From positions 1 through 38,701 of the forward strand of contig JAUYTY010000051.1 in the NCBI GenBank assembly GCA_030694905.1: 38,701 nucleotides of DNA. Reading direction: 5' to 3'. Source of the DNA: Eubacteriales bacterium (GTDB taxonomy: Bacteria; Bacillota; Clostridia; Tissierellales; Dethiosulfatibacteraceae). The notes beneath the pieces are model-generated. The model was not told the origin of the DNA. It saw nothing but the letters and a program-made list of their open reading frames with translations, and searched no databases. Position numbers and translations under genes: made by a program. Shown here piece by piece: positions 1-38,701 of the stretch. The first letter of the stretch is position 1; every line of letters begins with the position of its first letter.

Positions 1-1
1 A

Positions 2-274
2 AAATACAATCATAACTCAGAAGCTAGGAATTCACTGGTTGCCAGCGGAACCAATATAAAAGGACATGTTGAAAACAGCATTATTTTCCGAGAGGCCAAA
101 ATTGAAGAAGGCGCAAAGGTGAAGAACTGCGTGATTATGCAGCAGTGTGTAATAGGAGAAAACAGCGTAGTTGTCAATGCGGTTTTGGATAAGTATGTTA
201 AAATAGGGAGCAACAAGATATTGGTGGGGACATTAAAGGAGCCACTGATCATCAAGAAGGATTCTATAATATAA
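2..274 (+). CDS. glgD: GlgD, glucose-1-phosphate adenylyltransferase-like subunit (C-terminal part)
   Basis: Open from the left edge and ending at TAA 272-274, this reading frame gives about 90 residues with the spaced I/V-x-x-(C/S)-x-I pattern of a left-handed beta helix (VENSIIF, VKNCVIM, IGENSVV). It ends in EPLIIKKDSII. This matches the C-terminal half of Firmicute GlgD, the partner of GlgC in ADP-glucose synthesis. GlgD rather than GlgC is inferred from the style of the C-terminus and from the position directly before glgA, the usual Firmicute order. The nucleotidyltransferase domain lies outside the window, so activity cannot be judged. Confidence 0.85.
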   Translation, partial: KYNHNSEARNSLVASGTNIKGHVENSIIFREAKIEEGAKVKNCVIMQQCVIGENSVVVNAVLDKYVKIGSNKILVGTLKEPLIIKKDSII

Positions 275-288
275 AGGAGGATACCGAT

Positions 289-1713
289 GTGAAAATATTG
301 TACGTTACATCTGAAGCAGCCCCCTTCGCTAAAAGTGGTGGTTTGGGAGACGTTGCCGGGTCCCTTCCAAAGGTTTTTAAACAGAAAGGCATCGACATAA
401 GGGTTATTATGCCTTTGTATCGAAATATAAATGAAAGCTACAAGGAAAAACTGGAAGTGATCGGCAGCTACGAGGTTGAACTGAATTGGAGACATCAGAA
501 ATGTGAAATCAGCAAACTGACTCTGGAAGGTGTTGTTTACTATTTTATAGGAAATAGCTACTATTTCGATAGAGACGGGCTATATGGCTATTTTGACGAG
601 GCAGAAAGATACCTGTTCTTTTCAAAGGCGGTACTGGACTTTGTACCCAAATTTGATTTCTGGCCGGATATTGTCCACTGCAATGACTGGCAATCAGCGA
701 TCATCCCATTTTTGCTTGAAAAACAATACAGAAATCACTACAATCAATTGAAAACGGTCCTTTCCATTCATAATATCAAGTATCAGGGTGTTTACGGTGA
801 GGAAACCATAATGGACATCCTTGGATTGAAGAAGGAAGATCTAACCAGGGATATCGAGTTCAAAGGGGACACCAATATGATGAAGGCGGGCATCTACAAT
901 GCAGATTGGGTCACTACCGTATCGCCAACCTATGCCAGAGAGCTGGAATACGAGTACTACGGTGAAGGGCTTGACGGTGTCATCAGAAACAACAGCCATA
1001 AAATGACAGGTATACTGAACGGTATAGACTATGAAACCAATAACCCTCAGACAGATATGAATCTGTATGTCAATTACACCAAATCAATCAAGAAGAAAAA
1101 CGAAAACAAGAGACAATTCATGAATGATCTAGATTTGAAATATGATGAGGATAAGCCTTTGGTTGGAATTGTTTCCAGATTGGATGAGCTTAAAGGCATC
1201 GACCTGATTACAGGTGTTATTTATGAGATCATGAAGCTGGGTATTAACCTTGTGGTGTTGGGCACTGGAGATAAAAAGTATGAAGATGTCTTCAGACACA
1301 TACACAACAGTTTCCCTGACAATGTATCTGTCAACATCAGATTCGATTCCGGCATAGCGTCAAAAATCTACGCAGCAAGCGATATCATTCTGATGCCATC
1401 CAGAGTGGAACCCTGCGGATTGACCCAGATTATAGCGCTAAAATATGGGGCGGTTCCATTGGTCAGAAAAACCGGAGGACTGAATGACACCATCACAAAG
1501 TTCGATATCGTCACCGGTGAAGGCAATGGATTTGTCTTCAGTTCATACAACGCCCATGAGATGCTATCAGAGCTTAACAGAGCTGTTTGTCTTTTCAGGA
1601 AAAACCGTGAATCATGGAACAAATTGGTTGCCAATACCTTCAAGTCAAAATTCGACTGGAGCCGATCAGCCAATCAATACATCGAAATATACGACAAGTT
1701 GATCAAAGGATAA
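289..1713 (+). CDS. glgA: Glycogen synthase (ADP-glucose dependent, GT5)
   Basis: Transfers glucose from ADP-glucose to the non-reducing end of glycogen. The 474-residue length is typical of bacterial GlgA. The N-terminus carries the KxGGL nucleotide-sugar motif (K15-S-G-G-L19, followed by GDV). The C-terminal domain carries the EPCGLTQ block followed by a second KTGGL, both standard for GT5. The start is GTG at 289, placed by an AAAGGAGG ribosome site at 274-281; the ATG two bases upstream (287) runs straight into TGA. It lies 14 bases after glgD and 4 bases before the glycosidase, so the three genes are almost certainly one operon. Confidence 0.95.
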   Translation: MKILYVTSEAAPFAKSGGLGDVAGSLPKVFKQKGIDIRVIMPLYRNINESYKEKLEVIGSYEVELNWRHQKCEISKLTLEGVVYYFIGNSYYFDRDGLYGYFDEAERYLFFSKAVLDFVPKFDFWPDIVHCNDWQSAIIPFLLEKQYRNHYNQLKTVLSIHNIKYQGVYGEETIMDILGLKKEDLTRDIEFKGDTNMMKAGIYNADWVTTVSPTYARELEYEYYGEGLDGVIRNNSHKMTGILNGIDYETNNPQTDMNLYVNYTKSIKKKNENKRQFMNDLDLKYDEDKPLVGIVSRLDELKGIDLITGVIYEIMKLGINLVVLGTGDKKYEDVFRHIHNSFPDNVSVNIRFDSGIASKIYAASDIILMPSRVEPCGLTQIIALKYGAVPLVRKTGGLNDTITKFDIVTGEGNGFVFSSYNAHEMLSELNRAVCLFRKNRESWNKLVANTFKSKFDWSRSANQYIEIYDKLIKG

Positions 1714-1717
1714 TTGA

Positions 1718-3595
1718 ATGGAGCTAATTTACAATTCACAGATGTCTGAGCACAAGTCGCCCTTTGGTGCTGTTGAGACAGGAACAACAATTGAAATCAA
1801 GATTAAGACAACTAAGGAAGACCGGTTGAGCTGCAATCTGGTAACCTACTGCGATGAGAAAACCCAGGTTCATCCGATGGCGATAGCGGCTGAAATGGAT
1901 TATTACAACATCCATAGGGTCATCTTTGAAGCTCCGCCGGAACCCTGTGTCATGTTTTACCATATTGAAGCTATCAATGGCTGGGGAACCCTTTATGTAG
2001 GCAATAACCCGGATAAAATGGGTGGAGAAAGCTATGTCTACAGGGACAATCCCGTACCGTTTCAGATTACAGTTCACAAAAAGGACATTCAAGTCCCCGA
2101 CTGGTATAAAGAAGGTATCTTGTATCAGATTTTTGTCGACCGTTTCAACAGCGGTGGAGAAGAAGACCTATACAAGAATCGGACGGGCTTCGTGAAATAT
2201 ACCAACTGGCATGATAAAAACCGCTATATCAAGGACCCCAAGGGACATATTCTTTATTGGGACATATACGGGGGCAATATCAAGGGCATCACAGAAAAAA
2301 TTGATTATCTGAAGAGACTCAGCGTATCTGTTTTATATCTGAACCCAATTTTCGAGGCCAACAGCAATCACAAGTATGACACGGCTGATTATGAGAAACT
2401 CGATCCTGGGTTTGGCAAAGAGTCAGATTTTGATTACTTCATAAAAACATGCAAGGATAATGGAATCAATGTTATATTGGACGGTGTTTTCAGTCATGTC
2501 GGGAGTGACAGCAAATACTTCAACAGAAGAGGAACCTATCCTGCTGTAGGCGCTTTCCAATCGAAAGATTCACCCTATTATGAATGGTTTGACTTTATCA
2601 ACTATCCTCTGGACTATGACAGCTGGTGGAAAAATCTCAGTTTGCCAAATGTGAGGGAGATGCATCCCACCTATCTGGACTATATCGTGACAGGGGAGGA
2701 AAGCATTATCAAACGATGGATCAAAAGAGGAATAAAGGGATGGCGTTTGGATGTTGCGGATGAGCTCCCGGATGAGTTTATTGAGCTCATCAATAAAGAG
2801 AGCAAGTCTAAAGACAAAGATAGTGTGATCCTTGGCGAGGTCTGGGAAGACGCCTCCAACAAGGTAAGCTATGGCAAGCTGAGAAAATATTTCCTGGGAA
2901 ATGAGCTGGATTCAGTGATGAATTATCCTTTCAAAGAAGCCTTTATCAAGTTTATTCTGGGAGATATGGATGCGGTTGACGTGTTAAAAAAAATGATGTC
3001 TTTGTATGAGAATTATCCGCGTGAATACTTTTATTCCTGCATGAATCTCATTGGCAGCCATGATACAGTCAGAGCATTGACCATACTTGGAGAAGCTCCT
3101 TCAGAGTATAAGATAGAAGATATTGAGGCATTTGAGTACGAACTGACAGTAGAACAGTATCAGCTCGCTATCAGGAGAATGAAAATTTTGTCGTTCTTGC
3201 AGGCCACATTTCCAGGAATACCATGCATCTATTACGGAGATGAGGTAGGTATGCAGGGTTTCAGAGATCCATACTGCAGAAAGCCATATCCATGGGGGCA
3301 AGAAGATCTGGACCTACTTGACTGGTACAGAAAGATATTTGGTCTCAGAGAGGGGCTTGAAGTGTTGAAAAAAGGGGATTGGGTGCCTTACATTTGCAAG
3401 GACGGTGTCTTTAGCTTTGTCAGGGAATTTGAGAATGAAAAAATACTGTGCGCGGTAAATGCTTCCAAGGGAACAAAAGAAATACAGATATCGTCAAATC
3501 AGGCATATGACATTATCAATGATCAGCCTATAGGCAATACACTCAAGGCTGAAGGTATTAGCTGCCATCTGATCAGAATGGCAGATAAGCGCTAA
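1718..3595 (+). CDS. GH13 alpha-glycosidase (neopullulanase/maltodextrin glucosidase type)
   Basis: A 625-residue alpha-amylase-family enzyme. It has an N-terminal beta domain (about residues 1-120) and then a (beta/alpha)8 barrel starting at GILYQIFVDRF. The conserved GH13 regions are visible: region I DGVFSH (D255), region II GWRLDVADE with nucleophile D345, region III LGEVWE with acid/base E374, and region IV IGSHDT with H448/D449. The N-terminal domain and the YQIFVDRF start suit cyclomaltodextrinase/neopullulanase-type enzymes acting on small maltodextrins. Exact specificity (alpha-glucosidase, pullulanase or maltogenic) cannot be read from the sequence. There is no signal peptide, so it is cytoplasmic, consistent with glycogen turnover next to glgA. 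Confidence 0.88.
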   Translation: MELIYNSQMSEHKSPFGAVETGTTIEIKIKTTKEDRLSCNLVTYCDEKTQVHPMAIAAEMDYYNIHRVIFEAPPEPCVMFYHIEAINGWGTLYVGNNPDKMGGESYVYRDNPVPFQITVHKKDIQVPDWYKEGILYQIFVDRFNSGGEEDLYKNRTGFVKYTNWHDKNRYIKDPKGHILYWDIYGGNIKGITEKIDYLKRLSVSVLYLNPIFEANSNHKYDTADYEKLDPGFGKESDFDYFIKTCKDNGINVILDGVFSHVGSDSKYFNRRGTYPAVGAFQSKDSPYYEWFDFINYPLDYDSWWKNLSLPNVREMHPTYLDYIVTGEESIIKRWIKRGIKGWRLDVADELPDEFIELINKESKSKDKDSVILGEVWEDASNKVSYGKLRKYFLGNELDSVMNYPFKEAFIKFILGDMDAVDVLKKMMSLYENYPREYFYSCMNLIGSHDTVRALTILGEAPSEYKIEDIEAFEYELTVEQYQLAIRRMKILSFLQATFPGIPCIYYGDEVGMQGFRDPYCRKPYPWGQEDLDLLDWYRKIFGLREGLEVLKKGDWVPYICKDGVFSFVREFENEKILCAVNASKGTKEIQISSNQAYDIINDQPIGNTLKAEGISCHLIRMADKR

Positions 3596-3629
3596 TTATT
3601 ACATTAAATACACATTTGCTATTTGATTG

Positions 3630-3658
3630 TTGACAATGTAATTGGAGTGTATTATTCT
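3630..3658 (+). promoter_or_regulatory. Promoter of the leader peptide/ABC exporter unit
   Basis: A consensus -35 TTGACA (3630-3635) is separated by exactly 17 bases from TATTCT (3653-3658). It sits 34 bases before the small leader ORF and separates the exporter from the glycogen operon. Confidence 0.75.
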
Positions 3659-3691
3659 GATAATGGAAAAATGATAATAAGGAGGATAAAG

Positions 3692-3805
3692 ATGATTAAA
3701 ATATTCATGCATACTATAGGAAGTTCATATGCAACAGTAGCCAAAGGCATCGGTGCGCCTGTTTTTAATCTGTTTACACAGCCTCCAAATGTTGGTATTA
3801 AGTAG
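3692..3805 (+). CDS. 37-residue leader peptide ending QPPNVGIK (family 1 of 2)
   Basis: ATG at 3692 has an excellent AAGGAGGATAAAG ribosome site at 3679-3691. The product begins MIKIFMHTIGSSYA and ends FNLFTQPPNVGIK. It has no cysteine, no signal peptide and no known domain that I recognise. A second ORF at 15167 ends FRMFMQPPNVGIIGK. Over the shared seven codons the DNA differs at three positions, all synonymous third bases, so the peptide itself appears to be under selection. Both ORFs are followed by the same tandem hairpin-plus-T-run arrangement. The position before a drug-exporter-like ABC pair recalls the bmrB leader of Bacillus bmrCD, where translation of a short ORF controls read-through into the exporter. 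That role here is inference. An exported peptide signal is the alternative. Confidence 0.8.
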   Translation: MIKIFMHTIGSSYATVAKGIGAPVFNLFTQPPNVGIK

Positions 3806-3833
3806 AATCAATGCAATATTTTGATTATATTTG

Positions 3834-3867
3834 ACCGCAGGCTGTTTAAACAATCCTGCGGTTTTTT
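3834..3867 (+). terminator. Tandem terminator hairpin 1 (exporter attenuator candidate)
   Basis: Arms ACCGCAGG (3834-3841) and CCTGCGGT (3855-3862) form a perfect 8-bp stem followed by six T. The 13-base loop contains the palindrome TGTTTAAACA. It starts 28 bases after the leader stop. Confidence 0.8.
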
Positions 3868-3876
3868 AATTCTATT

Positions 3877-3899
3877 CCGCAGTCAACCCTGCGGTTTTT
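3877..3899 (+). terminator. Tandem terminator hairpin 2 (exporter attenuator candidate)
   Basis: Arms CCGCAG (3877-3882) and CTGCGG (3889-3894) flank a 6-base loop, followed by five T. It repeats the core of hairpin 1, so the 3' arm of hairpin 1 can also pair with the 5' arm of hairpin 2. Such a pairing would disrupt both terminators. It lies 32 bases before the exporter start. Confidence 0.75.
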
Positions 3900-3931
3900 G
3901 TATTTTCTAAGACAATTATGGAGGTGAAGAC

Positions 3932-5704
3932 TTGAAAAAACTTAGCAAACTATGGCATTTCATGAAGAACAATAGAGGAAAATATATCCTTTCAATCTTA
4001 TTTATGGGCATTTCTGTAGGATTTTCATTATTGGTGCCGGTCATTATTCAGATGGTTGTGGATTCGTTTATTGGAGAGATACCATCGGATTATTTATTTA
4101 TTCAAAGAATCATTCAGATGCCGGGAGGCAGGGAATATGTCCGAAACAACCTATGGATTGGCGGACTTGCAATCATTGTCATCACTGCGGTGTATGGTCT
4201 GTTTCTATTTTTGTCAAACAGGTTGTCTGCAGAGGCATCTGAAGACATAGCCAAAAATATAAGAGATAGGGTTTATGACCATATCCAGCAGATGCCCTTT
4301 GATTATCACAAAAACTCAGATACTGGAGATTTGCTTCAGAGAGCCACTTCAGATGTGGAGACAGTCAGACGATTCTTGTCCATACAGCTGATGGAGGTGG
4401 GAAGGGCGATCTTTATGGTTGCTATAGCCCTATATTTCATGCTGCAGATAAGCTGGAAAATGACGATAGCCGCCATGATGCTGACACCAGTCATATTCTT
4501 CTTTGGCTATATATTCTTCATCAAAGTCCAGAAGGCCTTCAAGATATCCGACGAGGCAGAGGCTGAATTGTCAACAGTGATCCAGGAGAACCTGCACGGT
4601 ACAAGAGTGGTTCGTGCTTTTGCCAGAGAAAAATTCGAGATAGAGAAATTCAAGGAAAAAAACAGGCTTTATGCAGAAAAAACCTACAGATTAATCAAAT
4701 ACCTGGCCTATTATTGGTCCATATCAGACTTTATATCACTGGCATCCATTGGGCTGGTACTGGTATCTGGTGTCTATTTCACCTATATGGGAGAGATAAC
4801 GCTAGGGGCAATCATCGTATTTGTCCAATACGAATACAGACTACTTTGGCCAATCAGACAGCTAGGAAGGATACTCTCGGATTTGGGGAAAGCTATTGTA
4901 TCCTCTGATAGAATCCAGGAAATACTGGATGGTGAGATCGAGACCGACAAAGAGAACGAGACGACACCCGAAATCAAGGGAGAGATTGTGTTTGATGACG
5001 TATCCTTTGCCTATCCGGACAATTTTGACCGGAAGGTGCTGGACCGTGTTTCCTTCACAGTCAAAAAAGGCCAGACAGTCGCGGTCATAGGAAGGACAGG
5101 ATCAGGCAAATCCTCGCTGATTCACTTGTTGGGGCGTCTTTATGATGTGGACGATGGTCGCATCATGATTGATGGTGTCGATATTAAAAACATCCAGAAA
5201 AAATGGCTGAGAAAAAACATAGGCATCGTCTTGCAGGAGCCCTTCCTGTTTTCAAAAACCATCAAGGACAATATCAATTTCAGCAGCCAACAATCAGAGA
5301 AAGCCATTTATGAGGCCGCTAAAATAGCATCGGTACATGAGATCATAAAGGAATTCGACAAAGGCTACGACACGCTGGTCGGAGAAAAGGGAGTGACATT
5401 GTCAGGCGGTCAGAAGCAAAGACTGGCCATAGCCAGAACACTTGTCAACGACTATCCGATTCTTGCCTTTGATGATTCCTTAAGCGCAGTGGACACAGAA
5501 ACAGACATCGCTATCAGAAAGGCTTTGTCCGAAAGAAAGAAAGACATCACCACATTCATCATCTCTCACAGGGTTGCATCAGTCTATGACGCCGACAATA
5601 TTCTGGTCATCGAAGACGGTAAGATCATCGAGAGAGGAAACCACGCCCAATTGATGGCTTTAGGCGGTTACTACAAACGGATCTGGGATATCCAGATGGC
5701 GTAG
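3932..5704 (+). CDS. ABC exporter subunit with degenerate ATP site (BmrC/LmrC-like)
   Basis: A 590-residue half-transporter with six predicted membrane helices (about 18-310) fused to one nucleotide-binding domain. Walker A is GRTGSGKSS (387-395), the signature is canonical LSGGQ (490-494), and Walker B reads AFDDS, with Asp515 where the catalytic Glu is expected. That D-for-E change marks the degenerate-site subunit of heterodimeric type IV exporters (BmrCD, LmrCD, TM287/288). The start is TTG at 3932 behind GGAGGTGA (3920-3927). The partner gene follows after 17 bases. Likely cargo is drugs, lipids or a peptide; the sequence does not decide. Expression is probably gated by the leader peptide and tandem terminators just upstream. 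Confidence 0.9.
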   Translation: MKKLSKLWHFMKNNRGKYILSILFMGISVGFSLLVPVIIQMVVDSFIGEIPSDYLFIQRIIQMPGGREYVRNNLWIGGLAIIVITAVYGLFLFLSNRLSAEASEDIAKNIRDRVYDHIQQMPFDYHKNSDTGDLLQRATSDVETVRRFLSIQLMEVGRAIFMVAIALYFMLQISWKMTIAAMMLTPVIFFFGYIFFIKVQKAFKISDEAEAELSTVIQENLHGTRVVRAFAREKFEIEKFKEKNRLYAEKTYRLIKYLAYYWSISDFISLASIGLVLVSGVYFTYMGEITLGAIIVFVQYEYRLLWPIRQLGRILSDLGKAIVSSDRIQEILDGEIETDKENETTPEIKGEIVFDDVSFAYPDNFDRKVLDRVSFTVKKGQTVAVIGRTGSGKSSLIHLLGRLYDVDDGRIMIDGVDIKNIQKKWLRKNIGIVLQEPFLFSKTIKDNINFSSQQSEKAIYEAAKIASVHEIIKEFDKGYDTLVGEKGVTLSGGQKQRLAIARTLVNDYPILAFDDSLSAVDTETDIAIRKALSERKKDITTFIISHRVASVYDADNILVIEDGKIIERGNHAQLMALGGYYKRIWDIQMA

Positions 5705-5721
5705 GTTCAGGAGGAACACAC

Positions 5722-7545
5722 ATGTCCGATTATGAATTTCAAGAACAAGAATACACAAAAAAAATAGATATGAAAATATGGAAAAAGATCTTCAAATACC
5801 TGATCCGATACAAGAAACTGGTGGCAATCCTGATATTTTTCATGATCAATCTGGCTCTTGCGGATGCCATATTTCCTCAAATGACCCAAAGGGCAATTGA
5901 CGATTTTATAGTACCGGGTCAGCTACAAGGTCTGGAAAACTTCATACTGCAATTCTGCCTGCTGATTGTATGGCAGTCGTTGAATATATTCATCTTTATA
6001 TCAACAGCTGGAAAAATCGAGATGAACCTGACCTATGATATCAGAGAAGAGGCATTTGACAAGCTTCAGAAACTATCCTTCTCATATTATGACAGGACAC
6101 CCACTGGCTGGATCATGGCTCGGATGACATCTGACACCAGAAGACTTGGAGAAATCATCTCCTGGGGTATTGTCGATATCGTGTGGGGATTTTCGTTGAT
6201 GATTATCATAGCGGGTTTTATGATTGCATACAATTTGAAGCTGGCATTGCTGACATTATCAGTTGTCCCGGTTCTCGCTATTCTAAGCATCTACTTTCAG
6301 AAAAAAATACTAGAGGCCTATCGTGTTGTGCGAAAGATCAACTCAAAAATTACCGGCTCGTTTAGCGAAGGCATTTCAGGTGCCATCACCACTAAGGTTT
6401 TGGTTGGGGAAGAAAAACACCTGAATGAATTTAAAGAAATTACCTCTGACATGAAACGGTCGTCCATTAGAGCGGTAATATTTTCGGCTTTGTTTCTACC
6501 GATCGTTCTGACCCTGTCCAGTGTTGCTATAGCCCTTGTGGTATGGTCTGGAGGCAACAGCGTCATCCAGGGTGCCATCACATATGGGACGCTTGTGTTG
6601 TTTATCTCCTACGCCACACAATACTTCGAGCCTATCAGGGAGGTTGCTAGAGTTATTGCTGAATTTCAGCAGGCTCAGGCTGCAGCTGAAAGAGTTATTT
6701 CATTGATTGATGAAGAAATGGACATATTTGATTCAGATGATGTCAGAGAAAAGTACGGAACTATCTTGGAACCGAAAAGGTCGAATTGGGAAGAATTGAA
6801 AGGCGACATTGGTTTTAAGAACGTGTCATTCAAATACAAGAACGGTGAAGAGGTCTTGAAAAGCTTCAATCTGTCGGTCAAACAAGGCCAGAGCATCGCC
6901 TTGGTGGGAGAGACAGGATCGGGTAAGAGTACAATTGTAAACCTGATATGTAGATTTTACGAGCCAACAGAGGGCATGATAGAGATAGATGGTGTTGACT
7001 ACCGAAACAGGTCAATCGCCTGGCTTCATGAAAACATAGGATACGTGCTGCAGGCCCCGCACCTTTTTAGCGGGACCATAGAGGACAATATCAGATACGG
7101 CAAGCTGGATGCCACAGAAGAAGAAATCACTGAGGCGGCCAGGCTTGTCAATGCCCATGAGTTTATCTTGAAGTTTCCAGAGGCCTATAAGACACAGGTA
7201 GGAGAGGGTGGAGGCAAGCTTTCCACCGGAGAGAAACAACTCATCTCCTTCGCAAGGGCAATCATATCAAATCCCAGAATATTTGTCCTGGATGAAGCCA
7301 CTTCATCCATCGATACACAGACAGAGAGAATGATCCAGGATGCTATAGAAAAAGTCCTCCAGGGGAGGACCTCATTCGTGATTGCCCACAGGCTGTCTAC
7401 CATAGTAAACTCTGATAGAATACTGGTAATCGAAAAGGGAGAAGTCGTAGAGGAAGGAACCCATGAAGAGCTGATGGCCATAAAGGGACATTATCACAAC
7501 CTATATACCAATCAGTACAGGGAGAATGCCTTCAAAGCCCTCTAA
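5722..7545 (+). CDS. ABC exporter subunit with catalytic Walker B (BmrD/LmrD-like)
   Basis: A 607-residue half-transporter, partner of the preceding gene. Transmembrane region about 35-310. Walker A is GETGSGKST (396-404), Walker B is canonical FVLDE with catalytic Glu525, and the signature is altered to LSTGE (500-504). The altered signature here and the D515 of the partner would face each other in one ATP site, while the other site (this Walker A/B with the partner's LSGGQ) stays intact. This is the expected complementary asymmetry of a heterodimer and strongly supports a functional pair. The ribosome site AGGAGG lies at 5708-5713. The stop overlaps the stop of the convergent VOC gene. Confidence 0.9.
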   Translation: MSDYEFQEQEYTKKIDMKIWKKIFKYLIRYKKLVAILIFFMINLALADAIFPQMTQRAIDDFIVPGQLQGLENFILQFCLLIVWQSLNIFIFISTAGKIEMNLTYDIREEAFDKLQKLSFSYYDRTPTGWIMARMTSDTRRLGEIISWGIVDIVWGFSLMIIIAGFMIAYNLKLALLTLSVVPVLAILSIYFQKKILEAYRVVRKINSKITGSFSEGISGAITTKVLVGEEKHLNEFKEITSDMKRSSIRAVIFSALFLPIVLTLSSVAIALVVWSGGNSVIQGAITYGTLVLFISYATQYFEPIREVARVIAEFQQAQAAAERVISLIDEEMDIFDSDDVREKYGTILEPKRSNWEELKGDIGFKNVSFKYKNGEEVLKSFNLSVKQGQSIALVGETGSGKSTIVNLICRFYEPTEGMIEIDGVDYRNRSIAWLHENIGYVLQAPHLFSGTIEDNIRYGKLDATEEEITEAARLVNAHEFILKFPEAYKTQVGEGGGKLSTGEKQLISFARAIISNPRIFVLDEATSSIDTQTERMIQDAIEKVLQGRTSFVIAHRLSTIVNSDRILVIEKGEVVEEGTHEELMAIKGHYHNLYTNQYRENAFKAL

Positions 7546-7895
7546 ACCCTGGCCACAAACTCAAACTCCTCATTATCGGGACCATCAAAAAAAATAATCT
7601 GCGCAGTACCTACGACTCTTGGTTGAGAATGTTCGATACCAAGAGTTTTTAGCAGGTCCATTTTTTCAGTCAGCGAATCCACCTTAAAGGCGATATGCTC
7701 GATAGGACCCGGCGTTCTTTCCAGATGCCCATCCTTTGCAATCAATTCTATGACAGTACCTCCCACATCCAGAAAAACCAATCTGCTCTCGGGATACTGA
7801 TAATCCTTCAATATCTTGGCGGATAACACCTTCTCATAAAATGCCAGCGAGCGCTCAATGTCCGATACCTTAATGCCGATATGTCCAAATTTCAT
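7542..7895 (-). CDS. VOC superfamily protein (glyoxalase/epimerase-like)
   Basis: A 117-residue protein made of two beta-alpha-beta-beta-beta modules. Candidate metal ligands sit in family positions: H5 (FGHIG), E50 (GGTVIELI), H67 (IEHIAFKV) and E110/E112 (NEEFEF). The opening and the H/E/H/E pattern resemble methylmalonyl-CoA epimerase and lactoylglutathione lyase, but substrate specificity in this superfamily cannot be assigned from such a short sequence. GGAGGTGTTGAA precedes the ATG. A consensus promoter lies directly upstream. Its stop codon overlaps the stop of the exporter by three bases, so the genes converge without a spacer. Confidence 0.8.
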   Translation of the reverse strand: MKFGHIGIKVSDIERSLAFYEKVLSAKILKDYQYPESRLVFLDVGGTVIELIAKDGHLERTPGPIEHIAFKVDSLTEKMDLLKTLGIEHSQPRVVGTAQIIFFDGPDNEEFEFVARV

Positions 7896-7913
7896 TTCAA
7901 CACCTCCTGATTC

Positions 7914-7942
7914 ATTATATATTTAGAACTGACTGATGTCAA
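7914..7942 (-). promoter_or_regulatory. Promoter of the VOC gene
   Basis: On the minus strand TTGACA (7942-7937), a 17-base spacer and TATAAT (7919-7914) form a perfect sigma-A consensus. The same six bases of the -35 serve in reverse as the -35 of the divergent promoter. Confidence 0.8.
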
Positions 7943-7965
7943 AAGGCAGGATTTTTTGGTATAAT
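7937..7965 (+). promoter_or_regulatory. Divergent promoter of the former GNAT gene
   Basis: TGTCAA (7937-7942), a 17-base spacer and TATAAT (7960-7965) with an extended TGG before the -10. It reads into the repeat array and, beyond it, the split GNAT gene and the ATP-grasp gene. Confidence 0.6.
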
Positions 7966-7989
7966 AATGCTATCACACAATTCAGTTTA

Positions 7990-8451
7990 TCCGATGACTA
8001 ACCGTGCTAAGACTCCCACTTCTATCCGATGACTAACAGTGCTAAGAGTCCCTGAATAACGGTTTCTAAGGTTCAGATGGCGTATGAAACGCCAACTGAA
8101 CCCAAGAACCCTGTTGATGAAAGAAGGAATAGCATGTTTATCATAAGAATAAAAAAAGACAATCTCAGCTCCATCAAGCATTTGTCCGATGACTAACAGT
8201 GCTAAGAGTCCCTGAATAACGGTTTCTAAGGTTCAGATGGCGTATGAAACGCCAACTGAACCCAAGAACACTGTTGATGAAAGAAGGAATAACATGTTTA
8301 TCATAAGAATAAAAAAAGACAATCTCAGCTCCATCAAGCATTTGTCCGATGACTAACAGTGCTAAGACAAGCACTGTATAGTCCCTGGATAACGGTTTCT
8401 AAGGTTCAGATGGCGTATGAAACACCAACTGGAACCAAGAACCCTGTTGAT
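7990..8451 (-). repeat. Tandem array of hairpin element plus GNAT 5' end (160-bp unit)
   Basis: The start TCCGATGACTAAC recurs at 7990 (35-bp stub), 8025, 8185 and 8345; the last three are spaced exactly 160 bases. Each full unit is an element core of about 95 bp plus a 65-bp spacer. The core folds into one long imperfect hairpin: AACGGTTTCT...GGTTCAGATGGCGT pairs with ACGCCAACTGAACC...AAGAACCCTGTT. The spacer encodes a ribosome site and the first 17 codons of the GNAT gene (ATG at 8134 and 8294). The third core (8345-8451) carries an extra CAAGCACTGTATA and abuts GNAT coding sequence. An inverted, longer copy is at 11433-11565; by its orientation this array is on the minus strand. Confidence 0.85.
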
Positions 8452-8852
8452 GGGAAAAGCTGCGAGATATACATTTGGCGGAATCCAGATATTTCAAGGA
8501 TCGCTATAGGAATATGACCTTTGAGAAGAGATGTCATAAGTTTGAATTAATCGATGATGATGATCTGCTCTTAGAATTGATCAAAGAGGGAAATGAAACA
8601 ATTGGTTACTGCATATCCTCATTTGCAAAGGGGATCGGTGAAATTGACTCGCTGTTTGTAGAAGAGTCATACAGAAACAGAGGCTATGGGAAAGAATTGT
8701 TAGACAGTGCCATCCATTGGCTGAACCTGAAGACATGCGACAAAATCATCCTATCCGTTGCAGATGGCCATGAATCGGTATTGCCGTTTTATGAAAAAAT
8801 GGGATTCTATCCGGAATCAACCTTGCTGCAGTTGAGAAAAACACAACACTGA
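8294..8852 (+). pseudogene. GNAT acetyltransferase gene interrupted by a 107-bp element
   Basis: ATG 8294 (behind AAGGAATAAC) encodes MFIIRIKKDNLSSIKHL and then enters the repeat element at 8345, hitting TAA four codons on. Coding resumes exactly past the element at 8451 with WEKLRDIHLAESRYFKDRYRN and continues to the stop at 8852. The C-terminal part has the acetyl-CoA pyrophosphate loop of GNAT enzymes (VEESYRNRGYGKELL) and the FYEKMGF block. Joined, the two parts give a normal GNAT protein of about 145-150 residues. A TTG at 8475 could start a truncated 125-residue product, but no ribosome site precedes it. I judge the gene broken unless the element is removed from RNA, for which I see no evidence. 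Substrate unknown. Confidence 0.75.
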
Positions 8853-8871
8853 AATTTGAGGAGAGAAAAAG

Positions 8872-11013
8872 ATGAAAATAGCCATTGTTTACAACAGGGA
8901 GAGTCAAGCGGTCATCAATCTGTTTGGAACATTGAACCGGGAGAAATATGGACTTGAAACAATAAATGATATTAAAAATGCCTTGGAAAAAGGTGGCCAT
9001 CAAGTCCGCACCTTTGAGGGAGACAAGAATATCATTGAAAAACTTGAAAAATTCATGCCCTCGGTGATTTCAGGCGAGAGGCCGGGTCTGGTTTTCAATT
9101 TGAGTTACGGTATCCAGGGAAAGGGCAGGTATATGCACATTCCTGGAATATTGGAGATGTTGGGTATACCTTATGTGGGATCAGGACCTGATACCCATGC
9201 TATCGCTTTGGACAAGGTTGTCACAAAAATGATCATCGCGCAAAAGGGCCTGCCTACACCTAGATTTACAGTAATGGACAGGCCTGATTCGCCTTTCAAG
9301 GAGGATTTGAAATATCCTCTGATTGTAAAGCCAAAGGATGAAGCGGTATCCTTTGGCTTGAGGATAGTTCATAATGAAGAAGAACTCAGAGAAGGGGTAA
9401 GGGTCATCTTTACCACATTTAACACACCAACCTTGGTTGAGGAATATATTGACGGAAGAGAGATCAATGTGGGACTACTGGGCAACAATCCTGTCGTGGC
9501 ATTGCCACCTGTTGAGCTGAATTTTGGCGAGGGACTTCAGATTTATACTTTTGAAGACAAGAAAAACACCAGTGGAAGAACAGTGGAAAAGATCTGTCCC
9601 GCACCGCTTTCTCAAGAAGAAACGGAAAAAATCCAACAGCTAGCTATAGACACCTTCAATGCTCTGGGCTGCAGTGACAGCGCCAGGGTTGATTTCAGAC
9701 TGGATAAAGAAGGAAATCCTTATATTTTAGAGGTAAACTCTATGGCGAGTCTGGGAGATACCAGCTCGTTTGTATTCGCAGCAGAGAAAATGGGATTGGA
9801 TTACACTGCCTTGATCAACCGGCTTATAGACGTGGCGTATGAAAGATATTTCGGACCATATATTCTTCCAAGCGCGGAAAACGGCGTCAACGATATGGCT
9901 GTAAACATCTTTAATGTCATCACCCGTAAAAGAGATGACATGGAAGAGGAACTGAAAACATGGACTAATATACCAAGCTGGACAGAGGATCCTGTGGGAA
10001 TCCACACGGTTCTTAGAAAAATAGAAGAAAGAATGAATAAATTGGGATTGACAATCAACGATGAACACACCAATGGCCGGTCAGCATGGACTTGGTCCAC
10101 CAAAGCCGGATTCAAAGATGGAACTCTGATAGTGATCCCTCTGGATATACCCGGAAATAGAACGGGATTTCCAATACCCTTCAGATCCGAACAGGAATGG
10201 CTTTATGGCGAGGGGATTGCATCCAGCAGAGGCGGGCTGACAACTTTATTAAGAACATTGGAGGCACTGAAGGAAATAAAGGTTTTGGATAGTAGAAAAA
10301 TCGGTGTGTTCTATTATAACGACGAAGGCAGAGGCATGCGATACAGCAGCCCTACACTGGTGGAAGCGGCCAAATGGGCAAAACAAGTGATAATAATGCA
10401 ACCGGGATTTGAAGGCGGTAAGATTATAGATCAAAGAAGAGGCACCAAAAAATTTGCCGTCATTCTCGAGGGAGTGCCCATCAGAGTTGGAAGTCGTGCT
10501 AAGCAAATAGACGCTTTGTCATATTTTCTGGAGCAGGCTCATGGACTGCAAGCTCTCAGCAGTCCGGATAAAAAACTGACAGTTGCCGTCCATGATTTGC
10601 ATTCTGAACGCTATAGCGTTTTGCTTCCTCACCGGGTTAAAGCAACAGTATCTTTGACATATCTGGATGAAAATTTGTCAAGGATGGTTGAAAATGAAAT
10701 CAGAAACATATTTAAGAGCAATCCCAAAGGCATACAGGCCTTTGTGGAAAAACTTGAAGAAAGGCCGCCTTTGATAAAAAGAAAGAATAATCCCCTTTTA
10801 AACAAACTGGAAACCCTATCTGAAGAATTGAAGATTCCATTCGGCACAGAATCAAGTCTTTTGGCAACCGCAGCAGGCGTAATTCCGGAGGATCTCCCGG
10901 TCGTTTGTGGGTTTGGACCTGCCAGCAGAGGTTTATATACACCCAATGAAGCAATCAACAGGTCGGAGCTCATTGAGAAAACCTTGCTTCTTGCTCTGCT
11001 GCTTTTGGAATAA
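8872..11013 (+). CDS. D-Ala-D-Ala ligase-like ATP-grasp fused to a metal-ligand-less M20-like domain
   Basis: 713 residues in two parts. Residues 1-330 form a D-alanine-D-alanine ligase-like ATP-grasp: VFNLSYGIQGKGR, IPYVGSGPDTHAIALDK, PLIVKPKDEAVSFG, and metal/phosphate block YILEVNSMASLGDTSS (285-299). Residues about 340-713 follow the M20 peptidase pattern, including a mid-domain dimerisation-like insert (HDLHSERYSVLLPHR). All five metal-ligand positions appear changed: H to P423, D to S451, E to G486, E to Q510 and H to Y689. Catalytic-type D425 and E485 remain. The second half is therefore probably a non-metal, structural or binding domain. It likely makes or binds a dipeptide-like product, but no substrate can be given. 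The gene follows the GNAT remnant by 19 bases; GAGGAGAG precedes the ATG. Confidence 0.75.
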   Translation: MKIAIVYNRESQAVINLFGTLNREKYGLETINDIKNALEKGGHQVRTFEGDKNIIEKLEKFMPSVISGERPGLVFNLSYGIQGKGRYMHIPGILEMLGIPYVGSGPDTHAIALDKVVTKMIIAQKGLPTPRFTVMDRPDSPFKEDLKYPLIVKPKDEAVSFGLRIVHNEEELREGVRVIFTTFNTPTLVEEYIDGREINVGLLGNNPVVALPPVELNFGEGLQIYTFEDKKNTSGRTVEKICPAPLSQEETEKIQQLAIDTFNALGCSDSARVDFRLDKEGNPYILEVNSMASLGDTSSFVFAAEKMGLDYTALINRLIDVAYERYFGPYILPSAENGVNDMAVNIFNVITRKRDDMEEELKTWTNIPSWTEDPVGIHTVLRKIEERMNKLGLTINDEHTNGRSAWTWSTKAGFKDGTLIVIPLDIPGNRTGFPIPFRSEQEWLYGEGIASSRGGLTTLLRTLEALKEIKVLDSRKIGVFYYNDEGRGMRYSSPTLVEAAKWAKQVIIMQPGFEGGKIIDQRRGTKKFAVILEGVPIRVGSRAKQIDALSYFLEQAHGLQALSSPDKKLTVAVHDLHSERYSVLLPHRVKATVSLTYLDENLSRMVENEIRNIFKSNPKGIQAFVEKLEERPPLIKRKNNPLLNKLETLSEELKIPFGTESSLLATAAGVIPEDLPVVCGFGPASRGLYTPNEAINRSELIEKTLLLALLLLE

Positions 11014-11043
11014 AAGATAAAGCAAGAAAAAGAAATAGAGGCT

Positions 11044-11072
11044 TTATACAAAAGTAGATTATATGATATAAT
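11044..11072 (+). promoter_or_regulatory. Promoter before the carbinolamine dehydratase gene
   Basis: TTATAC (11044-11049), a 17-base spacer and TATAAT (11067-11072), about 30 bases before the ATG. Confidence 0.5.
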
Positions 11073-11101
11073 TGTGGAAAGAATTTTTAGGAGGTACGAC
11101 T

Positions 11102-11431
11102 ATGACTAAAGATTTATCCAATGAAAAATGCGTTCCGTGCTCAATCGGAACACCGCCGATGGAGGGACTTGAGCTTAAAAGAATGCTTGCAGAAATAGGA
11201 CCGACATGGCAACTGGTCGAAAAAAAACAAATCGAAAAATCTTTCAAATTCAAGGACTTCAAATCAGCTCTGGATTTTGTAAACAAGGTAGGCATTATAG
11301 CTGAGGAAGAGGGACATCATCCAGATATCAAGGTGGGCTGGGGACGAGCTAAAATAACACTTATTACCCACAAGATCGGAGGCCTTTCCAGAAATGATTT
11401 TCTGATGGCGGCTAAAATAAACAAGTTGTAG
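11102..11431 (+). CDS. Pterin-4a-carbinolamine dehydratase family protein
   Basis: 109 residues from ATG 11102, chosen because AGGAGGTACGACT sits directly before it; an upstream TTG in frame lacks a ribosome site. The family core is clear: H72-H73-P followed by VGWGRAKITLITH, supplying the histidines that dehydrate 4a-hydroxytetrahydrobiopterin. The N-terminus has a CxxC pair (C10, C13) in the CVPCSIGTPP stretch seen in several bacterial members. In bacteria without aromatic amino acid hydroxylases the role of this family is often unclear (a link to molybdopterin cofactor metabolism has been proposed). No hydroxylase gene is visible here. Confidence 0.85.
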   Translation: MTKDLSNEKCVPCSIGTPPMEGLELKRMLAEIGPTWQLVEKKQIEKSFKFKDFKSALDFVNKVGIIAEEEGHHPDIKVGWGRAKITLITHKIGGLSRNDFLMAAKINKL

Positions 11432-11432
11432 G

Positions 11433-11565
11433 ATCAACAGGGTTCTTGGGTTCAGGTGGCGTTTGAAACGCCATCTGAACCTTAGAAACCGTTATCCAGG
11501 GACTCTACAGTGCTTATCTCCCACTTATAGAAGTGGGAGATAAGCACTGTTAGTCATCGGACAAA
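11433..11565 (+). repeat. Second, inverted copy of the hairpin element (structured-RNA-like)
   Basis: The reverse complement of this stretch matches the element at 8345-8451 from TTTGTCCGATGACTAACAG to AACCCTGTTGAT. It holds two hairpins. 11449-11481 has arms GGTTCAGGTGGCGT and ACGCCATCTGAACC (one wobble). 11507-11550 has perfect 20-bp arms beginning ACAGTGCTTATC with a 4-base ATAG loop. The second hairpin is reduced or lost in the array copies, so this is the most complete copy. It begins one base after the dehydratase stop and may also act as a 3' RNA structure. There are no terminal inverted repeats or flanking duplications that I can define. Confidence 0.8.
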
Positions 11566-11612
11566 GAGAACTGGGATTGATGTTTCAGGCATCTTGAAGG
11601 GGGGTGACAGAA

Positions 11613-11972
11613 TTGTTTATGGAGTTTATCATACTCGGGGTTTTCCTAATTATTGTTGGTATTTTTCTGGAGAAATATCTGATTAAAAAATATGGTATCG
11701 AGAAGAACAAGGGCTGGACCAGATATGTCAACAAACATCACATGTGGGGAGAGTACATCCTGCTGGCGATTGGCATCATATTGTTTGCTGCTTTTGCCGA
11801 AAGAGGAACTGTAAGAAGCAATGGTATACTAATATTGGTTATTGTTGTCCACTTATTCCGGATCACCATGCAGTGGCGATATGAAAGAGAGAAAAGAGAA
11901 CACATACTGACAGCCCTGAGCATCGCTATGTTCTCAGTGCTTCTAGTGGGGGCTAATATCTTTCTCCCTTGA
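11613..11972 (+). CDS. Small membrane protein, DUF4181-like
   Basis: About 119 residues with four predicted membrane helices: FIILGVFLIIVGIFL, YILLAIGIILFAAF, ILILVIVVHLFRI and ALSIAMFSVLLVGANIF. A charged cytoplasmic loop carries KYGIEKNKGWTRYVNKHHMWGE. The helix spacing and the loop resemble DUF4181 proteins; the function of that family is unknown. Start choice: AAGGGGGGTGA (11597-11607) fits TTG 11613 best, ATG 11619 is also possible, and GTG 11604 lies inside the ribosome site. A long hairpin terminator follows the gene. Confidence 0.65.
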   Translation: MFMEFIILGVFLIIVGIFLEKYLIKKYGIEKNKGWTRYVNKHHMWGEYILLAIGIILFAAFAERGTVRSNGILILVIVVHLFRITMQWRYEREKREHILTALSIAMFSVLLVGANIFLP

Positions 11973-11994
11973 GGAAGAACTTCAAATGTAACTA

Positions 11995-12025
11995 AAAGGC
12001 ACATGAAACAGATTCATGTGCCTTT
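11995..12025. terminator. Bidirectional terminator between convergent genes
   Basis: Perfect 13-bp arms AAAGGCACATGAA (11995-12007) and TTCATGTGCCTTT (12013-12025) with loop ACAGA. The arms end in A and T runs, so it can work for both the membrane-protein gene and csoR. Confidence 0.75.
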
Positions 12026-12050
12026 AGCATATAGTCGACTGTATTTGTCA

Positions 12051-12320
12051 TCACATATTATAGTATTTGTCCAGAATCTTCATGACCTCATCAATCTTCT
12101 GATCGCCCTCTTGTTCATTTGTAAAGGCTGCCTTTATGCACCCATCGATATGAGCCTTCAATATTTCATGATTGGCTTTTTTGAGCAATGACTGAGCTGC
12201 CAAAACCTGGTTGGATATATCCACACAATAGCGGTCATCCTCCACCATCTTCATGATACCTTCAATCTGACCTTGAGCAGTCTTCAAAAGACGCGTCACT
12301 TTTTTCTTATCCGCATGCAT
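12051..12320 (-). CDS. csoR: CsoR-family copper-sensing repressor
   Basis: An 89-residue all-helical DUF156/CsoR protein. The Cu(I) ligand set C-H-C is present: C32 (RYCVDI), H57 and C61 (KAHIDGC). This separates it from RcnR/FrmR, which use other residue patterns. It is transcribed as the last gene after copA and copZ, 11 bases after copZ. A dyad of the CsoR type, TACACCC...GGGTGTA, overlaps the copA promoter region, fitting autoregulation in which Cu(I) binding releases the operator. An AGGAGGTCAACCA ribosome site precedes the ATG. Confidence 0.93.
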   Translation of the reverse strand: MHADKKKVTRLLKTAQGQIEGIMKMVEDDRYCVDISNQVLAAQSLLKKANHEILKAHIDGCIKAAFTNEQEGDQKIDEVMKILDKYYNM

Positions 12321-12331
12321 TGGTTGACCTC

Positions 12332-12541
12332 CTATTGGAAACGGACAACTGTATAACCCGCATCATCGATGAGCTCCGAAATCATAGCCTCATCCACTTC
12401 CTTTTCAAATTCAACAACCGCCTTTTGATCTGCCAGAATCACCTCGGCCGATGTGACGCCATCAATACCTTTAAGTGTCTTTTCCACTCTCATCTTGCAG
12501 TGATTGCATGTCATTCCTTCGATAAATATTTCCTTTTTCAT
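12332..12541 (-). CDS. copZ: CopZ-type copper chaperone (HMA domain)
   Basis: 69 residues from the ATG at 12541, selected because GGAGAAACGAAA precedes it; a longer in-frame start at 12574 would overlap copA. The single heavy-metal-associated domain has the MxCxxC motif (M10, C12, C15: GMTCNHC) and a ferredoxin-like beta-alpha-beta layout. It would carry Cu(I) to CopA and hand copper to CsoR. It lies between copA (25-base gap) and csoR in one operon. Confidence 0.92.
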   Translation of the reverse strand: MKKEIFIEGMTCNHCKMRVEKTLKGIDGVTSAEVILADQKAVVEFEKEVDEAMISELIDDAGYTVVRFQ

Positions 12542-12566
12542 TTTCGTTTCTCCTCTATCTATATTC

Positions 12567-14834
12567 TTACTCATATTTTTTGGGTTTGAAACCCTTTAAT
12601 CTCAATGCGTTGGTAACGACTGATACTGAGCTTAGACTCATGGCTGCAGCGGCGAACATAGGACTCAGCTTCCATCCAAGTATTGAGTAAAACACACCTG
12701 CGGCCAGTGGGATTCCTGCAGAGTTATAGAAGAATGCCCAGAATAGGTTCTGTTTGATATTTCGTATAGTTGCCTTGCTAAGTTGTATCGCTGAAACCAC
12801 ATCCAACAGATCACTTCTCATCAGCACCACGTCAGCGGACTCTATTGCCACATCCGTGCCGGCACCTATTGCGATGCCGATATCAGCTCTTGCCAGGGCT
12901 GGCGCGTCGTTAATTCCATCTCCAACCATAGCGACAACCTTATTGCCTTCCTGCAGTCTTCTGACCTCACGTTCCTTGTCAGCAGGCATAACCTCTGCGA
13001 TAACTGTGTCGACACCTACCTGGAGGCCAATTGCTTCTCCTGTCAATTGATTGTCACCGGTCAGCATTACAACCTTGATACCCATTTTTTGGAAGGCGTG
13101 TATTGCTTCCTTGCTGGTTGGTTTGACAACATCAGCAGCTGAGATGATGCCTAGCAGCTTGGTATCTGCCAGATACAGCAGTGTTTTTCCTTCTTTGCTG
13201 AGTCTCTCATGCAGTTCAAGATGCTCCGAAACATCGATGCCGATTTCTGACATCAGCTTAACGTTACCGATACTGTATGAGCTGTTATTAATATTTGCCC
13301 TTATTCCTTTGCCTGGAATCGCATCAAATTTCTCCGGCTGATAAAGTGTCAGTCCCTTTTCTTCGGCGGCGTTTATTACCGCTTCGGCAAGTGGATGTTC
13401 GGATCCCTTTTCCATAGATGCGGCAATCTTTAATAGCTCCTGTTCATTCATATCTTGAAAGGTTATAATGTCTTTTACCTCAGGCTTTCCAACGGTGATA
13501 GTACCTGTTTTATCCAAAACGATTGTCTCTATCTTATGCCCTATCTCCAGCGCTTCTCCTGACTTAATGAGAATACCGTTCTCAGCACCTTTTCCGGTAC
13601 CTACCATAATTGCCGTAGGCGTTGCAAGACCTAAGGCACAAGGGCAGGAGATGACCAGTACCGCGATGCCTATAGATAATGCAAACTCAAATGTGTGGCC
13701 TAGCAGCATCCACACGATGGTGGCCAGTAAGGCTATAATCAGCACTACGGGAACAAATATACCACTGATTTTGTCCGCCAATTTGGCAATTGGCGCTTTG
13801 GTGGATTGAGCCTCCTCCACCAGCTTGATGATCTGTGACAGGGTGGTCTCTTCGCCAACCTTTTCAGCTCTAAACTTGATGAAGCCTGTTTTGTTGATGC
13901 TGCCCGATGTTACCTTGCTGTCAGGTTTTTTCTCAACAGGGATGCTCTCACCTGTAATCATTGATTCATCCATGGACGTGTAGCCCTCTGTGACAATACC
14001 ATCTGCAGGGATTCGTTTACCGGGTTTGACGATGATGATGTCTCCTTTGATCAGTTCTTCTACAGGAACCTCTCCCTCAATGCCGTTTCTTTCTACTAAA
14101 GCCGTCTTTGGACTCAGGTCCATCAGTTTTTTGATGGCTTCCGAAGTGCTTCCCTTTGCTTTGGCTTCAAGAAATTTACCCAAGGTAATCAGGGTCAGTA
14201 TGACACCTGCCGATTCAAAGTAAAGATCGTGGGCATAGGTTTTAACAAGATCCATATTATCATGTCCAAGACCATAACCGATCCGATATATGGCGAAGAC
14301 CCCATATACAATAGCGGCACCGGTACCGATGGCTATCAGCGAATCCATATTAGGGGATCCTTTAAACAAAGTTTTGAATCCTATCTTGTAGTATTTGCTA
14401 TTGATGATCGCAACAGGCAGTGTCAAAAGAAACTGCGTGAATGCAAAGCTCATAACATTCATGTGACCTGTTAAAAATCCTGGTAACGGCCAGGCATACA
14501 TATCTCCCATGGCTAGATAAAACAAGGGAATTGTAAAAATCAGAGACCAGATCAGTCGCTTCTTCATTTCCTTATATTCTTCTTCAGCAGGATTTCTTTC
14601 TTCTTTGGTTTTGCTGACAGCCTTGACCGGTTCTGCGCCATACCCAGCCTTTTCAACAGCTTTTATAATATCACTTTCACTGACCTTTGACTCATCAAAG
14701 GTTACATTCATATTGTTTTGCAACAGATTGACCGAAATATCGGTGACGCCATCTATTTTTTTGATGCTCTTCTCAACAGCCAGTGAGCAAGCTGAACAGG
14801 TCATGCCAGATATATTATATTTGTCTTTTTTCAT
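12567..14834 (-). CDS. copA: Cu(I)-exporting P1B-type ATPase CopA
   Basis: 755 residues. One N-terminal HMA domain (GMTCSAC, C13/C16) is followed by eight predicted helices with the P1B signature CPC (397-399) in helix 6, actuator TGES (about 294-297), phosphorylation motif DKTGT with D441, the SEHP motif of the nucleotide domain, and hinge VGDGINDAP. CPC and the linked copZ and csoR genes indicate monovalent copper/silver efflux across the membrane. Many family members have two N-terminal HMA domains; this one has one. GGGAGGTAATT precedes the ATG, and the promoter with its CsoR-like dyad is directly upstream. Confidence 0.95.
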   Translation of the reverse strand: MKKDKYNISGMTCSACSLAVEKSIKKIDGVTDISVNLLQNNMNVTFDESKVSESDIIKAVEKAGYGAEPVKAVSKTKEERNPAEEEYKEMKKRLIWSLIFTIPLFYLAMGDMYAWPLPGFLTGHMNVMSFAFTQFLLTLPVAIINSKYYKIGFKTLFKGSPNMDSLIAIGTGAAIVYGVFAIYRIGYGLGHDNMDLVKTYAHDLYFESAGVILTLITLGKFLEAKAKGSTSEAIKKLMDLSPKTALVERNGIEGEVPVEELIKGDIIIVKPGKRIPADGIVTEGYTSMDESMITGESIPVEKKPDSKVTSGSINKTGFIKFRAEKVGEETTLSQIIKLVEEAQSTKAPIAKLADKISGIFVPVVLIIALLATIVWMLLGHTFEFALSIGIAVLVISCPCALGLATPTAIMVGTGKGAENGILIKSGEALEIGHKIETIVLDKTGTITVGKPEVKDIITFQDMNEQELLKIAASMEKGSEHPLAEAVINAAEEKGLTLYQPEKFDAIPGKGIRANINNSSYSIGNVKLMSEIGIDVSEHLELHERLSKEGKTLLYLADTKLLGIISAADVVKPTSKEAIHAFQKMGIKVVMLTGDNQLTGEAIGLQVGVDTVIAEVMPADKEREVRRLQEGNKVVAMVGDGINDAPALARADIGIAIGAGTDVAIESADVVLMRSDLLDVVSAIQLSKATIRNIKQNLFWAFFYNSAGIPLAAGVFYSILGWKLSPMFAAAAMSLSSVSVVTNALRLKGFKPKKYE

Positions 14835-14846
14835 AATTACCTCCCT

Positions 14847-14899
14847 TACACCCAGGGGGGGTGTATTAATATAATAACACTACACGGTTCCCGTGTCAA
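14847..14899 (-). promoter_or_regulatory. copA promoter with CsoR-like operator and a second dyad
   Basis: On the minus strand: TTGACA (14899-14894), 17 bases, TATTAT (14876-14871). Downstream of the -10 lies the dyad TACACCC/GGGTGTA (14847-14865 on plus, G/C-rich centre), the form expected for CsoR operators. Inside the spacer and -35 lies a second perfect dyad, ACACGG-TTC-CCGTGT (14882-14896). Confidence 0.75.
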
Positions 14900-15051
14900 T
14901 GCATATATGAGAGTAATAAGAACATGAGAGAAATTTCGCCAAGTAATACTTAGAGCCCAATATCAATAATAAGAGATAGAAAAACAAAACAATCTTATGA
15001 AAAATTTTAAAATCCGGGAACTAAAAATATAATCCTTCCGTCAAATCAAAT
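14900..15051. other. A-rich spacer, nothing recognised
   Basis: Between the copA promoter and the second leader module I find no ORF with a ribosome site, no strong hairpin and no repeat. Confidence 0.5.
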
Positions 15052-15099
15052 AGTGAATATCACTAAATATGATATTTTAATAAAAATTTGATATTTAGT
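15052..15099. promoter_or_regulatory. Candidate operator upstream of leader module 2
   Basis: Just before the -35 are AGTGA-ATA-TCACT (15052-15064) and a second dyad with perfect 9-base arms ACTAAATAT (15062-15070) and ATATTTAGT (15091-15099). The direct repeat TGATATTT (15070-15077, 15089-15096) lies within it. No regulator can be named. Confidence 0.5.
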
Positions 15100-15100
15100 A

Positions 15101-15129
15101 TTGACATCAGGATTAAAGTGAGCTATCCT
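15101..15129 (+). promoter_or_regulatory. Promoter of leader module 2 and the micro-ORF array
   Basis: TTGACA (15101-15106), 17 bases, TATCCT (15124-15129): the same consensus -35 and spacing as the promoter of module 1. Confidence 0.75.
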
Positions 15130-15166
15130 ATTGAAGGATAAAAAATACTATAAAGGAGGAATTGAA

Positions 15167-15289
15167 ATGATCACTATGAAATTAAGAACAATCAGAAAAG
15201 CATCAGATGTAAGTGTCGGCAACGGGATAATTGTATCTAATTTTAGAATGTTTATGCAGCCTCCGAATGTGGGAATTATAGGAAAATAA
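15167..15289 (+). CDS. 40-residue leader peptide ending QPPNVGIIGK (family 2 of 2)
   Basis: ATG 15167 follows TAAAGGAGGAATTGAA. The peptide starts MITMKLRTIRKASDV and ends FRMFMQPPNVGIIGK. It shares F-x-x-F-x-Q-P-P-N-V-G-I with the peptide at 3692, while the N-terminal halves do not align. The codons for QPPNVGI differ from the other copy only at synonymous third positions (CCG for CCA, GTG for GTT, GGA for GGT). The adjacent prolines followed by Asn are of a kind known to slow ribosomes, so a stalling leader is a reasonable inference. Unlike copy 1, no transporter follows; an array of tiny ORFs does. Confidence 0.78.
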   Translation: MITMKLRTIRKASDVSVGNGIIVSNFRMFMQPPNVGIIGK

Positions 15290-15308
15290 TTTTTCTCTGT
15301 AAATATTG

Positions 15309-15344
15309 ACCGCAGGCTTGTGTAAACGCACCCTGCGGTTTTTT
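15309..15344 (+). terminator. Module 2 tandem terminator hairpin 1
   Basis: Arms ACCGCAGG (15309-15316) and CCTGCGGT (15332-15339), identical to the arms of hairpin 1 in module 1, followed by six T. Confidence 0.8.
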
Positions 15345-15352
15345 AGTGTCAT

Positions 15353-15379
15353 AACCGCGGGAGAACCTGCGGTTTTTTT
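15353..15379 (+). terminator. Module 2 tandem terminator hairpin 2
   Basis: Arms AACCGCGGG (15353-15361) and CCTGCGGTT (15366-15374), nine pairs with one G-T wobble, loop AGAA, then a run of seven T. Its arms can exchange partners with those of hairpin 1. Confidence 0.8.
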
Positions 15380-15467
15380 AATGGAATTTTAATAGATTAA
15401 ACCTTATTGTTTAATACTTTAAGTTTAAAATATGTTTGATAGCAAATTAACAAAGGAGGTAATTCAA

Positions 15468-15503
15468 ATGACAATCAGAAAGGTGAACGCAACAAGGAAA
15501 TGA
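15468..15503 (+). CDS. 11-codon micro-ORF (MTIRKVNATRK)
   Basis: ATG 15468 has a strong AAAGGAGGTAATTCAA ribosome site. The product MTIRKVNATRK ends at TGA 15501-15503. The TIRK start and its codons echo TIRKA in the peptide at 15167. The stop overlaps the ATG of the next micro-ORF as ATGA. It may be a real coupled leader, or the front half of a frameshifted small gene. Confidence 0.4.
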   Translation: MTIRKVNATRK

Positions 15504-15535
15504 AGGGCTATATTGACAGCATTTGCGCTAAGTAG
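15500..15535 (+). CDS. 11-codon micro-ORF (MKGYIDSICAK), coupled to the previous one
   Basis: ATG 15500 overlaps the preceding TGA by the ATGA arrangement and ends at TAG 15533-15535. Joined by a one-base shift, the two pieces would give one small peptide of about 23 residues. No independent ribosome site is visible. Confidence 0.3.
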   Translation: MKGYIDSICAK

Positions 15536-15553
15536 GAATAAGGAGGTAAAGAA

Positions 15554-15679
15554 ATGAGCAAAGAGTTGAATATGATAATAGAGAATCGAAATGATAGGAA
15601 TAAATCAAATAGTATTTTTGATAACGAAATTATAAGACAGAATCCTGAATTATGGGGAAAACTGATTTGGAGGATCTGA
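15554..15679 (+). CDS. 41-residue small protein of unknown function
   Basis: ATG 15554 follows AAGGAGGTAAAGAA (15539-15553). The product MSKELNMIIENRN... is Asn-rich and charged, with a hydrophobic-aromatic end (PELWGKLIWRI). It ends at TGA 15677-15679, whose last base is the A of the next ATG, so translation is coupled. The final stretch ELWGKLIW loosely recalls the NWKLL start of the next three proteins, but I would not call it homologous. No function recognised. Confidence 0.6.
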   Translation: MSKELNMIIENRNDRNKSNSIFDNEIIRQNPELWGKLIWRI

Positions 15680-15813
15680 TGGAAAACTGGAAATTATTGG
15701 AAGATGGAAGAAAATTGTTTATGAGACTGGAATACAAAAAAATAGAGAAAATGCCAAAGAGAAATCTTGAATATAGAATAATAGAAAACTTTCACGATTT
15801 TAGGCAGAAATAA
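15679..15813 (+). CDS. Micro-ORF family member A (44 residues)
   Basis: ATG 15679 overlaps the previous stop; TTTGGAGGATC provides the ribosome site. The N-terminus MENWKLLEDGRKLFMRLEYK aligns with MKNWKILKEGRNLYKNIEYK at 15826 and MNNRTWLREGKVVFRKLEHG at 15972. The shared pattern is M-x-N-x-x-x-L-x-(E/D)-G-(R/K)-x-(L/V)-(F/Y)-x-x-(L/I)-E-(Y/H). The rest is basic and ends ENFHDFRQK. Predicted as a short amphipathic helix; no membrane segment, no cysteine. Unknown function. Confidence 0.7.
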   Translation: MENWKLLEDGRKLFMRLEYKKIEKMPKRNLEYRIIENFHDFRQK

Positions 15814-15825
15814 TTGGAGGAAATG

Positions 15826-15951
15826 ATGAAAAACTGGAAAATATTGAAAGAAGGACGAAACCTTTATAAAAATATAGAATACAAAAACAATAGGAATAAG
15901 CAAGCCGTTGATTATCCATTTGGCGTGCTGAGAGATTTACCAAGGTTTTAA
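15826..15951 (+). CDS. Micro-ORF family member B (41 residues)
   Basis: TTGGAGG at 15814-15820 serves two adjacent ATGs (15823, 15826). The second is chosen for spacing and because it aligns with the paralogues (MKNWKILKEGRNLYKNIEYK). The C-terminal half NNRNKQAVDYPFGVLRDLPRF differs from its neighbours. The variable tail on a conserved head suggests either rapid divergence or a specificity-determining end. Unknown function. Confidence 0.7.
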   Translation: MKNWKILKEGRNLYKNIEYKNNRNKQAVDYPFGVLRDLPRF

Positions 15952-15971
15952 GCGACTGATTGGAGGACATT

Positions 15972-16094
15972 ATGAATAATAGAACATGGTTAAGGGAGGG
16001 AAAGGTAGTTTTTAGAAAACTGGAACATGGAAAGCCACCCAGTACCGAAGAAAAATATAATCGGGAAGAAAGCCTATACAAACCATTTGTATAA
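15972..16094 (+). CDS. Micro-ORF family member C (40 residues)
   Basis: ATG 15972 follows TTGGAGGACATT. MNNRTWLREGKVVFRKLEHG is the most divergent of the three heads, and the tail KPPSTEEKYNREESLYKPFV is acidic and polar. Three repeats of ribosome site + head + variable tail in 420 bases indicate tandem duplication of a real gene rather than chance ORFs. Confidence 0.68.
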   Translation: MNNRTWLREGKVVFRKLEHGKPPSTEEKYNREESLYKPFV

Positions 16095-16128
16095 GATTGG
16101 ACTCCCTTAGGCCAATATATTAAGCGAT

Positions 16129-16173
16129 GGGATGACCAGATAATGCAAGTATCTGTAATCCTGTCTTTTTTTT
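16129..16173 (+). terminator. Candidate terminator after the micro-ORF array
   Basis: Inner arms CAGATA (16137-16142) and TATCTG (16150-16155) with outer GGGAT/ATCCT pairing, then GTC and a run of eight T (16166-16173). The internal loop makes it weaker than the tandem hairpins. Confidence 0.45.
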
Positions 16174-16225
16174 GTGGTATTACATGCCAATAAATTGTAC
16201 AATAAAAGAAAAAAAGGAGAGCTAT

Positions 16226-16489
16226 ATGAAGATAAATAAGGTTGCAAGAGCAGGTACCATGGAATCCAGTGATATTTTCATAATGGTGCAGCCTGGCGAC
16301 AATCAGGGGCTGGACATCCGATTGAGCAGCGTTGTCATCGATCAGTATGGCAATCATATCAGAAACGTAATAATGGAGACATTGAAATCGATGAACATAG
16401 AAGACATAGAACTGACGGCAAACGACAGGGGCGCATTGGATTATACCATCAGGTCACGGGTTGAAACTGCAGTCAAGAGAGCGCTTTGA
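16226..16489 (+). CDS. citD: Citrate lyase acyl carrier protein (gamma subunit)
   Basis: 87 residues from ATG 16226 behind AAAAGGAGAGCTAT. The AGTMESSD motif carries Ser14, the site that accepts the phosphoribosyl-dephospho-CoA prosthetic group in CitD. The acetyl or citryl group is carried on this arm between CitF and CitE. First gene of the cit operon here; citE begins 13 bases later. Confidence 0.95.
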   Translation: MKINKVARAGTMESSDIFIMVQPGDNQGLDIRLSSVVIDQYGNHIRNVIMETLKSMNIEDIELTANDRGALDYTIRSRVETAVKRAL

Positions 16490-16502
16490 GGAGGTGGGTA
16501 CG

Positions 16503-17393
16503 ATGAGGATTTTAAGAAGAAGTATGTTGTTCATACCTGGTAATAGTCCGAATATGATACAGAATGCCGGCATATTGGGAGCAGACAGTATCATCCTGGA
16601 CGTGGAGGATGCAGTTAGTATCGATGAGAAGGATTCAGCAAGAAATCTCATCATGCACGCTCTGGAAGAAGTGGATTTCTACGGCTGCGAGGTTGTGGTC
16701 AGGGTCAATGCGCCATCGACAGCCTTTGGAGAGAAGGATCTTCGTGAGATAACCCCCAAAAGACCAGACGCCTTTATGATTCCCATGGCTACAGAGGAAG
16801 AAATCAGGCTAGCCGATGCCATCATATCTGAAATAGAGAAGGAAGAGGGCATTGAAGTGGGATCAATAAAGCTGGTGCCAATCGCCGAAACAGCCTATGC
16901 GGTGGAGAGCATTGCCGACATTATCAGAACATCTAAAAGGATAGAAGCCGTGCTTCTTGGCGCTGAGGATTTGACAGCTGACATGGAGATCTCCAGGACA
17001 AAAGAGGGTGGAGAAATCTATTATGCCAGAAACAAGATAGCCAACATATGCAAGGCATTCAAGATTCAGGCGATTGATACACCATTCGCCGATGTGAGTG
17101 ACAGCAAGGGCCTGATAGAAGACACGCTGAAAGGAAAGAGCCTGGGAATGACCGGAAAGGCAGCCATCAATCCACGCCAGGTTGATACAATCCATCATGT
17201 CTATACACCGTCACAAGAAGAGATACAATATGCCAAAAGCGTCATTGATGCAATGAAGGAAGCCAACAAAGCCGGTAAAGGCGTATTCTCCTTCGAGGGG
17301 AAAATGATAGACGCACCGATCATACTAAGAGCTGAAACAGTCATCAGAAAAGCCATTCTAGCCGGAATGCTGAATGAGGAGGCGATGAAATGA
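16503..17393 (+). CDS. citE: Citrate lyase beta subunit (citryl-ACP lyase)
   Basis: 296 residues from ATG 16503, placed by GAGGAGGTGGGTACG. It cleaves citryl-ACP to oxaloacetate and acetyl-ACP. Family blocks are present: RRSMLFIPGNSPNM, DSIILDVEDAVSIDEKDSAR (Mg-binding acid and the ordered phosphate loop), VVVRVNAP, LGAEDLTADM and GKAAINPRQV. Length and order within citDEF are standard. The stop overlaps the citF start as ATGA. Confidence 0.95.
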   Translation: MRILRRSMLFIPGNSPNMIQNAGILGADSIILDVEDAVSIDEKDSARNLIMHALEEVDFYGCEVVVRVNAPSTAFGEKDLREITPKRPDAFMIPMATEEEIRLADAIISEIEKEEGIEVGSIKLVPIAETAYAVESIADIIRTSKRIEAVLLGAEDLTADMEISRTKEGGEIYYARNKIANICKAFKIQAIDTPFADVSDSKGLIEDTLKGKSLGMTGKAAINPRQVDTIHHVYTPSQEEIQYAKSVIDAMKEANKAGKGVFSFEGKMIDAPIILRAETVIRKAILAGMLNEEAMK

Positions 17394-18937
17394 AAAATAT
17401 ACTCGGTAGAGAAATACCTGACAGCGTGACCCTCCCCAACAGGCAGATCAGACTGTTTTCAGGCGTTCAGGTAAGACATGAAGATGTTGTTAAGAAAAGT
17501 GTGAAGACACGGGTTGCCGATCCAACAGAGGGCAAGGTAATCCATGATATAAAGAAAGCCATTGAAAAGTCTGGTTTGAAGGATGGTATGACAATATCCT
17601 TTCATCACCATCTAAGAAACGGAGATTATGTCATGAATCTGATCATGGCAGAGATAGCCGAAATGGGTATCAAGGATCTAAGCATCGCTGCCAGCTCCAT
17701 ATTCCCCATTCAAGCCCCGTTGGTGAAGCATATGGAATCCGGAACAGTAACAGGTGTCTATGCGGCCTATATGTCCGGACCTGTTGCCAAAGCCATATCA
17801 GAAGGGAAATTGAAAAACCCGGCTGTCATGCACACCCACGGTGGCAGGTCGAGGGCCATAGAATGCGGCGATCTAAAAATCGATGTTGCCTTTATCGGAG
17901 CGCCTACCTGCGACCCTATGGGAAATATCAACGGAACAGAAGGCAAGTCAGCCTGCGGATCATTAGGCTATGCCAACTCCGATGCCCTATATGCAGACAG
18001 AGTTATCGCTGTAACAGACAACCTGGTGGTTTATCCGGCTTGCCCAATTGAGATAACCCAGGAGTACGTCGATTATGTGCTTGTGGTTGACAGCATTGGC
18101 GATCCAAAGGGAATTGTCTCCGGAACGACGCAGATCACCAAAGACCCTGTAGGACTTAAAATCGCAAAAAATACCATCAGAGTCATAGAGGCCTCTGGTC
18201 TGCTCAAAGAAGGCATGTCATTCCAGACAGGAGCTGGCGGGACTTCTCTGGCAGTGGCCTCTTATCTAAAAGACATTATGAAAGAGAAAAGAATTACAGG
18301 CAGCTTCATGTCAGGCGGCATCACCGGCTATCTGGTGGATATGCTTGACGAAGGCTTGTTCAAGTGCATCATGGATGTACAGTGCTTTGATTTGAGTGCA
18401 ATAGATTCACTGAAGAGAAACAAAAATCATCAGATCATGTCAGCCAGCATGTACGGGAATCCCCACAACAAAGGCGCACTGGTAAATGTTCTGGATATCG
18501 TCATACTGGGAGCAACGGAGATCGACCTCAATTTCAATGTCAACGTGACAACAGACTCTAATGGCTATATCATGGGAGGCTCTGGCGGACATAGCGACAC
18601 GGCAGCTGGCGCAAAGCTATCCATAGTGGTTTCCCAACTGTTCAAAGGAAGACTGCCAGCCGTAGTGGATGAAGTGACAACTGTCAGCACGCCTGGCGAG
18701 ACTGTGGATGTTCTTGTGACTGAAAGAGGAATAGCTATCAATCCGTTGAGACAGGATCTAATCGAGAAAATGAAAAAGCATAATGTTCCGGTGATGACTA
18801 TCAAAGAGCTCCAGGACGTTGCAGAGAAAATGATTGGTAAACCGGAAAAGATTCAGAGATCGGACAAAATTGTCTCAGTAGTTGAATACAGGGACGGCAC
18901 CATTATAGATGTGGTGTATCAGGTAAAGGATCAATAG
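17390..18937 (+). CDS. citF: Citrate lyase alpha subunit (citrate:acetyl-ACP transferase)
   Basis: 515 residues, the usual CitF length. It exchanges the acetyl group of acetyl-ACP for citrate. Family features include FHHHLRNGD near the N-terminus, MHTHGGRSRAIECGDLKIDVAFIGAPTCD and the C-terminal GGSGGHSDTAAGAKLSIVV, typical of this CoA-transferase fold. Overlaps citE by four bases, consistent with coupled translation of the three subunits. Confidence 0.95.
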   Translation: MKNILGREIPDSVTLPNRQIRLFSGVQVRHEDVVKKSVKTRVADPTEGKVIHDIKKAIEKSGLKDGMTISFHHHLRNGDYVMNLIMAEIAEMGIKDLSIAASSIFPIQAPLVKHMESGTVTGVYAAYMSGPVAKAISEGKLKNPAVMHTHGGRSRAIECGDLKIDVAFIGAPTCDPMGNINGTEGKSACGSLGYANSDALYADRVIAVTDNLVVYPACPIEITQEYVDYVLVVDSIGDPKGIVSGTTQITKDPVGLKIAKNTIRVIEASGLLKEGMSFQTGAGGTSLAVASYLKDIMKEKRITGSFMSGGITGYLVDMLDEGLFKCIMDVQCFDLSAIDSLKRNKNHQIMSASMYGNPHNKGALVNVLDIVILGATEIDLNFNVNVTTDSNGYIMGGSGGHSDTAAGAKLSIVVSQLFKGRLPAVVDEVTTVSTPGETVDVLVTERGIAINPLRQDLIEKMKKHNVPVMTIKELQDVAEKMIGKPEKIQRSDKIVSVVEYRDGTIIDVVYQVKDQ

Positions 18938-18938
18938 A

Positions 18939-19976
18939 ATGTATGAAATAGTTGTTCACAAAATAGATATTAAGAGTCATATGCGAGAAAAAACCGAGCG
19001 GTTTCTCGCATCATTCGGACTGGCAATGGATGGTGATGTTGAATATACCATCATAGCTAGGATCGGTGATCGGATTATTGGTACCTGCTCATTTGCGGGA
19101 AAAGTCATCAAGTGCTTTGCTGTCGCTAAGGAGTACCAGAATATTGGCATATCGGAGAGACTACTGACTGAAATCACAAACGTCATGTTTGACAGGGGGA
19201 TTCAGGATTCCTTTATTTTCACAAGACCGGAAAACAAGGTCTTATTTGAAGGCTTTGGTTTCAAAGAGATATATGCCACAGACAGTATTGCGTTGCTTGA
19301 GTCAGGATCCAGAGACATTAAGGGCTACATAGCCAGGATGTTTAAGAATTCAGGATTGGATGGAGGCGAAAAAGCGGCATTGGTGGTCAATTGCAATCCC
19401 TTCACCCTGGGACACCGTTACCTGATACAAAAGGCTTCCGAAAACAATATTCAGGTAGTCGTATTTGTTGTAGAGGAGGATCTTTCACTTTTTCCATTTC
19501 CTGTCAGGATGAATCTGATCAAGGAAGGCTTGAAGGATTTAGAGAATGTGACGGTACTGCCAGGTGGCGAGTATATTATCTCATCTGGAACCTTTCCCAC
19601 CTATTTTCTGAGGGAGGATGAGGAGAAGGATAAGGCTTACCAGTCATTGGATGCGGGTATTTTTGGGAAGTACATCGCTCCAGTCTTCAACATCAAGAAA
19701 CGGTATCTTGGAACAGAAACCTATTCCAAAACCACCGATGAGTATAATCAGGCAATGATTGATATACTGCCAAATTATGGTGTTGAAACTGTTTTGGTCG
19801 AAAGGATTGAAGTCGACTCAAAGATTGTAAGCGCCTCAACAGTCAGACAGCTGATCAGAGAAGACCGCTGGTCTGAAATAAGAGTCATGGTACCTGATTC
19901 AACTTACAATTATCTGCTTTCAGATGAAGCTATACCAGTAATTGAAAATATAAAGAAAAGCAATTCGAGACACTAA
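18939..19976 (+). CDS. citC: [Citrate (pro-3S)-lyase] ligase
   Basis: 345 residues. It acetylates the CitD prosthetic arm with ATP and acetate to activate the lyase. Residues 1-125 form an acetyltransferase-like domain (AVAKEYQNIGISERLL). The nucleotidyltransferase domain starts at NPFTLGHR (153-160) and ends with the SASTVRQLI block. It begins one base after the citF stop. Usual operons place citC first; here it follows citF and precedes the sensor kinase. Confidence 0.93.
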   Translation: MYEIVVHKIDIKSHMREKTERFLASFGLAMDGDVEYTIIARIGDRIIGTCSFAGKVIKCFAVAKEYQNIGISERLLTEITNVMFDRGIQDSFIFTRPENKVLFEGFGFKEIYATDSIALLESGSRDIKGYIARMFKNSGLDGGEKAALVVNCNPFTLGHRYLIQKASENNIQVVVFVVEEDLSLFPFPVRMNLIKEGLKDLENVTVLPGGEYIISSGTFPTYFLREDEEKDKAYQSLDAGIFGKYIAPVFNIKKRYLGTETYSKTTDEYNQAMIDILPNYGVETVLVERIEVDSKIVSASTVRQLIREDRWSEIRVMVPDSTYNYLLSDEAIPVIENIKKSNSRH

Positions 19977-19986
19977 AGGGGTAACC

Positions 19987-21603
19987 ATGCAAAAAATCCA
20001 TATCAAGCTCCAAACAAAAATAACAATTCTGGTCATCATCATCGTTTTTCTGTCGATAGCGACAGCAACCCTATATACCAGCAGATGGTACCTGAATAAT
20101 ATCAAGCTGGAAGTGGAGAAGAATGTGTTGAATACAGCTCAGCTTCTTGCCAGAACACCTATCGTCATTGAGAGGCTAAAAAACCCAACAGGTAACAATG
20201 AGCTTCAACCGTTTGTTATGGATGTTCTCAGATCCACTAAGGAGATTGATATCATTGTTGTGGCGGATATGAATGGCATCAGGCATGCGCATCCCGTAGA
20301 AGAGAGGCTGGGATTTCGGGTTGTTGGTGGAGACGACAATGATGTTCTTGAGTTTGGCAAGAGCTACACCTCATATGCCACAGGAACGCTAGGAAGCCAG
20401 GTAAGAGCCTTCACACCAGTCTATGATAGCGATGGCAAACAACTGGGCTATACCCTGGTTGGCGTGTTGACCACAACCATGGACCTGGCGAGAAGACAGA
20501 TCATTCGAACAGTCATGCTGGCCGCATTGTTGGCCCTGGTCCTTGGCAGCACAGGTGCGTTTTTTCTGGCGAGGAGCATCAAAAAGGTCCTCTTCGGTCA
20601 GGAACCAGAGGAGATTGCTAAGATGTATCTGGAAAAAGAGGGTATTCTTGAGACCATACACGAGGGAATTATCGCTATAGATGAAAACAGGAAAATTACG
20701 CTTATCAATAACTCCGCCATTGAAATACTGGGCATCAAGAGCCTGGAGAATATAGGAAAACAGATAGATGATGTTGTCCCCAATTCAAGGTTAAGATTTG
20801 TTCTGGAAACAGGTATCCCGGAGTACGACAAGGAACAAGTGGTTAACGGAGCCGTTATTATCACCAACCGTGTTCCTATCTATGACGGGGATAAGCTAGT
20901 AGGGGCGCTTGCAACATTTAAGGATAAAACCGATGTGATCATTCTTGCCGAGGAGCTCACTGGTGTAAGACAGCTGGTTGACGGTCTCAGAGCTAATACA
21001 CACGAATTCATGAATAAGCTTCATGTCATCCTGGGACTCATAGAGCTCAACGAGCTTCAGGAGGCAAAAAAATACATCGTCAATGTGGATAGCATCCAGA
21101 ATCAGATTATCACTATGATTATTGGCAAAATCAAAGAACCAAAGGTAGCCGGCCTGTTGATCGGAAAGTTGAGCAGAGCCAAGGAGTTAGGAATTGACAT
21201 GGTTGTAGAAAACGATACCTATCTTGACAAAATGAAGGATGAAATCATGAGCAATCGCATGCTGACCATTATAGGCAATCTCATAGAAAATGCCATGGAT
21301 GCCCTAAACAGTAAAAGCAATGACGGTAAAAGCATCCACATCAGAATCAAGGAAGTGGAGAATGAAATCAAAATCAAAGTAAGAGATAATGGTGTGGGTA
21401 TTGATGACAGCGATCTTGATAACATATTCAACAGAGGCTATTCGACCAAGGAAGGAAACAGAGGACTGGGACTGACATTGATCAAAGAAAATCTGGACAC
21501 GATTGGCGGCATGATCAACGTACAATCTGTAAAAGGCATGTTTACCGAATTCAATGCAACCATTCCTAAGGAGGTATTAGATGATAAACTTACTCATAGT
21601 TGA
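19987..21603 (+). CDS. CitA/DcuS-family sensor histidine kinase
   Basis: 538 residues. TM1 at 12-31, a periplasmic/extracellular Cache domain (32-168) containing the CitA-type GIRHAHPVEERLGF ligand loop (R99, H100), TM2 at 173-195, a PAS domain (about 215-315), and a histidine box RANTHEFMNKLHV with H339. The HATPase blocks are NLIENAMDAL, DNGVGI and NRGLGLTLIKENL. The ligand loop and the cit gene context make citrate or another carboxylate the likely signal. Starts 10 bases after citC and overlaps the regulator gene by 23 bases. Confidence 0.92.
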   Translation: MQKIHIKLQTKITILVIIIVFLSIATATLYTSRWYLNNIKLEVEKNVLNTAQLLARTPIVIERLKNPTGNNELQPFVMDVLRSTKEIDIIVVADMNGIRHAHPVEERLGFRVVGGDDNDVLEFGKSYTSYATGTLGSQVRAFTPVYDSDGKQLGYTLVGVLTTTMDLARRQIIRTVMLAALLALVLGSTGAFFLARSIKKVLFGQEPEEIAKMYLEKEGILETIHEGIIAIDENRKITLINNSAIEILGIKSLENIGKQIDDVVPNSRLRFVLETGIPEYDKEQVVNGAVIITNRVPIYDGDKLVGALATFKDKTDVIILAEELTGVRQLVDGLRANTHEFMNKLHVILGLIELNELQEAKKYIVNVDSIQNQIITMIIGKIKEPKVAGLLIGKLSRAKELGIDMVVENDTYLDKMKDEIMSNRMLTIIGNLIENAMDALNSKSNDGKSIHIRIKEVENEIKIKVRDNGVGIDDSDLDNIFNRGYSTKEGNRGLGLTLIKENLDTIGGMINVQSVKGMFTEFNATIPKEVLDDKLTHS

Positions 21604-22255
21604 AGATGATCCCATGGTAGCAGAACTCAATAGAAGATATGTGTCGACAATCGATGGCTATCATGTAATCGGAATAGCCAGGAATGGTGAAGAGGCCATG
21701 TCTAAACTCGAATCCTATGAAATTGACTTGCTGCTGCTTGATATGTATATGCCTAAAACCAATGGGCTGGAATTGCTGAAAGACATCAGAAGCAATAAGA
21801 TGATGGTTGATGTCATCATGGTAACAGCTGCCAAGGAAACAGATAGTATCGATGAATTGTTCAAGCTGGGGGTTGTGGATTATTTAATAAAGCCCTTTGA
21901 ATACGAGCGATTGAAAAATTCGCTTGAAAACTACAAGAGCAGATTCCAGCTTCTCAACACAAAAAAAGAAATCACTCAAGAAGACATTGATAGAATCACT
22001 ATAAGCCCGGGTCAAGAATTTTCCACCTCATTGCAGAAAGGTCTCCACAAAAATACACTTGAAAGAATACGGGTCTATATGCAATCCAGGCAGAATCAGC
22101 AGGTGACATCAAATGAGCTGGCAGATTCCCTACAGGTTTCTGCTGTGACGATAAGGCGCTATCTGGAATACCTTGTCTCAATTGGCGAGGTCAGGCTGGA
22201 AATCGAATACGGATCCATCGGAAGACCAAGCTATCTTTATCGATACAAGGAATAG
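21581..22255 (+). CDS. CitB/DcuR-family response regulator
   Basis: 224 residues. The receiver domain has acidic D9/D10, phosphoacceptor D54 (LLLLDMYMP), T82 and K104 (YLIKPFEY). The C-terminal helix-turn-helix (SNELADSLQVSAVTIRRYLEYL) and the GRPSYLYR end are typical of CitB/DcuR/MalR regulators. It would activate the cit genes in response to the preceding kinase. The ribosome site TAAGGAGG lies within the kinase gene. Confidence 0.93.
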   Translation: MINLLIVEDDPMVAELNRRYVSTIDGYHVIGIARNGEEAMSKLESYEIDLLLLDMYMPKTNGLELLKDIRSNKMMVDVIMVTAAKETDSIDELFKLGVVDYLIKPFEYERLKNSLENYKSRFQLLNTKKEITQEDIDRITISPGQEFSTSLQKGLHKNTLERIRVYMQSRQNQQVTSNELADSLQVSAVTIRRYLEYLVSIGEVRLEIEYGSIGRPSYLYRYKE

Positions 22256-22292
22256 CATGATCTTTTCGATACTTTGTCAATATATAGTTATG

Positions 22293-22790
22293 TTATTTCT
22301 TCTTATCGAATCTTATTTGGCATATATCGAATCCTTTTGCAATTGTATCCCCTAATCTAAACTCGAAAGCTTCAAAGATATCACCATACGCTCTATCACC
22401 TTCCATAGTGATATCACATAAGTGATCCATTTCTTCTATGCTATACCCCATTTCTTTCCATTTTTTAACATATGGACAGTAGTGAAAATCAATATACAAT
22501 TTGTCTTCACTCACTTCTATTCTTTCCATTTCGTAAATATCATTGTTGTGATCTGTTCCGAAATATTCTGCATACTCTAACATATCCGTCGGATCTTTCA
22601 TCATTGCCTTTAATTTTAATGCCGCATCCTTACCATAAGCATATATCGCTTTTCTAGCGAAATCATCAGATATCCCTGCTTTTCTCGCTTCCTTGATCAT
22701 ATATGCTATTGTGGATGCTCTCTTCTCGGATATGTCCCTTCCTGCCTTTGATATAGCGTCTTCTTTCTTAAATACATTGTGTTCTTTCAT
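22293..22790 (-). CDS. L-2-amino-thiazoline-4-carboxylate hydrolase-like protein (paralogue 2)
   Basis: 165 residues, last gene on the minus strand of the dha/liv cluster. It shares with the protein at 30010 the pattern IDFxYCPxVxKWKxxG, LCxIxMxGDR, FEFxLGxTIAxGxxxCxI and a KKK end. These blocks, with three conserved Cys, are those of proteins annotated as L-2-amino-thiazoline-4-carboxylic acid hydrolases; the annotation goes back to a Pseudomonas cysteine-forming enzyme, and most anaerobe members are untested. The 117-base gap from the regulator gene contains TATATAAT, so it may have its own promoter. Activity on a thiazoline is not implied by the neighbours. Confidence 0.7.
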   Translation of the reverse strand: MKEHNVFKKEDAISKAGRDISEKRASTIAYMIKEARKAGISDDFARKAIYAYGKDAALKLKAMMKDPTDMLEYAEYFGTDHNNDIYEMERIEVSEDKLYIDFHYCPYVKKWKEMGYSIEEMDHLCDITMEGDRAYGDIFEAFEFRLGDTIAKGFDICQIRFDKKK

Positions 22791-22907
22791 TTAATTACCT
22801 CCAAGTATTAATCATTAAACAAAAAAATAGGGCTGAGTTTGGAACCATGAAGCATATTATATAGAGCTTTTAAGATATTCATTCAGAATTCTTTTTATCC
22901 TCGCTAA

Positions 22908-23468
22908 TTAGACTTTGTAAACAATTATCATGATTAGACTAAGTAGCTTATCTGATTTGTTAGCATAAGTGTGAGGTTTTATTGTGCAAAAATGGGCAAG
23001 TTCACCTTGTTTAACTTGTATTGTCTCATTTCCTTGAACAGATAATGTCAATTCGCCACTTACTGGAATCAAATATTCCCATATATTTTCGCTCATTTGA
23101 GATTCTGAGGCATGCTTACGCCCTGGTTCTATTTCTAATCTAAAGATTTCAAACTTATTTTCTGATAAGTATTCTAACAATACATGAATATTGATCCCAG
23201 GAGAAATTTGAATAGTCTTTATACCTTCTCTTATTGCGACCAGATTCTCATCAATAGAAGCAGTTAATAATTCTGAAAGGGATATGTTTAAACCTGTATG
23301 AATTTTTGTAAGTAGCGCTATAGTTGGGGTTTTAATTTTTCTTTCAATTGCACTTAACATACTTCTGCTAACATGTGTAACATGAGATAACTCATTCAGT
23401 GTCATATTTCTTTCTAGTCTGATTTCTCTTAATCTTTCCCCAATCACATCATTGATATCAGCCATCAT
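22908..23468 (-). CDS. XRE/cupin transcriptional regulator
   Basis: About 186 residues from ATG 23468, chosen because TAGGAGAAGTG precedes it; an upstream ATG at 23489 has no ribosome site. An N-terminal helix-turn-helix of the Cro/XRE type (IGERLREIRLERNMTLNELSHVTHVSRSMLSAIERK) is followed by a C-terminal cupin barrel (LEIEPGRKHAS...WEYLIPVSGELTLSVQGN...GELAHF...PHTYANKS). Such proteins sense a small ligand in the cupin. It follows the FGGY kinase by 29 bases and is the obvious candidate to bind the double palindrome at 32468-32493. Confidence 0.85.
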   Translation of the reverse strand: MMADINDVIGERLREIRLERNMTLNELSHVTHVSRSMLSAIERKIKTPTIALLTKIHTGLNISLSELLTASIDENLVAIREGIKTIQISPGINIHVLLEYLSENKFEIFRLEIEPGRKHASESQMSENIWEYLIPVSGELTLSVQGNETIQVKQGELAHFCTIKPHTYANKSDKLLSLIMIIVYKV

Positions 23469-23497
23469 CACTTCTCCTAATTCATTCAAATTCTTAC

Positions 23498-25006
23498 TTA
23501 TCTATTAAGAACGTTCATTACACGCTCAATACCTGCCAATCCATGAACATAAGCTTCCTTATATCTATCGTAAATAGACTGATTACTCAAATTAGGTTCA
23601 AAAACACATCTGATTGAACGAAATCTATCGACTACATTCATCTCATTGAATAAACCTACTCCGACTCCAGCTATAATCGCTGCACCTATAGAATCAACAG
23701 TAGTTTTCATATCTACCACATCTACAGGCATATTGAATACATCTGCTATTATTTGAATCCATCCGTCTTCTATTGACGAAATGCCTTCAACTATAACGCG
23801 GTTGATGTTTAAATCTTCCTTAAATGTCTGAAGCACCAAATCAAGGGCAATGGTAGCGCCTTCGATAGCTGCTCTCATCATATCCTCCCGGGTATGATAA
23901 TCTCGCAAACCTATGAATCCTCCACATGCCAAATCGCTCTTATATGAGGAAGAACTACCTAAATAAAACGGGAAACACAATAACCCATTTGCGCCTACAG
24001 GTGATTGCTTTAATGCATGGTCCATGTTTTCATATGGATAAACATTTCTATACGGTTCAACAATCCCTTGAGAAAACATAGCATTTTTTAGCCACTTAAA
24101 TACAACGCCAGCTTCCTGCATATTAGCCAGTGGAATAAAATGTTCACCGTCTGCATGCAAGACATTTATCAATGTCATAGATTGGTTGGACATTGGCTTT
24201 TTTGAACAGGTTGCCAACCATGAAGATGACCCTAGATTCATGTAAGTATCACCTTCCTTAAAACACCCTGCACCAATAGTCGCAGTAGTAAAATCTCCAG
24301 CTCCGCTTATTATAGGAACTCCCGGATTTAGTTTTAGAATCTTGGCTGCTTCTTCTGTTAGTCTGCCTACCATATCTGTACTTCTGTATACATCCGGCAG
24401 CAATTCAATTGAGATGCTTGTTGCATCTAGAATTGGCTTTGACCAACACAATTTGTGCACATCATAACAACCCGTTCCAGCCGCATCAGAATCATCTGTT
24501 GAAAAAACACCTGTCATCTTAAAAATGATATAATCTTTGCATCCTAGCATCTTATAGGTCTTTGCAAATATTTCAGGTTCCTTTTCTCTTATCCATGTTA
24601 ACTTGCGTATTGATGATGATGGCACATTAGGCTGGGCTGTCAATTTATAATACGCTTCTTCTCCAATTATATTTCCAATAAAATCTTCCACTTCAAGAGA
24701 GCGAGTATCAGACCATGTAATTGCCGGCCTAAGTGGTACGCCTTCTTTATCCACGCACAAGCATACTTGAACCTGGTCACTAAAAGAAATTGCCACAATG
24801 CTTGATAAATCTTGGGTTCTAGTTACATGATGCGTGGCAAGTACAACTGCGTCCCACCAATCCTCAGCATTCTGTTGTGCATAGTTTTCTGAGAATTGCA
24901 TTTCTAAAGGTATAGTGTGAGCTGCTAAAAGAGTGCCATTTTCAGAAAAAATGCTTGCTGTACAACCTGATGTAATAATATCGTAAACAAGTAAAGTACG
25001 TTCCAT
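23498..25006 (-). CDS. FGGY-family carbohydrate kinase (xylulokinase-like), divergent
   Basis: 502 residues from ATG 25006 behind GAGGGGGAAC; an upstream in-frame ATG (25069) lacks a ribosome site. The fold is recognisable: N-terminal DIITSG, FSDQVQVCLCVDKEG, PAITWSDTRS, TDDSDAAGTGCYDV, catalytic GAGD, a GSSSWL block and DSIGAAIIAGVGVG. Odd points: the first phosphate loop reads D9-I-I-T-S where DxGT is usual, and the usual GGG loop of the C-terminal half reads VEGISS. Both are ATP-binding regions, so the enzyme is a divergent kinase with unknown sugar, or has changed activity. It follows the liv genes and precedes the regulator. Confidence 0.8.
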   Translation of the reverse strand: MERTLLVYDIITSGCTASIFSENGTLLAAHTIPLEMQFSENYAQQNAEDWWDAVVLATHHVTRTQDLSSIVAISFSDQVQVCLCVDKEGVPLRPAITWSDTRSLEVEDFIGNIIGEEAYYKLTAQPNVPSSSIRKLTWIREKEPEIFAKTYKMLGCKDYIIFKMTGVFSTDDSDAAGTGCYDVHKLCWSKPILDATSISIELLPDVYRSTDMVGRLTEEAAKILKLNPGVPIISGAGDFTTATIGAGCFKEGDTYMNLGSSSWLATCSKKPMSNQSMTLINVLHADGEHFIPLANMQEAGVVFKWLKNAMFSQGIVEPYRNVYPYENMDHALKQSPVGANGLLCFPFYLGSSSSYKSDLACGGFIGLRDYHTREDMMRAAIEGATIALDLVLQTFKEDLNINRVIVEGISSIEDGWIQIIADVFNMPVDVVDMKTTVDSIGAAIIAGVGVGLFNEMNVVDRFRSIRCVFEPNLSNQSIYDRYKEAYVHGLAGIERVMNVLNR

Positions 25007-25091
25007 GTTCCCCCTCGGTAATTGATTGATATTGTTTAAATTCATGATACAATTGCACACGACATCCAACTGGTTTATCAGTAAATATGTG

Positions 25092-25799
25092 TTATGTGTT
25101 CCCTAAATACGCTTTTCTAACTGCATCATTTTTACTGAGCTCTTTTGCGTCTCCGCTAAGCACAATGGTTCCTGTCTCCAATACATAAGCTCTATCGGCA
25201 ATGGAAAGTGCCATATTCGCATTTTGTTCAATCAATAAAATGGTTACCCCTTGCTTATTGATATCTGCGATTAGTTTAAAAATCATCAAAACCAAGTTCG
25301 GTGCGAGGCCAAGAGAAGGCTCATCAAGAAGCAATAATTTTGGATCAGACATAAGAGCCCTTCCAATTGCCAACATTTGTTGCTCCCCACCAGATAGTGT
25401 GCCAGCCGTTTGTTTAGTACGTTCTTTAAGTCTCGGAAATAAACTGTAAACATTTTCAAATGAGCCTTTTATGAACTTCTTATCCTTAATGGCATATGCA
25501 CCTAGTCGCAAATTTTCTTGGACAGTAAGCTGAGGAAAAACTTCGCGTCCTTCAGGAGACATGCATATCCGTTTCTTGACTATAGCGTGAGGGGGCATAT
25601 TGGTAATTTCCTCTTCATTGAAAAATACCTTACCTCCAGAGGATGGAATAATACCTATAATTGTATTTAGCAACGTTGATTTTCCTGCTCCGTTTGATCC
25701 AATCAATGTCACTATTTCGCTTTCTCTAATCTCTAAATCCACACCCTTTAAGGCGTGTATTTTACCATAATGAGTGTGAAGACCCTTAACTGACAGCAT
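25092..25799 (-). CDS. livF: Branched-chain-amino-acid-type ABC transporter ATPase (LivF)
   Basis: 235 residues. Walker A GSNGAGKST, signature LSGGEQQ, Walker B LLLLDEPSLGLAP and the C-terminal length are typical of LivF. Starts 14 bases inside livG. With LivG it powers a HAAT-family importer; these handle branched-chain amino acids but also amides, urea and other small polar molecules, so the gene name does not fix the substrate. Confidence 0.9.
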   Translation of the reverse strand: MLSVKGLHTHYGKIHALKGVDLEIRESEIVTLIGSNGAGKSTLLNTIIGIIPSSGGKVFFNEEEITNMPPHAIVKKRICMSPEGREVFPQLTVQENLRLGAYAIKDKKFIKGSFENVYSLFPRLKERTKQTAGTLSGGEQQMLAIGRALMSDPKLLLLDEPSLGLAPNLVLMIFKLIADINKQGVTILLIEQNANMALSIADRAYVLETGTIVLSGDAKELSKNDAVRKAYLGNT

Positions 25800-26562
25800 C
25801 TTCTATTACACCTCCCAGATAGGCTTTAATTACTTCTGGATTATTTGCAATTTCTTCAGGTTTACCTTCTGCAATCATCACCCCATAATCAAGAACATAA
25901 ATTCTATCAGATATATTCATAATCACATTCATATCATGTTCAATTAAAAATACGGTATAACCATTATCCCTCAACTCACGAATGAACATCAAAAGATTTG
26001 CTGACTCCTGTTGATTCATGCCTGCCGCAGGCTCATCCAGCAATATTAGTTTACACCCGGTAGCAAGAGCACGAGCAATTTCCACTTTTCTTTGTTCACC
26101 ATATGACAAGTCACTCGCATAGTCATGCATACGATGTTCAAGACCAATAGCTTTTAACAATCTGATTGCTGTTTCTGCCTTAAGTATCTCCTGTTGTCTA
26201 TGCTTTTTCGTCCTGAAAAGGGCATCAAAGAAATTATACTCTGTATTTATATGCGTACCTATCAACACGTTTTCAACAACGCGCATATTTTGAAATAATC
26301 GTATATTCTGGAATGTCCTTGAAATTCCAAGCTTTACTATATCCTGCGGCGGTTTGTTTTGAATTGCTTTTCCTTCAAATATTATTTCCCCATGCATAAT
26401 TTCATTTATTCCGGTTAAAATATTAAATAATGTCGTTTTACCAGCGCCATTGGGACCAATTAAACTTACAATTTCACCTTCCTCAATATGTAATGATACA
26501 TTGTTTAACGCAGTAAGACCGCCAAATTTTTTCACAATGGAAGTTATTTCTAGAAGTGACAT
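25786..26562 (-). CDS. livG: Branched-chain-amino-acid-type ABC transporter ATPase (LivG)
   Basis: 258 residues. Walker A GPNGAGKTT, signature LSYGEQR, Walker B LILLDEPAAGMN and the LivG-specific C-terminal IAEGKPEEIANNPEVIKAYLG. Standard partner of LivF and the LivH/LivM permeases. It lies 46 bases after livM. Confidence 0.9.
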   Translation of the reverse strand: MSLLEITSIVKKFGGLTALNNVSLHIEEGEIVSLIGPNGAGKTTLFNILTGINEIMHGEIIFEGKAIQNKPPQDIVKLGISRTFQNIRLFQNMRVVENVLIGTHINTEYNFFDALFRTKKHRQQEILKAETAIRLLKAIGLEHRMHDYASDLSYGEQRKVEIARALATGCKLILLDEPAAGMNQQESANLLMFIRELRDNGYTVFLIEHDMNVIMNISDRIYVLDYGVMIAEGKPEEIANNPEVIKAYLGGVIEDAVS

Positions 26563-26608
26563 TTTTCTTACCTTACCCGCATTGCGGATAATTCTCCTTT
26601 CATTAACT

Positions 26609-27667
26609 CTATATCATCTTATTTTGCGAAGATGAGTTATTGAACCCGCGTGCTATCTTATCAGGGTCCACCCCTTTTGGAAATTCATAGGGAGATTTGG
26701 AGCGCCAGCCAAGCAATCCTTGTGGCCTGTAGCGCATCATAATAACTAGAACTAAACCGTAAAAAACAAACCTGTACTGCTCTAAGAAGCGCAGTGCCTC
26801 TGGGAAAGACACTAGTATAATTGCACCAAGAAACATACCCCTCATCGTCCCCATTCCACCTAGTATAACAATACTCAATATCAGTATTGATGTATCGAAG
26901 GTAAATGAATTTGGATCTATATATCTCATAAAATGAGCATAAAATGCTCCTGCCATACCTGATATTATTGCAGAAAGCACAAATGATAATATTTTATATT
27001 TCATAGTAAACACACCCATCATCATGGATGCAAGCTCATCTTCCTTAATAGAACGAAAAGCTCTCCCTATTTTTGAGTTAATGATCAAGTGAACGAAAAC
27101 CGAAGTCATTACCAACATCACCAGTATCATATAGTATGCACCATAATTTCTCAATGTCATTTCTACTCCAAATACAGTTGGATACGGGATGTTTTTTATA
27201 CCCATTGGTCCATTAGTAAGGGTATCCCAGTTAAGTACTGCCATTCTGACAATTTCAGCAAATCCAAGTGTACATATCGATAGATAAGTTCCCGAAACAC
27301 GTAGTGTCGGTAGCCCTAACAAGAATCCAAAAATACCTGCAATTGCTGCTGCAGCAACCATAGCAGGCAACATACTCCAACCTGCTTGAGTAACGAGTAT
27401 TGCTGATGTATAGGCACCAATACTAAAAAATCCTGCATGTCCTATAGATACTTGTCCAGTATAACCAGTAGGAATATTAAGTCCTAAGGCTAAAATTGCA
27501 TATATCATAATCATTACACCAATCCGCAAGATATAACTTGGCAAACCAAGAGCAGGAATAAATGCTACCACAGTGAGCAGCGCCACTGAAAAGATTATTC
27601 TATTTTTCCGAATTGAATTGCTAATGTCTGCAAAAAAATTATCTATAACTTGATTTGTATTTTTCAT
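26609..27667 (-). CDS. livM: Branched-chain-amino-acid-type ABC permease (LivM)
   Basis: 352 residues with about nine or ten membrane helices. It carries the LivM blocks GYTGQVSIGHAGFFSIGAYT, LRVSGTYLSICTLGFAEIVR and GGMGTMRGMFLGA, the last near the EAA-like coupling region. Starts four bases after livH. Confidence 0.9.
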   Translation of the reverse strand: MKNTNQVIDNFFADISNSIRKNRIIFSVALLTVVAFIPALGLPSYILRIGVMIMIYAILALGLNIPTGYTGQVSIGHAGFFSIGAYTSAILVTQAGWSMLPAMVAAAAIAGIFGFLLGLPTLRVSGTYLSICTLGFAEIVRMAVLNWDTLTNGPMGIKNIPYPTVFGVEMTLRNYGAYYMILVMLVMTSVFVHLIINSKIGRAFRSIKEDELASMMMGVFTMKYKILSFVLSAIISGMAGAFYAHFMRYIDPNSFTFDTSILILSIVILGGMGTMRGMFLGAIILVSFPEALRFLEQYRFVFYGLVLVIMMRYRPQGLLGWRSKSPYEFPKGVDPDKIARGFNNSSSQNKMI

Positions 27668-27671
27668 GATT

Positions 27672-28577
27672 TTACACCTTTGTTATTGTTTTTTTGCCGA
27701 AAAGACCAGTAGGTTTGATGATTAGAATAATGATAAGAATAATGAAGGCAAAGGCATCTCTGTATGTTCCACCTATATATCCTGAAGCAAAACTTTCCGC
27801 TAATCCTACAATAAGTCCTCCTGCAAACGCCCCGTGCATAACGCCTATTCCACCAAGAATTGCTGCTGTAAAAGCTTTCATACCAATTAAAAATCCCATT
27901 GTCGGATATACCAGTTGATAATAGCCTGCCATAAGGACTCCAGCGATTGCGGCTGATGCTCCTCCTAAGAAAAATGTAAATGTGATAACTTGGTTCACAT
28001 TAATACCCATTAAATGAGCAGCTTTTGTATTTTGTTCCACTGCTCTCATTGCAAGTCCTATACTAGTCTTATGAACAATTAATGTCAGAATAATGAATAA
28101 TGCGAATGAAATAGTAAAAAGAAAGAATTGTGGCTCAGTTATTGGCAATCCTGATAAATCTAATTTTGGAATATCAAGCATATTAGGAAATGATTTTCTT
28201 TCAGATCCCATAAAAACCATTAATAAGTTTTGTATGATATACGATACGCCTATAGTAGTAATCAAGCTTGCAATAGGAGGTGATTTTTTCTTGCGCAATG
28301 GCTCTAATGCAAACTTATTAGTTCCAACAGCCAAGATTCCAGTAAATAAAACACTTGCACTCAACGCTAGCCAAATATTTGTTTGATATCCAATAAAAAA
28401 CAAAACTACATGCGCACCAAAGGTGTAGGTTGCACCATGAGAAAAGTTTATTAATCTTAATATCCCAAATACAAGTGAGTATCCTACGGCAACAAGCGCA
28501 TATGCCATACCAACTGCCAATCCGTTAAACATATATCGCCAGAACATAAGCTTTTTTTGTTGCATACCAGGATACAA
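27672..28577 (-). CDS. livH: Branched-chain-amino-acid-type ABC permease (LivH)
   Basis: About 301 residues with eight predicted helices and the LivH signature LINFSHGATYTFGAHV and GGIGVMHGAFAGGL. Start: two TTG codons follow AAGGAGGAT; the second (28577) has the better 5-base spacing, while ATG 28565 lacks a site. A terminator-like hairpin separates it from the binding-protein gene. Confidence 0.88.
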   Translation of the reverse strand: MYPGMQQKKLMFWRYMFNGLAVGMAYALVAVGYSLVFGILRLINFSHGATYTFGAHVVLFFIGYQTNIWLALSASVLFTGILAVGTNKFALEPLRKKKSPPIASLITTIGVSYIIQNLLMVFMGSERKSFPNMLDIPKLDLSGLPITEPQFFLFTISFALFIILTLIVHKTSIGLAMRAVEQNTKAAHLMGINVNQVITFTFFLGGASAAIAGVLMAGYYQLVYPTMGFLIGMKAFTAAILGGIGVMHGAFAGGLIVGLAESFASGYIGGTYRDAFAFIILIIILIIKPTGLFGKKTITKV

Positions 28578-28674
28578 CAAATCCTCCTTCTTAGTTTATT
28601 CATTGTCAAAAGTGCCTAATCACTTTATAAGGCTATTTCATAATGTGAAATTATATCGTTTTGAATTGAATTTT

Positions 28675-28712
28675 AAAAAAACTGTGACGTAGAGTACTTA
28701 CCACGTCACAGT
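28675..28712 (-). terminator. Intra-operon terminator after the binding-protein gene
   Basis: Perfect 10-bp arms ACTGTGACGT (28681-28690) and ACGTCACAGT (28703-28712); on the minus strand the stem is followed by T7. Probably a leaky terminator that raises binding-protein mRNA over the permease genes. Confidence 0.75.
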
Positions 28713-28760
28713 ACAATCTCAATTACACCTTGAAACTATTTACATTAAGCTAAAAACATT

Positions 28761-29900
28761 TTAATCTACCAGTACAAATTTTCCATCTCTAATAACGATT
28801 TTCATGAAAGTCTTCTGAGCATCTCCAACTTCATCAAATTGAATCATTCCGCCAACACCTTCATAAGATATACCTGCAATATAGTCGCGTATAGCTGCTC
28901 TATCGTTTCCAACTGCTGCAATTGCTTCACAGTAAATACCTGCTGCATCATATGCTTGAGCAGCCAGTGACGACGGTGATTTACCTACAGCTTTAATAAA
29001 TGCATCACGATATTCTATAACCTTTGGGTCATCGCTTTCGTTAAAATATGCAACTGGGAAATAAGTTCCTTCAACTGCTTCTCCACCCAAATCTATAACT
29101 TGCTGATTATATAGATTAGCAAATGCTACAAATTGAATATCTGGATTAATTTCGCGATATTGTCTTGCAAAAGGAACAAATGTATTATGCATACCTACAA
29201 CTAAAATAGTATCACAACCTGCATTCTCAAAGTTTGCAATTGGCGTGGAATAATCATCGGACCCATCAATAGTCTCTTCTACTTTCGCAAGCTCCATGCT
29301 TGTTTTCGCAATCAATTCCTGCATTATTTTATTTGTGGCTGCACCCCAGTCAGTCTTAATGTATAATATACCAATCTTTTTCGACATTAGATTTTCTTCT
29401 GCACATTCAACTGAAGTAGCACCCTCTACTGAAATAACAGTATTATTTCTGAAGATATAGTTCCCTTGTTTACTATAATCAGGATGTGATGCTGATGCAG
29501 AGATAACACATAATCCATTTTCTTGGTATGTAGGTGTTGCCGCCATTATTGTTCCTGACGTATAAGAACCAATAACTCCCACAACATCCATGTCTTCTAC
29601 TAGCCTTTCTGCTATTGTTGCAGCTTCTTCACCTGAGCTTTTGTCGTCATACTGAACGACTTCAATTGTGTAGCCACCAGCGCCGCCTTTTTCATTCCAT
29701 TTTGCAGCCATTAATTTTGCTGACTCAAAATAGCTTATACCATACTCTGCATGATCTCCTGTCATTGGTGCGGCAACAGCGATTTTTACAACCTTTTTCT
29801 CTTCCTTTTCAGCAGGAGCACAAGATGCAAACATAGACAATGCCATTAACACAACGATTAATAAACAAATTTTCCTCATAATTCCTTTTTGGCTAAACAT
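28761..29900 (-). CDS. Liv-type substrate-binding lipoprotein
   Basis: 379 residues. The signal sequence KICLLIVVLMALSMFASC with lipobox A-S-C anchors it to the outer face of the membrane. The mature part is a type I periplasmic-binding fold of the Leu/Ile/Val family (IAVAAPMTGDHAEYG, DDKSSGEEAATIAERLVED, VIGSYTSGTIMAATPTYQE). Ligand cannot be predicted; in context it feeds a pathway with two kinase systems. Start: ATG 29900 follows AAAGGAGATGG but sits in the loop of GGCTAAA-TATG-TTTAGCC; ATG 29879 behind AAAAAGGAATT is the alternative and removes seven residues. Confidence 0.88.
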   Translation of the reverse strand: MFSQKGIMRKICLLIVVLMALSMFASCAPAEKEEKKVVKIAVAAPMTGDHAEYGISYFESAKLMAAKWNEKGGAGGYTIEVVQYDDKSSGEEAATIAERLVEDMDVVGVIGSYTSGTIMAATPTYQENGLCVISASASHPDYSKQGNYIFRNNTVISVEGATSVECAEENLMSKKIGILYIKTDWGAATNKIMQELIAKTSMELAKVEETIDGSDDYSTPIANFENAGCDTILVVGMHNTFVPFARQYREINPDIQFVAFANLYNQQVIDLGGEAVEGTYFPVAYFNESDDPKVIEYRDAFIKAVGKSPSSLAAQAYDAAGIYCEAIAAVGNDRAAIRDYIAGISYEGVGGMIQFDEVGDAQKTFMKIVIRDGKFVLVD

Positions 29901-29908
29901 ATTTAGCC
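29891..29908 (-). promoter_or_regulatory. Hairpin with the binding-protein start codon in its loop
   Basis: Seven-base arms GGCTAAA and TTTAGCC enclose CATA on plus, TATG on minus, which contains the ATG at 29900. If folded, it would hide the first start and favour ATG 29879. Confidence 0.4.
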
Positions 29909-30009
29909 ATCTCCTTTCGCTTTAATGTTGTTCGGTAAATGGTTCCAAGGTTTGAGTGAAGCAAGTTTCAGTCCAATAATATTTCTATGCAGCTTAATTT
30001 ATAGAAACA

Positions 30010-30495
30010 CTATTTTTTTTTGGATATGGTAATCTCACAACAATGATGCCCCTGTGCAATTGTCTTGCCTAGATGGAACTCAAAGTCTGGATATTGACTT
30101 ATGATCCCTCTGTCGCCATCCATGGCAATTTGACAAAGCTCAGGTAGTTCTTCGTCAGGTACACCAAGTTTTTTCCATTTTGCTACTAGCGGGCAATAAT
30201 AGAAATCAATTTCAGTTTTATCCTCTGAAGGTTTCACATCCATTTCAAAAATTTTTACAACGTTATCATTTGCAAATGCTTTTATAAAGACGTCAAGATC
30301 AGATGTTCTTGGGAACTTATTTTGACCATCATCACATCCACATTGGAATATAGCATCATGAGCGAATTTATCATCCAATCCTGCTTCTCTAGCATTTTTG
30401 ATCAAAAGATAGAACCATGCTGCTCTGTGTTCAATAGCAGCGCGCAAATCATCAATTTTTTGATCACCAGTGTTGTTAGGTGTTGTTTTTATCAT
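30010..30495 (-). CDS. L-2-amino-thiazoline-4-carboxylate hydrolase-like protein (paralogue 1)
   Basis: 161 residues between dhaL and the binding-protein gene. Conserved blocks are shared with the paralogue at 22293: IKxARxAGxxDxFAxxAI, EM...EDxxxIDFYYCPLVAKWKKLG, LCQIAMDGDRG, FEFHLGKTIAQGHHCCEI. Extra Cys (FQCGCDD) occur only here. The operon position between a kinase subunit and the transporter suggests a catalytic or substrate-handling step of the same pathway. The annotated thiazoline activity is known for few members, so the substrate stays open. AGGAGGAAATCGCTA precedes the ATG. Confidence 0.72.
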   Translation of the reverse strand: MIKTTPNNTGDQKIDDLRAAIEHRAAWFYLLIKNAREAGLDDKFAHDAIFQCGCDDGQNKFPRTSDLDVFIKAFANDNVVKIFEMDVKPSEDKTEIDFYYCPLVAKWKKLGVPDEELPELCQIAMDGDRGIISQYPDFEFHLGKTIAQGHHCCEITISKKK

Positions 30496-30537
30496 TAGCG
30501 ATTTCCTCCTAAAACTTTTTTTAGTTCCGATTGGAAC

Positions 30538-31185
30538 TTAATTACTTAACTTTGTTGCCCAATCACATAGCGCACCTATTAGATAAGCCATAGTAACAGA
30601 GCCTGGATCGATGTGTCCCACACCTTTATCTGCTTGATAGCATGCACGGCCTCTTACTGCTTCCATAGCAGCGGTGCTTTTGGATCCCTCATCTGCTGCT
30701 TGCTTAATCAATGCCAACAATTCTTTTTCTTCCAATCCAGCATCTTTTCCTGATTTGAATGCCTCGACAGCTGGATAAAGAGCATCCAGCATTGTCTTAA
30801 ACCCTGGCTCAGATTTGTTTCGATTCATAATATCAAGACGCATAGCCTCCAGTATCTCACCAAGCAAATCACAATCAATGACATCTTTTCCTGCACACAC
30901 CTTGGAAGCAGCAATATAAGAACCACCGTACAATACACCTGCAGACCCACCGATGACCGACATCATCGTCATACCGATTTTTTTCATCATGTCTTGGAGA
31001 GATAATTGAGATAGTTCTTTTTCCATGGATACGAGTTTCTTAAGACCAGTGTCCATATTTATCCAATGGTCTCCATCTCCTGTAGCAGCATCTAATGCTG
31101 TAATATACTCTCCATCTTTTTCAATAATCTTAGCGGCATAATTAATGTAATCCACATAATCAGCGCTACTCATCTTAAAACCCAT
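30538..31185 (-). CDS. dhaL: Dihydroxyacetone kinase-like nucleotide-binding subunit DhaL
   Basis: 215 residues, all-helical DhaL fold. The Mg/ADP ligands are in place: D32, D37 and D39 in LDAATGDGDHW, then IGGSAGVLYG and AMEAVRGRACYQ...HIDPGS. DhaL donates phosphate to substrate held by DhaK. In PTS-type systems DhaM recharges the bound ADP; no dhaM lies in this window, so it comes from elsewhere or the enzyme uses free ATP. GAAAGGAGCGCAGT precedes ATG 31185. Located 34 bases after dhaK. Confidence 0.9.
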   Translation of the reverse strand: MGFKMSSADYVDYINYAAKIIEKDGEYITALDAATGDGDHWINMDTGLKKLVSMEKELSQLSLQDMMKKIGMTMMSVIGGSAGVLYGGSYIAASKVCAGKDVIDCDLLGEILEAMRLDIMNRNKSEPGFKTMLDALYPAVEAFKSGKDAGLEEKELLALIKQAADEGSKSTAAMEAVRGRACYQADKGVGHIDPGSVTMAYLIGALCDWATKLSN

Positions 31186-31219
31186 ACTGCGCTCCTTTCT
31201 ATAGTTAATTCATTAATGG

Positions 31220-32203
31220 TTAAACATGGAATGATGGTGCATCAGACGGCGCATCTAGAAGCTCTTTTAACTCATCATTCAACTTTAACAGCGTGACTGA
31301 AGCGCCACTCATCTCAAGTGATGTCATATAATTTCCGACAAAGGTTCTATGGATTTTAATGTTTTTACTGTCCAGTATTTTGCTTACTTCATTGTTTAGA
31401 ATATATAGTTCCATCAGAGGGGTACCTCCAAGCCCATTTACCATCAGAGCAACTTCGCTTCCAATAAAATCCATATCTTCAAGTATTCTATTTGTTAAAA
31501 CTTCCGCTATTTTTGAAGCATTTCCAATTTCAGTCTTTTCAACTCCGGGTTCACCATGGATACCCATCCCGATTTCCATAATATTTTCAGCTAGTTCAAA
31601 AGCAGGTTTGCCAACATTAGGTAGAATACACGGTGACATTGACATACCCATACTACGAATATTATCTATCGTTTGTTGCGCAACTTTCTTGACCTCTTCC
31701 AGTGTACCGCCAGCTTCAGCTTTTGCTCCTGCAATTTTATGAACAAACACTGTTCCTGCTATACCACGACGTCCTGTTGAATAGGTGCTGTCAGGAACTG
31801 CTACGTCATCTTTTACTATAACGTACTCAATCTGAACATCTTCCATTTCGGCCAGTTCCTTTGCCAGTTCAAAATTCATTATATCCCCTGCATAATTTTT
31901 AATGATTAGGAGCACACCTTCACCATTATTTGCTTCTTTAATCCCTTTGATAATCCGGTCAGGTCCAGGAGAAGAAAAAACATTGCCTGCCACAGCAGCA
32001 TCTAGCATGCCTTTGCCTACATATCCAGCGTGTGCAGGTTCATGTCCGGAGCCTCCACCAGAAACCAAGCCAACTTTTCTTTTTTTTTCTTTTCGCGAGA
32101 TAACTGCAAATTCAGGGAAATATATTATCTTAGGATTCCCTCTTGCAAAACCCTCCAGCATTTCTGAAACTACGTCATTTGGATTATTAATGATTTTTTT
32201 CAT
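31220..32203 (-). CDS. dhaK: Dihydroxyacetone kinase-like substrate-binding subunit DhaK
   Basis: 327 residues. Key residues are visible: GGGSGHEP with H54, NYAGD with D107, and GIHGEPG with H216, which forms the covalent hemiaminal with a ketone or aldehyde substrate. The substrate is therefore a short-chain carbonyl such as dihydroxyacetone or a related tetrulose; paralogues of this family act on erythrulose. First gene of the operon, 285 bases downstream of the predicted start of transcription. AATTGGAGGAAGTGTTAC precedes the ATG. Confidence 0.93.
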   Translation of the reverse strand: MKKIINNPNDVVSEMLEGFARGNPKIIYFPEFAVISRKEKKRKVGLVSGGGSGHEPAHAGYVGKGMLDAAVAGNVFSSPGPDRIIKGIKEANNGEGVLLIIKNYAGDIMNFELAKELAEMEDVQIEYVIVKDDVAVPDSTYSTGRRGIAGTVFVHKIAGAKAEAGGTLEEVKKVAQQTIDNIRSMGMSMSPCILPNVGKPAFELAENIMEIGMGIHGEPGVEKTEIGNASKIAEVLTNRILEDMDFIGSEVALMVNGLGGTPLMELYILNNEVSKILDSKNIKIHRTFVGNYMTSLEMSGASVTLLKLNDELKELLDAPSDAPSFHV

Positions 32204-32460
32204 GTAACACTTCCTCCAATTTTAGATAACTTCCAATAGTTCCTTATACTTAAATCACCAACTATTAGTATAAAGCATAGATAGTTGTATGTATAACTGA
32301 TTTTTGTTGCATCTGTCTTGTAAATTGATAGTCAAAACTCATACCAATACGCTAAAGACCTTTTTAAAAGCCCATCGGGACGATGCATTTGCAAAGCTTC
32401 TGGAGAAAATTTTGAATTAGGATTTTTCCTGATAAATCATAGGCATTTCATAATATCCGT
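32204..32460 (-). other. Long 5' untranslated leader of dhaK
   Basis: Roughly 285 bases would be transcribed before dhaK. Only a weak CATCG-TCC-CGATG hairpin followed by GGCTTTT (about 32360-32390) is visible. No riboswitch consensus was recognised. Confidence 0.4.
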
Positions 32461-32524
32461 ATAATTCCACTATAGTGTAAACACACTATAGTGGAATTAT
32501 ATATTATAAAATATATTATGTCAA
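32461..32524 (-). promoter_or_regulatory. Promoter and double palindromic operator of the dha/liv cluster
   Basis: On the minus strand TTGACA (32524-32519), 17 bases and TATAAT (32501-32496) form a perfect consensus. Overlapping the -10 and the start of transcription are two copies of the 10-bp palindrome CACTATAGTG (32468-32477, 32484-32493), 16 bases centre to centre. They sit inside perfect 18-bp inverted arms ATAATTCCACTATAGTGT (32461-32478 and its complement 32483-32500). Such placement means repression; the XRE/cupin protein at 22908 is the local candidate. Confidence 0.8.
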
Positions 32525-32840
32525 TTAGTTCATTTGTGGTGACATAGAAGCTTAAACCAATGATTTGACTTGCTTAGAGAAATCACATAGGAAGATTTTA
32601 TAGCGCTGTTCTCACTAAGAATTTTCTCCTATTTGTCTTTTATTCATTCCAATAATATCGTTTTTGACATCAATTTATGTTCATGAAAAATCAAGTTTCT
32701 TTTGAAACAATAAGCTTGCATTTGAAGTCATTTATCAATACTTCAATAGCATATATCAAAATTTATGGCAAAACTCGGGAAATTTTTTTAGCGTTTTAAC
32801 AATTGGTCCAATAAGAGCTATAAGTTTTAAACGGAATTTG
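32525..32840. other. AT-rich spacer before tRNA-Ser, nothing recognised
   Basis: No ORF with a ribosome site and no repeat. The long minus frame across the tRNA is an artefact. Confidence 0.5.
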
Positions 32841-32869
32841 TTTTCATATTGAGAAAAGACTGCTATAAT
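32841..32869 (+). promoter_or_regulatory. Promoter of tRNA-Ser
   Basis: TTTTCA (32841-32846), 17 bases, TATAAT (32864-32869), 12 bases before the tRNA. Confidence 0.55.
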
Positions 32870-32881
32870 ATACCAATACAC

Positions 32882-32973
32882 GGAGAAGTACCCAAGCGGC
32901 TGAAGGGTCCGCACTCGAAATGCGACAGGTCGGCAAAACCGGCGCGAGGGTTCAAATCCCTCCTTCTCCGCCA
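32882..32973 (+). tRNA. tRNA-Ser (anticodon CGA)
   Basis: Acceptor arms GGAGAAG (32882-32888) and CTTCTCC (32963-32969), discriminator G and encoded CCA. The anticodon loop CTCGAAA gives CGA, reading UCG. The long variable arm (ACAGGTCGGCAAAACCGGC) is the class II hallmark of tRNA-Ser. The T-loop GGTTCAAATCC is intact. Confidence 0.97.
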
Positions 32974-32982
32974 ATCAATCAA

Positions 32983-33023
32983 AAGCGGTTCTCCTTAATC
33001 TGAGGAAAACCGCTTATTTTTTT
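32983..33023. terminator. Terminator after tRNA-Ser, shared with the convergent VWA gene
   Basis: AAGCGGTT (32983-32990) and AACCGCTT (33008-33015) with further inner pairing TCCT/AGGA, then T7 at 33017-33023. Confidence 0.8.
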
Positions 33024-34365
33024 ACGTCTTCTTAAAAATATCATTCAGTGTTTTATTGAGTTGATCTATAGTATTGCATTCCTGCGCAATATCGCAATAA
33101 GGGAGATATCTGTCCATTTCCGAATCACTGGTTCCCCATAAGAGTCTTTTTTCCGGATTGAGCCATATTAGTGTTTTGCATTTGTCTTTTATTTCCTTCA
33201 ATATTTCAATATGGGGATTGGTGTCATTGTTTCTGGCATCGCCCAATATAATAATGGTGCTCTTTTTATTGATGGCGTTGCCGCATATTTCTTTAAAATC
33301 CTTAAAAGACTCGCCATAATCCGTATAACCCAACAAGATATCCAAATCCTCGCCGGAATAGATCCTATCCAGTGCTTCCTCCGCATCGTATTCTTTAAAC
33401 ACATGGCTGACTTCCACCAAATCCGAACACATGACAAAGGAACGGATTTTAAGAAGCGTCTTATTCAGACTATATAAGAACAAAAGCATAAAATGGGATG
33501 CATATCTGACGGAATTGCTGATATCACATATGACATATATATTTGGTCTATTGATTTTCTTAAATCGCCATTGAATATCAAAAAGCATGCCATCAGTTGA
33601 GCTGTTTTTCCGAATTGTTTTTTTTACATCAAGAAATCCTTTTTTGTAATTGATTTTTCTTTTTGAATACCGAGCGTAGATTTTTTTAACAAATCTGTTG
33701 ATGATCGTCTTCATTTCTTCCATCTCATGCTCTTTTAGCTCAGCAAAGCGGGTGTACTGCAACCTGTTCTCGAGTGTATCTTTATTTCTTCTACCTTCAC
33801 GGAGCTCGTACTGGCTTTTCACATAAGCGTCTATGAAATCAAGCAAGTCTTTTTTCTTTTTCTCAAGAGCAGATACCATGGATTCAGCCCCGGGAATTTT
33901 CATCTTTGAAAGATAGGTGATATCCTCTTCAAGATTTTTAATTCCGATTTGATCCATGATTTTTTGCACATACATGCCTTGTTGGGTGCGATATCGCATT
34001 TCATCAAGCCCTGAGATATCAATCGCCTTATTGAATAGTTCTAAGAATTGGCTGTCATCTTTATTGATAATGGACTCTGTCAAATCACTCCATTTTTTTT
34101 CGGGCGTCTTTGCGACATCAAAGATACCGTGATTATAGTCCATATCAAACAGCTTTATATTGAAAAAACTTTCAAATTGTTTTTCGAATATTAAAGCGTC
34201 TTCTTCTGATTTTATCAACGCGGCGCTCAATGCATATTTAAAACTCTCTCTATCGCCATATCCAATATGCTTGATGGCTGTTATAGCGTCTATTGTCTCT
34301 AAAACCGATATACGAACCCCTTCATTTCTAAGATTAAAACAAAAATCCAGTAATATATTATCCAT
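33022..34365 (-). CDS. VWA-domain CoxE-like protein
   Basis: 447 residues. The C-terminal half is a von Willebrand A domain with MIDAS motif DISNS (CDISNSVRYASHF) and later threonine/aspartate blocks (LGYTDYGESF, IILGDARNND). The N-terminal half is a helical CoxE-like region. Such proteins pair with MoxR AAA+ ATPases as assembly or metal-insertion chaperones. The partner gene ends four bases before it. No oxidoreductase client gene is nearby, so the client is unknown. The terminator of tRNA-Ser overlaps the stop. Confidence 0.85.
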   Translation of the reverse strand: MDNILLDFCFNLRNEGVRISVLETIDAITAIKHIGYGDRESFKYALSAALIKSEEDALIFEKQFESFFNIKLFDMDYNHGIFDVAKTPEKKWSDLTESIINKDDSQFLELFNKAIDISGLDEMRYRTQQGMYVQKIMDQIGIKNLEEDITYLSKMKIPGAESMVSALEKKKKDLLDFIDAYVKSQYELREGRRNKDTLENRLQYTRFAELKEHEMEEMKTIINRFVKKIYARYSKRKINYKKGFLDVKKTIRKNSSTDGMLFDIQWRFKKINRPNIYVICDISNSVRYASHFMLLFLYSLNKTLLKIRSFVMCSDLVEVSHVFKEYDAEEALDRIYSGEDLDILLGYTDYGESFKDFKEICGNAINKKSTIIILGDARNNDTNPHIEILKEIKDKCKTLIWLNPEKRLLWGTSDSEMDRYLPYCDIAQECNTIDQLNKTLNDIFKKT

Positions 34366-34369
34366 TGGC

Positions 34370-35308
34370 TCAATCCACTTGCTTAGCGATCATGGTCATT
34401 TCAACAAGCTTTTCCTCGGCCTTCCTTATATCCTCTTCATACTTCAATATGACATTTAAAGTATTCTTAATGACCTCATGATCCAGCTTATCCTCACATA
34501 ATAGCATCAGAACCTGAGCCCAATCTATGGTCTCGCTGACAGAAGGAAGCTTTTTGATATCCAGGTTCCTTATTTGCTGTATAAAAGAGACCAATTGCTT
34601 ATTGAGCTCTTCAGAAATGCCAGGTACCTTGGCTCTCACAATATTCCTTTCCATTTGTGCGTCCGGGAAAGAAATATACAGGTGCAGACATCTTCTTTTT
34701 AGGGCATCGCTTAAGTCTCTCGCGTTATTGCTGGTCAAGACGACAAAGGGAATCTTTTTAGCTTTTATGGTTCCTATCTCTGGGACAGAGACCTGAAAAT
34801 CAGAAAGCACTTCCAGCAAGAATGCCTCAAACTCTTCATCTGATTTATCAATTTCGTCAATTAACAGCACCGCACCCTTTTCTGTTTGGAGCGCTTTCAA
34901 TAGGGGTCTTGGCTCTAGGAAATTCAGCGAAAAGAATAGATCATCATGCTTATGCATCTTTACCATCGCATCCGCTAAAGAATCCTTGCCGTCTATTATC
35001 TTGTTGAGATTATCCTTCAGAATCTGGGTATATAACAACTGCTTGCCGTATTTCCACTCGTAAAGGGATTTTGATTCGTCCAATCCCTCGTAGCATTGCA
35101 ATCTGATCAAAGGAAATCCCAGATATTTGGCGCAAGTTTTGGCCAATTCGGTTTTTCCTACGCCTGCAGGACCTTCAACCAATATTGGCTTATTCAGTTT
35201 ATAGGCCAGGAAAAGTGTGGTCGCTATCTTTTTACTGCATATGTAATCCAATTGACCAAAGCTTTCTTGGAGTTCTTCTATAGATAACATTTTTTCTTTT
35301 TCAATCAT
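34370..35308 (-). CDS. MoxR-family AAA+ ATPase
   Basis: 312 residues. Walker A GPAGVGKT (46-53), Walker B VLLIDEIDKS, sensor 1 TSNNARDLSDAL and the arginine-finger region RRCLHLYI are in place. Forms a ring that remodels client proteins with the VWA partner encoded immediately downstream. GAGAGGAAC lies ahead of ATG 35308 at a slightly long spacing; ATG at residue 7 is the alternative. Confidence 0.9.
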   Translation of the reverse strand: MIEKEKMLSIEELQESFGQLDYICSKKIATTLFLAYKLNKPILVEGPAGVGKTELAKTCAKYLGFPLIRLQCYEGLDESKSLYEWKYGKQLLYTQILKDNLNKIIDGKDSLADAMVKMHKHDDLFFSLNFLEPRPLLKALQTEKGAVLLIDEIDKSDEEFEAFLLEVLSDFQVSVPEIGTIKAKKIPFVVLTSNNARDLSDALKRRCLHLYISFPDAQMERNIVRAKVPGISEELNKQLVSFIQQIRNLDIKKLPSVSETIDWAQVLMLLCEDKLDHEVIKNTLNVILKYEEDIRKAEEKLVEMTMIAKQVD

Positions 35309-35562
35309 TATTAATGTTCCTCTCTTTTTTAATTAGATTTTTTCATCTATTTTTCACTTGATTCTTAAAAAGTTTGGGCTTTTGATCTGCAATCTAATGT
35401 AATGAGATTAATTGCGAACATATTGCAAAGCAAATATAGTGGTATTATACTATACTTATGAATGCTAGCATATATGTAACATTAAAAACATTAAGTGGAA
35501 GCATTACTAAATGTGCAAAAGATTCTATAATAATTTGATTAATTGACAATCGGAGGACTAGC

Positions 35563-35928
35563 ATGAAAGTGAATATAATAAATGAAAACAACAATGGAAT
35601 TGCTATAATTCATAGTAGCGAAATATTGATATCAGATGTACAGTCAGCATTGGATTTTATGATGATGGTAAAATATGATATAGGCCATGATAGGATTATT
35701 TTAAACAAATCTGCATTAAGCGAAGATTTTTTTAAATTAAATACAAGGATTGCAGGAGAAATATTACAAAAATTCATCAATTATAATGTTAAGATTGCTA
35801 TTGTGGGAGATTTTTCTGTATATACAAGTAAAAGCTTTAAAGATTTTATTTATGAGAGCAATAAGGGGAAAAATATATTTTTCTTGCCAGATGAAAAACA
35901 AGCCATTGAAAATTTTAGCATGATTTAG
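35563..35928 (+). CDS. DUF4180 family protein
   Basis: 121 residues from ATG 35563 behind ATCGGAGGACTAGC. It matches the DUF4180 pattern: I-x-S-S-E near the start, a central helix FKLNTRIAGEILQKFINYNVKIAIVGDFS, then SKSFKDFIYESNKGKNIFF. Function is not established; the strand order resembles the STAS/phosphatase-like small alpha-beta folds. Monocistronic, with a hairpin terminator about 110 bases downstream. Confidence 0.8.
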   Translation: MKVNIINENNNGIAIIHSSEILISDVQSALDFMMMVKYDIGHDRIILNKSALSEDFFKLNTRIAGEILQKFINYNVKIAIVGDFSVYTSKSFKDFIYESNKGKNIFFLPDEKQAIENFSMI

Positions 35929-36039
35929 CCATATTGAGTCAGATCTATAAAACATGCTAGTCATTGCTACTTGAACAAGTTGGATAAACAATCATATCTT
36001 AATTAAACCATTCAAAATTAATGATAATTTAAGAATAAA

Positions 36040-36099
36040 AGCAGTCCTATTTAATAATCTATTGTTATAGTAAACAAGGACATAGATAGGGCTGTTTTT
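36040..36099 (+). terminator. Hairpin terminator downstream of the DUF4180 gene
   Basis: AGCAGTCCTAT (36040-36050) pairs with ATAGGGCTGTT (36086-36096) in 11 pairs including wobbles, across a long A/T-rich loop, then T5. The rest of 35929-36231 shows nothing. Confidence 0.55.
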
Positions 36100-36231
36100 A
36101 TTTATCAAAGAAAGCTGTTGATTAGAAAAAAATAAATGTTTAAGAACTATAAAGCGTGATTTCAACAGAAAAAGAACAGCATCATGATATTAAAGAAAGA
36201 GAAGAAAATCTAATGAAATGGTTGGTGGGAA

Positions 36232-36714
36232 ATGGAATCTAAATTAGTTATAAAAGAATACGATGGACTTGAAATTCCTTGCAATTATACACTTGATTTG
36301 AGGAAAACAGCAGTAAAGGATTGTACCGGATGTTTTTCTTGTTGGCTTAAGACCCCAGGAAGGTGCATCCATAAGGATTTGGACGAGTTCTACAGGGCGT
36401 ACATGAGCTCAGATAAAGTCGTTATTTTTTCAAAAGTGACACATGGATTTGTGAGCGGCGATCTTAAAACACTTTTTGACCGACTGATTCCCCTCTATCT
36501 CCCATACATAACCTACAAGACCTGAGAATCCATGCACCTGCCAAGATATGAAAAGTATCCGGATATAGAGTTCCATTACCAAGGTGTATTTTCTTCATCA
36601 GAAGATCAGAAAATCTATGAGGATTATATACATAGAACCTTTTATCAGTTCTACAACAAATGCGAAATAGTGAAACCGATAACCCAATTTTCTCCGGAGG
36701 AGATAGATAGATGA
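36232..36714 (+). pseudogene. Flavodoxin-fold NAD(P)H reductase gene with one in-frame TGA
   Basis: Reads MESKLVIKEYDGLEIP... with the CTGCFSCWLKTPGRC motif of the NADPH-dependent FMN reductase/flavodoxin-like group, then FDRLIPLYLPYITYKT followed by TGA at 36523-36525. The same frame continues ESMHLPRYEKYPDIEF... to TGA 36712-36714. Family members commonly carry a Gly-Glu-Ser-Met stretch here, so the stop looks like a single GGA-to-TGA change. The downstream part remains well conserved, so the mutation is recent, the base call is wrong, or there is read-through. It overlaps the next reductase gene by ATGA. Confidence 0.75.
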
Positions 36715-37367
36715 AAACCTTAATAATCAACGGCTCACCAAAAGCCAAAAACGGAAATACTGAAGTGTTCATTCAACAATTCATAAAAGGGGCAGGAACT
36801 TCCTACGAGGTATGCTATTTGGCTAAGGAAGACAGTCAGCAGCTTGCTGAATATATGAAACAATTTGATACTATTATTGTAGCAATGCCATTATACATTC
36901 ATGCCATGCCAGGTATTGTGATGAAGCTGATCGGTTGTATGGAACCAGCGACAGACGCTGGGAAATCTATGGGTTTTATAGTACAGTTTGGATTTATGGA
37001 ATCAGCGCACTCGAAATATCTCGAGAAGTATTTATCCTCGCTTGCAAGACATTTGAATTACAATTACCTTGGAACTGTCGTCAGAGGTGGATCTTCTGGA
37101 ACATCTATGATGCCTGATAAGATGAATAAAAAACTGTTCAAGCAAATGCAAATATTAGGCGAGCATTTTGAAAAGGAAGGCTCTTTTAACATAGAAATCA
37201 TGAATGAAATGGCGAAACTCATTGAACTGTCAAAAGGCAAAAGCAGGGTGTTCCAGTTTCTATCCAAAATTGGTATTGGAGATAGTATTTTCTGGAATCA
37301 GATGCTGAAGAAGAATAATGCCATGGACAAAGTGTTTGATAAGCCTTTTGCTGAAAAAAATGCCTAG
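36711..37367 (+). CDS. Flavodoxin-fold oxidoreductase (NADPH-dependent FMN reductase-like)
   Basis: 218 residues. The N-terminal LIINGSPKAKNGNTEVFI is the FMN phosphate loop, followed by DTIIVAMPLYIHAMPGIVMKLI, typical of the NADPH_red/flavodoxin_2 group. The C-terminal 80 residues are variable. The substrate is probably a flavin, quinone or nitro compound; no specificity residues can be named. It overlaps the broken upstream reductase by four bases, so the pair was a two-gene unit. Confidence 0.8.
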   Translation: MKTLIINGSPKAKNGNTEVFIQQFIKGAGTSYEVCYLAKEDSQQLAEYMKQFDTIIVAMPLYIHAMPGIVMKLIGCMEPATDAGKSMGFIVQFGFMESAHSKYLEKYLSSLARHLNYNYLGTVVRGGSSGTSMMPDKMNKKLFKQMQILGEHFEKEGSFNIEIMNEMAKLIELSKGKSRVFQFLSKIGIGDSIFWNQMLKKNNAMDKVFDKPFAEKNA

Positions 37368-37377
37368 GGAGGCTTAT

Positions 37378-38424
37378 ATGAAACGGATATTTATAGTATT
37401 GATGGCAATCGGGCTATTGACACTCACATCTTGTTCAGTGGAGGAAAAAATAGAAACACCTCCAGTGGTTCAGGCTGAGGGAAATGGTTATATTGCCGGT
37501 AACATCGGACAAGGTGGTCTGATGGCGGGAGATTCAGAAGGAAGCGTATATTATAGAAGTGAATCGGGTCACTGGATGCTTTACAAAGCCAACCTGGACG
37601 GAAGCGAAAAGATGAAATTGAGTGATGACCGAAGCAGCAATATCAATGTGCTGGGTGGATGGGTCTATTACACCAGCTTTGATGACAATTTTTCAGTTTA
37701 TAAAATTAGAACCGACGGATCTGATAGACAACGGATTGTTGAAGGCTATTGTTCCAATCTTTATGTTACAGGCGATAGCATGTATTTTGACATGCGCGAT
37801 GACGTCAACATGTCCCATGTCTACAGCGCGGGAACGGATGGAAGTGATTTGAAAAAGATCATACCTGAAGCCTCCATGGCCTATTATTATGATGAAGTTG
37901 TATATTACATTTCAAACAACGGTCTTAATTTGTGGAAACTTGACCTTGAGACAAATGAAGACAAAAAACTCACCGACACATACTCTACCTATGTCGTTGT
38001 AGATGATACAGGAATTTACTACTGGAGCGTGGACGAAGGGACATTCAACCAAATGAACCTTGATGGTGGTAACGATAGAGTCGTGCTATCCGGTGGGGAT
38101 TATTACAACACATCCAGTCAATACATCTATTTTATAAAATCAGGCGATAACTATGATTTGTTTGGATTGGATCTGGAAACAGATACAGAAGAGAGACTCA
38201 GTTCGTTTTCAAGTGAAGTATTTGATGAAAACGGCAAGGTGATTGGAGATTTGTCCAGTCTTTCTGAAGATGATTTCTCATTTCAGGAAAGGGCTGCTTT
38301 CATATACCTTATAGAGGGCGAGGTGTTCTCGAGAGGGACACTAGTGGAATCACTGTCTGAGAGTGGGAAAGTGGATTGCCTGATGCATTTTGATGATGAG
38401 AGCAACGCGAAATTCTGGGATTGA
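37378..38424 (+). CDS. Beta-propeller-like lipoprotein (DUF5050-type repeats)
   Basis: 348 residues from ATG 37378 behind AGGGAGGCTTAT; a longer in-frame start overlaps the previous gene. The signal RIFIVLMAIGLLTLTSC has lipobox L-T-S-C. The mature chain repeats a unit of about 40 residues, (V/I)YYxS...(L/I)YK(A/I)xxDGSxxxxL, as in DUF5050 and prolow-density receptor-like domains, which form a propeller. Surface-anchored, function unknown. Confidence 0.75.
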   Translation: MKRIFIVLMAIGLLTLTSCSVEEKIETPPVVQAEGNGYIAGNIGQGGLMAGDSEGSVYYRSESGHWMLYKANLDGSEKMKLSDDRSSNINVLGGWVYYTSFDDNFSVYKIRTDGSDRQRIVEGYCSNLYVTGDSMYFDMRDDVNMSHVYSAGTDGSDLKKIIPEASMAYYYDEVVYYISNNGLNLWKLDLETNEDKKLTDTYSTYVVVDDTGIYYWSVDEGTFNQMNLDGGNDRVVLSGGDYYNTSSQYIYFIKSGDNYDLFGLDLETDTEERLSSFSSEVFDENGKVIGDLSSLSEDDFSFQERAAFIYLIEGEVFSRGTLVESLSESGKVDCLMHFDDESNAKFWD

Positions 38425-38435
38425 ATCGATTGGGC

Positions 38436-38472
38436 TTGATAGCATAGTCACAGCATGATATAATATGACTAT
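38436..38472 (+). promoter_or_regulatory. Antitoxin promoter with flanking inverted repeat
   Basis: TTGATA (38436-38441), 17 bases, TATAAT (38459-38464). ATAGTCA (38444-38450) and TGACTAT (38466-38472) bracket the -10, as expected for autorepression by a Phd-type antitoxin. Confidence 0.65.
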
Positions 38473-38494
38473 ATTTACTCAATGAGGTGATACC

Positions 38495-38701
38495 ATGGGA
38501 TTAGAAATCAGACCATCAGCAGATTTAAGAAATCATTATAATGAAATTTCCAAGCAATGCAAAGAAACAAGGGAAGCAGTCATTATAACTGTTAATGGAC
38601 GGGGTGATACAGCAGTACTTGGGGTACAGGATTATTATCAGATGAAAGCTGAACTGGAGCTGTTAAGGACACTTGCTGAAGCTGAAGATGATATAAAAAA
38701 C
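38495..38701 (+). CDS. Phd/YefM-family type II antitoxin (C-terminus cut off)
   Basis: 69 codons, open at the right edge. GAGGTGATACC precedes ATG 38495. The sequence MGLEIRPSADLRNHYNEISKQ...REAVIITVNGRGDTAVLGVQDYYQMK is the Phd/YefM DNA-binding fold. A RelE/ParE-like toxin gene would be expected directly downstream, outside the window. Confidence 0.88.
   Translation, partial: MGLEIRPSADLRNHYNEISKQCKETREAVIITVNGRGDTAVLGVQDYYQMKAELELLRTLAEAEDDIKN

Follow-up and report, generated by a model that had tools for sequence, protein, structure and literature searches.

The head-bearing micro-ORFs of the window, the whole 38,701-nucleotide stretch of DNA analyzed here, are, judged by their sequence, members of an undescribed micro-protein family. 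The products of these arrays are charged and short, occur several per operon, and combine one conserved motif with a variable remainder. We consider it about an even chance (probability roughly 0.5) that they are intracellular stress effectors working via a partner common to all, most likely in the machinery of translation or protein turnover. Among the many small ORFs missed by annotation, the family is a further case, one with evidence for selection, and leader-ORF attenuation, so far known mostly for resistance and biosynthesis genes, apparently drives operons composed only of micro-proteins.

A stand-alone leader-array unit between copA and citD

The array occupies an AT-rich stretch (31% G+C versus ~40-44% in the adjoining kilobases) between a copper ATPase gene and a citrate lyase operon. 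This stretch is a single stand-alone unit comprising a promoter, a leader ORF, two terminators, six micro-ORFs, and a final terminator:

12567-14834, minus strand: copper ATPase gene (copA), upstream flank of the unit
15101..15129, plus strand: promoter TTGACA-17-TATCCT, assigned by pattern scan (10/12 matches), position, and spacing
15167..15289, plus strand: leader ORF of 40 aa, MITMKLRTIRKASDVSVGNGIIVSNFRMFMQPPNVGIIGK, ending in QPPNVGIIGK, with a strong ribosome site, AAAGGAGGAATTGAAATG; its own genome holds a second copy before an ABC exporter pair
15308..15341, plus strand: first attenuator terminator, GACCGCAGG...CCTGCGGTTTTTT, -18.2 kcal/mol by folding; coordinates may be off by a base or two
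15353..15381, plus strand: second attenuator terminator, AACCGCGGGAGAACCTGCGGTTTTTTT, by folding and pattern scan
15468..15503, plus strand: micro-ORF MTIRKVNATRK, 11 aa, strong ribosome site
15500..15535, plus strand: micro-ORF MKGYIDSICAK, 11 aa, ATGA overlap with the preceding ORF
15554..15679, plus strand: micro-ORF MSKELNMII..., 41 aa, without the motif, strong ribosome site
15679..15813, plus strand: micro-protein 1, 44 aa, MENWKLLEDGRKLFMRLEYKK..., TGATG overlap, found with the family profile
15826..15951, plus strand: micro-protein 2, 41 aa, MKNWKILKEGRNLYKNIEYKN..., found with the family profile
15972..16094, plus strand: micro-protein 3, 40 aa, MNNRTWLREGKVVFRKLEHGK..., found with the family profile
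16126..16172, plus strand: unit-ending terminator before citD, -14.9 kcal/mol by folding
from 16226: citD of the citrate lyase operon, downstream flank of the unit

The micro-ORFs described in a first-pass annotation (four to six, of 11-44 codons, nearly all with strong ribosome sites, several with stop/start overlaps) are all present, six in number. That annotation also assigned the array a dedicated promoter and an attenuator. The promoter is found before the leader, but directly 5′ of 15468 the pattern scan score is no better than chance. The attenuator is supported, with its terminators lying upstream of the micro-ORFs, around the long leader (15101-15381); both are G+C-rich and have the 3′ arm CCTGCGGTTTTTT in common. 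The first micro-ORF has ACAATCAGAAA in common with the leader and may be what is left of a copied leader start. No relatives of the ORF at 15554..15679 were found, and it is not a member of the head family. An Rfam scan returned a tRNA as its sole match.

Micro-proteins 1-3 (15679-16094) have similar heads of ~20 residues followed by unrelated tails. Residue shuffles support the head similarity in all three pairs (p < 0.00005, 0.00015, and 0.0007), while the tails give negative scores in pairwise comparison. Sequence search alone detects the match between micro-proteins 1 and 2 (44% over 25 aa, single-genome E 0.0012). This comparison of heads and tails supports the earlier proposal of tandem duplication with tail diversification. 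The proposed 19-position head consensus survives in part: the heads are alike, but only M1, N3, L7, G10, and E18 are invariant. The head of micro-protein 2 is predicted, from a shallow alignment, to form a helix over residues 3-28, with a pLDDT of ~81 over residues 1-20.

A micro-protein family defined by a short helical motif

A profile built from the three heads found homologous heads elsewhere, so the array survives the sequence half of the refutation test set in the first-pass annotation. It picked small open frames in the same GTDB family that, read by eye, led to tandem micro-ORFs in three genomes (G003, G005, and G007), directly upstream of a SHOCT-like/DUF2089/SHOCT-like operon. An eleven-head profile from these genomes re-found the window copies and gave weak matches in small open frames elsewhere, several of which are also tandem arrays with the motif at the C-terminus. 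A profile of this C-terminal type yielded matches down to 6e-15, with the sequences that built it matching by construction, and many multi-copy loci in the order. These comprise new arrays in G016, G017, G023, G036, G037, G042, G048, and G056, and further new loci in G014, G032, G034, and G046.

Tandem arrays occur in ~20 genomes from nine families of one order, Tissierellales as judged from named relatives, and one array lies in another order (G440); the number of families rests on the family labels given to the genomes. A few more genomes carry single-copy motif ORFs. Within Tissierellales, the array loci include those of Sporosalibacterium faouarense (L170/L208) and a Thermohalobacteraceae bacterium. 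The motif core, D-x-G-[LM]-x-x-Y-x-K-[IL]-E-[YFLH], lies at one end, N- or C-terminal, of ORFs of 28-56 residues and extends roughly to K-[KR]-D-x-G-[LM]-[ED]-[EL]-Y-x-K-[IL]-E-[YFLH]-[RK]-[KR]. Over 62 different seed segments, selected by a pattern that itself demands the E, the G is conserved in 74% and the Y in 71%.

A phylum-wide profile search of 398 genomes found no further array and returned two matches, inside ORFs of 235 and 417 aa; the profile is thus specific and the distribution narrow. The first-pass annotation did not recognize the family, and searches of Pfam, NCBIfam, PHROGs, and PADLOC gave no convincing match for the array ORFs, and none matched an NCBIfam or Pfam model at E up to 10, YrzI-type models included. 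Sequence searches of plasmids and phages found nothing convincing, a viral contig scan found no relative, and a literature text search with the motif letters and with QPPNVGI turned up nothing relevant. Among PDB sequences, the best match to the motif profile was SAMHD1 (E 0.56), which is a chance value. A resemblance to ribosomal protein bS21, noted by eye, was rejected; no bS21 is among the PDB sequences that the motif profile matches. Because loci in these draft genomes were chosen by following the profile, the family is defined partly by its motif. Tandem clustering, ribosome sites, the excess of synonymous changes, and the empty phylum-wide search are supports that do not depend on the motif.

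Orthologous micro-ORFs appear to be mostly under purifying selection, with dN/dS values from 0.09 to ~0.5. The comparisons include G046/G020 (0.17, p 1.4e-9) and G034/G020 (0.16, p 1.5e-5); orthologues of a second array give 0.09 and 0.16, G005/G007 gives 0.22, and G014/G030 gives 0.36. Higher values come from G037/G048 (0.48, p 0.24), where changes are few, and from the single-ORF pair G034/G046 (0.52, p 0.21), where changes are few or selection is weaker. Pooled dN/dS is 0.18 for the motif and 0.27 for the remainder. Since orthologues differ mainly at synonymous sites, the micro-ORFs are protein genes.

Leader ORFs and probable attenuation upstream of the arrays

A leader ORF of 22-40 aa followed by tandem terminators lies 5′ of the array in nine genomes from seven families (that of the window, G014, G030, G032, G037, G017, G042, G044, and G011). 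The leader in the window is a translatable short ORF with a ribosome site, directly 5′ of an intrinsic terminator, as in bmrB-type attenuators. A sister leader in the window precedes an exporter:

3692..3805, plus strand: second leader ORF of the same type (...FTQPPNVGIK), with two terminators, before the ABC exporter pair
3932-7545: heterodimeric ABC exporter pair, behind the second leader

This leader-exporter module also occurs in G001 (L073 5784-9637). Between the two orthologous leaders dN/dS is 2.4, at few sites, and constraint like that on the micro-ORFs is absent.

The first-pass annotation asked whether homologues also follow a QPPNVGI leader. A leader ORF does often precede arrays, but its peptide differs, and leader peptides of the modules are unrelated in sequence. 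What recurs is an mRNA segment near the leader 3′ end whose sequence complements the first terminator's 5′ arm (CAGCCTCC, CCTGCGAT, GGCCTGCGA, ACAGCCTG, or CCTGGGG). It is read in different frames as QPP, RPAI, LRV, SLR, or DLG, which argues that the RNA is conserved and not the QPPNVGI peptide. Across nine modules, with terminator arms picked by eye as the first hairpin after the leader, the pairing gives a Fisher p of 1.9e-13 against dinucleotide shuffles and 1.4e-11 against codon-order shuffles. This test leaves out G030, which is near-identical to G014, and counts the modules as independent; the two window leaders are related, so that independence is imperfect. The array leader of the window alone pairs weakly (p 0.20 and 0.07).

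In a simple folding model that masks all sequence upstream of the ribosome's front edge, the probability of the first terminator in G032, G042, and G044 is ~0 with the segment free and ~1 with it covered. The ABC module of the window shows a partial switch with ribosome position. The array module of the window shows none: its terminator, very stable at equilibrium, forms with a probability of 0.78-0.85 at every ribosome position. Ribosome-mediated attenuation is therefore well supported by sequence and folding predictions for the group of modules, though not by folding for the window copy. The leader in many array genomes probably reads how well ribosomes work. Leaders are absent before the arrays of G003, G005, and G007 and of the G020/G034/G046 group, so translation sensing is not universal.

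This architecture resembles several known systems. In B. subtilis, the bmrB leader mediates induction of bmrCD by 50S inhibitors through a short leader ORF, alternative stem-loops, and a terminator (PMC4191407). The exporter under bmrB-bmrCD control is a heterodimeric ABC pair. The sister leader at 3692-3805 seems to govern an exporter of the same kind, and the 3692-7545 module looks like a drug-responsive operon of this type. Unlike bmrB-bmrCD, the array modules control micro-ORFs, have one to four tandem terminators with shared arms, and encode mutually unrelated leader peptides. The B. subtilis yrzI operon (S1024, S1025, S1026, yrzI) likewise encodes several tiny proteins and is sensitive to the state of translation (PMC10100781, PMC10632193), but no NCBIfam or Pfam model matches the array ORFs in sequence. 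Listeria rli80-hflXr and similar macrolide-sensing leaders also couple a leader ORF to a terminator/antiterminator switch (PMC6310831); unlike them, the array leaders are not enriched for the [KR]x[KR] macrolide arrest motif (7/9 versus 4.8 expected).

Two further observations concern the upstream regions. Leader peptides at L208 1654-1740, L217 2036-2104, and L218 2892-2960 contain KKIEYK, like array members (E 0.003 to 0.06); such a leader could have arisen from an array ORF, or could be a site at which the motif is sensed. Promoters of leaderless arrays (L071, L074, L075, and L118) are embedded in repeated AT-rich ATTAATAAAATTAAT-like elements, which are perhaps operators of a shared regulator.

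A proposed role in the response to translation stress

Transcription would start 5′ of the short leader ORF and normally stop at the terminators behind it. When the leader is not freely translated, owing to ribosome-targeting antibiotics or another block in translation, its 3′ codons would be left free to pair with the 5′ arm of the first terminator, and transcription would read into the micro-ORFs. The micro-proteins would then act inside the cell, their conserved amphipathic helix docking on a partner common to all of them that most likely belongs to the translation or protein-turnover apparatus, while the variable halves would add contacts specific to each copy. The combination of one conserved helix with a variable remainder behaves like a docking motif, and a leader type common to the array and the ABC exporter pair (3692-7545) points to a function in responding to translation inhibitors. 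A more specific version, possible but less likely, is a translation-stress regulon in which each array supplies several peptides whose single conserved helix docks on one core machine common to all (probably a translation factor or the ribosome itself) and whose variable halves diversify the effect; arrays would expand and contract through tandem duplication and relocate along with their sensor leader.

The micro-ORFs might instead act in cis, with translation of the tandem ORFs, and not the peptides, controlling mRNA life or a downstream gene, much as the yrzI and bmrCD transcripts of B. subtilis are cleaved by Rae1 in a translation-dependent manner. Both operons are candidate direct targets of Rae1 decay (PMC10632193), and both increase upon failure of tRNA maturation (PMC10100781), a pairing of micro-ORFs with an exporter that the window also shows; some arrays lie upstream of an M29 peptidase gene with no clear terminator between (L131). 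We nonetheless regard this as rather unlikely: purifying selection acts on the amino-acid sequence of motif and remainder alike, the motif is found at either end of the ORF, and in both the window and L170/L208 a terminator separates the array from the gene that follows. A role as accessory inhibitors or adaptors of neighboring peptidases or SHOCT/DUF2089 regulators would fit the M29, M42, or M20 peptidases beside many arrays and the arrays in G003, G005, and G007 that run into the SHOCT-like/DUF2089/SHOCT-like genes. It is made distinctly unlikely by neighbors that vary between families, by a window array with neither peptidase nor SHOCT/DUF2089 gene, and by DUF2089 operons that mostly lack an array in the genomes that carry them.

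The roles as signals, toxins, or antitoxins offered in the first-pass annotation are not borne out. The array products show no secretion signal by eye, no family match, and a conserved motif. Peptide pheromones are short and differ between strains, whereas this motif is conserved, which argues against a strain-specific pheromone. That the micro-ORFs encode precursors of signaling peptides for an RRNPP-type TPR receptor is highly improbable, even though the arrays in G440 and G545 are divergent from an HTH-TPR regulator and that of G016 lies between two TPR proteins: most arrays have no TPR neighbor, none adjoins the window array (its neighbors are copA and citD), and the conserved part is a long charged helix common to several families. 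We give equally little credence to toxins or antitoxins of small addiction modules. The ORFs are indeed small, tandem, dispersed, strongly regulated, and found at varying loci, but they lack the hydrophobic pattern of type I toxins, a common partner gene, and a PADLOC match, and several similar copies share one operon.

We return to the preferred reading, in which the micro-proteins share an intracellular partner. Array neighbors vary by lineage among peptidases, SHOCT/DUF2089 genes, and HTH-TPR regulators. Many arrays (L208, L234, L222, L224, L233, L235, and L232) have an M29, M42, or M20 peptidase beside them, and a class IV aminotransferase together with an M29 peptidase surrounds many. Since no neighbor is constant, none is likely to be the general partner. 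In G440 and G545 (L230 and L231), where an array or a single ORF diverges from the HTH-TPR regulator, that regulator might be its controller.

Elsewhere in the window, positions 8872-11013 encode a protein of 713 aa whose N-terminal part is ATP-grasp, of the D-Ala-D-Ala ligase-like type, and whose further C-terminal half is unmatched by those models. In G014 (L204 2401-3162), four nearly identical micro-ORFs are evenly spaced 223 bases apart, the product of recent amplification inside an array.
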